From Polytrichum commune (Eukaryota; Streptophyta; Polytrichopsida; Polytrichales; Polytrichaceae), in the NCBI GenBank assembly GCA_950295325.1, contig OX485807.1, forward strand, positions 10,877,001-10,941,000: DNA of 64,000 bases, given 5' to 3'. The notes beneath the pieces were generated by a model. The model was given only the letters and a program-made list of their open reading frames with translations, was not told the DNA's origin and searched no databases. The translations under genes were made by a program, and so were the position numbers. This document shows positions 1-64,000 of the stretch, in pieces (the stretch's first letter is position 1; every line of letters starts with the position of its first letter).

Positions 1-73
1 AAATTGGTCATCTTGATATTGTCTCATAACATTACTCAGCACTAGGGTGTTGCTCCCCTAGTGTCGGGGTTGA

Positions 74-492
74 AGCAAGACTGATTCTCCTCTTATTCTA
101 GTCCATCCTTGCATAGTGAATAGTTCTCACCCTCAAGGACCGTAAGGCCCCCAAGGGGCTTTTGATTGTAGAAAAGTGCAAATTGGATGAGATTGTTCCA
201 AAGAAGTCCAAATTTGCGGGAAGAGGACCCTGGCTGTTTTTGCGAGATGGATCCAATGGTCTTTGCCGATCAGAAAATGATGAAGGATTGGATTTTTGGC
301 GAATTCTTTGAGTTTTCAGTTTTTGGGCCCAATCTCATTGCTTGGAGACTTCAGAGTCCCATATCTTTTTTTCCACACCTCAAAATTTGACGAAAAAAAT
401 TCCACATTAGGATCACAATGTTCTTTACATGTGGTAAAAATTTCAGATGTTTCGGAGCAAGACTGATTCTCCTCTTATTCTAGTCCATCCTT
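74..492. repeat. 37-bp direct repeat pair, about 380 bp apart
   Basis: A 37-bp segment at 74-110 (begins AGCAAGACTGATTCTCC) recurs identically at 456-492. The sequence between the copies shows no convincing coding region, PBS or polypurine tract. It could be the remains of a short terminal-repeat element, but nothing else supports that. Confidence 0.6.
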
Positions 493-2149
493 TTCATAAA
501 CAAGCTATGTAAGTCTTCTTTAGTTTCAACGGTGCCGATCGTGAAAATCACCCCACACTAATAAGAAATTGAGCTTGTTACAAGAGCTAATCAAGAAAAC
601 ATGACCTAAGCTAAAACACCCCCGGTCCTTTAGGGGTTAAGTATTGATCACTCTACAGGGTAGATGCAAAGTGACATACATGTATGACAAACTATCAAAA
701 ATTTATCATGTTTGGTTTTGTTTTCGGGCTTATTAAGCCAACTTGCCAACTCTCTTGCTTGCTTGACAACTTGCACATGGACTCGACAATGCAGTGAGCA
801 AGTCACGCATCCACACTTGGCTTGCTACACAAAATCTTCCCAATATAAAATAGGCTACGTACCAACCTACCAACAACCTACATGGAGCTTTCCCCTCCTA
901 GAAAGGAAACTCAACCCCTAGGTTGAGTAATGTTACGACTCCATGTGTTTTCCTTGTAAGACACAAGAAACACGTTCATTTCATTGCTAAAAAACATAGA
1001 AGACAATCATGACCCAAAATAAGAGAGTGGGCCTAAGGGTACTCCCTTGGGTGCACCCAAAGCAACACTAGGTGTTAAGTGGGATGGGAAGAATGGACTC
1101 AACATTGTGAGGTACATAAAATATTGATATTCTATACCTAATCTATTCTTAGTGTACAACCTAGGTGAATTCATTATCAACCTCTCAAAGGATTGTAAAG
1201 GGATTGTAAATTTCACTTCTACTAAACTAATTTGGGATCTTTCAAGCTAATTATGGTATCAAATTGATTAAAAACGTTAAGCTTTGTGATGCATACTATT
1301 TCAAAGCTTTTATATTGGATGAATGAGAGGTAAACTCATATGCAATAATCCTCCCTTTCCAAGTAAACTCTTCTTCTTGACCTATGTTATCCTAGATCAA
1401 GATGGTGCATCACTGTCTCTTTGTATTTGTATCAAGGCATTTTATGGACTTGGTTATATTTTTTATGGGATTTTTTTTTTGTTTTGAATAACATATGGTT
1501 GGAACCATGTTTGTTGTTTTCAGAGATTTTGACACGTTTGATTGTAACCGTTTAATTCCAATTACTAGATATTAGAAAGTTAATAGTCTAGTGGGCATGA
1601 CCTTCCTTTCTTGTGTTGATGTTAGAACATTAGATTGCTTGTAATCATGATTGTGATTATTAGAGGTAAATAAAGATCAATGAATAAAGTTTGAATAACC
1701 TTATTCAAGGATTAAAGGGTGTTGAATTGGAATAAAGAACAAGGCAAGAAGTGGAGGCGATCATCTCACTCCAAACATTTGTTCATATGCCTTTGTATAT
1801 GTGTATTTACTTATGCAATTTGGTCTCTAGTTCTCTTGTGCTTCAATAAGTTATGGGCCCACTATGCAAGTTGTGGAATTAGAGATTTAATTGGTAGTTG
1901 GTAAGGGAGTGGATCTTGAGTGATTGTAGTACTTGGAGGAGCCTTTGGGATGCTCTATGTTGGAGGTGCCTTAGTGCACGTTTGGAGCATCCGTTGGTGT
2001 TCGAGGTTTGGAGCATTGTCAGTGTACAAATAATACACATTTGGAGATTATAAGTATTACATCAAGTCTCTCTAATGCTTAAATGCATATATTTGATTTA
2101 ATTGAGTGTTGATTTGAGTTGGTTAAGTACAATTGTGCATATTTGAAGG
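493..2149. other. AT-rich stretch with no recognised gene
   Basis: Only short frames without recognisable domains are present. I see no RNA gene or element boundary here. Confidence 0.5.
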
Positions 2150-2510
2150 TGATTTGAGTATATTGAGGGTGCAAAGATACATTTGAGTTAAAGACGGCGT
2201 AGTCTGAGTAGGTTGAGGGTGCAAAGACATATTAGAGTTAAAGAGGGCCTAATTTGAGTTGTTTGAGGGTGCAAAGGCACATCTCATAACATGAAGGCTT
2301 ATTTGAATTCAAAGGGATATGACTTGAGTAGATCAAGGGTGCAAGAGCATATTTGGAAGCAAGAGGGCTCATTTGAATTTAAGAGGGTTTGACTTAAGTT
2401 GATGAAGGGTGCAAATACACATTTGAGAGCAAAAGGACTTGATTTGAATAGGTCAAGGTGCAAAGGAACATTTTAGAGCAGAAAGGCCTCAATTGAGTGG
2501 ATTGGTGTGC
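2150..2510. repeat. Degenerate minisatellite, units of about 50-70 bp
   Basis: At least six imperfect units begin with GGGTGCAAAG-like words (near 2168, 2217, 2267, 2337, 2407 and 2457) and contain variants of TTTGAGT and AGAGGG. Some units are near 50 bp and others near 70 bp. Divergence is high, so the array is old. No protein repeat is convincing. Confidence 0.6.
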
Positions 2511-3792
2511 AAGGCCATATTTTCAAGAGGGGTTCATTTAGTGTTAGAAGGGTTGATTGAGGATTTTGAAGCCATTGAGTGCATATGATCGTTAAGAAAA
2601 TGCTAAATTGAGTGATTAAAGAGTATATCCCAAGATTCCCAACCTTTGAGCGTAAGATTGCATTACTCAAAGATGAGGGTGCTAGAGTCATAGACAAGTT
2701 ATATATATAGATAACTTGTTTCTAAATATATGCATCTTCTTATCTACAACCTAAATTTGAGTTCTTGGGAAATGATTTTTATATGGAATATATATTTCAA
2801 ATATTGTCCATATTTGACATGTGCCTAAAGTAAGCCTAGGAAACCATAGTAAATAAACTCCAAAAGTGTTTTTCTTTTTCTTTTGTAGATAAGCTCAAAC
2901 CACATGCAGAGGTCTAGAAGGAAAAAAAAGGTCACCTCAAAATTAATAAAACAACCATCAAGAAGGCAACACCAACCAAAAACTAAACTTTGACACCTCC
3001 TGGACCATTCTATGATTGGGATTTCAAGGCTTAATCTCGATGGTTAAAAAATCTCAAATGACATAAAAATAAAATATCATTGTCCTGAATACTACTATAT
3101 CCAATCCATAGGGATGGTTTGAGAAAAGTTTAAACGAACACCCACTTTAATGTCCCCCATTGAAGACGTGAAAATTGTTGTAAATTCTACTTTGCTCTAC
3201 ACCTGGTCCTTTAGGGTTAAGGGTTACAATCAAAACAAAGTCCCAAGTAAAACTATAGGGTTTCCTATGGAGGAAGGTTTTGGGAGGGGGGGGGGCATAC
3301 ACCAAGATCATGAGATAAACATTAGGTGGATGAGTCATTAGTATCTTTCATAAGTTGACCTTATTGTTAGGGAAGGTGCATGGGAACTAGGGAGGTCGAG
3401 TAAGGTGGAAGCAAGAAAGAGTCACATTGTGGGCTTAAGAAGATGGATGCTTGAGGTCTAGGCCGCTTGATAAGCAAGAGTGATGCTTGAGGTCGGCAAG
3501 TTGACGACAAATGGATTTGGAGCTTGATGTTTGGAAACAACCTAAAGACGTCATAGTAAGTAGACAATTTATAGTTTTTCTTAGCCACCGGAGCATTATG
3601 GATATAAGAAATGAGCTGAGTTGCAAAGGTTGCATGTCAAAAGTTGCATTGTAGACCCACATTACAATATCTTCACATGTTTCATGCACAAGTTGTCATG
3701 ACTACAGAACATGAATTGGTCGTGCTACCAAACAAAACTATATAAAATCATAACATTAGTTAGAGATTGTGCTAGGGCTAAGTATTAGGATA
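2511..3792. other. No recognised gene
   Basis: This stretch holds short frames on both strands without recognisable domains, and a G-run near 3287-3295. I see nothing that can be annotated as a gene. Confidence 0.5.
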
Positions 3793-4904
3793 TTGACAAC
3801 CAGGGTTGTTTATTGTATCGTGACGGAGGCTAATCTCGGCATAATGTCGTGCCGTCACGACACGTATCCGTCACGACATTATGCCGGATGCTGTCTTTAT
3901 CCTGACGGACTTGAATTTTACCGAATTTTGTGTGTAATTACATTACCCCATTTCGGACACGTAGGATGTAAGATATCCACGTGTGATGACATGTCAGCAA
4001 AGTAGAGGTAAAGTGGGGAAAAAATTACTAGCCCCCGATCCAACCCCCGTTTGCCCCCCTCCATCCGCCCCCCCCGTCCGTCCCCGTGTTCCCCCCGTCC
4101 GCGACCGCGTTCCCCCCCCCCCCCGTTCCCGCCCCGTCCGCCCCGTCCGACCCATTTTCTCCCTAACAAACTAACGCCCTGCCTTCCGAATTCATCCATC
4201 CACCAAAATACATCGTAATAGCCACTTATGTACTCAAATGAATTAAGAATATCTATCACTTGCACACTAAAATGGAAGCATATGACATTTTTCATTAGTA
4301 TACTCAATAGTATCCTTGATACTAAAATGCAAGCTACCATCTGAAGTATTCCAATGTGCAATGCTAAATATTATAATGTAAATACTTTTCTATTTTACGA
4401 AGTTAGTAATGTTCATAAATAATGTCATATTGACACTTTGAGTCCTCTAGGCATCTAACTTAGGCCCTTTGCAAATAATATATGTGACACTAAATACCAT
4501 AACCGGTTTACTTATCTACACAAAACTAATTAGGGATCCCTCAAGCAACAAAGTAACCAACGTAGTATGATGACCAACAAATTATCACCGCTATGGAGAT
4601 TTTTGATCTATACAACAATTTGTCATAAGGACAAATACACTAAAATACACATATTCGCTACTCTATATATAACATTAAAATTTCAAATTTTGTAAGATAA
4701 CGATGAACATGCATAGAAGTATGCAATAATAAACGGTTGGTTGAATTTTTAAATAAAATAAAAAATCTTAAAAATGGTACAACATATTGTACAAGTAATA
4801 ACTTTATTATTGGGATGACGGTACAAATGCCATTTATAAATCACATACATGAAAAAATCATACACAATCTAATATTCCACTTCATTCCGTCAATTTGACT
4901 TCCG

Positions 4905-5280
4905 TCATGGCAACCTCGTAGATGCTTGTAGCTTCCGTCGAGGATCCAATCTTGGCGGAAGAAGATCCGGCCTAAATAAATCAACATAGCTAATCGTTCG
5001 GTTTTTCATCCGTTCCTTCAACGGTAGCCGATGAGGCGATAATCCTCTCCTCTTCTTACGAAAAGGTAAAGTCCTTAAAGATTCTTCCGCTACCTTGACT
5101 TCTTCAATGTCGATTGAATTGTCATCCACATCCACATCCCCGGGCTTCCGTAAAATATCCGCGCTCAAATCAACCACATCATTTGGATCTCCACCCACGC
5201 TTTTTGTTAGGTCCTTCTCCACCGCATCGATCTCGAATTTGACCGCATATTGTCGTTGGTCCTCCTCCGCCCTAAACTTC
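4905..5280 (-). pseudogene. Hypothetical protein fragment, acidic then basic
   Basis: One frame stays open here for about 120 codons without an ATG start near its 5' end. It has an acidic segment rich in D, E and V, then a basic RKKRRG patch, then a tail rich in L, P and R. Codon use looks more gene-like than in the flanks. It lies in the interrupting segment of the split hAT-type element, so it may be part of a transposon gene. I do not recognise the family and assign no function. Confidence 0.3.
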
Positions 5281-5465
5281 CATGTTTGTGTAGATTATGA
5301 GAAGGGGTTCATGACATAGTCATCACGAAATCGATCTCTAGCACTTCTCTCATCTCTCTCACGCTCGGGTGATGGATTGAATGGAATATGGGGTTCTCCT
5401 AATTTTTTATCTTCTCATCACATCCTAGACCCTCAAACATGTCTCTCTTCTCTCCCATCCTATCC

Positions 5466-6020
5466 CCCGGGTACGCAACTCCCGTATTATATGGTCCTGA
5501 TTATAATAACTTATAATGCGTTTTAGTCCAATATTGAGTGATACAATTTGTTTTAATGTAGGAAACCCTTGTAGCCCTTCTAACAAGGAATCCAAAAATG
5601 TAATTATATATAGGAAATGAATATATTTTGAAGCATATAATTGTATTAAAAACCTAATTATATGATTTTTTTAATACAGGTACCATAGGTCAAACTACCC
5701 AACTTTTTGGACTTTTTAATAAAATTTTAACATTGCGAATGAATTATAATTTTAATGGGAGGCTTAATAAATATGCAACCCAACTTTTTTTTCATCTCAT
5801 TTATTTAATTTGATCTTCACCCAACTTTTTTTCATGTCATTTTATTTAATTTGGTCTTTATCCAACTTTTTTTTCATCTCATTTTATTTAATTTGGTCTT
5901 CACCCAACTTTTTGATCATTTTAATTTGATATAATTTGATATAATTTTTATAAAAGCCGTCCTCTAAGCCGTTTTAAGTACGATGCCCCCTACGTATAAT
6001 ATGGGAGTTGCGTACCCGGG
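5466..6020. mobile_element. hAT-type MITE, family with CCCGGGTACGCAACTCCC termini (copy 1)
   Basis: The termini are inverted repeats of about 25 bp that start CCCGGGTACGCAACTCCC. They are flanked by a perfect 8-bp target duplication, TCCTATCC (5458-5465 and 6021-6028). The interior is AT-rich, non-coding and carries local repeats of CCAACTTTTTTTC-like words. A second copy is at 26062-26559. An 8-bp duplication points to hAT, though the terminal sequence is unusual for that superfamily. Confidence 0.85.
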
Positions 6021-6302
6021 TCCTATCCATGATATTCTACTCTCGTTATATGTGTGAGTCTAAAGGCTCTACTTATATACTGAGCTCAAAGGACTTCATG
6101 AAATATACAATAATTGATGTAATCCAAGATGTAGAGAATTCAATTATCGTTGGTAAGATAAAGACAACATAATAGGAATAAAAAGAAAGTTGGTGAAGTC
6201 AAAAAGTTAGTTGCATTTTTTAGAAAAGTCTCCCGACACCCGCATTGGAAATCTCTTTGATACCTCTTTGAAGCTTGTATATTAGATTAGTTATCAATTC
6301 AT

Positions 6303-6760
6303 CCAACAAATCACATATTTGTGCTTCAACCTTAGTAGTTCATATGGTTTCACAACCCATATCACGCATCCGAATGCCACTCTTATTCAACAAATCACAA
6401 ATTTGTGCTTCAACCTTAGTGGTTCATATGGTTTCACAACCCGCACGCATCCGAAGACCACTCTCATTCAACAAATCACAAATTTGTGCTTCAACCTTAG
6501 TGGTTCATATGGTTTTACAACCCATGTCACGCATCCGAATGCCACTCTCATTCAACAAATCACATATTTGTGCTTCAACCTTAGTGGTTCATATGATTTC
6601 ACAACCCATGTCACGCATCCGAATGCCACTCTCATTCAACAAATCACATATTTGTGCTTCAATCTTAGTGGTTCATATGGTTTCACAACTCACACGCATC
6701 CAAATATCACTCTCATTCAACAAATCATGAATTTGTGCTTCAACCTTTGTGGTTCATAAG
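6303..6760. repeat. 84/81-bp minisatellite, about 5.5 units
   Basis: Units start CAACAAATCACA near 6304, 6388, 6469, 6553, 6637 and 6718, with periods of 84, 81, 84, 84 and 81 bp. Periods divisible by three keep two plus-strand frames open, which gives repetitive 27-28-residue peptides. No family resemblance is seen, so I read these frames as by-products of the repeat. Confidence 0.85.
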
Positions 6761-6788
6761 CCCTAAACCCCTAAACCATTCCAAATTG

Positions 6789-7061
6789 CTACCACATATG
6801 TGCCATTGTTTTGTTCTCACACTCATGTAGAAGTGTTTTCATAAATTCCAATAGTTCTCCTTTACACATGTGACTTTCTTCTTCCGTGTATTGAAACTCC
6901 AACAATATTCTTTTGAGCCACAATTCGGTATTTGTGTTTGGATCACTATCATCGTTTGGATATTTACGAGGGTTAAAAAGTTTGGCTGCATTAAATATTG
7001 GGAGGTATGGGAAACAATCATTCAAAGTATGAACAATTTTTTGCATACAAAATGCATCCAA
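6789..7061 (-). pseudogene. hAT transposase fragment
   Basis: About 90 codons resemble an internal part of plant hAT transposases: an FPYLPIFNAAKLFNP-type segment, then NTELWLKRILLEF, then a helix with spaced charged residues. The DDE catalytic residues and the C-terminal dimerisation domain are not visible and there is no ATG at the start. It is a remnant inside the 6187-7303 inverted repeat. The match is by eye to the family pattern. Confidence 0.45.
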
Positions 7062-7486
7062 TAATATGAATGGTTGTAGTTCATTGGGCCCATAACATCA
7101 AATAGCAAGGCTAGGAGGGTACCCTTTGAGTACCCGCAAATTTACCTCAACAAGAAGGGAAAAGCTTGCAAAGCAAGGGTGAATAAATGGATAATTAATC
7201 AAATATAGAAACTTAAAAAATACATCAAAGATGTTTCCAATGCGGGTGTCGGGAGACTTTTCAAAGTGTGCAACTGCCTTTTTGACCTCACCAAGTTTTC
7301 CGTTGCTATATAGCTATTAAGATTTGTTTAGATCGTAATTTAGCCTAGATTAGAACCTTTACCACCACTTGGCATTAGTTTTGTCCTACAAACCAACATA
7401 TTAATTTTAAACATTGAAAGTAACTATCCAAATAGTTTCAGCACGCGCCGGTTTGATGCTCTTTTGAGAAGGTCAATGCGGGCTTG

Positions 7487-7852
7487 CTACTTAATGTTAT
7501 GCCCATCAGTTGCCAATGCATGAACAACACAATATCTTGTATTGTTTTCATAACTCAACTGAAGATTTCTTACAAATTTCCTTAAGAATTTTCCCAAATT
7601 CTTGCTTGTACGACCCAACATAGGTCCATTCCTAGATTTTAAATTGACGTGATAAATTGAAATAATGAAATTGATGATTGCATTAATAGTTGTGATATCA
7701 ACCATATCATATTTAAATTTCATATTCAATTTATTCAACTCTTGTAAAACATCTTCAAGCAAGTTCAAATAAAAATATATTTTAAAAAAACCTATGATCT
7801 CATACCAATGTTGCTCTTCATCTTTGAATATTCCAATAGCGCCAACATGCAT
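7487..7852 (-). pseudogene. Unrecognised protein fragment
   Basis: A 121-codon frame starts with ATG and runs through hydrophobic helices to a basic region (LGRTSKNLGKFLRKF). Upstream to about 8200 the same strand reads further short segments interrupted by stops (for example NRRNELKRLLKDVFEEDY), so this looks like the decayed end of a longer gene. Given its place between transposase fragments, a transposon origin is likely. No family is recognised. Confidence 0.3.
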
Positions 7853-8259
7853 TGTAGGGAGTAGGTGATGACATTACCAAATTGCATGAATGTGTAAAAC
7901 CACTACATAATCTTCTTCAAATACATCCTTCAACAATCGTTTCAGCTCGTTGCGTCGATTTGTACTAAGGTAGAGACACCTATTCATGACAACGACCTAA
8001 TTCTGCCGACTTTCAATATATACATGAACATTTCTCGCCATCATTTGTGTTGCTTCACAATTGTTCATTTGTTTCTTTTGGATAAGTCTATGGGTCATGA
8101 ATAGGTGTCTACAACAGCCTTGCTTCAAAAAATTGTGTAAAATTGCTCAAGCCTCCAAAAATTCAGATTCCAACGTCCAACACTTCCTTTCGGATTTGCT
8201 AACACATTCATGATTTCACTCCATGCTCTTTGCACTCCCAGGTTACCAATTCCCTTATA

Positions 8260-9034
8260 CACTCTAACCTTGATAATATCAGACCATCCATTTCACCATA
8301 AAGTGTGATATAAGCAAGGTGTGACATATTTGATAATGTCACATTTTGAAGATTTGTGCATAATGTGATATTATCAAAAAAATAGGTAGAAATATAACAA
8401 ATACAAGACTTCAATGTTTTTGAATGTAAAATATAATTCAAAATTGTGAATAACAACAAGAGCACATCATAATGTGTCATTGAGATCAGGTAAAGACCTC
8501 TCACTAGAGACAAAGAAGCTTCCAATGTCACATTGTTTTAGTGATGTTAAATGTCCAACACCAATTCTAATGAGTTTGTCGAGGATTTTTTCCTTTCCTA
8601 ACAACTCCTGAGTGTTGAAAATCTGAGAACCTTGGCTAGCCATAAAATTCAAAACATCTTTGGCATATTTTTGTGCATCGCTTACCTTCACTACTTTAGA
8701 CTCATCATCACTGCTATCAACAATCAATGGGTCTTCTTCCATGGAATCAAGTACATGTTCGCCATCTTGCACTAATTGCACAAGCTCCTTAGTAGAATAT
8801 TCCACCTGAAAATCATCTTCACCTTCCATGTTTATGTACTCACCATCACATACAATCCATTCATATTTGATATTATCACATTTACACTATGGATTTTGGA
8901 AAAAATAGTGACATTATCAAGGGTGATAGGGATAATAACAAGGGAGTTTTACACTAAGAAAATCGGTTTCAAACTTTTAAGTGACAATATCGAGGTGTTC
9001 TATTAACAAGGGTGACATTATCAAGGTTAGACTG
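8260..9034 (-). mobile_element. Pogo/Tigger-like (Tc1/mariner) element, internally deleted
   Basis: The termini are imperfect inverted repeats: 8260 reads CACTCTAACCTTGATAATA and the reverse of 9034 reads CAGTCTAACCTTGATAATG. TA dinucleotides flank both ends (8258-8259, 9035-9036), as expected for the Tc1/mariner superfamily. A C-terminal transposase fragment lies inside on the minus strand, while the DNA-binding and DDE parts are missing. The element is a 775-bp non-autonomous derivative. Confidence 0.75.
8467..8829 (-). pseudogene. C-terminal fragment of a CENP-B/Tigger-like transposase
   Basis: A 120-codon frame opens at an ATG (8827-8829) and encodes an acidic, serine-rich linker (SMEEDPLIVDSSDDES) followed by a helical segment with alternating leucines. 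This is the layout of the C-terminal end of pogo/Tigger transposases, where cryptic-promoter and dimerisation helices follow an acidic linker. The helix-turn-helix and DDE domains are absent. Its place between pogo-like terminal repeats supports the call; the sequence alone is weak evidence. Confidence 0.45.
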
Positions 9035-9049
9035 TACTGTCATGAATAG

Positions 9050-9394
9050 TGTTGTGAGAAAGGAGAAAACGAGAGAGAAACGAGAGAGAGAGAAAATAAT
9101 GTAACAATTGTATGTTACCCCAAGAGGTGTGGGGTATTTATATTGAGGTTGGGGCGACCCTTACAATAGTGTAAATAGAGTGTAATATATAGTTACTTTT
9201 ACTTCGCTCAAGTTACTTCATACTTAGGATTTACTCAACACTCCTCCTCGAAGGAATAAGCAACTAAAAAATTTAATCTAGTGATTGGTCTCTACCAATT
9301 CTCTTCCTCGTGCTGATAACGTGTTGTGAGAAAGGAGAAAACGAGAGAGAAACGAGAGAGAGAGAAAATAATGTAACAATTGTATGTTACCCCC
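9050..9394 (-). mobile_element. Truncated TRIM-like LTR element
   Basis: The complete LTR at 9050-9240 (TGTTGTGAG...CTCAACA) and a partial second copy starting at 9322 flank only 81 bp. On the minus strand that interior begins with a purine tract (CGAGGAGGAG) next to one LTR. It ends beside the other LTR with CGTTATCAGCACGAGG, a primer-binding site of the half-tRNA-Met type used by many plant copia elements. The second LTR stops after about 73 bp at a run of C, where the split hAT element resumes. LTR, PBS and PPT with no coding space define a TRIM. Confidence 0.75.
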
Positions 9395-9843
9395 CGTCCG
9401 TACCCGTTCCCGCCCGTCCGCACCCCATCCCGCCCATTCGCGCCCCATTCCCGCCCCCGTCCGCCCCCTTGTTCCCCCCTGTCCGCCCCCTTGTTCCCCC
9501 CGTCCGACCCCCCTTGTTCCCCCCCGTCCGCCCCACCCTCGTCCCCCGTCCGCCCCACACCCTCCTTAGTCGTTTTTTACTACTTTGATTTTAACAAAAT
9601 GGTAAACAGAATGGCAAAATGGTTTACTTGGCGCTAGGCATATCCACGTCCATGTCGGCGTTTTCTGCCACATAGGACGCCACCTTGGCAAGAAGGTAAG
9701 TATTTTACCCACCCTACTCCGTTCCCCCTATGTTGACCCTACGTGGACCCTATTGTGTCGTGACGGAGGGATCCGTCACGACACGACACGTCATGACGGC
9801 ACGACACCGTCATAACGGCGGGATAGACAACCCTGTTGACAAC

Positions 9844-11854
9844 CCATAATCATAGTACCTACGATTTCTTAGAAAAATTAAAAGATTTCAATCATAGCCT
9901 TTAATAATCCAAAGCACAATCATGATGGTGGACTCTTCATTGGAAACCTAAATGGCATGCATGGGTCACTATGAAATTATACCCTCTATAATATGAGAAG
10001 TTTATAGAGAAAAACCATTGTATACATACTAACGGCATGCTAGAAAATGGACTCATGTATTTATATTAAGCTTATGAATGTGATGACTTTATATATTAAA
10101 TGTAAATATCAAATTTAAGAACCATTTATTAAATATAATGTCCATTGTCACTTTCCAATGAGAAAGTCAGTAAACGTTTTTTCATTCATAGAATGCAACT
10201 GGATTATTACATTCAATAACTCAAGGATTACATTCAATGAGATAACCCTCAAGGGAGCCCATGAGCTTTAAGAGCCTTTATTTTTTTTAAACCTAAAATC
10301 CAAACTCAAACCCCAACAAGAATGGATAAGGTAGACATTGTGGACTATTACCATATGACAATAATGGATGTTTACCTCAACATTCTTAATAGCATTTATA
10401 AATGTACACACCCGAGAAAAATAATGCCTTTCCCTTGAGTATGCTATGCACGCTAATGCCTCAAATTATACCCCTTCTTACACTCACATTAGTTCATATG
10501 TGGTATGTAGAGTTTGCCCCCTTGGAGCACAATAATATCATTGGGTGCTTGCTTGTAGCCAATTTCCTCAAGATTTTTGGAGCTCAAATGAATTGGTTGT
10601 ATCTTATCCATTTGGTAAATATTTTTGTTCTCAGTGAATAATCATATGGGTTCCCCAAATTATGTTGATTATTTAGTATAGGATGATTAGCTAGATTTAA
10701 ACTTGTAGTCTAATCTCTTTCAAACACATGTATTTTTTTTGTTCACTATTAGATCCAAACCTCACCACACACCACTCAATTGCAAGTGTCCAATTAAGAT
10801 AAAATAAAAAAAATTGAATGCAACTCACTTACCTTACACGTAATAATAAAGCTCACTTAGAGATTATGCTAGGTCATGGGGAGGTCACTAGCTATATACT
10901 TTTGTATACCACATGTGGTTGGGAGTTATTTAAGGATGGTTTATTTATCTAAATTTCTTGAATAATTGGCACCCTATTAGTAGATAAAATGGCACTTTGA
11001 GGTATTTCTTAAGATCCTATAGGAATGTAGAATATACATCATGAACTTATTTTAAGACTTCATTTTATTTGTAAACTACATCATTTATAAAAGTCTTGGA
11101 ATACTGACATAAATTGATGTTGATTCGTAACAAAAGGACAAAATAACATCAATGGAAATTTCAAATTAAAAATGTATGCTCAATGCCTAAAGTTTTGCAA
11201 TTTGGTGTGGTTGCCTTCAAAAGCATAAACAAAAACTAGAACAAAGGAAAAAAATTAGATGGTTCTCACATTCAAGTAATGTGTTAAAAAAACATGTCAA
11301 CCAAATGAACCTACAACATGAGTCAAATATCTAGCATTATTGTATGCCATGAATCAAATGCCCAACAATATTGTCTACAAGGGGCAAGTGTTCAAGCTTG
11401 ATCAATAGCAATGCAATTCTTGCAACTATGATTTTCCCACAAATTCATCTAAACTCTTAGCATCTACGGGATCAAGTAGATAAATTGCCCAAACGGATCA
11501 TACTCCATTGTCACATTTGACATAATTGAATCTACATCTACCCACTTACAATATTTTTGGTCATAATGGAATTTGAGGTGTCCTGGAGTAGGGAAAAAAT
11601 ATTAACACATCATGAATTCAGATGTCAGCACAACAATGCCCTTTTCAAATGCAGTTTCTTGTCTTTTATGGAGGTCAACGGATTGCCTGCATAATTCTCA
11701 TTTTGTGCCAAATTTCCTCTGCATCATTTGAACTTGCCCAATCCACCACATACTATCTTCAAATCCTTGGAAAATCGAAGTTGGGGCATCATTCTTGGAT
11801 GGTCTCCCTCCACTACATTTCTTGGCAACTTTAATTGTTGAAGAAATTATAATT
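9844..11854. other. AT-rich stretch with no recognised gene
   Basis: Frames are short and without domains. A segment at 10680-10790 (AGCTAGATTTAAACTTGTAG...) recurs diverged at 12958-13062, which indicates an old dispersed repeat. Confidence 0.5.
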
Positions 11855-12034
11855 GAATAGAAATCCCTTGAAATAGCATTTGGTTATGGGCCTGGTCACA
11901 TATGATTTCACACTACACTTAAGGGCATGTGACCACACTACATGTTTTTGGAAGTAATGGCCTTTGGACACTTTTTTTGGGCTCTCACAATTTCATGGCC
12001 GCGGCTCTTGGCTCGTGTGTGAATTGGCCCTAAA
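11855..12034. mobile_element. Partial copy of the Harbinger-type element at 25530-26029
   Basis: About 180 bp match, in reverse orientation, the left part of the element at 25530. Matching features are the terminus TGTGTGAATTGGCCC, an internal GGCTCTCACA word, and the ACTACATG and TTTCACACTACACTT segments. The other terminus was not found, so the copy is truncated or too diverged to follow. Confidence 0.6.
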
Positions 12035-12301
12035 CCATGAAATCCAAAGCCAACTTCTAAATTGGATGACTTTTAGTCAATTGAGGGATTTTCTCATCCA
12101 ATCCAAATACATTCATTGAATCTCACAAAAATTCTTTGTTTGTCCAAATATTACATACCCTATTTTATTAATAAAAAGGAAATACAAGCTGTGCATTTCA
12201 CACACTGTACTTTAGATATAATATTATATGAGTCATTTTATCCAAGCTTTAGTAATTCCAAAATTTACATAAATTTTTTCTCTATGGAATGAAAGTACCC
12301 T

Positions 12302-12735
12302 ATATTTTTTCTCAAGTGGTTCAATAAGATTTTGACAGTGACCTCCCTATGTGATACCTTATAGCATTCCAATTATATTAATCACATCTCATAGTTCAAC
12401 TTCCCAAACGTCAAACCAATTTGATCCCATTTGGGATTCCTAATGATTCTTTTTGTTCCAATTCAGCTTTTAAGACAACACTTCTGGTAACCATTCAAGG
12501 ATCATATATACCAACATGCTAATGTTATAGGCAAGCTAACAATGACTACTAATAGATGTATTGCATAGGCAACCAAAATGCAATACATTGAATAATTTGG
12601 ACCTTATATGTAGCCAAAGCATTCAATCAAATAATGAGAAATCATCAAACAACCAATGACATGGTACTATTTGAGACCCTATATTTTTTCTCACATGGTT
12701 TAATAAAATTTTGACAGTGACCTCCCCGTGTGCTA
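12302..12735. repeat. Direct repeat of about 50 bp
   Basis: A CTATATTTTTTCTCA...GACAGTGACCTCCC segment occurs at about 12302-12348 and again at 12683-12728. The spacing is about 380 bp. The region between has no gene. Confidence 0.5.
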
Positions 12736-13934
12736 GGTCAAGTAATTGGGAAATGACAACCCAAAATCGTAACTACGATATAATGTGTCTATCATAGCAT
12801 AACATTGTAAAGTACAATATTATTGTTAGTTGCTTGCTTGTACCCATTTTCTTTAAAATTATGCAGCTCAAATAAACCTAACTAATTTAGTGAAGATTCT
12901 CTTCCCTCATTGAATGATTATATGAATTCCCCCGACTATATTGATTACTCAATACTGACTGAATAGCTAGATTTGAACTTGTAGTCTAATCTCTTTTAAA
13001 CACATGTTTTTTTTTATGATTGTTATTAGATCTAAACCTCACCACACACTACACTACGCAATCATTCTAATGGAGAAGCCCGTTGGCCTTACATGTAATT
13101 ATGAGCCTTGAAACGATTTTTAAAACAAGAAATCTCATCAAATTGAGCATTTAAATATGAAAGCAAAAGTATGATACGAGAGTATATTGACAACGCAAAG
13201 GTTGCTTTCTATTTGACATTGTCAAAACTTTCACGTGTCCTTTCTATTCATCTTTTGTGTAATTTAATGTTGGAGGTCAGATATCCACTACCGTGTTGAG
13301 AAACCAATGTCAACACAATCTACTAGATGGACATGTGGCGCCTTTGCCATGGAAGGCAATTATAGGTATCCACAAGCTCTCTATAGGGTATACACATTTT
13401 TCCACTCTCCTTATCTGTACGGTTGAATGATGTTATAATCAAATCTTTTGTTTCTAGCACACTAAAGTTTCTAGATACGGTTGTCAACACTAGTAGGGAC
13501 TTGACTTTCACTTAACTAGACTCTACTATTACGGCCTTAGTTTACCCTACAATACTCATATTTAGTCTTTCCCTTTCTCAAAACTTCTTTTTACTACTGA
13601 AATCACCCAATCAATATTTAAGTTATTCAAACAATAAGAATTACGTATAGATGCCCAAGAGACATTACGGTCGGTCTAAGGATGAGTTTCCATGTAGGCT
13701 GCTTGTCCACTAGATTCTAGATAATAATGGGTTGGAGGTGTTTGCATGTTATTAAGCACAAGCCGCCATCCAACCGCATTATGACGATATGCTAGAATGT
13801 GGAGGGTTGTGAACATATGCCACTAGATTTCCATGTGTCCACTAAAGAATTTTAAACCTACAAGTGTTGGTCCCCGCAAGATTGAAGACCAATTTTAGGA
13901 GGAGGAGGTTAGCAGGGGGGCTGGATTTGAGAAG

Positions 13935-14160
13935 ATGGGAGTAGCTACACTAAATATGGTATTTAGTGTCACCAATTCTAATTGTCTTGCTCAATACGAA
14001 TCATAATTTGCGGTATAGTGCCACCAACACTTAATGTTAACCCAACATTATTTGTCATTCTTTGTAAATTTTTTGGGGGATTACAGATTTACAGTGTTGC
14101 AATTACTATCACTTACCAAGTGATTTTTCATACAAATTTCATCACACTAAATGTTGACAA
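13935..14160. repeat. Diverged dispersed repeat, second copy at 22672-22900
   Basis: Both copies share TTAGTGTCACCAAT, TTGTCTTGCT, a GGGGG word and the CACTTACCAAGTGATTTTCAT-type segment in the same order. Divergence is high. The termini are unclear and no coding frame is shared. Confidence 0.5.
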
Positions 14161-14199
14161 TAAATGTTTTGGCCAATGGATGAACTCATTCATCATCCC

Positions 14200-15875
14200 T
14201 ATCAACCTCAAACCCCCACCCTTAAGCGTCATAGTCCGGGTAAGAGTCTAAGGCTCACATATAGCTCGTTGTAGTTTTTAACCCCTTGGGATTGAGTCGA
14301 ATTCCTTCCAATGACATAATTTCATCAACCACAACTTTATTCAAGCCACCCAAAGTGTCAGGTGTTTAGAAACACCCAACCCCCTGTTGGTCACTTTATA
14401 CTATAACCGCCCACATCAACTTCATTCCCTAGTGTTCCATCCTCTTCTAATATCTAAGCCCCCCACTCTCTAACCATTGTGCCCTTAATAAGTACCCACT
14501 ACCATCTATTTAGTAACAACCCCTTGTTTACCCTAATGATCCGTCTATAAACTAATTACCCCTAGCTCCTAAATGTTAATCCCCTACCCGAGAACTAATT
14601 CTCCAACCCTCAGTGCTGATCAGTCGGACAAGAATCTATGTTGTTTGAAGGAGCCTGGGCCCGTCATCACCCATCATCGCCCGTCGTTGCCCGTCAACCA
14701 GCAGCCTTCGAGCTGGGCCTGCTGGCCAACTCTGTAACTGACCAGAAGCCCTCCCAGTGCTAGACCTTGCTCCAACCGTGGCCGACCTTAGTGTCTGCTT
14801 CACACAAACGCCTCTGAGCCCCTGGTCCTCGTCCTCCTTCTAACTGCCTTTTCAGCTCTTGCTGATCATTGCCCAAACGCAGTTCCCACTCTTGCAACCC
14901 AAGGAGCACATCCAACTCAAAACAAAACCTTCAACCCTTCTACAGCAATTTCCGATTCCCTCATAACCTCCATGTTCTCCTCACAGTGCTCCCCTTAGGT
15001 CGGGTGAATACGACTCCAAATGCAACCACACCGCTTGCCTAATATCGATCTCACCAACCTCCTACCACCTCGTGCCTTCGCATTCATGGCCAATTAACTT
15101 AGTCCTTCAGCAATTGACCCATCTCCCTTGTAATTTGAGAGTGTTGTCCCGAAACTTGGAAATGCAGATCACCATAGCGTCCAGGGTTGTCTAGTTATGA
15201 CCTTCTTCCAGCATTCCTTCAACTTCTCCGTTCTCGCACTGTACCAGGCAGTTGCACTCACCTCCAAGATAGCCACCAAGGGTGGCAGTTCGCCCAGATC
15301 GCCGAATTGCTGCCTTCCAGTCCTAGAATGCTACCTTAGCGCATCTACTGACCTTGCCCTTGGTCTACTGGGATGCTAACCTGCGGCTGTAGATTGATTT
15401 CCCTCCGACCAGTTCCTGTTCGATCTCCACAAGCCCCTCCGTGGGCTCCCTCTCCGGCCCCCAGCCGCAAGTCTCCACACACGTACGCCAGAGAGAGTGC
15501 TCCCCGCCTCCGACTCCCAACTGTCGACCATCCCCAACCCGGGAAACACTCGGGTACAGTCCCTGCCCCCCCCATCACTAACAACTAACCTACCTAATTC
15601 AAACAACAACCCTGCCTAATTCAGCAGCTAAACCCAACCCTTTAAGTCGAACTTAATTCATACACTACTAATCTAAACTCCTACTTAACGACTTCAACTA
15701 ATTCTTTAGCAATGCCGCTACCAAACACTAACTACCCAGCCTAAAGCTTAATCATTGAAACACACTCAAAGCCCACTCTTTTTATGTTTTGATAAAGTAA
15801 AAAAAAAAATCCAAACTTAAGTCTTAAAAATTTCCAAGCTTAAAACACATGTGGGCACATGCTTTTGGGCTCACA
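14200..15875. mobile_element. Solo LTR a (1676 bp)
   Basis: It begins TATCAACCTCAAACC and ends GGGCTCACA, flanked by a perfect 5-bp target duplication ATCCC (14195-14199 and 15876-15880). The start TA instead of TG is one transition away from the canonical TG. It shares its beginning (CACCCTTAAGCGTC...AGTCCGGGT) and its end (CACTCTTTTTATG...GGGCTCACA) with the LTRs at 17255 and 39024. No PBS, PPT or coding sequence follows, so it is a solo LTR. The interior from about 14640 is C-rich. Confidence 0.8.
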
Positions 15876-15880
15876 ATCCC

Positions 15881-17109
15881 TGACAATATTTCTTCACTTA
15901 TTCATAAAGACTGTCATTTGAAAGTTACCATTATAGTGACATAAAATATCATACGTAGTGTAGTTGGCTTATATGAACCCTACTCCACCAAACTCCCTCT
16001 ACATTTGGGTGGGTTTGGCCTTATTCACACTAGAATCTAGTGGACGAGTAGCCTACATGGTAACTCACCCTAAGTGGTGCATGGTCATGCGGTCAATGAT
16101 CGTGAGGTGAGATATTTTTGAATTAGGATCGGATTTCAAATGCAATCATGAATGGGAAGATTTTTTGGATCCTTTGTATGATCCATAAGCACTTCTAAAT
16201 TTATTTAAGCATGGAACCTACATTATTTATGTTTTTTTTTAATCTAGTAGGCTATGAGAAATCTTGGGTACCAAATTAGCCTCAGGTTTTGAAATATCTT
16301 TATTTTGGTACATTGTCCATCCACCTTGAGGCTAACTTGAAATCAAATAAGAATCTAGTTGGACATTGCCAAAGTTGCTTCCAATAGGTGGATGTATAAG
16401 CTTGACCTACGTTATGGGGTTGGGCACAGACACGTTATCTAAACATAAGGTGCAATAATCATATTGCCATTGCACATCAAGTGCAGTTATGATAGTAGTC
16501 AAGTTGCCCACAACTGTAGAACAAGAAAATATTGCCATGATGTTGGACTCTGGTTCTTATTTTATGCGGTTACAACTTCCACCTATGTGGGGATTTGTAC
16601 TATGCACTATGCATTTTCAAACCACGCTCCCCCCAAGATTGTTCACCATTTCATACCCCACACAGGCACAATGATGGGCAATTGACATTAAATTTATGCC
16701 AATTGAGATCCCATGGGGGTCAACCTCTACTTTTGCTTGCACATGGCAATTATGGCACCCACTGCGTCGCAATGGCTAGTTATAGGTGGTTGCTATGGAC
16801 ATGATCTCCTCTAGTATTTAAGAGTTAAATTCAAAACCTTATTTCATAGATTGTCTTATATCAAAGAAAAAAAATAAAAATATACTTATATGTAATATCT
16901 CAAATGCTTGAAATCCCATCAAAATACAACATTTGTATTTGCATCCAAGGGCACCCAAGCTACATATTTGAACCTCCATCTTCAATAACGTCAACTTGAA
17001 GATATAATTTTATCAATTCAAAAAGTGCACTTCCAGAATAAGTTAGTCACTTTTCACATAAACAATCAAACATCAAAACATATAAAACTAAAATATATGT
17101 TTTTGTGGA
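15881..17109. other. No recognised gene
   Basis: Short overlapping frames near 16464-16804 show no domain, and their codon content looks random. No element boundary was found. Confidence 0.4.
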
Positions 17110-17250
17110 TGGACATTGGAGAAGGACCCAAACTTTTGGATCCAATGAATAGGGAGAACCGACCGCTAGTTGTAGATGAACCGGTTGAAGTTCAAGAGTT
17201 CAAGAAAATCATCCATCATATTAGGGATTTCTATGGAATATACCTCAAAT
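17110..17250. repeat. Inverted dispersed repeat, partner at 24945-25050
   Basis: The segment AACCGACCGCTAGTTGTAG...GGAATATACCTC is the imperfect reverse complement of the stretch at 24945-25050. The plus-strand reading contains a plausible peptide (NRENRPLVVDEPVEVQEFKK), so the repeat may come from an unknown gene or transposon exon. No further support was found. Confidence 0.5.
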
Positions 17251-17254
17251 TAAT

Positions 17255-18383
17255 TGTGAGGCCAAACCACCCACCCTTATGCGTCCTAGTCCGGGTGAGG
17301 GCGTGGGGATCACATTCATGTTCACATAACTCCCTCTTATCAACTTCATAAAACTCCATTTCAATTCCCATCAATTCTTGCACACCAATTTATTCCATAA
17401 TAAGAGTACAAGCATTGAAAAATGCTCTTCTCTATTTATCCCCTTCTCCCTACACTAATTTACACCCCAACCCTCAACTCATTACCAAAATCTCATCCCC
17501 CTAGGCCACCCTCTAATTTGTGTGAAACCAAATCCCCCTAATGCCCTTGGCCCTTGGCCCTTTCCCATATCTGGTCGAGCTCACGACCGGTCCCATATCC
17601 GGTTCAATAACCGGCTTGAAAATCAGTAGCTCAAATTGACTTAGGCCTCGGCCAGCAGCAACTCAAGCTTGCTTGAAAAATCAGTAGCTCGCCTTCCCTC
17701 AGGCCTCGGCCAGTAGCAACTCAAGCTTGCTCGAAGAATCAGTAGCTCAAATTGACTCAGGCCTCGGCCAACAACAACTCAAGCTTGCTCGAAAAATCAG
17801 TAGCTCGCCTTCCCTCAGGCCCTCGGCCGCAACAGCTCAAGCTTGCTCGAAGAATCAGTAGCTCAAATTGACTCAGGCCTCGGCCAACAACAGCTCAAGC
17901 TTGCTCGAAAACTAGTAGCTCACCTTCCCTCAGGCCTCGGCTAGCAGCAACTCAAGCTTGCTCGAAAACCAGTAGCTCAACCTTGAGCTCCTTGAGCTCC
18001 TCCTTCGCTCCACACCACAAAGAGACACACACACACAAAATCCCAAGAGGCTTAACCCCTCACCTCTCTCCTACTTAGTAGGACCTCATCTTATCCACTA
18101 AACCCTCACCCCCTAAACCAACACAATGGGTCCCAATTCAAACACTTAAACCACGAGGCCCTTCCCCTTACTTAACACACATACTATCAACTTAATTCAC
18201 CCAATCCCCTAATGCCGCTAAGCTTCTAATTAACCACACAAAATAAGCCTAAGGCCTAAAACATAACTCCACACCAAGCCTCACTCTTTTTAATGCTTTT
18301 TGTCGTTTCAATAACGATGTCAAATGCAACTTTGAGTAAATTCTAAGCATAAAACAAATATGAGCAACCATTTTGGACTCATA
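17255..18383. mobile_element. Solo LTR b (1129 bp)
   Basis: It begins TGTGAGGCCAAACCACCC and ends GGACTCATA, flanked by a perfect 5-bp duplication TTAAT (17250-17254 and 18384-18388). The terminal CA has become TA. It shares both ends with LTRs a and c but is about 550 bp shorter and contains a private tandem array (17618-17990). No internal coding region remains. Confidence 0.85.
17618..17990. repeat. 58-bp tandem repeat in solo LTR b, two alternating unit types
   Basis: About six units share AATCAGTAGCTC and CTCAAGCTTGCTCGAA. A central word alternates between AAATTGACTCAGG and GCCTTCCCTCAGG, so the higher-order period is about 116 bp. All units contain AAGCTT. The array is not seen in the related LTRs at 14200 and 39024. 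Confidence 0.8.
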
Positions 18384-18961
18384 TTAATATAGAAAAATTG
18401 GGAGATCCTAACATGTAACCGGATCAATGTCCAGGGAGAACCGGTATTTAGTGTAATGGCGGCCGGTTGGTTTTGTGAAAAGTCCGGTTGAATTGGGAAA
18501 GTTGAGGATGTGAAACCAGTGCTTTTAAAAAAAAACGGATTTCAACCGGCAACCATTTTGAAGAGGAGGATTTTTACCCGGATAAATTATGAAATAGGCA
18601 GATTTCATCTGGTTTGATTCATCTAGGGCCGGATATCATTTGGTTTTAGGGTTTAGGTTATGTGTCCGTTGTAGGCTTGTAGTGATTTGGTGAATGGTGG
18701 ATAGGCGAAGCTTTTGCTTCATTATTGTATTTCATTGTTGATGGCTAGCGTTTAGAATGTGTTTGAGTGTGTCTATGGAAGATATTCGTGGTGATCTTTA
18801 TAACGTACTAATGGAAGCCATAGATTTATGGAGGAACTCTACAAAGTTTAGATGGTTGTTTTCACATCCACAGAGATACCTTTCAGGGCGTTTTCCTTTT
18901 GAAGGTGAAGATGATACTGTTGATTTTGACTCTAACAGTTGATGAATTTCATTTTGGTATA

Positions 18962-19780
18962 TGGGGGCATTCACGGTTGGGGTACTACTTTTGGGTGTCT
19001 AACGGAAAAAGGACTTTTTTAGATAACTTCACATGCTTGGTACTATGCTTAGATTTGTTTTGTGAAGCATATTTTGGATCATACCTACAATTCATACTCC
19101 ATATTGAGTACACCAACAAAGTTAATTTAGAAGGAATAGGGTCATCTAAGATATCATTTTGATTCCTTAAAGGACATTTAGGAGTGTTGTCTTAATTGTT
19201 CACCTTAGGATCAAAGAATGAAAAGGACAACAAGAATTAATCGAAACGATCCCAATTTTTTTCCTCACAATCATCGTTCAAGTGTGTACCAACAGAACCA
19301 AAAATGTATTGAATACCAATTGCCCAACTTTACAAGTGGCACCAAACATGGCCAAAAATACATATAATCACGGCCACACCTAAAAGGAACGTCTAGTATT
19401 AGAATTGGACAAAAAAAATTATATGAATGGATACATGACACTTATACCAAGGTACCAAGATGCAAAACAGGAAATAATTGACCACCAATGCACACCTAAA
19501 TAACAAAAAATGCCATTGATGTGGCCCAAACAAGTCATTTGACCCCTTTTCAAGGTTTATGACTTATCTACTTATTTCATAGGGAATTTCTCTATTATTG
19601 GTGATTATTTAATAAGAAATAATATCTTTCTTGATATAGCCTATGAATTATCTACTTTATTTATTTAAAATTTATTGATAAAATAATAGTAAATCATGAT
19701 AAACACCGAAATCCACTAGTCCTTAAGTCCTTATTAAGTCCTTTGACCCAAAAGTAGTACCTCAACCGTGAATGCCCCCA
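18962..19780. mobile_element. Non-autonomous DNA element, GGGGGCATTCACGG family (copy 1)
   Basis: Terminal inverted repeats of about 32 bp start GGGGGCATTCACGGTTG and read into GGTACTACTTTTGGG. Short AT-rich duplications (ATAT) flank them. The whole body matches the element at 47897-48650. There is no transposase. The superfamily is uncertain because the target duplications of the two copies differ in apparent length. Confidence 0.75.
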
Positions 19781-19784
19781 TATA

Positions 19785-20640
19785 GTATGGTATGTTAGGT
19801 TACTCTTTTATCATGTTGTGGCCTCAAATTTAATATGAGGTTTTAAGACCTAGGTATGATAGAAGAGTAAATTCATGGCCATCAACCAGTTAATGGGTTA
19901 TTTTAGGTTCAACTCCTGCTATGGATAAATTGTTGATCATTGTTGTTAGATGTTGATATCATTCCATATTATTGTTGTATGTTGATATGTTCTTTGGACG
20001 TTGTTGTTGAATGGTGTAAGTTGTTTGTAAATATAATATTGCTACATTGGAAAACCGGCTTACTTATCAATGCCCAAGTTTTTTGCCGGTTGTCATCACA
20101 ATAAAGAGGAAATTAGCCAACACTTGAAAAAAAATATAGGATATTGGCCGATCCAAATTAATGGCAACAACTTTGCAACCGGTCAAATCCTAAAAAACCG
20201 GTAGAAGTTGTGAAGGGGCGGATTTTAGCTGGTTGAGCTCAAAAATCTCCCAAACCCTGAACCGGATGGACTAGAAAGTCAAGGAATTTGACCCATAATG
20301 ACTCATAATGACCAAAATATCCTTCGACACTGTTTGGGCTGGCTCTTCAACACTAAAGAATTTTAGCATGTTATAACAAAAACTTAAGGACGTGATGCCT
20401 TTTCATCTAAGTAATTATACACTTTACACCCTAAAGTGCACCCCGGCCCCCACCCCGGAGGTTGACATGAGGTGGGGATGATGAGATCCATCCAAGTCAA
20501 ACCAAGCTTGGTCCACTCCAAAATTTGAAAGCAACCAACAACCCCATTCTACATGACACTTTCTCAACTTAATTAGTCGTTGAAGAAACTGTAGAAATCT
20601 TCTCGCAAGAGTGATGCGACACAAACCTTTCTAGGAACCG
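19785..20640. other. No recognised gene
   Basis: This stretch holds scattered CCGG words and AT-rich sequence only. It forms the far upstream flank of the ginkbilobin-like gene. Confidence 0.4.
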
Positions 20641-20658
20641 GCTAGCTAGATTTCCAAG

Positions 20659-20666
20659 TATAAATA
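20659..20666 (+). promoter_or_regulatory. TATA box of the ginkbilobin-like gene
   Basis: TATAAATA lies about 30 bp before a plausible start of transcription near 20690-20700 (CACCATCACATCTTC). The leader that follows contains no ATG before a splice donor at 20769-20770 (TTG|GTGAGTG). It fits a two-exon gene whose coding exon begins at 21378. Confidence 0.6.
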
Positions 20667-20689
20667 CGCCACTGGCCTGCACTGAGTAC

Positions 20690-21377
20690 CACACACCATC
20701 ACATCTTCAGTGTTGGCTCCACAGTTGAGGAGTATCACTTATCACTACAGCTCCTCCGTCTTCTTAATTGGTGAGTGTGCTCAGTGACCACATAGACTCC
20801 TCAGCTGTCAGCTCATTTCTGTGTACAAGCCGCGCTTTCTGTCACGTGAGCTTATGGCGGTTGCCAATGATTTGCAAAGCTGCAATGACATGTCCTCCTC
20901 AACATTGCCAAGTGGGGGAGAGCTTGACATTCTCTGTCCCGAGGAGCAATCTTAGTTGGGTGCACTTTGGTTCTAGAATCTAATTAGTGCAGGATGTTAG
21001 AATTAGAGTCTTAGTGGTATGCATGACTTTGGTTCTACAATTATACCAATTCAGGATGTTAGAGTAATGTCAACCAGCTGCACTTTGCTTCTAAGATTTT
21101 CTCTACACAAAATGGAAGATTTGCACTTCAAATCTAGTGGAGGCTCCCACTCACACAGGCTTGAAACCCATGAGTATGGGGAAATGGAAATGTACCATAG
21201 TTGTAATAGTTCAGAAAACCATCCACTGGAAGAGTGAATGCAGTGGTAAGGAACGGCAATTCCCATATTGAGGCTTATAGGCTATCAAGGTCCTGAGCTC
21301 TAACACCACACGACGTAGCAACACATGATGCATCATTGTCATGACATATTACTAATTTTTTATGTATGTTTTGTCAG
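20690..21377 (+). other. 5' leader exon and 5'UTR intron of the ginkbilobin-like gene
   Basis: The leader exon would run from about 20690 to a strong donor (GTGAGTG) near 20770. The acceptor TTTTGTCAG ends at 21377, 40 bp before the start codon. The intron of about 610 bp lies entirely in the 5'UTR. This is predicted from splice-site consensus and promoter position only. Confidence 0.5.
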
Positions 21378-21417
21378 GCTCCAAGCGGATTATAGCAGAA
21401 TCGGCAAAGTGAGAATC

Positions 21418-21795
21418 ATGACGAAGCTCATCATAACCCTCGTCATCTTCACGGTGTTCCTCGTGGCATCGGCACAGGCTTACGACGCCACATTCCAATT
21501 TGCGGCTTGCAACACACAAAAGACGACGACGACGAGTGCATTGTACAAGGCGATTGGGTTGGTGCTGTCAGACCTCGCGCAAGAGACCCCTTACAATGGC
21601 TACGATTACAAGGACAGCGAGACGAGCGGAGGGGTGACGGCATGGGGACGTGCCACTTGTAAGTATGGCTTGTCTGATTGCACCGCGTGCTTACAGTACA
21701 TCGGGACCCAAATCCTACCCGCATGTAGCAACGCCGTTGGAGCTCGCTACCAAGTCACCGATTGCTTCATCGAGTACGAGGATTACTCGTTCTGA
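21418..21795 (+). CDS. Ginkbilobin-2-like secreted antifungal-type protein (single DUF26/GNK2 domain)
   Basis: This 125-residue protein starts at an ATG just before a typical signal peptide (MTKLIITLVIFTVFLVASAQA), so export to the apoplast is expected. The mature part of about 104 residues is one GNK2/DUF26 domain with six cysteines for three disulfides. In ginkbilobin-2 an Asn, an Arg and a Glu bind mannose and are needed for antifungal action; here N11, R89 and E100 of the mature chain occupy those places. The core cysteine motif is C-x6-C-x2-C rather than C-x8-C-x2-C, a two-residue shortening. An upstream in-frame ATG at 21325 is rejected because it lies before the splice acceptor. A role in antifungal defence is inferred from the family. 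There are no signs of decay. Confidence 0.88.
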   Translation: MTKLIITLVIFTVFLVASAQAYDATFQFAACNTQKTTTTSALYKAIGLVLSDLAQETPYNGYDYKDSETSGGVTAWGRATCKYGLSDCTACLQYIGTQILPACSNAVGARYQVTDCFIEYEDYSF

Positions 21796-22010
21796 TCGAG
21801 GCGACATATGATCATGTCACTTGTCAGGATATAGAACCATATACTTGTGCGAATATACTGTAGATGCCATATAATCATGTTACTAGCAAAACTTGATGCT
21901 TGATTGGGAAAAGAAGAAAAGAAAAGAAAAAATAGTGTTGGAAGAACAAGGGATGCACATTTGTATGTTCACGAGCTTCTTGATGAACTTTATAGTGTGC
22001 TCAAGCTTTT

Positions 22011-22016
22011 AATAAA
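22011..22016 (+). terminator. Polyadenylation signal AATAAA
   Basis: AATAAA lies 216 bp after the stop codon of the ginkbilobin-like gene, in an AT-rich 3' flank with TTTGT-rich sequence downstream. It is a plausible near-upstream element for 3' end formation. Confidence 0.5.
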
Positions 22017-25000
22017 CAAAAAGTACTATGACTTTTGATAAGAAATCTGGCAAGATTTGTCGAGCACAGTGTTTGTAAATTTGTTTGTACTACAAGTTTT
22101 CACTTGCTGAAGTTTGTTGGACTGAAGTAAAAAATTATGTATGTCATGTAGAAAGCTTATGTTCAAACCAATTTGGTACCCAATACATCTTTATTGAGCA
22201 CAAGAAATTGTCGTTCTCGAACACATAAGGTAAACCGGTGATAATTCCAACCTCTTCCAAAAAGTGACCCTTCTGCACGTCTACTAATCCCACAATCAGA
22301 ACACACATTTAAGCGTCTGTATGTCTCTGGAACAAATCAGGGACAAATTTGAGTGAAAATGGGACAAAACTTGAAAGAATGCGAGGTTGGTTATGGACGA
22401 TTGTGGAATTAGATTTGGGCAAGCGTCTTAACATAATATATCTTGTCCACCAGTTTAATCTCCTGCAAACATTGATCAATAGTCTACTGCAAGATGTCAT
22501 CTGGGCATACTAGTTTAATTGATCGTGTTTTGTAACTTGGCAGTTTAACTTTAATTTCTGAGTTTATTGTGTAGTAGTTGGTTGTAGGGATGAATTCTGT
22601 CATAACTTTGAAGGTCACGCATCAGTTGAGGTTTGAGGAATTTCATGACAGTCTGATCCTGGGAAGTTCCAGTAGCTACAGGGAATATAGTAGTTAGTGT
22701 CACCAATACTGTTTGTCTTGCTGAATACTAATTGTGCACCGGATATCTAGAATCACCAACACTATTTGCAAACTTACAATTATTTGCCATTCCTGGTATT
22801 TCTTTTGGGGGTCTGAAGGAATTTGTACAGTACTGCTATTATTCTCATTTACTAAGTGAATTTTCATCCAAATTACAATCATCTATAACAATATTTCACT
22901 ACAGATTTGTTAAGATACAAAATATACCAATTTGTTTCAATAATTGGTATGGAATTCATCTAACTTCAATCATCCATGACAACACTTGTGAACTTATTCA
23001 TAAGAAGTGACATTAGAAAAGCATAATATACCATATGACAGTAAGTACAATAGTTGGTGCAGTTATGCGGATATGAGGCCTTGGTTGGGTCGCTTGTTGA
23101 TCACAATTGCAGATTCAGGGACTAGCTACAACCTGGAAATATAATTGTGTTTTGGAAGAACAACTTGGGTTGCTTGCGGCTTCCTCAGTCTCTCGAACAT
23201 GGTTTCCTTTTGGTTCAAACGAAAATAGACTTAAATTAATCGGACTTACTTTTGATTGGAAACTCGCAGTTGTGTCAGGTAAAATATCTATGGGTTCTAC
23301 AACTTTTCACTTGCAAAATTTTACAGAATTGAGGAAGTTTGTTGGAATCGAAGCAGAATTTCGAGAGATTTGGCTGGATTGGGAGCGTAAGAGCCACACC
23401 AGTGGGAGTGAAGAAAGTCAATGCAGATAGTATATATGGAGGAATCCAAACACCCCACTCTTTCAAAGCCCTCATAACGTTATTCAACTCCTCCATCTTG
23501 ATGACAATCTGTTTTTTTCCTCAAACTATCATTTAGGACTTCTTTAGGTTGCAACCCCTGCACACGTAAGATTGAACTGTTGACCAAAAAATTGAAAGAG
23601 CTAGTTCTTGGGGAAATTTCATGAAGTTCTTCCTCTCTTTCAACCAAGCCTTTATGGCGGTAATTCCCCCACGAGCTTCCGCATCATGGTCATGAAGGAG
23701 GCATCAAATTTGTCCTTATTGGACATGTCCACCCAGTTTTGATAAGCCCACACCTTGTAACCATTCCCCTTGCGGGGACGTTCCCAACCATGCCGTTTCA
23801 TGAGCTCTTGCCTGATATTACATCCTCTCACATATACAAACATGAAACTCCATGATCATCTGATATTACATCCTCTCACAAAGTTTGATGCAATTCTTTT
23901 AGGATAATAAGCAATTAAAATTGTGCAAGATTTGAACTTACTTGGGCTAGAAACACACAACAACTTCTATCTGTGCAACTCATGTATGTTTAGGTAGCTT
24001 GCCAATTTTCACCACAAAATGCTCTACATAAGTATGGTGAAAATGGAAAAAATTGGATTAAAATTGATGACAATCGAATGAAAATTGTATATAAGATAAA
24101 TGGGGATAGCAACGAGGATGGTAAACTAAATCTTGTTGCAAGCTGTGAGGGATTTATGTTTGCTCCGCAACGTAGCAGGGCCTCGCAGTGGAAGCAAAAT
24201 TGAAAATGGCTATGAGAGAGCTCCCCATATATACTACTCTCAACATGATCACACCACCCTAACAAATCATAGTTCTATGTAGATAACGTGTAGACTATAT
24301 TGCGTTATGAGTGGTTGTCATTGAAGTTATATGTCCGTAATCGCCATTTTAAGAGATTAGATTTCTAATTTGGTGTGGACATTTCATTATGATCACGCCG
24401 TGGATTTTATGACAGTGCTAACGACCCGCCTCCACAATTCATTTTGAAAAGACCTCTTGAAATGTGTACACTGTCAATATCAAATTTACGACACAAAGTC
24501 AAATCGTCACTCCCTCCATGAATTTCATATATAACCATTTAATGAGCTCAAAAATCTTTACTTTGAAAATGGATAAGATACACGTATGAGCTCCAGAAAT
24601 TATGAAGGGAATGGCTACGGATAACATGAATTGAAGTTGGCTACAGCATCGCAACTATTGCATGCTTTGCATCCTAGTAAAAGTGGGTGCATATTAATCA
24701 AAACTGTCCATTCAACCCTTATTATTCCTACACCACTTGGGTCTCCAAATGTCGCAGCTTGACTCATTCTCACTCCCGAAACATGCGATAGCTGAAAATT
24801 GGAGTGGAAAGGGGGAGATGACTCCTAATCAAGTGATCTTCAGCAAAGTACCCGGCGAGATTTTTGGGAATAATTGGTCAAAATCCTAGTGTTCCAAAGT
24901 CCACCTGGTTACATGTTGTGATCTTTTGGTACTTCTTTATGGATTCGAGGTATATTCCACAGATTACCCTAAATTGATGGGTAATTTTCCTGGGGTCTTT

Positions 25001-25526
25001 GAACTTCAACTGGTTCATCTATAACTAGCGGTCAGTTCTCCCTGTTCATTGCTTCAGCACATGCTATGATTAACACTTTAGAAAGAACTTGGGGGCATTC
25101 TACCCAAGAGAAGTCTCTCATGTTAACGGTTGGCCTGGTCCATCAATGATCAAGGGTTGACCATTGCCATTTCAACACTATACAACAGTAAATCTAATAT
25201 TCGGGAACAGCTTTGATATTCATTCAATTCTTAGATTTATTTGGGGGCTTGAATCGAAGCCAACGCTCACTCTTCACTCATCAGAGTACTGGAAAATGAT
25301 CTCTCATGATTAAAATACAGTTTGGAGTTTTTGTGAGACCCTTACACTTCAAGGACCTGTATTAGTTTTAGTTTTACCTCCCACAATAAGGGTCTAACCT
25401 CAAAATGATGTGACATGAGTTGGGTGTCCGACTGACAAAAGGAACGGTCTGATTGTGGGTGCACAAAATACCCCTTTGTCATATAAAATCTCAGCTATGC
25501 TATCTGATCATAAACTATGCACAAAT
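22017..25526. other. AT-rich stretch with no recognised gene
   Basis: It holds the second copy of the 13935 repeat family at 22672-22900 and the inverted partner of the 17110 repeat at 24945-25050. Remaining frames are short and without domains. No RNA gene was recognised. Confidence 0.5.
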
Positions 25527-25529
25527 TTA

Positions 25530-26029
25530 GGGTCACTTCACACACGGGCCAAGAGCCGTGACCATGAAAGTGTGAGAGCCCTAAAGAAAGTGTCCAAAGG
25601 CCATCCCAAGATACCATCCAAAATCATGTAGTGTGGTCACGGACCGTCAAGTGTAGTGTGAAATCACATGTGACTAGGCCCTCAACCAAATGCTATTTCA
25701 ATGAATTTCTAGTCATGCAGGTCCTCATGCATGATAAAATAGAATAAACCAACGGTTGTGAGCGTTTGGAGTGCCATGGTCTCACGGTTTTGGGTTAGGC
25801 CTACCTCCAAGAGGTGGTTTTTGAGAATAGTCCAAGTGACCATGAAACATGATCCATTCGATGCCATGTAGGAATCCATGTAGACTTTACATCCATCTTG
25901 CATTCACATACTCCGTTGGTCCCTCAAGCGTAGTGTGAAGCGAACTTGGACCGGCTCCGCCTTTTCCTCCAATGAGAGTGCTTGAAGTGTAATGGTCACA
26001 GGCTCTCAGTCTTGTGTGTGAAGTGGCCC
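25530..26029. mobile_element. Harbinger-type MITE (500 bp)
   Basis: Imperfect terminal inverted repeats (GGGTCACTTCACACACG at the left; the right end reversed reads GGGCCACTTCACACACA) are flanked by the 3-bp duplication TTA (25527-25529 and 26030-26032). GG-initial termini and TTA duplications are the PIF/Harbinger signature. The interior has repeated CACGG and GTGTGA words and no transposase. A partial relative is at 11855-12034. Confidence 0.8.
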
Positions 26030-26061
26030 TTATAGTCATTATAAATCAGCAAATCCTCAAG

Positions 26062-26559
26062 CCCGGGTACGCAACTCCCGTATTATATGGTCTTGATTAT
26101 AATCACTTATAATGCATTTTAGTCCAATATTGAGTGATACAATTTGTTTTAATGTAGGAAACCCTTGTAGCCCTTCTAACAAGGAATCCCAAAATGTAAT
26201 TATATTTAGGAAATGAATATATTTTGAAGAATATAATTGCATTAAAAACCTAATTATATGATTTTTTTTAATACATGTACCATAGGTCAAACTATCCAAC
26301 TTTTTGGATTTTTTAATAAAATTTTAACATTGTGAATGAATTATAATTTTAATGGGAGGCAACTATTCGTGGCTTATAATTTTAGTGAGAGGCTTAATAA
26401 ATATGCAACCCAACCTTTTTTTTTATCTCATTTTATTTAATTTGGTCTTCACCCAACTTTTTGATCATTTTAATTTGATATAATTTTTACAAAAGCCGTC
26501 CTCTAAGCCGTTTTAAGAACGATGCCCCCTGCGTATAATATGGGAGTTGCGTACCTGGG
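26062..26559. mobile_element. hAT-type MITE, CCCGGGTACGCAACTCCC family (copy 2)
   Basis: It has the same termini and body as the element at 5466-6020. The left 8-bp target duplication TCCTCAAG is at 26054-26061. The right duplication begins TCCTCAA at 26560-26566 and is completed by the G at 36961, because a 10.4-kb retrotransposon inserted inside it. The MITE is therefore older than that retrotransposon. Confidence 0.85.
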
Positions 26560-26566
26560 TCCTCAA

Positions 26567-27114
26567 TGTCGTGTAAATAGCGATCGTGTGTCACTGCAGC
26601 TCGAGTACCAACCACCACTAACAAACAACACTAAAACATAGCAAAGTAACACATAAACAACACACCTCGACAGAGAAGGAAGAGAGTAGAACACTCACAA
26701 TAGCTCTAAATCTCTCTTCAAATGCACACAACTAGTCAAGCTATCTCTCACTCCACCAAGGGAGAATCCAAGAGTGTAAGTAGGGGAAGAAGAACTCAAG
26801 ATTTATTGCAAAATCATGCAATCTACACCTCACACAAGCTCTCTCCACACACTAACTCACAAGACTTGACTTGGCAAGAATGCCAAGCCAAGGAGGAGGC
26901 TCCTCACTTAGGAGCCTTCCTCTCCACATCTAGATTCATCCATCCAAATTTAGATGGATGAAATCCAACGGATAAGGTGCGGCCGTCGACGCCGCATACC
27001 GTGACAGCTGTCGTGTAAATAGCGATCGTGTGTCACTGCAGCTCGAGTACCAACCACCACTAACAAACAACACTAAAACATAGCAAAGTAGCACATAAGC
27101 AACACACCTCGACA
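26567..27114 (-). repeat. Aberrant 3' LTR: 106-bp repeat, LTR segment, 106-bp repeat
   Basis: Next to the polypurine tract is a 106-bp unit (27009-27114) with termini TGTCG and CGACA. Then comes a 334-bp segment (26673-27006) that matches the first 334 bp of the 5' LTR with roughly eight differences by eye. A second copy of the 106-bp unit (26567-26672, two differences from the first) forms the outer end. The remaining ~920 bp of the 5' LTR type are missing. The outer end is a true integration end because it abuts the TCAA duplication. A template switch during reverse transcription is the simplest idea, but not proven. Confidence 0.75.
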
Positions 27115-27116
27115 TG

Positions 27117-27125
27117 CCCCCCCTC
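27117..27125 (-). promoter_or_regulatory. Polypurine tract of the methyltransferase retrotransposon
   Basis: On the coding strand GAGGGGGGG is followed by CA and then TGTCGAGG, the start of the 3' LTR. Position and composition fit a plus-strand primer for reverse transcription. Confidence 0.75.
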
Positions 27126-27401
27126 AGCTGACTATGGAGTTCCGCCAAGCAGCTAGGACCAACGCCAATCTAAAGGGCATGGATAATGAAAGATTGCTCC
27201 GTAACTAACTAGTGTGGTAAACGTTATTCTAAGGGACTGTAGGCTGGGTGCAAGGTGAGCCCCATCCTTAATCGCCTCTGATGTTTGGCCATCAAATCCC
27301 AAAGAATTAAATCCACCGCCTCATGTTGATTGTGTCTCTAAGCCATAACTCCTCATTTTCCATTTGGGTAGGCACAAGATGATGAAAACCACACAGGATC
27401 A

Positions 27402-27578
27402 TTAAGTACGATTGGTGGAAGCACCAAGTACCGAAGATCCTCGACAGCGAGGACAACTCCACTGTCCAGATGGTAGAGAAGTCAAGGGTGGCCTCAAGCA
27501 TACCATGTGTCAACCGCGTTGACACTGATCACACAAGAGCATAGTAGCCGCTCCTTTCTTCTCTCCACACACAAAACA
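27402..27578 (-). pseudogene. PHD finger at the C-terminus of pol
   Basis: In the integrase frame, residues encoded at 27578 down to 27444 fit a C4HC3 PHD finger: C-x2-C-x11-C-x2-C-x4-H-x2-C-x14-C-x2-C, with the conserved Trp two residues before the seventh Cys (QWSCPRC). The frame ends at a TAA (27402-27404) 13 codons later, so the finger is the end of the polyprotein. One TGA (27510-27512) sits at the aromatic position just before the His; it is one G-to-A change from TGG. PHD fingers mostly read histone H3 tails, so by analogy with the chromodomains of chromoviruses this one may direct integration or the methylase to chromatin. That role is inference; the zinc ligands are directly visible. 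Confidence 0.85.
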
Positions 27579-29003
27579 TGGAAGACCGTCTGGCACGACG
27601 GCCAGTTCAAGATGAACTGTACCCTCAATAGGTAGATGACATGGGGCACAATTTTTGGAATGCTCGCGACATTCCCTGCCATCCTTGCCTTCCAACAACA
27701 AACCACTCGGCAACACCTCCTTCACCCGAAGGATAGTACGCCCCGCCCTGACATCCAATGTCGTAGGCGCCTCACGTTGGAGGTAGACATAATCCCCTTG
27801 CCGAAATCTCCGCAACTGAGGTCGGTAAGCACCACTACGAATGCGTGCATAACGCAATGTGTCACGGTGCTGAGCAATGGACAAATTCTCCATGGCCATA
27901 GGCATGGCCCTCTGGAAGAATTGAGCCCGCTCCTGCAAACACTCTGCCCAAAGGTCTGGGTCATCCAAGTTCACAACAGGAGCTAGTTTTTCCCGAATAG
28001 AACTCGGGAGTATAGGCTCACGTTCATACAATAATTGATACGGGCTGTAGGATGCCAAAGAGGCCTGCCTACTAAATCGATAACCCATAGCAATCCAAGG
28101 CAACATAAGGTCCCAATCCCGGTGGCTTCCCCGAAGTAATCCATACTTCCTCAAGCCACGCTTGGTTGTCTGAACAACCCGTTCAACCAAGCCATCTGCC
28201 TCCGGAAGATCCCGAGAGGTGGTGCGGTGATCTATGAGCGCATTAGTGCACAACTCCTCAAAAACACCAAGGAACTCCCTCCCTTGGTCCGTCAACACCT
28301 CAGCCGGTGCTCCAAAACGTGCCAACACACGATCCAAAAAGGCGGCCGCGGCCAACTCTGCAGAGTTTTGGGGTAAAGCAACAAGCTCAATCCACTTGCT
28401 AAAATGCTCCACCATCACCAACACGTACTTTGCTCCACGTGGCGTGACAACCAACGGTCCCACAAAGTCTAGCGACCAACGGTAGCCCAATCCCATGATA
28501 GGTAAGGGCTGTAACTAAGGTGACAAGGTGTTAAAGCTAGACCTGACCCGGTCACAAACTTCACACCTCCCGACATAAGCAGCCACCTGTTGATACATGC
28601 CAGTTCACCAATATTGGCCACGCAACATCGAATGTGTCCTGCGTATGCCAAAATGGCCAAGTTCCTCGTGTACTTGTCGCACCAAGGAGGTCCTCTGATC
28701 CGGCCTAGGAACAATACGCCTTGTCCCATCTGGCCACAATTGAAATAACAAACCGTTCTCCCAACGGAACCTTGTTATTCGATGTCCAATCCTATCCCTT
28801 TCCATTGCCGAAATAGACAAAGGAAAGGTACCCTGTTGAAGCTTATGCAATACGGGAAGATCCTCCCATATATCCATAATAGCTTGAGGCCGATCAGTCT
28901 CATCATCCGAACCCTGTATCGGAATCTCAACAGATGCACCAGAAAATAAAGTAGTAGGCAGCCGCGTGCCAACCTGGAACCGCCTCTCGATCACAATCTC
29001 CAT
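27510..29003 (-). pseudogene. Ty3/gypsy integrase, broken by two nonsense codons and offset by a frameshift
   Basis: The segment 29003-28605 encodes the linker after RNase H and the first half of the HHCC zinc domain (VHEELGHFG; His-x4-His). The Cys pair (CEVC) follows after a TGA at 28605-28607. After a TAG at 28515-28517 the core continues from 28496: SLDFVG (D10 from the first Met), LTDQG (D70) and ADGLVER (E105), the DDE triad with a 34-residue D-E gap. A basic C-terminal domain (RFRQGDYVYL...) then runs into the PHD finger. The integrase frame differs from the RNase H frame, so a frameshift lies near 29005-29030. The domain would insert the cDNA into host DNA. Confidence 0.88.
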
Positions 29004-30528
29004 GCCATCTGGCCCCGGTCAAGTCCTCATCTGAAGGATTTGGATTGCGTGAGAGTCCATCTGCATCCATGTTGGTAATCCCAGTACGGTGTACCACCTC
29101 AAAATCATACTCCTGGAGCAATAAAGCCCACCTGGCAAGCTTGCTAGTAAGCTTATCCGACTCCATGAGCCACCGTAACGGCTGATGGTCAGTCACTAAA
29201 GTAAAGTGCTGACCATAAAGATACGGCCGAAAATGGGCAATAGCCCATACCGCCGCTAATGCTTCTCCCTCGTAGGATGAATAATTAACCTCCGCCGTGT
29301 TATTGCTTCGCGAAGCGTAAGCAACAACATACTCCCGACTAAAATCATCCTTCTGAGTGAGAACTGCTCCCAAACCCAATAAACTCCAATCTGTATGCAA
29401 CTGGAAAGATTTGGAGACATCTAGACGTCGAAGCACTGGAGCCGTACCCAGTTTCTGCTTCAATGTCTCAAACGCCTGTTGTTGCTCACGACCCCAAGTC
29501 CACGGTTGGTCCTTGCTCGTGAGAATGGTGAGAGGCTTGGCGATCAAGCTAAAATTCTTGACGAATCGCCGATAGTAATTCGCCAAGCCCAAGAAAGCAC
29601 AAAGTCTCGGCACATCAACCTGTGCCGGAATCTTTTGCAAGGCGTCCACCTTAGTTTGTTGTACCCCAAGACCTCCTAGAACAATCATATGCCCCAGATA
29701 TGCCAGCCGGTCATGGAAAAACTTGCACTTGCCGTGGTGCAAGCATAATCCCCACCGCTGCAACCGCTCAAAAACAGCTTGAAGATGCCTTACATGCTCC
29801 TGTGGTGTTATACTGAAAATGATAACGTCATCAATGTAACACCGAGCAAAGGGTAAGCCAGAGAGAACTTGGTCCATCACTCTCTGAAACTCCGCAGGTG
29901 CATTCTTCAGGCCAAACGGAAGAAACTTCCAATGGTAAAGTTGATCCTTTCCATCTTGATCAACTCCCCAGAATGCGGTTTTCACTCAGTCTCCCACAAG
30001 TAATGGGAGTTGGTGATAGCCGGATCTCAAGTCCAACGTGCTAAAAACTCGAGCAAATCCGAGGGCATCGAACAACTCCTCCGGGATTGGCATGGGATAT
30101 CGATCCAACTTGGTTTTTCGATTAACTGGACGGTAATCCCCGCACATCCGTTTCTCCGTCCAATTGCCAAAGATATCATTTTTCGATGGCATAACCGTAG
30201 CACAAGCATACTCCCCGTTGGAAAGTTCGATTAGCCTTGCTGCCAAAAGCTCTCGGCAACGAGCCTGAACGCCGCTCCGCTCGGAAACACTGAGCCTATA
30301 AGGTCTCCGAAAAATGGGATGGTCGTCCTCCAACTGAATGTGGATGGGTTTTCCTTTATAACCTTCAAGATCCTGAAGGCTAAAAGCAAAACATCTACGG
30401 TACGAGCGAATAAATGCTCGTACCTTCCGTGCCTCAGCACCAGTGAGACAAGGGCCTAATTCAAGTGGCCAATCATCAAACTCTGTAGTCTCCGTCTCCA
30501 CCAAAGGAGAACCACCTGATGCTGGCAC
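28927..30528 (-). pseudogene. Reverse transcriptase and RNase H of the methyltransferase retrotransposon
   Basis: 30528-29986 encodes the start of RT: substrate palm residues (STLDLRSGYHQ) and the LxPSKND region. A TGA at 29986-29988 interrupts the frame. From 29985 the same frame continues with KTAFWG, FLPFGLKNAPAEFQ and the catalytic YIDD, then the thumb (FLGLANYYRRF) and an RNase H domain with acidic residues in QLHTDWS, YEGEAL and LVTDHQPL. Motif order and wording are typical of Ty3/gypsy. The end near DADGLSR marks the passage to integrase, where the frame shifts. Together they would copy the genomic RNA into DNA inside virus-like particles. Confidence 0.92.
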
Positions 30529-30540
30529 AGACTCTAATTG

Positions 30541-32307
30541 CTAATGAGAAGAGGGGGCATTAACCATGCCCCCAGTCTCGGTGCTAGTACTAGAGTCTGA
30601 CATTTCTTCATCACCACCAATATGTGATGATGAAGCCACCACCGGAGGCGAAGAAACCGAAGCAGTGTAAAAATGTTGAGCTCGAAGCTCCTCCATCACA
30701 TGCTGCTCGAATTGAAAAACTCGTTCGGCTTCTCCAACCATGGCGTGAATTCCCTCTTCCATGGGTGTGGACCGCTGTGCCCCCTGACCAAAGTCCTCTG
30801 CCCCCAGAGACAACCACTGGTCACCACGATGCCTTTGCAATGAAAGGCATAAAGCAACAGTCCATACCATAGTATGAAGATCCATAGCTTGGCCCAACAC
30901 GAAGCGTCGTTGGCCCTCAGAAAGGCCGGGAGCTGCGGTGGTGCCAGTGCGGAATCCCATGGCACGTTCCCGTTCGTCAGCCAATGGTTCGGTGTGGGTT
31001 TTGGTGTGAACATCCCACACCATACCCGGCCCCCTATCGCGGAAAACGAATGACTGTGGAAACGTCATAAATGTGGGAAAGGCCCGCCGTGGTGCCCCCA
31101 TTTTGTTGACCAATGCCAACGGGGGTAAATCATCTCGAATAACCGGCAAAGAAGTCCGGTTTGGATCCAACATGTCATCCACCTTTTGATCAAAAGGTGG
31201 AGGCAGTGCAGAAAATGTTGCAGCTAAAGTAGATGACGGTGTGAGGTTGGTCCAAATCCACCGAGGTCGGTGGGCATAAGAACCAATGCTCGCGGCATCC
31301 ACAAAAATGGGATCTCCAAGGTGTTGACGAACATAATAATCGCCTTCCAACACCTTGTCCCGAGAGTCTCCCAACAAAGGTACATTCTCGAAGATATACC
31401 CTGGAGGGGAAGGTTGGTGGGTAAACCACCACTGCATAAGCCGGATGAGGTCCCAGAAAAGGCTAGACCTGGGATCCTCTAAACCTCGGCCTGCTCCAGC
31501 ACGTGAGTGGCCTTGGCATGGCCATCCCGCAATCACCATATCCACCGGGCCCAAGTGTCGTAAGTCGGCCTCACTGATGAGTGTAACATCACGAGGGAGA
31601 CGTAAAAAACACCCACAAATGGCAGTTGGAGGTAACTGCTGGGGGTACAATACCATCAACTGGTGAAGATGGTGACGAGCCACACGGGTGGACACTTGAG
31701 AGTTGTCCACATAGACATACCATCTAACCGTGAGGTCAGCCTCCAATACGGCCGCTAAGCCTGTGCCGATGCCTCCAAACAGTTCCACCAAAATAATCCC
31801 CGCGTCTGGCGGTTGCCATAAAATGGGATCTGCCAATGCCGAGAGGACACCCGGTATGATCGGTGTCCTAGGAGTAAGAGAATGAACAATATCCTCGCAC
31901 CTCCGAAATAGCTCGGCGGAATCACGCCAAGGAGGAAGGGGATCCTTGGGATGGCGCACCAATGCATTTTTAGGTGCCATATCCCGTTGATCGTCTGTAC
32001 TCCCCATGAATGCCAATGACTCCTCCAACAATGCGGAACCATAAGGCAATGTGTCCACCATAGCACCACATCCAAAAACCATAGATAATGGTGCTATGGT
32101 CGCGGCCGCCGCGAAAGCTACGGGAATAAGTTCCCTGCGGCCATCCCCAGCCGACCAACCTGGTCGGATCCACGCCTCCTCAGTCCAGTTGTCCAAACCA
32201 AAACCAAGAGGGTAAAGTGCTTGCTGACCAACTAAAATGTCATAGTTGGTCGCATTTGTCACCGCACACCTAAGAAGAAGAGGTGCGGGTGAATCTCCAG
32301 GCTTCAC
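30541..32307 (-). pseudogene. C5-cytosine DNA methyltransferase domain embedded in pol, DNMT3-like with canonical motif order
   Basis: The 588-codon frame opens downstream of a TAA (32326-32328) in the protease frame and closes with a TAG at 30541-30543. Its first 50 residues are the end of the aspartic protease (YDILVGQQAL). Residues about 168-492 form a C5-methyltransferase: motif I VELFGGIGTG (177-182), motif IV GWPCQGHSRAG with catalytic Cys264, motif VI FENV (307-309), motif VIII AHRPRWIW (345-352) and motif X LGQAMDLHT (471-479). The order I to X is unlike the permuted plant DRM enzymes. Motif VIII and the ERERAMGF segment resemble DNMT3, although PCQ replaces the PCN of animal DNMT3. 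All key catalytic residues are intact. The last 90 residues are acidic and Ser/Thr-rich. Expected activity: cytosine methylation of element cDNA or target chromatin (inference). Confidence 0.93.
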
Positions 32308-32325
32308 TCGGAAGCTAAGCTGTAA

Positions 32326-33060
32326 TTATGGCTCTCGAGTATAACCCATGGCTCGCTCCACGTGACCAATGGATGTGACAATGGTGAATGGACAGGGAGC
32401 CAAATCCTCGGCCGTCAACCTCAACTCTTGGGCAAGCCTCTTGCCGATCATAACTGGTTGTGCCCCTGAATCCATCATCACACAACGGGGAGCAACCCGA
32501 GTAGCATTGCTCCCAGTGCGACTGACCACCAAAATTCCGGTATTATTCACCATACGCACAACACCGGGTCGAATGCCGCGGCGCTCGCGGACAGGTCTAG
32601 CAGCGACATCAGACAGATAGGCTGCACCCGCGGATACTGGTGAGTCATAAGACGTGGTCGGTGCCTTGTCATCTGAGGCGTGTGCGTCAAAAGACGCAAT
32701 GGTCTCTGCCGCAAATCTCGCACGCCGTTTGGCCACATCCTCAGGATCTTCAGAAGCAGGGATGTCCATAGTGGCTTGAGCCACGGTCAGAGAAGGTAAT
32801 GATGCCTTCCCTTCCAAAATCCTACCTGCTAAGTGAAAAACCTTAGCAGGTTGGAACTCTGGCGATGACCACTCCATGGCCGTGAACAAAGGTGTGTGCA
32901 ACACCTTGGATGCCAACGTGTGCGCCACATCAGTCGCTGAATGTGAAACCTCATCGTTTGGATGACGACCACTGACAGATTGGACGGCATCGGCCAATCC
33001 AAAAGATAATGGTAGTCGTGCCTGACCAATTTGGTCCGCGGGCGCATTGTCCCGAGCTCG
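32326..33060 (-). pseudogene. Aspartic protease region of pol
   Basis: The frame contains a retropepsin active site (VMMDSGAQPVMIG) near 32470, after a variable, low-similarity linker. Protease cleaves the gag-pol polyprotein. The domain continues past the TAA at 32326-32328 into the start of the methyltransferase segment. This frame joins gag across an 8-bp tandem repeat near 33055-33075; the Met at 32997 is therefore not a true start. Confidence 0.85.
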
Positions 33061-34637
33061 CGAGCTCGCGAGCTTGCCACATATTCATTTGTAGTCAAAG
33101 GTATGGATTGTGACACGGCTTGAGCACGTGTCACGGCCGTGGAACTCACCACCTCGCCCGAGGCTCCGAACATATAATAATCTGGAGTGGAAGAACTAGC
33201 CTGAGCTCCGGAGGAAGACGGTGAGGCCAAGATTTGGCCGAATGACGCCAAGCTTTTGAACCTCTCCTCCATGACTCCAATCTTCGCCTCCAACGTCTTC
33301 TCCCGGTCGGAAGAAGGATGTTTCTCAGGATGGAGAGCAAAGCAGTTTTCTATCGCGTGATTGTTCCGCCCACAATGGGAACACTTCAACTGCTTGGGTA
33401 ACTGATTACCCGTCATCCCCTTCGCCGAGCCCTTAGCGGGAACAAATGGTTTCCGCTTCGGAGTAGTGACGGTCTGGGCTTGCCTTTGCTTCGAAGGACA
33501 GTCCTTCTTAGCATGGCCGGCCTGCCCACAAGACCAACAATACATGGTCTTGTCTACCTCGGCCTCCGCCAATCCCGCAGCCGCAACCGGAACTCTTCGG
33601 GATTTGCTAGAATCCACAAGCAAGGACACCAAATCAATGGCATCGTGCTGACATAATGCACGATCACACTGCTCCACCACGGCGAATGCCTCTGCGAGTG
33701 TCGCTCGACCATCAAACTCCATGATGATCCTGGGTAGCGCCAAGTCAAGGAGACGTTTGTCAATCTTTGACAAAAACACCTTCACCAACTGACTTTCCGC
33801 GAACACACCTCCAGATTCTCTGGCAAACCTCGCCAACCTCGTATACATGGTACGAGGTGTATCATCCTTATCCCGTCTGAAATCTTGTATCCGCTGCATT
33901 TGGTCACGACGGAAGCCTCCGTACTCCCCCTGTAGATGCAGCTCAAATGCCCGCAATGGCTCAAAATCTGGCGGAGCCCCTAAAGAGGCTAAAGCCACTT
34001 GGGTGGCCATGGCATAACGCGAGAGTAGAAGAACTGGGCTCGACGTACTCGCCGCAGTGGGAACAGGACCCGTAGCCCTCGGCTCATCAGGAGGAGCTCC
34101 CTCCACATCCACCACATAACCTCCCTTCGGTACCTCCGTCTTGACATCCGGAACGGCCATGAAACTGGAAGCTGCGCCTTCCTTCAATGCGGATACCAAC
34201 TCAACCCGAGTCTCCCAGTATCGCTCCACCTGGCGCAGCTCCATCCAATGAGCCTCTGTCCACTGCTCATAAGTTTGGAGAGCTTCATGCTCCAAATGCT
34301 GAGGCAGAAGCTCAAACGCATACCAATCGTTAAAATTGGTATTGCGTTGGCGTTTCTCTCGCATCCACGTACGAAACTGGATTTTCCAGTCTTGCAGAGA
34401 AATGGTCCCTGCTCGACCGAAAAACCGGTCCCGTATCCCTCCCCTAGTCTCCTCCTCCATATCGTCAAAGGTTCCCACCCACAGGACGTGAGACCGAGTG
34501 ATAGTCCCCCACGCCGAAGTAGGCTGAAAAGCCTCGTTGGGTGCTACCACTGGTTCAACGTCCAAGAGGTCCGAGGGATGACCTTCCGATGCTCCTGGGG
34601 ACAGAGAACGATAGTGTTGAGTACGAGTTGTAACCAT
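32829..34637 (-). pseudogene. Gag with two CCHC zinc knuckles
   Basis: It starts at an ATG (34635-34637) at the 3' end of the leader. Residues about 210-360 hold the capsid-like helical retrotransposon gag domain (FRRDKDDTPRTMYTRLARF, FLSKIDKRLLDLALP). Two zinc knuckles follow: CWSCGQAGHAKKDC near residue 366 and CSHCGRNNHAIENC near residue 416, both C-x2-C-x4-H-x4-C, which package the RNA. The C-terminus beyond about residue 525 is a wrong-frame tail: a tandem GAGCTCGC duplication at 33055-33075 shifts the frame, and the protease continues in another frame. Gag forms the virus-like particle in the cytoplasm. Confidence 0.9.
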
Positions 34638-35684
34638 AAACCCACAATGGGATGGTCACCGAATCAACAACCCAAATGAATTAGTATCCAGGTACAAAGA
34701 GAAAAAGGGTCAAAGGCAACCTGCACCTGCAACCACCACCAAAATTTATGGTCTGCTGGTCATTAACCCAGCCTCACCACAAGTGAAAACAAGCACCGCC
34801 CACTTGGTGCACAAACAAAGGTCCCGTCGGTCATTAATCCGACCTTACCTCCACAGTACCCTATCACAATCTAGGACTACACAAAATGGGGCAGTGCTAG
34901 AACACTCCAGCACTACAGCCCGCCACAGGGGAAGGTACCAAAACAAAATACAAGGAACAATGCAAGAACAACACTAGATCCTCTTCCCCAAAACAACATT
35001 CAAGCAGAAATTGAAAACGACCGCAACCAACTGGCACCCGCCTGCAGTTGGTGGTCAAAATAAAAAGCCCCTGTTGCTTAAGAAAAGAAATTGCATAAGC
35101 ACATCGCTCATCTAGTGCTACAACATAAAATCCTCTCCTCCCCGAAGTCCCGGGAATTTGTGTTTCTAAACACAATTCGCCCTTAACAATGATATTGTTA
35201 AGTCGAATGGTAATTCCATGTACCAATTTGCCCCACCCCTCGGCAATTCCCTAAACAATCTATAAACTTATCCCAAAATAAAATTTACAACAACAATCAA
35301 CCTATCCCCAAATAAATCCTAACACTCACAACATCCTAAAATGATTCATAACGCCCACAAATTGCCCCTAAATAAATCCAATACCCACAACCCGCCTCAA
35401 TTAAATCCAATGCCCACCACCTGCCCCTAAATAAATTCAACGATCACAACCCGCCCCTAATCCTTTTAAGCAAAAGGGAAAAAAATGAAAATCCCACTAT
35501 GCCAAGTACCTCTATCAAGTCGAGGTGAAAGGTGAATAAACCAATCGCAAATGGCCGCGATCCAACGCCCTCCGCGTGTTGCCGAATGCGTTCGCGAACC
35601 TCTCCCGCAATGCTCCACCCTCCCGAATCCCAAAAAGCCTTAATGGTCCATAAGGCATTTAGAAACGCCGGTATCGGATCGTCT
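34638..35684 (-). other. Untranslated leader of the methyltransferase retrotransposon
   Basis: About 1.05 kb lie between PBS and gag without a long frame. On the plus strand, 34755-34860 carries the words GGTCATTAACCCAGCC and CGGTCATTAATCCGACC. Very similar words occur at 54870-54935 inside another LTR-like insertion, which suggests shared ancestry or a shared RNA signal. Repeated CCCCTAAATAAAT motifs lie at 35300-35460. Confidence 0.6.
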
Positions 35685-35695
35685 CCGAGTCCCCA
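35685..35695 (-). promoter_or_regulatory. Primer-binding site
   Basis: On the coding strand the 5' LTR ends AAGAACA, followed by AAT and TGGGGACTCGG. TGG at its start pairs with a tRNA CCA end, and the rest would pair with a tRNA 3' arm ending CCGAGUCCCCA. The tRNA identity cannot be fixed here; it is not the common initiator-Met type. Confidence 0.6.
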
Positions 35696-35699
35696 AATT

Positions 35700-36956
35700 T
35701 GTTCTTGATTAATGGCAATAACCTTGGCAACAATACTTGTCCAAAGGTTTGGTTCACAAAGCCAAGACTATATAGGAAACTCTATAGAGATAGAGATATA
35801 TTGAAATATATCTACATAATATTTTTGAAAATAAAAATAAAAATAATTTATTATTATTATTTTGGTATAAAAAAAAATGAAGAATGGGGGAGGGTTGCTG
35901 GCTGCTGCAGGGCCCCGAAAAGGGGGGGTGGGGGGGGGGAACCACGTGGCGGGGGGGGGGGCGGGGGGTAGGGTTTAGCTGGAGGGGGAGGGGGTAACCT
36001 AGGGGATCTAGGCTAGGAGGGGGGACCGGGGTGGGGGTTCGCCTAGGGAATCTAGGCTAGGGGAGGGAGGAAGGAGGGGCAACCTCCTTAAATGGGGGAA
36101 GGGAGGTAGGTGACGAGGGGGGGAAGAGGAAGGTAGGGAAGGAAGGGAGGAGGAAGGGGGGGAGGAGGGGCCGCTAGGCAGGGTTGGCCGCTGCCCGGGC
36201 ACCGGCGGGCAGGCCGCCGGTTGCCGCCGAGTGGGGGCGGCCCAGCAAGGCCAGGAGCTCCGGCTCCGGAAGCCAACTCTTGCCCTCCTCCTCCCTAAAT
36301 TTTTTTTTTAAAAGATTTTAAATAAATCTTACTTGAATCCGCATCAAGAGTTCTCCTTCACAACTTAATGGCATGAATTCGTGCTTGTAAGCAACCAAAT
36401 GATACAAAATTCCGTGGGAAATTCAAAAATTTCTCACCACAATTCAAAATGATGTGCACACATCACAAGCACACATTTTTCCTCCTTGTTTCTCCGCAAT
36501 TCCGCAATGTTTGTCTTCCTTCACTCCAAAATCTCGCAACCACTTGTCCTCACACTCTTTCTCGAGTGTTGGAGCTCAAGATTTGAAGAAAAGAGAAAGA
36601 ATCATGCACATTCTTGCCAAGTGAGAAGAAAGAAAGTAGAACAGTCACAATAGCTCTAAATCTCTCTTCAAATGCATACAACTAGTCAAGCTATCTCTCA
36701 CTCCACCAAGGGAGAATCCAAGAGTGTAAGTAGGGGAAGAAGAACTCAAGATTTATTGCAAAATCATGCAATCTACACCTCACACAAGCTCTCTCCACAC
36801 ACTAGCTCACAAGACTTGACTTGGCAAGAATGCCAAGCCAAGGAGGAGGCTCCTCACTTAGGAGCCTTCCTCTCCACATCTAGATTCATCCATCCAAATC
36901 TAGATGAATGAAATCCAACGGATAAGGTGCGGCCGTCGACGCCGCATACCGTGACA
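35700..36956 (-). repeat. 5' LTR of the methyltransferase retrotransposon (1257 bp)
   Basis: Coding-strand start TGTCACGGTATGCGG at 36956 and end AATCAAGAACA at 35700, next to the PBS. Its first 334 bp are shared with 26673-27006. A G-rich tract on the plus strand (35920-36180, many runs of four or more G) lies in the inner half, so the RNA sense strand is C-rich there. The outer end abuts the TCAA duplication. Confidence 0.8.
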
Positions 36957-36961
36957 TCAAG

Positions 36962-39018
36962 GTTGCCCTTACGAAGCTCCAAAACGATGTGGCAGTGCTG
37001 GATTGGCAAACATGTGTATTTTAAGGCCCAGCTACTTAGTAGTAACACAAGTCCACTTTCCCCTAGAATTAGAAGGACAACATCATCCAAGGTAGAAGGA
37101 AGTGTGCCAATAGGTAAAGGCAGTTGAGTCTAAAAGCAACAACTTTCAGAAGGGTTTTCTATTTCAGGAAGGTTACATAAGTTTGGAAAGTATTCTAACC
37201 TGATGTACAAAATCATAAAGAGTTTACAAAAAAATTTCAAAAAATTATAAATTAATATGCAACCTACAAAAAATTTGCATAGTTGTTTTAAGAAATGAGC
37301 CTTTTCCTACCCACTAAGGGGGTCCATTGATGTTGGATTGTTAGGTAAGAATCACCACACAATCCAGCCATACTGCAGGTGAGAGTCCTCATTTCAATAA
37401 CTTAGGTGTTGTCCCTCTTTTATGGATCACCTCTTACACCTTCTCGTTAAGCAAGCTAATCCTCGATTAGCCATCTATGATTGGCCAAAGTTGGAGCTCT
37501 TTTAAAAGTTTTCTTGCATCTTATTTATACCGCTATTATGATGGCCAAAGTGGTGCTATTATGTACTTGATGCTACATATGATTAATCACTTTTCATAAT
37601 GACTTACTTGTCAATGATGACGCCGTTGCACTCACTTGTTGAAGGTTTAAGGATGAAAATAGGTGTCGCCAAAAGGAAGGTGTTACTTTCAGGCACTTGC
37701 TACCTTAGGTATATACATTGAAAAAGTGAGGAGGTCCATTTTTCCTCTATACTTCACTCGAAAAATATTAGAAATTGGGTGAGACCTTATTTATAGAAGA
37801 AACTTTTTTGAGAAATATTCAATATATTTTACCATCATTTCTAATCACATACTTACATCATAAATACTATATAGTACCCTCCAATGTCATGTATGAACTA
37901 CGTATAGGGTATTGTGTTTAGGATGGTACAAACCTTGTAGAAGATCACAAGTTTTTCCACTCAAGGCCTCAACTCTTAAGTATTTAGTAATGTTTCTTGT
38001 AATGCTTAGTCATGTTATTGCAATGTTTTTGTATTGTTTAGTAATTCTTGTTCATCATGTTGCATCTCTCTCATTGTTTGGTGTCTCAATCCCTTGTCAT
38101 TGTTGTATTCTGCCTTTATTGACAAACTCGGTTCCATAAGCTAGCCCAAGATTTATGTTAAAGGATTGCTTATGCTACAAGGGTCCAACCACACATCCTG
38201 GTTAAGGCTTCGGTTAACGTAACCACTCAAATTAGTTATATTATGCCCGCACTACCTAGTTAAGAGAGTTACTAACATATGAGGTAGCTAACCTATGTGA
38301 GAGATCATCTATCTCACGGCCGCATCATCTAGTTAAAATTAAGGTTTGAATAAAAGTTATCAAAATAGAAGTTAACTGATTTTTGGTGCCTTACAACCAG
38401 CCAGCCGAAGCACTTTGGGACTTTGTCCCATGCTCCCTAGCTGGCCGCCCTCGCCTCTAAGGGCGGGACAGTGAAGGACCTGCGCCTCACTGCCCGCTCT
38501 ACCTCCTGCCCGCCGCTCCCCACGCTCCCCACGCTCCCCACGCTCCCCACAGATACCCGGGAGATACCCGGACGCCGGTTTAGGGTGACGCAGCTGCCTC
38601 TGGTGTAGCACTCTCGGTTCGTCACTCTTGGTTTGGCACTCTTGGTTTCAAATCTTGGACGATTTTCTTTTGCAATTGGGGTTGGTTGTGAACTTCATTT
38701 GATGTTGGAAGCTGTGCGGGAGGACTGGAGTTCGGGATTGTGAGTTCATTCGGAGCCTTGCCTTCACTCTCTTTGCCTAGAGTCCTAGCACTCTTGGTTG
38801 TTGAGCAATTGGGGGATGTTGAGAAGGAGGTTGCATTTCTACAATTTCTGGCTCCGGATGTGAGAGGCGGGAGGAGGAGAAGGAGGCGAGGTCGTTGCCG
38901 TAATTCCATAATTCGGGAATCCTCCTTATGGTGTGTGTTGTGCTGGTATGTAGAGATGATCTGCATGCATTGAATGCCTCAGACAACTAAGTTTTTGTTG
39001 CCACATTTTTTGAGCTTT
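36962..39018. other. No recognised gene
   Basis: Sequence continues the old MITE flank. At 38513-38550 there is a decamer tandem repeat (CCCCACGCTC, about four units), and 38370-38640 is GC-rich. The frames here show no domain. Upstream exons of the LETM1 gene were looked for and not found. Confidence 0.45.
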
Positions 39019-39023
39019 AAGAA

Positions 39024-40702
39024 TGTCACCAAAAAGCCTCCACCCTTCAATTTCGTCCTAGCCCGAATGGAGAAGTTTATAATGACATGTAGAGATTTCT
39101 CTCTTTGTAACACAATGTATGATTCCAATCTATCGTTGGAATATACACAACTTAGCCAAGCCTATACTATGTCTTCTTAGACTCCTTAACCTCGGGTAAT
39201 GTCACATCCTTGTACTTCTCTAAAGTCCACCCGGCCGCTTTGGCCACGCATGCCTTCAAATATATCCCTCTTGTGAAGCGAGTCCTTGCCGTCGACTCCA
39301 CACTACTACATGAGTTCTTGCTTATTGATTCCATGAATTACACAAGTTTAAGTATTGATAAATACTTGTCACTTATTGTAGTTTTCTCCTCACGCTTCAA
39401 CCACTATATTGGTTTAATGAACTAATGGTTATCCCTAATGGAATCAAGCAAATTTCCTTTGTTCCCCTCGACTTTACTAGCTAATAGTGTAACTTTCCCA
39501 TTACTTCTCGGAATGTCCTGAAATTTTATCTGTAACTAGGGAGACAAAGCAAAAAAAAAAAACATCTCACCAATTTGTGAGCCTATCCCATTTTCTGTCC
39601 GACAATTATGACCATTTTAGTGTGTCAGTCTACCCAGATTTCAGAATGTCATAACTTCCTCTCACAGGCTCCAAAGAACTTCAAATTTTGGGAGCAATCA
39701 CAAAAACTAATTTTTTATGACCCCCTAAAATTTCAAACTATTTTCATTTTCTGCCAAAACGTTATGGCCTTTTTAGTCTGCAACTCTTGAAAACACTTCA
39801 GAATGATATATCTCCTTCTCATCTACTCGGAATGACTTGAAATTTGTACCACAACTAGGAAACCTAAGAACAACGCATCCCTAAAAATTTCATACGTTTC
39901 CAAGCCTTTATTCAGGAGTTATGCCATTTCAGCTCGAAAATGTAGGCAAAGTTCAGAATATCATAACTGCTGCTCCAATACTCCAAACATCCTCAGATTT
40001 TGACCATGTTCATATATACAAGTTGCTTACTAACCCTCTAAATTTCAACGAAGTATCTTTTTCTGCTCGGAAGTTATGCCCCTTACAACCTAGACTACTC
40101 AAGAAATACCCAAGAAATATGAACTCAAATACTACAACTTGAAGCCATAAAATATCTTAAAATTATTCGCACCAAAACTAATTCTAACAAGAGGTCAAGC
40201 CCTCTTCAAGGCCAACTAGCCTTGGCTCTCCAACTAAAAACTAAGCACACACATGTGCTCCAATCTTGCTTCCAACACACCCACATTTATAACACGTGGG
40301 GTGTCTTAGAGCATGAAGGGAAGAGAGGATGAGTGAGGGAAGAATGAGGGATTATATAGTAAGTTTGAGGGGGTGAGCACCCTCAAGGCTCACGATAAGC
40401 CCTCGAGATCTCCTCCTACTTTGTAGGCTCTAATCCTATCTCCTAAGCCTTCCTCCCTCAAATGATCAACAAGGATCCTAATTCAAACATTTAACTAACC
40501 TTGGCTTTCTACCTACCACACTTTACCAAGGTTTGTCCTTCTCCTACTTAAATCCACTCCACAAAAGCCTAATGCTTCAAACTAAGCTTTCTTCAAGCTT
40601 CACTCTTTTTATATTTTTGTGAATAATCATAAATCACCAAAACACCACTTGTAATGTTTTACAAGTGTTAACAACCAATGTGGGCATCAATTTGGGCTCA
40701 CA
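39024..40702. mobile_element. Solo LTR c (1679 bp) in a LETM1 intron
   Basis: It begins TGTCACCAAAAAGCC and ends GGGCTCACA, with near-matching 5-bp flanks AAGAA (39019-39023) and AAGAG (40703-40707). Both ends match solo LTRs a and b (CACCCTT...GTCCTAGCCC; CACTCTTTTTAT). No coding sequence is present. Its right end is 19 bp from a splice acceptor. Confidence 0.75.
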
Positions 40703-40721
40703 AAGAGTATGTGTTTTGCAG

Positions 40722-42013
40722 GCCAACATTGGTGAGTATGTGCAAGGAGATGAACATACAACCATATGATACTGATGCATATCTTCGATACAGTCTCCGG
40801 ACCAAATTGAACTGGTACTTCGTCCTACTCTCTATACACACCTATGCAGGTCCTCTTTGTACAACTATATCTTTTTGATGGCCTGAAATCTACTTAAGCA
40901 GACAAGTACTTGTTTCATCACTTTAGGAACTGCTATTACTTTGTTGCACCCTTAGCAACTCATGATGTGATATTCAAAAACATGCTCTTTATTGCCCAGT
41001 TCAGAAACAATGTGGTGTTTTCCTTAATTTGAAGAGTTATTTGATGCATGCCGAGTACAGGATCAAAGAGGATGATAGGATGATTCAGAATGAAGGTGTG
41101 GACTCACTTTCTGAAATGGAACTCCGGCAAGCTTGCAGAGACCGTGGAATGCTGGGCTTGAGATCTAAGGAAGATATGCGAAAACAGGTCAAATATTGTA
41201 TTAATTCCTATGAAAATCTGTAGTTTTGTGGTTAATGACTATCTGGAGTGTTTTGTCTATCTTTCCACTGTAAATTAGTTTTATTCAGTCAATGGGATAA
41301 TACACCACCAATCTGAAGTTTGGGCTTATGACTTGGCATAGAAGCTGATGTTCTGTTTGTTTTGGTGCAGCTTCGAGATTGGCTGGATCTCTCATTAAAT
41401 CACTCTCTTCCCTCTTCTCTTCTTATTCTATCAAGGTAAAGATCTACTCTTTTATCTTATATGAGAAACTTGTTACCCTGCAAGGAACCAGAATTTTTAA
41501 CTCATAGGAAAGCTCTTTGATCATCTTAACCATCTGGTAAGCATTTATAATAATGTGGAATTGAGTTTTGAGTTTACAGTTGCTCTATTCTTTGAGCATT
41601 TGATGAGTCGTATGTTGTACATGCTCCAGGGCTTTCTTGGTGGCAGGCAAGAAGCCAGAAGAGGCAGTTCAAGCTACCCTTTCCTCATTGCCTGATGAAG
41701 TTATTGACTATGTTGGAGTTTCATCTCTGCTTGGAGAAGAGGCACTAGCAGAGCATAGGCACAAGCTGGAGTTCTTGCAGCAACAAGAAGAGCTTATCAA
41801 GGTCCAATTTCCTGCAAGATAAATTCAATTTGGTAGTTTGTCACTGGTGAAGTTGTGCAATTGCAGGATTAGAAATCAATTATGTAAGTTCTAGTGTGTG
41901 GACATCATTTAGCTTATTTGATTGCCTGATTCTTGTTTGAATTGTACTGGTACTTTCTACTTGTGGCCTCTTGGTATTAAAAGTTTGTTTGGTTACAGGA
42001 AGAGGAGGAGTGA
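40722..42013 (+). pseudogene. LETM1: LETM1-like mitochondrial protein, five 3'-side exons (5' part not in view)
   Basis: Five exons with GT/AG borders and matching phases read as the ribosome-binding-like LETM1 domain: 40722-40814 (LVSMCKEMNIQPYDTDAYLRY), 41061-41187 (IKEDDRMIQNEGVDSLSE, ELRQACRDRGMLGL), 41371-41435 (LRDWLDLSLN), 41630-41801 (KKPEEAVQATLSSLPDEV) and 41999-42013. LETM1 proteins sit in the inner mitochondrial membrane and act in K+/H+ or Ca2+/H+ exchange and in translation. The N-terminal part with the transmembrane segment is not found in 2 kb upstream. The last exon reaches TGA after four Glu codons, while homologues continue with a longer acidic, coiled-coil C-terminus. It may be a truncated copy, or a gene with very long introns and an early stop. 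Confidence 0.82.
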
Positions 42014-44079
42014 GGAGAGTGTAGTCAAATCTACCTTCTTCACCTCAATGCAAATGACCAGGGATAGAGCCAAAAAGAGTTCCTAGCAAGATCCTAGAAA
42101 GATGGAATATTGAAGTTCTCCATCCACAGTTAGCCCAAAGCACATTGATGTAACCAAGCTCAACTTTTTAGTAGTGTGGAGAAAATGATGTGACTTGTTG
42201 AGGTGACAACCATAATTCGTCTGTGTCTTGTACAAGTGTAGTGTGGATTGAGGTGGCCTCTTCTGGTAGCACATGTTTCATACACTAAAACTTTTGCATT
42301 TAAATAGGCATGCTCTTCTGCAGCACTGGATAAAAGTGATTCAACTATGCACTGCTTCGTGTAATCTCGACTCATGACTATAAAAAACCAAATCATTTTT
42401 GTTGCTCCTGGCTTTGGTGTTATAGTACAAATAGGTCCTGGATCAGTGATCTTTGAATATCTTCAGAAAGGCTAAATCCCCTGCCTGGATTTCTATGGTT
42501 CACCAACTACAAGCGAGTCTGTTCCATATATGTAAAATGACCAGCCATAACACACAGCACAACTCCAAATTGCAACCATCCAATCATTATATATTTTGCT
42601 CGGGGGGGGTAGTCATTGGTTGGAGTAGCAATATACGTGCGAACAAATGATAGAGTATTTTAAAAACATGGGGGCTAAAAATTATAAATGGACTTATGAG
42701 TATTATAGGGTATCAAAAATGGCACTGGACATCTTTAAAGTACTATAGGGTAAGGGAATAATAAGTAATTTGGAATTATATGTAATGCAAGCCATTTTTC
42801 TATTAACCCAAAGTAGAAATTTACATAATGATAGCATGTGAAAAAAAATAAAAATTGAAAGTAATACCCCCCTATTAAATAGTGGTTGTTCGCACCTATA
42901 TCCTTAACTTTTTAACACACTCCCCCCCCCCCCGAGATATTTTGAAGAGATAGAATTCTTTTCTTACACATAATCTCTCTATGCTAAAGATTTGCCATCC
43001 CATTCCCGATTCCTTCTCCTCAGCTTTGCCTGCTCCTTGTTAAATTTCTCCTTCCCTTTGGCCAGGAGTGGGTCATGCACCACATACTGGTTGGGATCCT
43101 CATTCCTAGCCAGATGTGTAGCAAAAAAAATATTTTACTCAAGTAGGTCACACACACAACAGGAGATCACATACATTGAGAACAGACAACTACAACTACT
43201 TCAGAATGGTTCACCAACTACCCCAAGTTATTTTCACAGTTTAACAGAATTCTTCAAATTGTACTGAAAATAAACTAAAAAACTAAATTTCGGGTGTTGG
43301 CATTCTTGTCATTGATGTGTATGTGTACGTTGTCTGTATACAGAGCTCTTACCTGGGCTATGAGGTTATTCTGCAAAGTTTTTGAGCTCAACCAATCTTT
43401 TGTATATTAGTTACTACTGAAATCCTTCAAAGAGAGTGTGATTATTTCAACTTCTTTACCTTTCTCAGTTCAAAACCTTAGAAATATCTTTCATGTACAC
43501 TGTGATAGGCGCTTTGCACAACACACATAAATATTCTCCATTGAAGCCACATGGGACAGACAAGAATCAAACCAATACTGGAGGAACTTACTACATGTCA
43601 TGTCAATATTCATAAGGAACTTTTGGCATGAGCCAATCTTAAACTTGTTACATGTTATGTCATTATATATAAGAAATTATTGAAGTTACACATAGACATG
43701 TTTCATGCCTTCTATGTGGTATAACCAATCAATCGAGAGAGCTCCCAATGTGTGGGTAGTCCTTAGTGACTCCTCTCTAGAGTTGGCAAACTTATGTATG
43801 GGCAAAACATGGTACCCAACTATGATGTACCAACTATAAGGATGGTAGTTGAGACATCCTACATGTTATTTTAGCTTTGTAGAAATTTTGTGGTTGAGAC
43901 ATTCCACATGTAACATATTGCTTTGCATTCTTAATATATATATGTAAAGTGAAAAGGGGTTCACAAAGAAATCTCAAAATTGAGCCTATTAAAATAAAAG
44001 ATATGCATCATGCATGTAAAATCAAAATATATGAATACAAAGTAGTATGATAGTCAATGCAAAATTGAAAACTTAAACT
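42014..44079. other. No recognised gene
   Basis: The first few hundred bases may be 3' flank of the LETM1 segment. A run of C at 42921-42935 and a G-run near 42603 are the only striking features. No domain is seen in the short frames. Confidence 0.4.
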
Positions 44080-46776
44080 TTATTTCACAAACATTTCATG
44101 GTGACAATCTTTGCAACAAATAGAGTTTGCTCCTCCTTCTACCAATGTCTTTGTGGCACATATATCACAAGTGAACTTAGGTAATTTACGAAAAATAGAC
44201 CTTTTTTGCTTGGAGTGTGATACAAACATATGAGGGGGCCGTTTCAAAGGGGGGCGTGAAATACTTCTTTCACCAATTTTGGAAGTGGGGTGTTTCCTCC
44301 CATGCCCCATTCTAGTATGCTTCACATTCTCTTATATGGAAGAAATAAAATCTCGGAAAGGGAGATCAATTGTTTTGGGCCTCTCAAAACTTGAAGGTTC
44401 CAAAAATGTGGCAATATAAGCTTGAAGAACTTGCAATTTCCGTTTCATCTCATCTTCATTATCAACATCTAGAGAAGCTTTGCATAGTGAATCGATTTTA
44501 TTCAATGAATTAAGCATCTTCTCTCAGATGACGTCATTTGAAGTAGCATCTTCTATTGGTTCATCCACTTTAGATGAACTCATAACATCTATGGTTTCCA
44601 TGTTGGATTCCATATGCAAAATTTCTTTCACAAATTCATCGTCTTTAGGTTTTTCAAAGAATTCCTTGACTATAGATTGCACCCCAAATATATGTTTGCA
44701 CGTAGAGACCCTATCCGGGCAATTACAATGGTCTGTTTTTAGAGACACACTATACTAAAGGGTAGGATTTGTCTCATTTTTTATATGGAATAGAAGATGT
44801 TCTTTGTCAACAACCTCCAAAACATCTATTGGAGACGATTGATAAGCTTTAAAAATCCTCTCTCCTCCCTTCAATCGATGTCGATGAACTTTGTCATTTT
44901 CTCTTCTTATGAATCTCTTTGAATCACCTACACGTTAAACAAGTAAAATTCAAATTAATATCATATACGATACACATTTGTAAATTATGACAATTCAAAC
45001 AAAAAATGATCTAAACCCAAATAACAAAAACAATTAAGGAACTTACTTATTCGTTCAATTATTTTGAATTGACTCAATAATGCAGGTTCGCCCAAACGGG
45101 TGCCATCTTTCACACTTCCGATAATTACCACAATTAGGTCTCTAAGAGACCGGTTGACCTTCCCTTGGAAGAGAGTATACTTTATCAACTCCCAATGTCG
45201 TTCAACATGGTTCGTCGTGTCTATGCCACTATATGGGAAAAACCTTCTAAACCGAGGCCGCAATCTTCTCCAAGGCACATTAATTCCGGCCCATCCGGAA
45301 TTAATGTATATAGCAAATGCCGGAATGTGTTGAAATTCAACACAAAATCATCTCAAATTCTCATCAAAGTGGATGTTATTAGGACAAAACATCAAAGATG
45401 TGTAAAGCTCTCCATACACGGTATTTGTCCTCGTTAGGGACTCAGATGAATAAGTTCTCATTCCATGCTTTCATGACATAAAAGTGACATAAAAACAGCC
45501 TTCTAACGGGTTATAATTTTGTACCCCCTTCATAAGTCCAAAAATAGACATCATTGTTTACAATATTTTGAATAGCATTCAATGATGTCTTATGTTTATC
45601 AATTACAATGGCGGAAGGCCTAATTTTTCCCAACGACTCAAAAACATGTGTTAAAACCATTTCTATAGCTAGACCCTCGTGCCCTTGTTTCATGTCATTG
45701 CTACAAAGCATGTAGAAGACGGGAATTCCTATTCCATCTTTATTCGGGACAATTGCCGTATAAAGCAGCAATCCATATTGATTAGTTTTGAAAGTATAGT
45801 CCAAGGCCTAAGAGTTAGTAGCGAAAAACCTTTGAGCCGAAGTTTTCATGAACTCATCTTGAATGACAACCACAAATGGTTTTTTCCGTAGATCCTCGTC
45901 CATAGGTGCATATGATTGGTAGTAAAGAACTTTCCCTTGGGCTTGAAGTCTAGTGATCTCAATTTGTGCCGCATTCCAATCGTCCTTACGAAGTGAATCT
46001 ACATGAAAAAAAATAATAGTCATAAGCAAGTTAAAATATTAAAAACTTATAAATTTATGAACTCTAAAGCACATATTATAAAAAAACTTGTGTAATTTTT
46101 TTATTTTAGAATAAATTATTTATATTGAAAATGGTGATTACAATCATAAGGAAAAAAATAAAGTCATAGGAAGAGTTAACATACCATTGATTATCAAGGA
46201 ATATGCAAGAATGTGCACTTCATTTTTTATGATGAAGAACCTATATGTAGGACGCTTTAAATCCGTCACCCTTTCGGAAAATAAGTCTTGCGCCCTCTCC
46301 GATGCCGCTTCCACGATTCGCGGCGAATGCATGTATTTTAAATTCTTCATAACTAATGCTATCACGCGAGGGTGAACCGGTACCAAAAAAAGATCCGCAT
46401 CGGATCCCGGGTTATGACCACTATGTTTGCTATGAATATATATGGTGGCATGGATCAAATTACTTGAACACCTCGATATCTTAGGTTCCACTACTTTTAT
46501 TTGAAACTCATAATCACATAATCTAGAAGTCTTATTTCCTCTAGATTTTCTTCGATCTATGGGTTTCACATCACTCACTTTTCTATGAGGACGCTCTTTG
46601 TTTCCACCCCGGTGACAACGATAATAAGTCACCGTTTTTGTTTTCCACACATGACATTTATAACGCCTCCTTAAAACAATGTGTTTTGTATAAAATAAAT
46701 CAAGGGATGTATTTAGTTCCTCCAATGAAACAGTTACTATTTCATCCCACATTTTTTTTTTCTTGACACACTTCAC
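44080..46776 (-). pseudogene. MULE/FAR1-like transposase, multi-exon and decayed
   Basis: Pieces in order on the minus strand: an N-terminal zinc-binding module (46776-46190: CHVWKTKTVTYYRCHRG, later H and C pairs); a linker and the MULE transposase core (46029-45511) with LDYTFKTNQYGL for the first Asp and IVIDKHKTSLNA for the second; the NHVERHWELIKYTL block (45278-44985); a SWIM zinc finger (44748-44660: CNCPDRVSTCKHI, C-x-C-xn-C-x-H); and a C-terminal zinc ribbon (CDIC...CCKDC, 44240-44090). Introns separate several pieces. A TAG at 45805-45807 lies directly before the catalytic block and there are further frame breaks around 45300-45500. This is either a Mutator-like transposase or a FAR1-type relative, now inactive. 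Confidence 0.75.
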
Positions 46777-47202
46777 ATAAATTCATACAATCTTGTATGA
46801 ATAAAAAATTAATACCTCCCAAATTGATATCTGTACTCCATTGAATACGAATTCCATTTGTTGTCGAAGATATTGACAAATATTTTCAATTTTTATTAAC
46901 ATGTCATTTGTGCACAATCGAACGCCCATACTCGATTGGTGGAATTTTTCTATCATTTGTGTCTCTTAAAGAACACAATGCAAAGACACCAAAAAATTGT
47001 ACAACTTTTAATTTTTTTTGAATTTTTTTCCACCTCTCAATTGTATGGGTTTCCATGTTGTTAATTGTGGAACGCCCATGAAGCTTTGAGAAGGGACAAT
47101 AAAAAGGATTTGCTTTATGAATTTGGTGAAATGAAGGAAAATATTCCCCTTATGCAATCAATCATAAATGCTTCGGATTGAAGGGTGAAATGTACATACT
47201 TT

Positions 47203-47490
47203 CAGGGTTCTCTATCTCGACGTCGTGACAGTGTCGTGTCATGACGGACCCCTCCGTCACAACACAATAGGGTCCATGTAGGATCAACCTAGGGGGAAGC
47301 TAGTAGGGTGGGTAAAATACTTACCTTCTTGCCAAGGTGGCGTCCTATGTGGCAAAAAAAGCCGACGTGGATGTGAATATGCCTAGCGCCAGGTAAACCA
47401 TTTTGCCATTATGTTTATCATTCTGTTAAAATCAAAGTAGTAAAATATGACTAAGGAGGGTGTGGGGCGGACGAGGGCGGAGGGGGGCGG

Positions 47491-47521
<31 letters not shown>

Positions 47522-47869
47522 GACCGGGGGGGGGGGAACAGAGCGGACGGGGGAGGGAACACGGTTTTTTTGTTTTTTCTTTTTGCGGACGTGGGTTGGA
47601 AACGGGGGCGGACGGGGGCGGACGGGGGCGGACGGGCGCTAGTAATTTTTTCCCCACTTTATCTCTACTTTGTTGACATGTCATCACACGTGGACATCTT
47701 ACATCCTACGTGTCCTAAATGGGGTAATGTAATTACACATAGAATTCGGTAAAATTCAAGTCCGTCAAGATAAAGACAGCATCCGGCATAATGTCGTGAC
47801 GGATACGTGTTGTGACGGCACGACATTATGCCGAGATTAGCCTCCGTCACGACACAATAGACAACCCTG
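47203..47869. mobile_element. hAT-type non-autonomous element, CAGGGTTG family (intact copy)
   Basis: The 667-bp element starts CAGGGTTCTCTAT and ends ATAGACAACCCTG, with a perfect 8-bp duplication CATACTTT (47195-47202 and 47870-47877). Subterminal palindromes with GTCGTGACGG and CCGTCACGAC words are present at both ends. The middle is a G-rich, T-rich variable tract (47450-47640). It defines the family to which the split element at 3801-9835 belongs. No protein is encoded. Confidence 0.9.
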
Positions 47870-47896
47870 CATACTTTGGAAATTTAAAGTCTCAAT

Positions 47897-48650
47897 GGGG
47901 CCATTCACGGTTAGGGTACTACTTTTAGCCGTCTAACGGAAAACGGATTTTTTTGGATAACTTCACATTCTTGGTATGCTTAGATTTGTATTGTGAAGCA
48001 TATTTTGGATCATACCTACATTTCATACTCCATATTGAGTACACTGACAAAGTTAATTTAGAAGGAATAGGGTCATCCAAGATATCCTTTTGATTCCTTA
48101 AAGGACATTAAGGAGTATTGTCTTAATTGTTCACCTTAGGATCAAGGAATGAAAAGGACAACAAGAATCAATCGAAACAATCTCAAATTTTTTCCTCACA
48201 CTCATCGTTCAAGTGTGTACCAATAGAACCAAATATGTATTGAATAGCAATTGCCCAACTTTACATGTGGCACCAAACATGTCCAAATATACATATACTC
48301 ACGGCCACACGTAAAAGGAACATTTAGTATTAGAATTGGACAAAAAAATTTATATGAATGGACACATGACACTTTTACTAAGGTACCAAGATACATAACA
48401 GGAAATAATTGACCACCAATGCACACCTAAATAGCAAAAAAATGCCACTGATGTGGCCTAGGGTTTAGGGTTTAGGGTGATTATTAAATAATAATAAAAA
48501 TCTTTCTTGATAAAGCTTATGAACTATCTACTTGTTTATGTAAAATTTATTGATCAAATAATAATATATCATGATAAAAATCAAAATTAATGCGACAAAG
48601 TCCTTAAGTCCTTTGTCCCGAAAGTAGTACCCTGATCGTGAATGGCCCCC
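47897..48650. mobile_element. Non-autonomous DNA element, GGGGGCATTCACGG family (copy 2)
   Basis: The termini GGGGCCATTCACGG and CGTGAATGGCCCCC and the whole body align with 18962-19780. AAT occurs next to both ends. Compared with copy 1, a segment of about 75 bp is missing in the interior and telomere-like repeats stand at that point. It lies only 27 bp from the hAT-type element. Confidence 0.75.
48459..48477. repeat. Interstitial plant telomere repeats (TTTAGGG, about 2.7 units)
   Basis: The words TAGGG, TTTAGGG and TTTAGGG follow each other directly after ATGTGGCC, inside the non-autonomous element. The related copy at 19517 has unrelated sequence at this place. Confidence 0.85.
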
Positions 48651-48759
48651 AATACGAATATCCTCAAAGGATGATGAAGTGAACTCATGAGGTGTCGGAG
48701 TTCCAATGTTCATATGTTCAATACCTTCCACCAACAAGTCTTCCGGGAAACTTAGTAGT

Positions 48760-48767
48760 GAGAGCGT

Positions 48768-48844
<77 letters not shown>

Positions 48845-48857
48845 TGATTGGAGAGCG
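48760..48857. repeat. Heptamer microsatellite (GAGAGCG)n
   Basis: About twelve near-perfect units of GAGAGCG run from 48760, with a few variants at both edges (GTAGAGCG, GTGATTG). The unit length is seven, so no frame is kept. Confidence 0.9.
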
Positions 48858-49337
48858 ACAAAATTTAGATTTTATTGGGTAATTTTAGGAGAAGCCGTGC
48901 CTATTTCTGTGGATTTAGGGGTAGTTTGAATTCAATTTGTTGGAAAGGCACCCCATTCCCGTGGACATAAGAAACCTGAATTGTTCGAGAAACCAACGGA
49001 TCCTATAGGCGTGGAAGATTCCATTTGTTCTCAAACATCCTAGAGTCTAGGTTTGAAATGTTTCATATTAAATTAGGGCTGACGTCACCACTTGAAATCA
49101 AACATAAACATATGATGAACAATGTAAGTGTACATAAATGATTTCCACAAAGTGATAAATTGCGCCAAGTAGGTTGGGTACTATTTCCAAGTACGATTAG
49201 ATTTCAATAATTACCATACACAAAATATTTGATTGGCCGAGAAAATGTTCATGAAGATAGGTGCCAAACTCAAGACTTACAAAAATGTGTATTCAGTTCA
49301 AGTAGCTATATACAACCATCCTCTACTTTATTTCCAT

Positions 49338-49838
49338 CTACACCCTATCGGCCGGGCATGTCCAATATGGGTAAAATGATTCAAAGATCATGCCATATAA
49401 CTCCTCCGCACACCAGCAACTCTCCAATTCATCCCTTAGTTTAGCCAATGAACGCAATGATAAATCCCCCAAGTCCGACATAAGAATCCTCTGCGAAATT
49501 TTTGAGCTGACGTGGCGGCTACGAGAGAACCACATCATGTTCATTTGAAATTGTGTGATGAGGTTATGTTCGCGTGGCAAACACACCCTTAAGTCTACAT
49601 TGGGACCCATGGCGTATTCATATTGAGCCAAACGAAGAGCATTGTACTCCACACTTTTATCCACAACATTTTTCCATGATTTGCAACATAGCCTCAAATC
49701 GTGGATTAGCGACAAACGACGTTGGGTGTCCAATACCGTCTCCCGGCCCGTATCCACATTTGCGGCACCCACCAATAAGTTGGGAACTAAGACTGACAAT
49801 TGTACATATAGGTCCAGATGTAGTACGAGTGGCTCCAT
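49338..49838 (-). CDS. Hypothetical protein fragment, possibly F-box-like
   Basis: A frame of about 165 codons with an internal ATG near 49836 (MEPLV) contains DLRLCCKSWKNVVDKSVEYNALRLAQYE. This resembles the segment after the F-box helix in some plant F-box proteins, where CKSW is common. Later residues are rich in L and R helices (DLGDLSLRSLAKLRDEL). The family call is weak and exon structure is unknown. It ends just before a large minisatellite. Confidence 0.35.
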   Translation of the reverse strand: MEPLVLHLDLYVQLSVLVPNLLVGAANVDTGRETVLDTQRRLSLIHDLRLCCKSWKNVVDKSVEYNALRLAQYEYAMGPNVDLRVCLPREHNLITQFQMNMMWFSRSRHVSSKISQRILMSDLGDLSLRSLAKLRDELESCWCAEELYGMIFESFYPYWTCPADRV

Positions 49839-49878
49839 GACGTGCAATTAGAGCGATCTTCCACAACCTGATGAACAA

Positions 49879-52656
49879 ATGATGAGGTACACAAATGAAC
49901 TCAAAATCCAAGTAAATTTTGGCCAAGAACTTAACCTCAACCCAAAGACTCAAGAATGCTTAAAATTCACAAGAGTCTTAAACTCACACACAAGAGCATA
50001 CAATTTGAAATTTTTGGCCAAGGCCTCAACCCCATATACAAGAGCTAACAATCACAAACTTTTGGCCAATGCCTTAACCTCACACACAAGAGCCACTAAT
50101 CTGATATGTTTGGCCAAGGCTTTAACCTCATATACAAGAGCCCACAATCTGAAATATTTGGCCAAGGCCTTAACATCACATTCAAAAGCCTACAATCTGA
50201 AATTGTTGGCCAAGGCCTTAACCTCACACACAAGAGCCAACAATCTGAAATTTTTGGGCAAGGGCTTAACCTCACACACAAGAGCCACTAATCTGATATG
50301 TTTGGGCAAGGGCTTAACCTTACACACAAGAGCCACTAATCTGATATGTTTGGCCAAGGACTTAACCTCATATACAAGAGCCTACAATCACAAATTTTTG
50401 GCCAAGCCCTTAACCTCATATAGAAGAGGATACAATCACAAATTTTTGGCCAAGGCCTTAACCTCACATACAAGAGCCACTGATCTGATATGTTTGGCCA
50501 AGGACTTAACCTCATATACAAGAGCCTACAATCACAAATTTTTGGCCAAGCCCTTAACCTCATATAGAAAAGGATACAATCACAAATTTTTGGCCAAGGC
50601 CTTAACCTCACATATAAGAGCCCCTAATCTGATATGTTTGGCCAAGGCCTTAACCTCACATACAAGAGGCTACAATAACAAGTTTTTGGCCAAGGCCTCA
50701 ACCCCATATACAAGATCTAACAATCACAAACTTTTGGCCAATGCCTTAACCTCACACACAAGGGCCACTAATCTGATATGTTTGGCCAAGGCTTTAACCT
50801 CATATACAAGAGCCCACAATCTGAAATATTTGGCCAAGGCCTTAACATCACATTCAAAAGCCTACAATCTGAAATTGTTGGCCAAGGCCTTAACCTCACA
50901 CACAAGAGCCAACAATCTGAAATTTTTGGCCAAGGCCTCAACACCATATACAAGAGCTAACAATCTAAAATTTTTGGGCAAGGGCTTAACCTCACACACA
51001 AGAGCCCCTAATCTGATATGTTTGGCCAAGGCCTTAACCTCACATACAAGAGGCTACAATAACAAATGTTTGGCCAAGGCCTCAACCCCATCTACAAGAG
51101 CTAACAATCACAAACTTTTGGCCAATGCCTTAACCTCACACACAAGAGCCACTAATATGATATGTTTAGCCAAGGCTTTAACCTCATATACAAGAGCCCA
51201 CAATCTGAAATATTTGGCCAAGGCCTTAACATCACATTCAAAAGCCTACAATCTGAAATTGTTGGCCAAGGCCTTAACCTCACACACAAGAGCCAACAAT
51301 CTGAAATTTTTGGCCAAGGCCTCAACACCATATACAAGAGCTAACAATCTAAAATTTTTGGGCAAGGGCTTAACCTCACACACAAGAGCCCCTAATCTGA
51401 TATGTTTGGCCAAGGCCTCAACCCCATCTACAAGAGCTAACAATCACAAACTTTTGGCCAATGCCTTAACCTCACACACAAGAGCCACTAATCTGATATG
51501 TTTGGCCAAGGCTTTAACCTCATATACAAGAGCCCACAATCTGAAATATTTGGCCAAGGCCTTAACATCACATTCAAAAGCCTACAATCTGAAATTGTTG
51601 GCCAAGGCCTTAACCTCACACACAAGAGCCAACAATCTGAAATTTTTGGGCAAGGGCTTAACCTCACACACAAGAGCCACTAATCTGATATGTTTGGGCA
51701 AGGGCTTAACCTTACACACAAGAGCCACTAATCTGATATGTTTGGCCAAGGACTTAACCTCATATACAAGAGCCTACAATCACAAATTTTTGGCCAAGCC
51801 CTTAACCTCATATAGAAGAGGATACAATCACAAATTTTTGGCCAAGGCCTTAACCTCACATACAAGAGCCACTGATCTGATATGTTTGGCCAAGGACTTA
51901 ACCTCATATACAAGAGCCTACAATCACAAATTTTTGGCCAAGCCCTTAACCTCATATAGAAGAGGATACAATCACAAATTTTTGGCCAAGGCCTTAACCT
52001 CACATACAAGAGCCACTGATCTGATATGTTTGGCCAAGGACTTAACCTCATATACAAGAGCCTACAATCACAAATTTTTGGCCAAGCCCTTAACCTCATA
52101 TAGAAGAGGATACAATCACAAATTTTTGGCCAAGGCCTTAACCTCACATATAAGAGCCCCTAATCTGATATGTTTGGCCAAGGCCTTAACCTCACATACA
52201 AGAGGCTACAATAACAAGTTTTTGGCCAAGGCCTCAACCCCATATACAAGATCTAACAATCACAAACTTTTGGCCAATGCCTTAACCTCACACACAAGGG
52301 CCACTAATCTGATATGTTTGGCCAAGGCTTTAACCTCATATACAAGAGCCCACAATCTGAAATATTTGGCCAAGGCCTTAACATCACATTCAAAAGCCTA
52401 CAATCTGAAATTGTTGGCCAAGGCCTTAACCTCACACACAAGAGCCCACAATCTGAAATATTTGGCCAAGGCCTTAACATCACATTCAAAAGCCTACAAT
52501 CTGAAATTGTTGGCCAAGGCCTTAACCTCACACACAAGAGCCAACAATCTGAAATTTTTGGCCAAGGCCTCAACACCATATACAAGATCTAACAATCTGA
52601 AATCTTTGGGCAAGGGCTTAACCTCACACACAAGAGCCACTAATCTGATATGTTAG
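49879..52656 (+). other. 925-codon open frame across the minisatellite, probably not a gene
   Basis: An ATG-initiated frame runs through the whole array and would encode about 57 copies of a 16-residue unit of the type LAKALTSHTRANNLKF. The peptide is very basic, with no signal peptide, no membrane segment and no recognised domain. Other frames of the same array on both strands are also open over many units. The first 35 codons before the array show no special feature. I regard it as a by-product of the repeat; transcription has not been shown. Confidence 0.25.
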
Positions 52657-52755
52657 GCCAAGGACTTAACCTCACAAACAAGAGCCTACAATCTGAAATT
52701 TTTGGCCAAGGGCTTAACCTCAAAAACAAGAGCATAGAATCTGAAATTTTTGGGC
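49970..52755. repeat. 48-bp minisatellite, about 58 units, with higher-order structure
   Basis: The basic unit contains TTTTTGGCCAAGGCC, TTAACCTCACA and CAAGAGCC followed by CAATCTGAAA or variants. Larger blocks recur at offsets of 672, 384, 336 and 816 bp, all multiples of 48, so the array grew by unequal exchange or slippage of multi-unit blocks. Units fall into recognisable variants (AATCTGATATG, AATCACAAA, CATTCAAAAGCC). Because 48 is divisible by three, several frames on both strands remain open for long distances. Confidence 0.95.
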
Positions 52756-53169
52756 CATTAAAAGTGAGAGCATCCTAAAATCCTAACCAAATCAACACCT
52801 GAATCCAACTCAAGAATAAGGACTACACATCTAGGGCAATCGGAAGTGAGAGCATTCACCTGAAACAAGGTTGACAATCTTGTAGAAACAGAGTTGAGAG
52901 TCTGAGCACTCAATAGGTTGGAGTAGCACAATGCTTGGGCTTGAAAGTATTACATGCCGAAATAGGAGAGCACGTGCTTGGAGCGGCACAATGTGAAAAG
53001 GGTGCACGGGGATGTGACCATAATTGGAAGGAGATATGCATTCAATGCATTACATTAATGGGATGAATCTGAACTTAACTAGGGGATCTTAACTAATATT
53101 GCACATAATGACAGAGGATGCAATATATAACATTATGGCTGTAATGCCACATGCAAAAATCTGGGATGA

Positions 53170-56100
53170 ACCCCATACCCGGGGACCCTCTCGAAACCGA
53201 GAGGGTCCACAAGTAGTCCAACCACTCAAGTTGACAAAATCTAATTACCTACCTAATCCACATACATTCATGTAAAAATGAATACTATCCATAATATCCC
53301 CACCTTGACCCTCTCGGTTCCGAGAGGGTCTCACTGTCAAGGATACACAAACGTTTTCAACCTAAGTACCTACGTAATACACATACATGCACGTACAGAA
53401 GGCACATAATAGTTGTGAAAATCTGGTCCTTACTATCACAACCTACACCCGAGAGGGTATCACTCTCATGCATATACAAAAATTTCAAACGTAAGTACCC
53501 ACCTAGACCACATACATTCACATCCACAAGGCACATCATAGTTGTAAAAATCTGGTCCATACTATCCCAACATTGACCCTCTCGGTTCCGAGAGGGTGGG
53601 CCTCTTATGAATACACAAACATTAACAACCTAAGTACCTACCTAGTCCACATACATACACATAGACAAGCCAAGTCATAGTTGTGAAAATCTGGTCCATA
53701 CTATCCCCAACTTGACCCTCTCGGTTCCGAGAGGGTCTCACTTTCATGCACACACAAAAGTTTTGAACATGAATAACTACTTGGTCCAAATACATTCACA
53801 TAAACAAGCCAAATCAGAGTTGTCGAAATGTGGTCCACACTATCCCAACCTCGACCCTCTCGGTTCCGAGAGGGTCTCCCTCTCATGCACTCGTAAACAT
53901 TTTCAACATGAATTACTAGTTGGTCCACATACATTCACATACAAAAGCCACATCATAGTTTTCAAAATCTGGTCCATACTAAACCCATCCTAGACACTGT
54001 CTGTTCCGAGAGGGTCTCATCCTAGTGCACAAACAAAACTTTTCAACATGAACTAATAATTGGTCCACAAACAAACATATACACAAGACAAATCATAGTT
54101 GACAAAATCTGGTCCATTGTGGTACTTTTGGGCCACCCCCTTTCGAGGGAGCCTAAAAGTATCACACAAGCCCTTCGGTGAAGGTGGCCTGCATTTGCAG
54201 GCGCCCAAGCCGAACCCGGATGATAGGTGTATAACGTGAGTAGTTAGATTTTTAAGGGAGATTAAATATGCGTCGTAGTACCTCCGGAGGTTAGGCCTTA
54301 GTTTTTTACTACTGTGGCTTTAAACTCCACTAACCAATTTCATATCTAGTTCTAACCTTAACCTACACCTATTCTACGCGCAGACGCACCAGCCTTGAAA
54401 CCAAGGCAATCCTAATTTGTGAATTGGGATGGTTCTGATACACCCAACCGGGTGTGACTCATACCACCCTAACTCAACGAACGGAATAACGACAATTTGA
54501 TGGACCATTCAATTCTTCCTATTTCTTTATTTAGTTCTATTTAGTTTTCTAAGCGGGGGAACTTGGCCTAAGTCCCACCCTTCACACAAATTCCTTCTTA
54601 ATTACTTATTTTTGTTTGCACGTCCTAACTTACTACATTAACATATTAGGCATCACCCCTTACCTCGGGTCTCTTGCCAACAAGGCTTTACGATTTATTT
54701 TGTATGTTTTGATTGTTAAATGTGTTTACACTGGATAGACCACGAAATGCAACTCAATGGAACCAGGGTGACGGGCGACCTGTAGGTTCAACCTGTTGCG
54801 CAATCTTCATAAATTGGGGCCATTACTCCCAATCTATGGGGCCAACAACATAATAGTGGATTCGCGGGTCATTAACCCCACCTTTCCACCAACAACATTC
54901 AGAGTGGTCGTGTCGGTGATTAATCCGACTTACCACACACGAAACTTGCTAATAAATGAAGCTACTACCACAAAACATACCAAGGGCCCCGAAAACAATG
55001 GAATTGGGTACTCCCTTGGCGGTCAAGTGGTCAAGCCACTTGACCTTACGAGATAGGTGAGTGGGTTTAGAGATGCGTACCTTAGCCGTGCTCCCTCCAA
55101 TCCTAAATGGAAGGCTTAAGGTTAGTTAATTTACCTCAATTTTCCTCGGTTGATTTGGGCTTGATGTAGGCCGAGCCGCTACCTCCTTCCTTGCTCCACT
55201 TTCCGAGCGTCGACCTTGCCTCCTTCTTTGTAACTAGTTTGGTAGTAAGCGTACCTTAGTTAACAATTAAAATATAAAGTGTTATTCTGCCCTGTAATTT
55301 AATCCTAAGCATAATATTTATACTTAGTGCACCAAATTATCTTTCCAATGATCTAAAAATCACTCTAATCGGATAAGAAATGCAAAAGTTATGAGGGTTG
55401 GAAGTGTGAGGTCGATTCAACCGACCCTTCCAACCCACCTATCTACCTTCTAACTTCAAGAATTCATAGCACATTCCTTACTACTTGGATCTAGGCTTTC
55501 CTTATACCATTGGAAAGCTATGAACAAGCTCTAACTAGAAAAAATTATGACATCAGCAGGTTAAGCTAATAGAAATTCAGCGGACTCCTTGTAACACAGC
55601 AGTCAATCAAGAAGGCTTAAACTATGTATCTCGCCTTCAACAATTCATATCTAATTCAAATCTTAGTCAAATCAAACGTTCTATATGACCCTGGAGAGAT
55701 ATTAAAAAGATGTATTTGATAAAAATATGTGATTAGAAAGGTAAGCCGAAGTGAACCCAGCAGGTCCTCTGTAATGCAGCAGTCAACCAAAAGTTCTCAA
55801 ACTATGTGTCCCATCTTGCACAATTCATATCTAATTCAAATCATGCTCAAATCAAATGTTCTAAGCCATTTTGGAAAGCTACACAAAAGTTCTACTTGGG
55901 AAAAATATAATTTCTTGGAATTAAAATTCCTATTGGGCTCGCAGGTCTGATCCAGCAGCCGCTACCCACAAGACCACCCAGTTTTTCTACTCCATCTTTG
56001 AAAATCCATAACTAATTGTCATCTCAACCAAATCACAAATGGGAAACGGCTATGGATAGCTATATGAAATCTCTCTAAGAGAAAAATGATAAGTATCTTG

Positions 56101-57830
56101 TTCTAGCTTTTGAACTAAGCCTTCAGGGCATTGGCAGATGAGGTCTATAATGCCTCTACTCAAAACTCTACCATCCAACCTACCTCTACAAAAGAAGGAA
56201 TAATTTTGTTGGTGTGTTAATAAACACACAACCTAACTAGGAGAGAGAGAGTAGAGGAGGTTCTCAAGCCTTTCTTTTAGACCATTGAGAATACATGCTA
56301 AAGGATTTTTTCCTAACTACATTGAAGCAGGGCTTCGCCCAAAAACTAGAGAAAGAGAGAGTGCTACAAGGTGGAAGGAGGGGTTTTTAAACCCTCTCAC
56401 AAAAGGGTTGGACCCCTCCTCCACCGGATCCATTTTTCAAACCCTTTCCCGAAATTTTGGCTCGGGGGTTTTCCCGGTTGAGGTTGCCACCCTCTCGCCG
56501 AGGTGGCTCCGACAAAAAACCTTTAGAAATCTTTCTAATTTTTCCGCCATCGAGTTGGCAAGGGGGCAAGTGGGCAAGTATCCCCCTTGCTCTCTTTCTT
56601 TTTTGTCTTCAAAATTCTTCACGCCGATTTTATCTTCTTACGTAAAACACCTCCAATAGTCTTGTGTGCCTCACACTAACTAATAAACTAACACTTGCTT
56701 AGCTAGCATCTACTAACATTTGCTTAGCTAGTTGTTTTTACTAGCTAGCACATTTTTTCTACTTTGCTATCTTCTAGCACTACTTAGTTTCATTTTGACC
56801 TTCCTTCTTCTAGGCTAAATGCTAAATGAACTAATTTTCCCTAAATTCCCTATCAATTCTAACTTTTAATGCTAACATTCTAACTAAAAGTGATCCCGCA
56901 GAGTGGTGGACCACTCAAAGGGTTCACATCCATACTGTCCCCAGCTTGACCCTCTCGGTTCCGAGAGGGTCTCACTCTCATGCACCCAAAATCAATTTCA
57001 TTATGACTAACTAGATGGACCACATACATACACATAGACAAGCCAAATCATAATTGTCAAATTCTGGTCCATACTAACCCCAAATTCACCCTCTCGGTTC
57101 TGAGAGGGTCTAACACTCATGTACACACAAAAGTTTTGAACATGAATAACTAGTTGGTCCAAATACATTCACATACACAAGCCACATCAGAGTTGTCGAA
57201 ATCTGGTCCACACTATCCCAACCTCGACCCTCTCGGTTCCGAGAGGGTCTCCCTCTCACGAACCCGCAAACAATTTCAACATGAATTACTAGTTGGTCCA
57301 CATACATTCACAAACAAAAGCCACATCATAGTTTTCAAAATCTGGTCCATACTAAACCCATCCTAGACCCTCTCGGTTCCGAGAGAGTCTCATCCTAGTG
57401 CACACACAAAAATTCTCAACATGAATTACTAAGTGGTCCACAAAGAAATCTATACACAAGCCACATCATAGTTGTCAAAATCTGGTCCATACTATCCCCA
57501 CCTTGACCCTCTCGGTTCCGAGAGGGTCTCACTCTCTTGCAAACACAAATCTTTTGAAGATGAATAACTAGTTGGTCCAAATACATTCACATACACAAGC
57601 AAAATCATAGTTGTCAAAATCTGGTCCTTAATATCCCCACCTTGACCCTCTGGGTTCCGAGAGGGTCTCCCTTTCATGCACCCGCGAACAATTTCAACAT
57701 GAATAACTAGCTGGTCCACATACAGTCACATACTGAAGCCACATCATAGTTGTGAAAATCTGGTCCATACTAAAACCATCCTAGACCCTCTCGGTTCCGA
57801 GAGGGTCGGCCACTTATGGACATAAGATAA
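53170..57830. repeat. ~139-bp tandem array with a hairpin in most units, interrupted at 54118-56928
   Basis: About 13 units carry an inverted repeat with arms GACCCTCTCGG and CCGAGAGGGTC separated by TT. Examples are near 53308, 53574, 53714, 53853, 56949, 57227, 57505 and 57785. Units also share ATAGTTGTGAAAATCTGGTCC and CACATACATTCACAT. Some hairpins are eroded (for example 53450 and 53991). The first, at 53185, has a different centre. No coding potential is seen. Confidence 0.9.
54118..56928. mobile_element. 2.8-kb LTR-like insertion in the hairpin array
   Basis: It is bounded by TGTGGTAC and GGTTCACA (TG...CA) and a perfect 5-bp duplication TCCAT (54113-54117 and 56929-56933). The array continues in phase on both sides. 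No terminal direct repeat and no protein domain were found inside. It is either a large solo LTR or a non-autonomous LTR-type element that lost one LTR. Words at 54870-54935 resemble the leader of the methyltransferase retrotransposon. Confidence 0.75.
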
Positions 57831-57986
57831 GTAATTGAAAGAGAGATTGAAAGGTAAAAAACACATAAGATGATGGAGTTAAATGGGGTTTTAAAAAGGG
57901 CAATGGAAATTCAACAAGGGAATTTGTAAGTAACTCAAACATAAAGAAAACATAAAGAATAGGGGTTCCAAACGCACTAGGTGTAG

Positions 57987-59581
57987 TCAACAACTAGGAC
58001 TATCATGTCTATCACTAACCTCGCCCTGGTCGGCCTCTATGTCTAGGAAATCAAATACTACTTTGTTGAGAGGGCGAATGCGACGAGGAGGTGGGGAAGA
58101 TGCTTCTGCCAAAAGATTGGCAAGGTCAGCGGCATACGAAGGGAGCTGGAAGGTTGTCGAAGGGGTTGCAAACATGTCCGCATTAAGGACACGAATGGGA
58201 CTCTCATTTTGAACTCTGCACAGTCAAGACGGAAAAACAAAACAAATTAGTACAAGCCAAAAAATCCGATAGAAGAAGATACAAATACAAGCAAGTAAGA
58301 AGACAAGAACGAACTTACGCACACAACAAATCGAAATTGCGCTTGGCCATCTTCCGGGGAGGAGGACCAAAAACGGATCCTCGTTGTGGGGCAGCATGCT
58401 GAGAAGTGTGTTCTTGCTCAGTTTCACGCATAGGAAGGAGGATGGACTTAAAGATGTCGAGATCGGACTCAAGCGCCACAATATGACGTTGAATGGAACG
58501 ACATGCAATCACGGAACCTCCTATAAAAACAAAATGGCATAAGATGAGCATAAGGGAATGAATGGGAAATGAAGTAAGGAAAAAAAACAAGGAAATGAAA
58601 CAAGGAAAAGAAAAACCGACCAATGCCACATTGCCAATCCATAATAATGTCGTCTTTATCCGTGAGGACGGAGAAAATGATGGAGAAGAACTCCGGGCGC
58701 TTCTCACGAACACCTCTCCAAGGGACACCGTCCTCCCTCATCGACTGGTTTTTGGCATCCGCAAAACTGTTGAGCCAACCATCTCTCTTCAAATTGTAAC
58801 CCATGTCTTCGAAGTCCGAAGTCCGAAGTCCGGACATTCAAAACCGAATCATTGCGCACAAGAACCTTGATGAAGAACTTGCGAGTCTGTAAGAAATGAA
58901 AATGATAGTATTAGGAAAACAAAATGGAAGAGCAAAAAAAAGAAAACTAGAAATGGATGAGGCAAGAAAGACATACCAAATCAGCTGGATTAGTAGGCGA
59001 TTGGAGGTCGAGGTCATTCATCCCAAACCAGTCTTCGGCAACGTAGAAATCCTCTGTGTGTGCCCAGTTATGTATGGATCTAGAGACGTCAGGATCGGCG
59101 GCGTGTGCAAAGACAAGGACGCCGTCATCATGGAGGTTTGCGTTAGCGAAGGCAAATAGAACCTCAAAGTAAGAGGAAGAACGCTTGTTCCATTGAGGAA
59201 CATCGGACGAAGATGACGAGATGCCAGGAATACATAGGTTCTCCGGCACATCTGCGAAGAGAAGATCAAGCCCTGTGTGCACCTTAGGTTTGGTATTAGG
59301 ACGAATACGACCCGCTCCCACCTGGAAATAAAAAAGCCAAAGAAAAATATAAGAAACCAATTGGTAAAATAGAATGAATGAACGAGAAAACAACAGAATG
59401 TCGCACAAACCTTAGTAAGAAATTCCTGGATGCGACGGTAAGCCGGGGGGGCAACCTTGGACCGCATGCGTTCCTCTATAAGCTTCCCCATATCGACATT
59501 CTCAAGCAAAGACAGAGAAGACGACTTCTCCGAAGAAGTTGCGGAGGTATCCGGAGCGACGGCCTTCCTCTTGCGTGGCAC
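57987..59581 (-). pseudogene. Five-exon gene with beta-class amino-methyltransferase-like motifs
   Basis: Exons: 59411-59581, 58977-59321, 58621-58886, 58319-58520 and 57987-58215, all with GT/AG borders and compatible phases, ending in TGA at 57987-57989. Exon 1 has a basic stretch (PRKRKA). Exon 2 has LLFADVPENL, at the place of the DPPY-type catalytic motif, then a strand segment GVLVFAHA. Exons 3-4 have IIMDWQCGIGGS, like the FxGxG SAM-binding motif, then a HIVALESD strand. Catalytic motif before SAM motif is the order of beta-class N4/N6 DNA amino-methyltransferases. DVPE is a departure from DPPY, so activity is doubtful. Exon 3 carries three copies of a 7-bp unit (GGACTTC); with two the frame would be continuous over about 400 codons. 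No ATG is visible at the 5' end, where LTR-like sequence begins at 59607. Confidence 0.6.
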
Positions 59582-61437
59582 GGAGGGAATGGTGACACCG
59601 CTATGTGTCGCAACCCTTGCTAGCCCCCCTTGACCATCTTGGTTATTTTGAATTCTAGCAAAGGTTACGAGTGGCTAACCCTTAGCATTCCGCCATGCTA
59701 ATGGATAGCTCCTCTTACCCCGGACCAATAGTTCATAGGAGGGAACCAACCCTCCTACTTTGCTTTCGGGACTCACCCCTTAATCGGTAACCCATTTCCC
59801 CAATGTGGACTTCCATCCATGGAAGTCCAATCCTATGTTGATCATCGCGTTGCCGGGGCAACACTACAACAACCCGAACCATACTAGGCAACTATGGCCT
59901 CACAATGGGCCAATGCCCATGGAGGCCGTGCCGTTCGGCCTCGGGTGGGTGAGGCCACACCACCTCACCCATATAAGCCTCTAGGACTCTACGCGGGGCC
60001 CCTACCCCACCGTCAACCAACCTCTTGTCTCTCCACCAAGAGTTGGGGCCAAGTGGACATTTTCCCTTAGCCGCTGGGCCTAGAAGCCCCCAGCAGCTTC
60101 AGACCATCATAACTTCCTTGTATGATGTCTGATTCCAGCAACCAACCACTCCATCTTCATCTACGCTTCACGTAGATGCCGATGGACTCCTCACTTGCCC
60201 CATTCGGGCAAGTGGTGAGGAAGTTATGACTGTTTGAACCTTGGCAGTCCCGGGAATCACTCCCAGGCACTGCTGTAGCAGGGCGCTGTCCCGGGACAGC
60301 GCCCCACTCAAATGGCCATAACTCCTAGCTCACACCTCCGATTGAGGTGTTCTTGAGCATTCTAGAATCACTACGCCATGAGCTACGCATAACTCATGGC
60401 CTTACCCTTGTGCCTCCTAGTCTTCGTGGATGGGAGGCGTTCCCAACGCCCGGGGACCTCATCCACACTAGGATCACTTGGGCCCTCTCACCAACGGCGC
60501 CACAAGTCCCGGGTGTCACTCCGGGGTCCCCCTTGTGCCCATGGTGTTTCGGCCACTCCTCATGGAGAGGTGCGCGACACTCACCCCCACCAAACGGAGT
60601 CGATGCCCTCATCGACTATACTCGTAGTCGGCACACCAATTCTCAAGTTGCCATCCTCTATGGTGCGGCATTGTGTTTACCTTAGGGCGCGACCCCCACA
60701 ATGCTTCTTCAAATTTGGCATAGTCCCAAAGGTGTCGTTTCTAGGTGGTCTGTTAGCGACCTTGGATTTTTCATCCAAGGACCTAAGCTATACTAGACCA
60801 ACCTACTTTGGGACTCACTTGGGTTGCCCCTCCTTTGGGGCCTCCCCCGTTAGGCTCCACTAGCCTAACGTGACACATCTAGGCGAGACCTCAACGCTTC
60901 CACTAAGTTGTCTCGGTTGCAACTCCGAGATGGCTTTCCATTGTTAAGCCACGCCTTGATTGCACGGGGGTGATGCCAAGTCCCGCCCGACTCGGTTCCC
61001 ACTTTGCTCTTTCGAGACATGGGTTCATGACTCCCATGCGCCAACTCTCGTTAGCTCGCGGGTAGCACTTTTATGAGCACGCGCCATCACCTGTCCCCGC
61101 CCGGACAAGCCCACAACTAAGAAGTTTCTTGGTTTTATCCAAGGCCCCTCCAAGCCATGGCCCCCAATTACTCGGCTTACCCAACCTAGTTTGGCATGTC
61201 TATTCCCCCTCTTCCATTAACCAAGCACAAGTACAAGACTAGGACCTCATCTCATACTTTTCTCTTTGCACCACTAAAGTTTGGACTTTATTCCCTCAAG
61301 CCAAAGAACAAGTGCATGTTGTGGAGCAATTAACCTCGAAGCTATGTTTGCTACTAGAGTCTCTCCCCCACTAAAGGAGATTGATGTCCTCATCAATGCC
61401 TACGCTTCTTTTTATTGGAATGTCTAGCCTTAGTTTC

Positions 61438-61545
61438 TTTAAAGTGCTTCACCAATTCATTGGTGTTCACCATGTCTCTTGCCGCCACCCAAGCGGTTTC
61501 TTTCTCATGGTATCCTCACCATTTCACCAAGTATTCCTTTGTACT
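61438..61545 (-). pseudogene. Chromodomain at the C-terminus of the decayed integrase
   Basis: The minus strand reads EYLVKW, a TGA, then GYHEKETAWVAARDMVN and ELVKHF. This is the chromodomain pattern YLVKWxGY...TWxP...L. The TGA stands where Lys or Arg is usual. In chromoviruses this domain binds methylated histone H3 and targets insertion to heterochromatin. Confidence 0.75.
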
Positions 61546-61823
61546 TTTTCTTTCCTTTTCACTTGGGCTTCCTACACTTGAGGATGCCCTCTTACCTCAT
61601 GTTCCAAATGACGTCCACAAGGTCGGGAGGTGGCCTAATCACTTGCTTGTGATCGGGCCACAAGGTGTCGTCCTAAAATGACTTTCGTAATGAGACATGA
61701 AATGTCGGATGCACTTTGATATCCGGCGGTAATTCCAACTTATACATGTCCTTGAACACTTGTTCCACAATGGAAAACGAAGCTCCAATTTTGGACATGA
61801 ACTTTTGGAGCGAGGCCTTCCGG

Positions 61824-62811
61824 CTAAGTGAAGTTGTTCACATTCAACAACACCTTTTGGCCCACCTCATTCTCCACTTCGCGTCTTCCGGCATTGACTA
61901 GCACTTCGTAGCACCTTCGGGCTTTCTCCACCAACAACTTGGTCATCTCCAAGACTTGTTTACCATCCTTGGCCAAGTCCTCACCATCTTGGTTGAACTC
62001 TAGTGTTGAATGTGCCCCCTCGAGAACTAGGTTAATAGGTTGGAGCGCATCCACTCCATAAGCCACCACGAAAGACCACCCCTTGGTGGCCAAGTGCGTG
62101 GCTACATTGCAATTACACTCCGCTCGACCCACATAGTCCGCCCAATCTCCTTGGTCCGCCCCCACCAAGTTCCTCAAGTATTGCTTCAAGTCTCCATTCA
62201 CACGCTTTGTTTTCCCATCCATTTGGGAATACACGGCCGTGCTAAACCTTAGTTTCAATACAACCTCCTTAGAGAAATGCATTGAAAATGCACTTGTGAA
62301 CTTTGGATCTTGATCCCACACAATCACTCTTGGCAACCCGTGGTGCCTCAACCATCATTTGAGAAAAGGCTATGCGGTCTCCAACGCGGTGGCGGTTTCC
62401 ACAATCGGCACCATGTGTGCCAACTTGGCAAACCACTCTACCATCAACAAGATGGCATCATACCCATGTGACTCCGGCAAACTTGTGATCAAGTCCATGC
62501 ACATACTATGCCATGGCGCCGACGGGATAGGCAACGGTTGCAAGAAACCGCCTTGCTTTTGATAAGAGGCTCGGTTCACTTTGCACTTTGATTCAAGCCT
62601 CCACAAAGTGGGCTACATCTTCCTTTATGCACCGCCAATGGTACCTCTTTGACACCATTCTATGGCGGCTTTTTCTTTCTCCTCTATGGCCGGCAATAGG
62701 ACTATCATATTCCTCCTTCAAAACCGATAGCCTCAACTTGCCTTGTGGCACATATACCCGACTTTGTTTGCACTTGAACAATCCGTCCACCAACTTAACC
62801 TCTTTGAGCAC
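61824..62811 (-). pseudogene. Integrase of the decayed chromodomain Ty3 element
   Basis: 62811-62593 gives the zinc domain region (EEYDSPIAGHRGERKS, with a His and basic residues). 62606-62370 gives the core start (MDLITSLPESHGYDAILLMVEWFAKLAHMVP), with the first Asp. 62351-61824 gives VIVWDQDPKF (second Asp), SQMDGKTKRVN in the place of the usual TDGQTERVN, so the catalytic Glu is replaced by Lys, and a long C-terminal region. Frame changes separate the pieces. The continuation toward 61700 reads LPPDIKVHPTFHVSLRKSF, typical for this family. Confidence 0.8.
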
Positions 62812-63229
62812 CTTGCTCTTGCGAAGCTCACCTAAAAGCTTTTGTGCTTTGGGGTAGTTAATTTACCCCTCCCGTATCTTGCATCACAAGTTTCCTTTGC
62901 CGGCACACATTAGCCACAAGGTCTGGATGGTTCTCATTGCTTGGAACTATTCCGGTCTACTTCGCGCATCCGGCACCACATTTCCACGGTCCGGTTTGTG
63001 GATCAAATCCACCTTTATAAGCGCCAAACTATCATGCCACCGCAATGACTTGGCGCTCACTTGCGATTGAATGTCAAAATTCTTTTAGGACACATTGTCC
63101 ATGTAGACCTTTGATTTGTGCGACCCCAAATAGTATCGCCACATCTTCAAGCAATGCACTACCGCAAAGAAGTTGTTTGGCATGAGTTGGTTGTCTTCTT
63201 TGACAACCATCGAACTTCATGCTCGCATA

Positions 63230-63860
63230 TGCAATGGCCATCCATCTTACATTAACAATCCATCATTGGCAAAGTCATTCACCCCCGTATGCACCCCTCA
63301 AAAGGTTTGTCAAGCTCCGCGAACTTGAGCACGGGCGGCGAAGAGAACTTGGTCTTAAGCTCCCCAAAGACTCGTGACAAACATCATCCCACTCTTGGGA
63401 TAGCCATTTCTTTCACAAGTCGAGCTTCATGCTCTCATATGCAATGGCCATCCATCTTGCATCAACATCCGCCAATGGTAAAGTCACTCGCCCCCCGTAT
63501 GCACCTCAAAAGGTTTTTCAAGCTCCGCAAACTTGAACACGGGTGGTAAAGAGGAACTTGGTCTTAAGCTCCTCAAAGACTTGGTGGCAAGGCTCATCCC
63601 ACTCTTGGGATAGCCATTTCTTGCACAAGTTGCACAAGCTTCTACAACCATGGAGCTTAATGCTCCTATAAGCAATGGTCATCCATCTTGGATCAACATC
63701 CGCCAATGGTGAAGTCCTTCGCCTTCATGTGCACCTCAACATGCTCATGAAAACCCGGAAACTTAACCACATCTTGTGAAGGGAACTTGCTCTTGAACTT
63801 CCCAAAGGCTTGGTGACCAGGCTCATCCCACTTTTGGGATAGCTATTTCCTCAATAAGTT
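63230..63860 (-). pseudogene. RT/RNase H boundary region, present in three tandem copies
   Basis: A segment of about 214-228 bp is repeated: landmarks GTATGCACC or GTGCACC near 63284, 63498 and 63727, each followed by AACTTG, TTAAGCTCC or similar, and CATCCCACT...GGGATAGC. Each copy on the minus strand encodes a piece like SQEWDEPCHQVFEELK and KPFEVHT, the start of RNase H in Ty3 elements. The normal gene has this block once, so it was tandemly duplicated after inactivation. Confidence 0.7.
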
Positions 63861-64000
63861 GAGTAAGGTCTTAGCAACCTTAAAACAAATCTAGAATGAA
63901 GTGGTGGTAGTAGTTGGCTAGGCCAACCAATGACCTAAGCCTTTTTTGAGTCAAGGGCCAATTCTCTTCTTGGATTGCCTTGACATTCTTCATGTTTGTC

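Follow-up and report, generated by a model that had tools for sequence, protein, structure and literature searches.

A DNMT3-like methyltransferase within a multicopy Ty3/gypsy family of Polytrichum commune and its unusual integrated form

When a cytosine methyltransferase gene lies inside a retrotransposon, the question arises whether it is a stray passenger or a working part of the element and, if the latter, on what it would act. This question is posed by a stretch of 64,000 nucleotides from Polytrichum commune (C5:10877001-10941000, here called the window), in which an earlier note had placed a C5-methyltransferase within a Ty3/gypsy polyprotein. The placement was borne out by Pfam domains, and the methylase reading frame belongs to a Ty3/gypsy-type element of 10,390 bp. 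Based on comparisons of its sequence, it is well supported that this element represents a multicopy family of an already known type, KnitGypsy-Dnmt3, with an unusual integrated form.

The methylase and the element that carries it

Across 30541..32307 the plus strand is closed, while the minus strand holds a reading frame of 588 amino acids with a protease tail and a DNMT3-like C5-methyltransferase, in which Pfam finds DNA_methylase (PF00145, E 6e-12). The methyltransferase domain, delimited by alignment and an AlphaFold2 model, comprises residues 165-500 (30808..31815, minus strand). Its motifs follow the canonical, non-permuted order I-IV-VI-VIII-IX-X, with LFGGIGT as motif I, WPCQG with Cys264 as motif IV and ENV as motif VI. 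L176, F177, G179, C264, Q265, E307 and N308 are among the residues invariant across a 17-sequence alignment. This bears out the protease tail and the succession of motifs I, IV, VI and later ones described in the earlier note.

A search of the PDB with the single methylase sequence returned DNMT3A as the top match (7e-9). With a 17-sequence profile, DNMT3A reached 4e-19, HaeIII 2e-9, HhaI about 1e-7 and DNMT2 about 1e-4. Chain 4onj, which has the entry name of just DNA methyltransferase and which we take to be tobacco DRM, scored 6e-7, and the DRM2-named entries scored 8e-4; no DNMT1- or chromomethylase-named entries were among the 57 profile matches up to E=1. The AlphaFold2 model of residues 160-500 has a mean pLDDT of 93.9, and a fold search with it gave DNMT3B and DNMT3A as the best matches (E about 1e-20), the 50 matches listed of 1170 all being DNMT3 entries. 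As judged from sequence and predicted fold, the enzyme is supported as DNMT3-like and as a complete C5-methyltransferase, a similarity that is no substitute for a tree with host enzymes. A permuted DRM-like enzyme, which had also been doubted earlier, is ruled out by the canonical motif order and the profile scores. A DNMT tree, with flagged long branches and a backbone as compatible with one capture as with several, had as its outside rows one DNMT3A fragment and six viral-contig enzymes, taken from the nine methylases (L001-L009) of the viral collection IMG/VR.

The whole integrated element lies at 26567..36956 on the minus strand, as defined by its repeats, its TG..CA ends (TGTCAC...CACGACA) and the target-site duplication TCAA at 36957..36960 on the 5' side and 26563..26566 on the 3' side. 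When the element is taken away together with one TCAA, an adjacent inverted-repeat element regains its 8-bp duplication. A second copy of that inverted-repeat element occurs at about 5466-6024 in the window, with an 8-bp duplication of its own.

All coding regions are on the minus strand. A gag reading frame with a CCHC zinc knuckle (32829..34637; PF00098, slightly below the Pfam cut-off) is followed by an aspartic-protease region (32326..32997; a weak Pfam match, in a frame differing from that of gag in the window copy) and by the methylase. Behind these lie the reverse transcriptase (RT) and RNase H (28927..30528; two reading frames with a stop between them in the window copy), an integrase with an H2C2 zinc domain and an rve core (27510..29003; broken in the window copy), and a PHD finger at the integrase C-terminus (approximately 27444..27587; with an internal stop in the window copy). 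By Pfam, the order gag-PR-RT-RNaseH-DDE integrase, with the integrase behind RNase H, is that of Ty3/gypsy elements. The gag-to-integrase frames of the window copy contain further stops and frame changes; the DNMT domain is uninterrupted and keeps its invariant residues. Overall, this copy looks dead.

A more complete picture is provided by L010, a contig filed as cyanobacterial that is in fact a relative's copy in closed form, with a 127-nt overlap between the two ends. L010 possesses a single open gag-protease-DNMT frame, the stop context TAG CAA TCA, and then a single open RT-integrase-PHD frame in the same phase. Its PHD finger is intact (PF00628, E 4e-10).

The corresponding stop in the window copy bears on the earlier reading that the reverse transcriptase shares the frame of the methylase. 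The phase is indeed the same, but the frame does not read on directly, as a UAG stop intervenes at 30541-30543. This putative leaky stop, TAG CAATTA (30535..30543, minus strand), is of the CARYYA type, and TAG CAA TTA (TAGCAATTA) stands at the end of the DNMT in 21/21 copies. UAG CARYYA is the plant-virus readthrough type, and the contexts of both the element and L010 fit it (PMC2754532). Tobamovirus-type readthrough has the same UAG CAA UYA context (PMC2754532), which here divides Gag-PR-DNMT from RT-IN. That the methylase ends at a leaky-context stop changes its expected dose, which may be that of Gag rather than Pol. The methylase thus probably accumulates with Gag, and RT-integrase would be a minor readthrough product.

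The genome searched (407.8 Mb in 64 contigs) contains at least 74 scored copies of the methylase reading frame, the window's included, among 731 first-look candidates. This number rules out a one-off insertion of the methylase, the outcome that the earlier note had named as speaking against its reading. Pooled over the 210 pairs of 21 copies, Ka/Ks amounts to 0.28 for the DNMT domain; the preceding linker has 0.53, the following tail 1.01, RT 0.11 and integrase 0.18. Cys264 is retained in 20/21 copies, as is Glu307, and in 5/21 the DNMT and pol codons compared are free of stops, a count of stops only, with frameshifts outside the comparison. These codon comparisons place the methylase domain under purifying selection. 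In the comparison with L010, a distant relative, synonymous changes approach saturation, and Ka reaches 0.28 in DNMT vs 0.06 in RT, which suggests that the methylase evolves faster than RT, yet far from freely. One copy among those read has identical repeats and is thus a recent insertion.

Repeats, termini and joints

In the orientation of the element, the order is A1 (334 bp), leader, reading frames, the tract GAGGGGGGGCA, B1 (106 bp), GC, A2 (334 bp) and B2 (106 bp). These split direct repeats, A1-ORFs-B1A2B2, are of the DIRS/PAT-like kind. Repeat A1 (36623..36956, minus strand) forms the 5' end; within it lies what is putatively R-U5 of the LTR as defined by reverse transcription. A1 also contains, at A positions 125-138, the putative self-primer CATTCTTGCCAAGT (36819..36832, minus strand), and the putative primer-binding site ACTTGGCAAGAATG (36609..36622, minus strand) adjoins A1. 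At the other end, the polypurine tract (27115..27125, minus strand) adjoins B1 (27009..27114, minus strand); in L010 the distance from tract to palindrome is also 106 nt. B1 meets A2 (26673..27006, minus strand) at the palindromic junction GACA-GC-TGTC (27003..27012), a putative internal integrase site. A2 then meets B2 (26567..26672, minus strand), which forms the 3' end, at what is presumed to be a circle-closing ligation.

The site ACTTGGCAAGAATG after A1 is perfectly complementary to a 14-nt segment of A, and this 14-mer was located in A1 of 17/19 copies. The primer-like site of L010, ACTTGACAAAGAT, has a 13-nt complement. Complementarities of these lengths were reached in 0/500 letter shuffles each, the best shuffles giving 10 and, within one base of the L010 value, 12. 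Between the element and L010 the paired stretch differs by three compensatory changes, and a fourth differing position, at the end, is unmatched. Priming by tRNA was rejected, as the primer-like site of L010 has ACTTGACAAAG and no TGG. Tf1 of fission yeast primes itself through a 5' RNA segment that pairs with a primer site beside U5. The layout here is the same, with a predicted pairing of 13-14 nt, and it looks like Tf1-like self-priming. The positions of the primer site and the polypurine tract define the LTR as B.GC.A. In L010 this unit is contiguous and shares an identical 21-nt core, TTTACACGACAGCTGTCACGG, with the element; L010, a contig without an A/B joint, is the one relative that supplies evidence on priming, tract and palindrome beyond the element's own genome.

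In the genomic copies, the first repeat is A (TGTCAC) and the last is B (GACA), not B first and A last. Where both ends were in hand (18 copies), the 4-bp target-site duplication is perfect in 17 and matches at three of four bases in one; TG..CA ends with a duplication of 4-6 bp are those of Ty3/gypsy elements. The integrated form with two direct LTRs that is usual in Ty3/gypsy was not found in the copies examined, the layout being A..B.GC.A-B. The 3' ends of 61 copies (the window copy and 60 of the 73 others, 20 of these read at both ends and 40 at the 3' end) comprise 38 with ..B.GC.A-B, eight with ..B only, one with a shortened A2 and no B2 in the stretch, and 14 with no B in the stretch. 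Either 1-LTR circles or a later recombination of B1 with B2 could account for the eight ..B copies. A probe built as a conventional 5' LTR, B.GC.A1-leader, had no contiguous match in the 40 scored of 1075 candidates, which instead comprised 34 B.GC.A units, with 34 further B rows alongside, and six A-leader units.

This layout has a simple counterpart. A 2-LTR circle made from a B.GC.A linear and opened at GACA.GC.TGTC with loss of the GC is exactly A-int-B.GC.A-B. With up to one mismatch, the palindrome has 176 matches in the genome and a control has two. Many of the one-mismatch sites among the palindrome matches listed are a CACGT variant, from a second subfamily.

If A/B is the seam of ligated cDNA ends, leftovers of the priming sites are expected there on occasion. 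Of 38 A/B joints, six are clearly imprecise. Inserts consist of TGAGGGGGGGCA (12 nt, the polypurine tract), TTATGAG, TAT and ACTA, and losses amount to 24 nt of A in one joint and 2 nt of B in another. A seventh, at C5:14946719, is ambiguous: it has either AC in place of TG, or ACT together with a loss of 3 nt from B. The length-exact count includes three joints in which TG reads TA, four whose A end differs by one base, and two with an internal loss, the one in B2 and the other in A2. A genome-wide pattern for the joint, which joints with altered ends escape, hit 58 sites, 50 of them exact; its reversed control hit one. The inexact sites carry A (three), ACT (three), the tract (one) or 28 unrelated nt (one, which may be chance); the primer-like site begins with ACT. 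With 50 of the 58 pattern joints exact, part of them could be parental copies rather than newly made.

A 2-LTR circle contains two palindromes, so a second product, A-B.GC.A-ORFs-B, is expected alongside the first. None was found in the 5' stretches, which carry A in 19/21 copies and B in 0/21, or in the 40 candidates scored with the 5' LTR probe. This bias towards one product counts against the circle reading.

A proposed replication cycle and its competitors

Taken together, it is likely that the family consists of self-primed elements that express Gag-PR-DNMT, extend it by readthrough and pass through a 2-LTR circle cut at the LTR palindrome, the window copy being a decayed member of a multicopy set. 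In such a cycle the methylase would form the C-terminal part of Gag-PR-DNMT, and readthrough of UAG-CARYYA would add RT-RNaseH-integrase-PHD. Reverse transcription would start by self-priming from the segment in repeat A and plus strands from the G-rich tract, giving a linear cDNA with B.GC.A LTRs whose ends would be joined into a 2-LTR circle with an A/B joint. The DDE integrase would then cut the CA/GC/TG palindrome inside one LTR, after CA on both strands of the putative site with its flanking CpGs (GACAGCTGTC), with loss of the GC. The permuted A-ORFs-B.GC.A-B would be inserted with a 4-bp target duplication. If the methylase is packaged with Gag, its most likely target would be the double-stranded cDNA or the circle of the element itself, either prior to integration or during it. 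The sequences themselves show the domain content, the conserved stop context, the layout of the repeats, the ends, the target-site duplications, the joint inserts and the purifying selection; readthrough, self-priming, a circular precursor, packaging and what the methylase does, and to which target, are inferred from them.

A stricter form of this proposal holds that the 2-LTR circle is an obligatory precursor, since the integrase site is internal to the LTR, and that the palindrome of the first-made LTR is marked by the DNMT that the element encodes, so that only the palindrome of the last-made LTR is cut. CpGs at -6 and +6 of the palindrome cut are common to two distant relatives, and marking of this kind would account for the single arrangement, the one whose transcription yields a complete template. 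If true, a methylase borne by a retroelement would take part directly in that element's integration; this stricter form seems quite unlikely.

The split repeats could also arise by DIRS/PAT-like replication, in which they are recopied from RNA carrying B1A2B2 and a single-strand circle is closed on B1.A2 as template, with no ligated linear LTR cDNA. PAT-type elements have the layout A1-ORFs-B1A2B2, and both the single arrangement and the predominance of exact pattern-matched joints would suit such a route; the K. nitens repeats have been called DIRS-like (PMC5890265). However, the DDE integrase, the 4-bp duplications and the TG..CA ends argue otherwise, and the DIRS/PAT combination of a tyrosine recombinase with neither integrase nor target-site duplication was not found by Pfam or at the copy ends. 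Moreover, the tract abuts B, the primer-like site abuts A, and several joint inserts match both of these flanks exactly, which makes DIRS/PAT-like replication an unlikely explanation. A simpler account would be an ordinary LTR retrotransposon with repeats rearranged after insertion and a methylase carried as a passenger. The window copy is decayed and retroelements sometimes pick up host genes; but the 3' layout is common to 38/61 copies, the 18 both-end copies have flanks of their own (17 with perfect duplications), B.GC.A is contiguous in L010 and the methylase domain evolves under purifying selection, so that this account is extremely improbable.

The UAG before RT could be a mere lesion, or pol could be expressed by frameshift or from spliced RNA, and either would place the methylase at Pol dosage. 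In the Klebsormidium proteins P0101, P0074 and P0059, DNMT and RT do share one frame; against this, the stop has a CARYYA-type context in every copy compared and again in L010, and Pol dosage is therefore very unlikely. Regarding the target, there is a minor though appreciable chance that the enzyme acts not on element cDNA but on RNA, or on host chromatin where the element inserts. PHD fingers of CHD4, PHF12, UHRF1 and KDM5 read histone H3, and the PHD finger of the relative's integrase is similar to them. RNA was raised by the 2018 authors as a target of the LINE versions (PMC5890265). In contrast, the sequence and fold of the element's methylase are nearer to DNMT3 than to DNMT2.

Known systems and relatives

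The closest known system is KnitGypsy-Dnmt3 of Klebsormidium nitens (de Mendoza et al., 2018; PMC5890265). Like the present element, it combines gypsy pol with a non-rearranged Dnmt3 domain under purifying selection, and according to the legend of Fig. 4 its repeats are DIRS-like and its domains gypsy-like (PMC5890265). We infer that the Klebsormidium protein P0101 (KFL_009030040) is this published element. In the comparison with P0101, the present element has the same RT lineage and likewise carries the DNMT before RT. It differs from KnitGypsy-Dnmt3 in that its methylase ends at a leaky-context stop and that it occurs in another genome, in at least 74 scored copies.

The earlier note had pointed to retroelement methylases with CG methylation for some of them. 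The precedent holds; CG methylation in yeast was found for the dinoflagellate DIRS versions, whereas the gypsy version had no activity in yeast, a result its authors called inconclusive (PMC5890265). The dinoflagellate SymbioDIRS-Dnmt3 and SymbioLINE-Dnmt also represent retroelement-borne DNMTs, but they belong to tyrosine-recombinase or LINE elements and are unrelated to the gypsy one according to the authors (PMC5890265). Self-methylation, disguise and host-sparing roles had already been proposed in 2018 (PMC5890265), and a 2025 survey cites retrotransposon DNMT3s as reported before (PMC12344493). An orchid Ty3/gypsy element with an m6A demethylase domain also captured a nucleic-acid-modifying domain, from a different enzyme (PMC9289625).

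The 2018 main text lacks the terms 'split direct', 'PHD', 'circular' and 'self-prim' (PMC5890265). In the open-access literature searched, where not every feature was searched by name, DNMT gypsy elements with a leaky stop or a self-priming pairing, DNMT elements with an internal integrase palindrome and circle-joint remnants or a PHD finger, and a DNMT between RNase H and integrase were not met. The stop in a leaky context with its possible Gag-level dose, the apparent integration from circles and the putative self-priming go beyond the 2018 report, and the anatomy of the element suggests both a dose for the enzyme (that of Gag) and a place (the particle).

Whether 2-LTR circles can serve as integration precursors has long been debated for retroviruses. 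The integrase of foamy virus cuts the 2-LTR-circle palindrome, with a proposed loss of the 2 nt between the CAs (PMC1180852), and HIV-1 integrase cuts its own 2-LTR palindrome as a tetramer (PMC1905944). For prototype foamy virus and HIV-1, the palindrome arises when LTR ends are joined, whereas in the present element it is internal to the LTR, and the presumed ligation joint is at another place. The genome copies look like a natural archive of insertions from circular DNA, which is usually deemed a dead end. The palindrome, the lost GC, the remnants of primer site and tract, and the target-site duplications make the circle-precursor question testable in one plant genome and with oligonucleotides.

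Relatives include proteins of Klebsormidium, Marchantia, Calypogeia and Closterium and many metagenome proteins. None related to the second reading frame (ORF2) were found in viral contigs, and a palindrome match in the IMG/VR contig L011 was rejected as a relative, since its surroundings are other short repeats, and taken as chance. Across 88% of ORF2, P0101 and L010 share 47% identity. P0101 falls in the same RT set as the element, at an exact position that is weakly held in a quick tree (94 rows, with long-branch warnings). The 13 rows with DNMT before RT need 10 changes on this tree, a count that says little given that 65/94 rows are 'unknown', many of them because the ORF begins behind a stop. 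A related set of 16 rows, with the DNMT between RNase H and integrase, lies on one side of a branch with an SH-aLRT of 100. This set includes a degenerate Tetrabaena copy.

Position and distribution of the methylase domain in related elements

The position of the C5-methyltransferase (DNMT) domain differs among the related gypsy elements. In one set of these, the DNMT lies between RNase H and integrase, not before the reverse transcriptase (RT); this arrangement is found in proteins P0096, P0098, P0100, P0102-P0107, P0109, P0112 and P0119, among others. A degenerate version of it is present in the Tetrabaena protein P0132. The DNMT precedes RT in the Tetraselmis proteins P0134 and P0146. Because of these Tetrabaena and Tetraselmis members, the DNMT-bearing gypsy kind seems to extend into the chlorophytes. 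The metagenome protein P0045 possesses an RNase H-like tail followed by a DNMT, downstream of which an integrase was not recognised.

Motif IV also varies. In several lineages it reads WECQ rather than WPCQ, with glutamate in place of the proline that precedes the catalytic cysteine (P0039, P0041 (Closterium), P0088, P0094, P0096, P0100, P0102, P0106, P0107, P0119, P0159 and P0160).

Relatives filed under bacterial names

The distant relative L010 (CADCWO010000201.1) is a gypsy-type retroelement in closed form; this contig belongs to a cyanobacterial metagenome genome, in which it is probably a contaminant. P0007, which bears the name of a Candidatus Obscuribacterales methylase, belongs to this kind as well.

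Other features of the window and its genome

A genome-wide search of the window's own genome found the palindrome of the putative integrase site as ACACGACAGCTGTCACGT in a second, abundant retroelement subfamily. Within the window, an inverted-repeat element (CCCGGGTACGCAACTCCC...) occurs in two copies with 8-bp duplications (26062-26559 and about 5466-6024), one of which adjoins the retroelement. The 925-aa ORF at 49879-52656 is composed of tandem repeats (TSHTRATNLICLAKAL...) and is probably a satellite-like array. A DUF26 protein (stress-antifung, PF01657) is encoded at 21325-21795, and the protein search returned 15 relatives for it.
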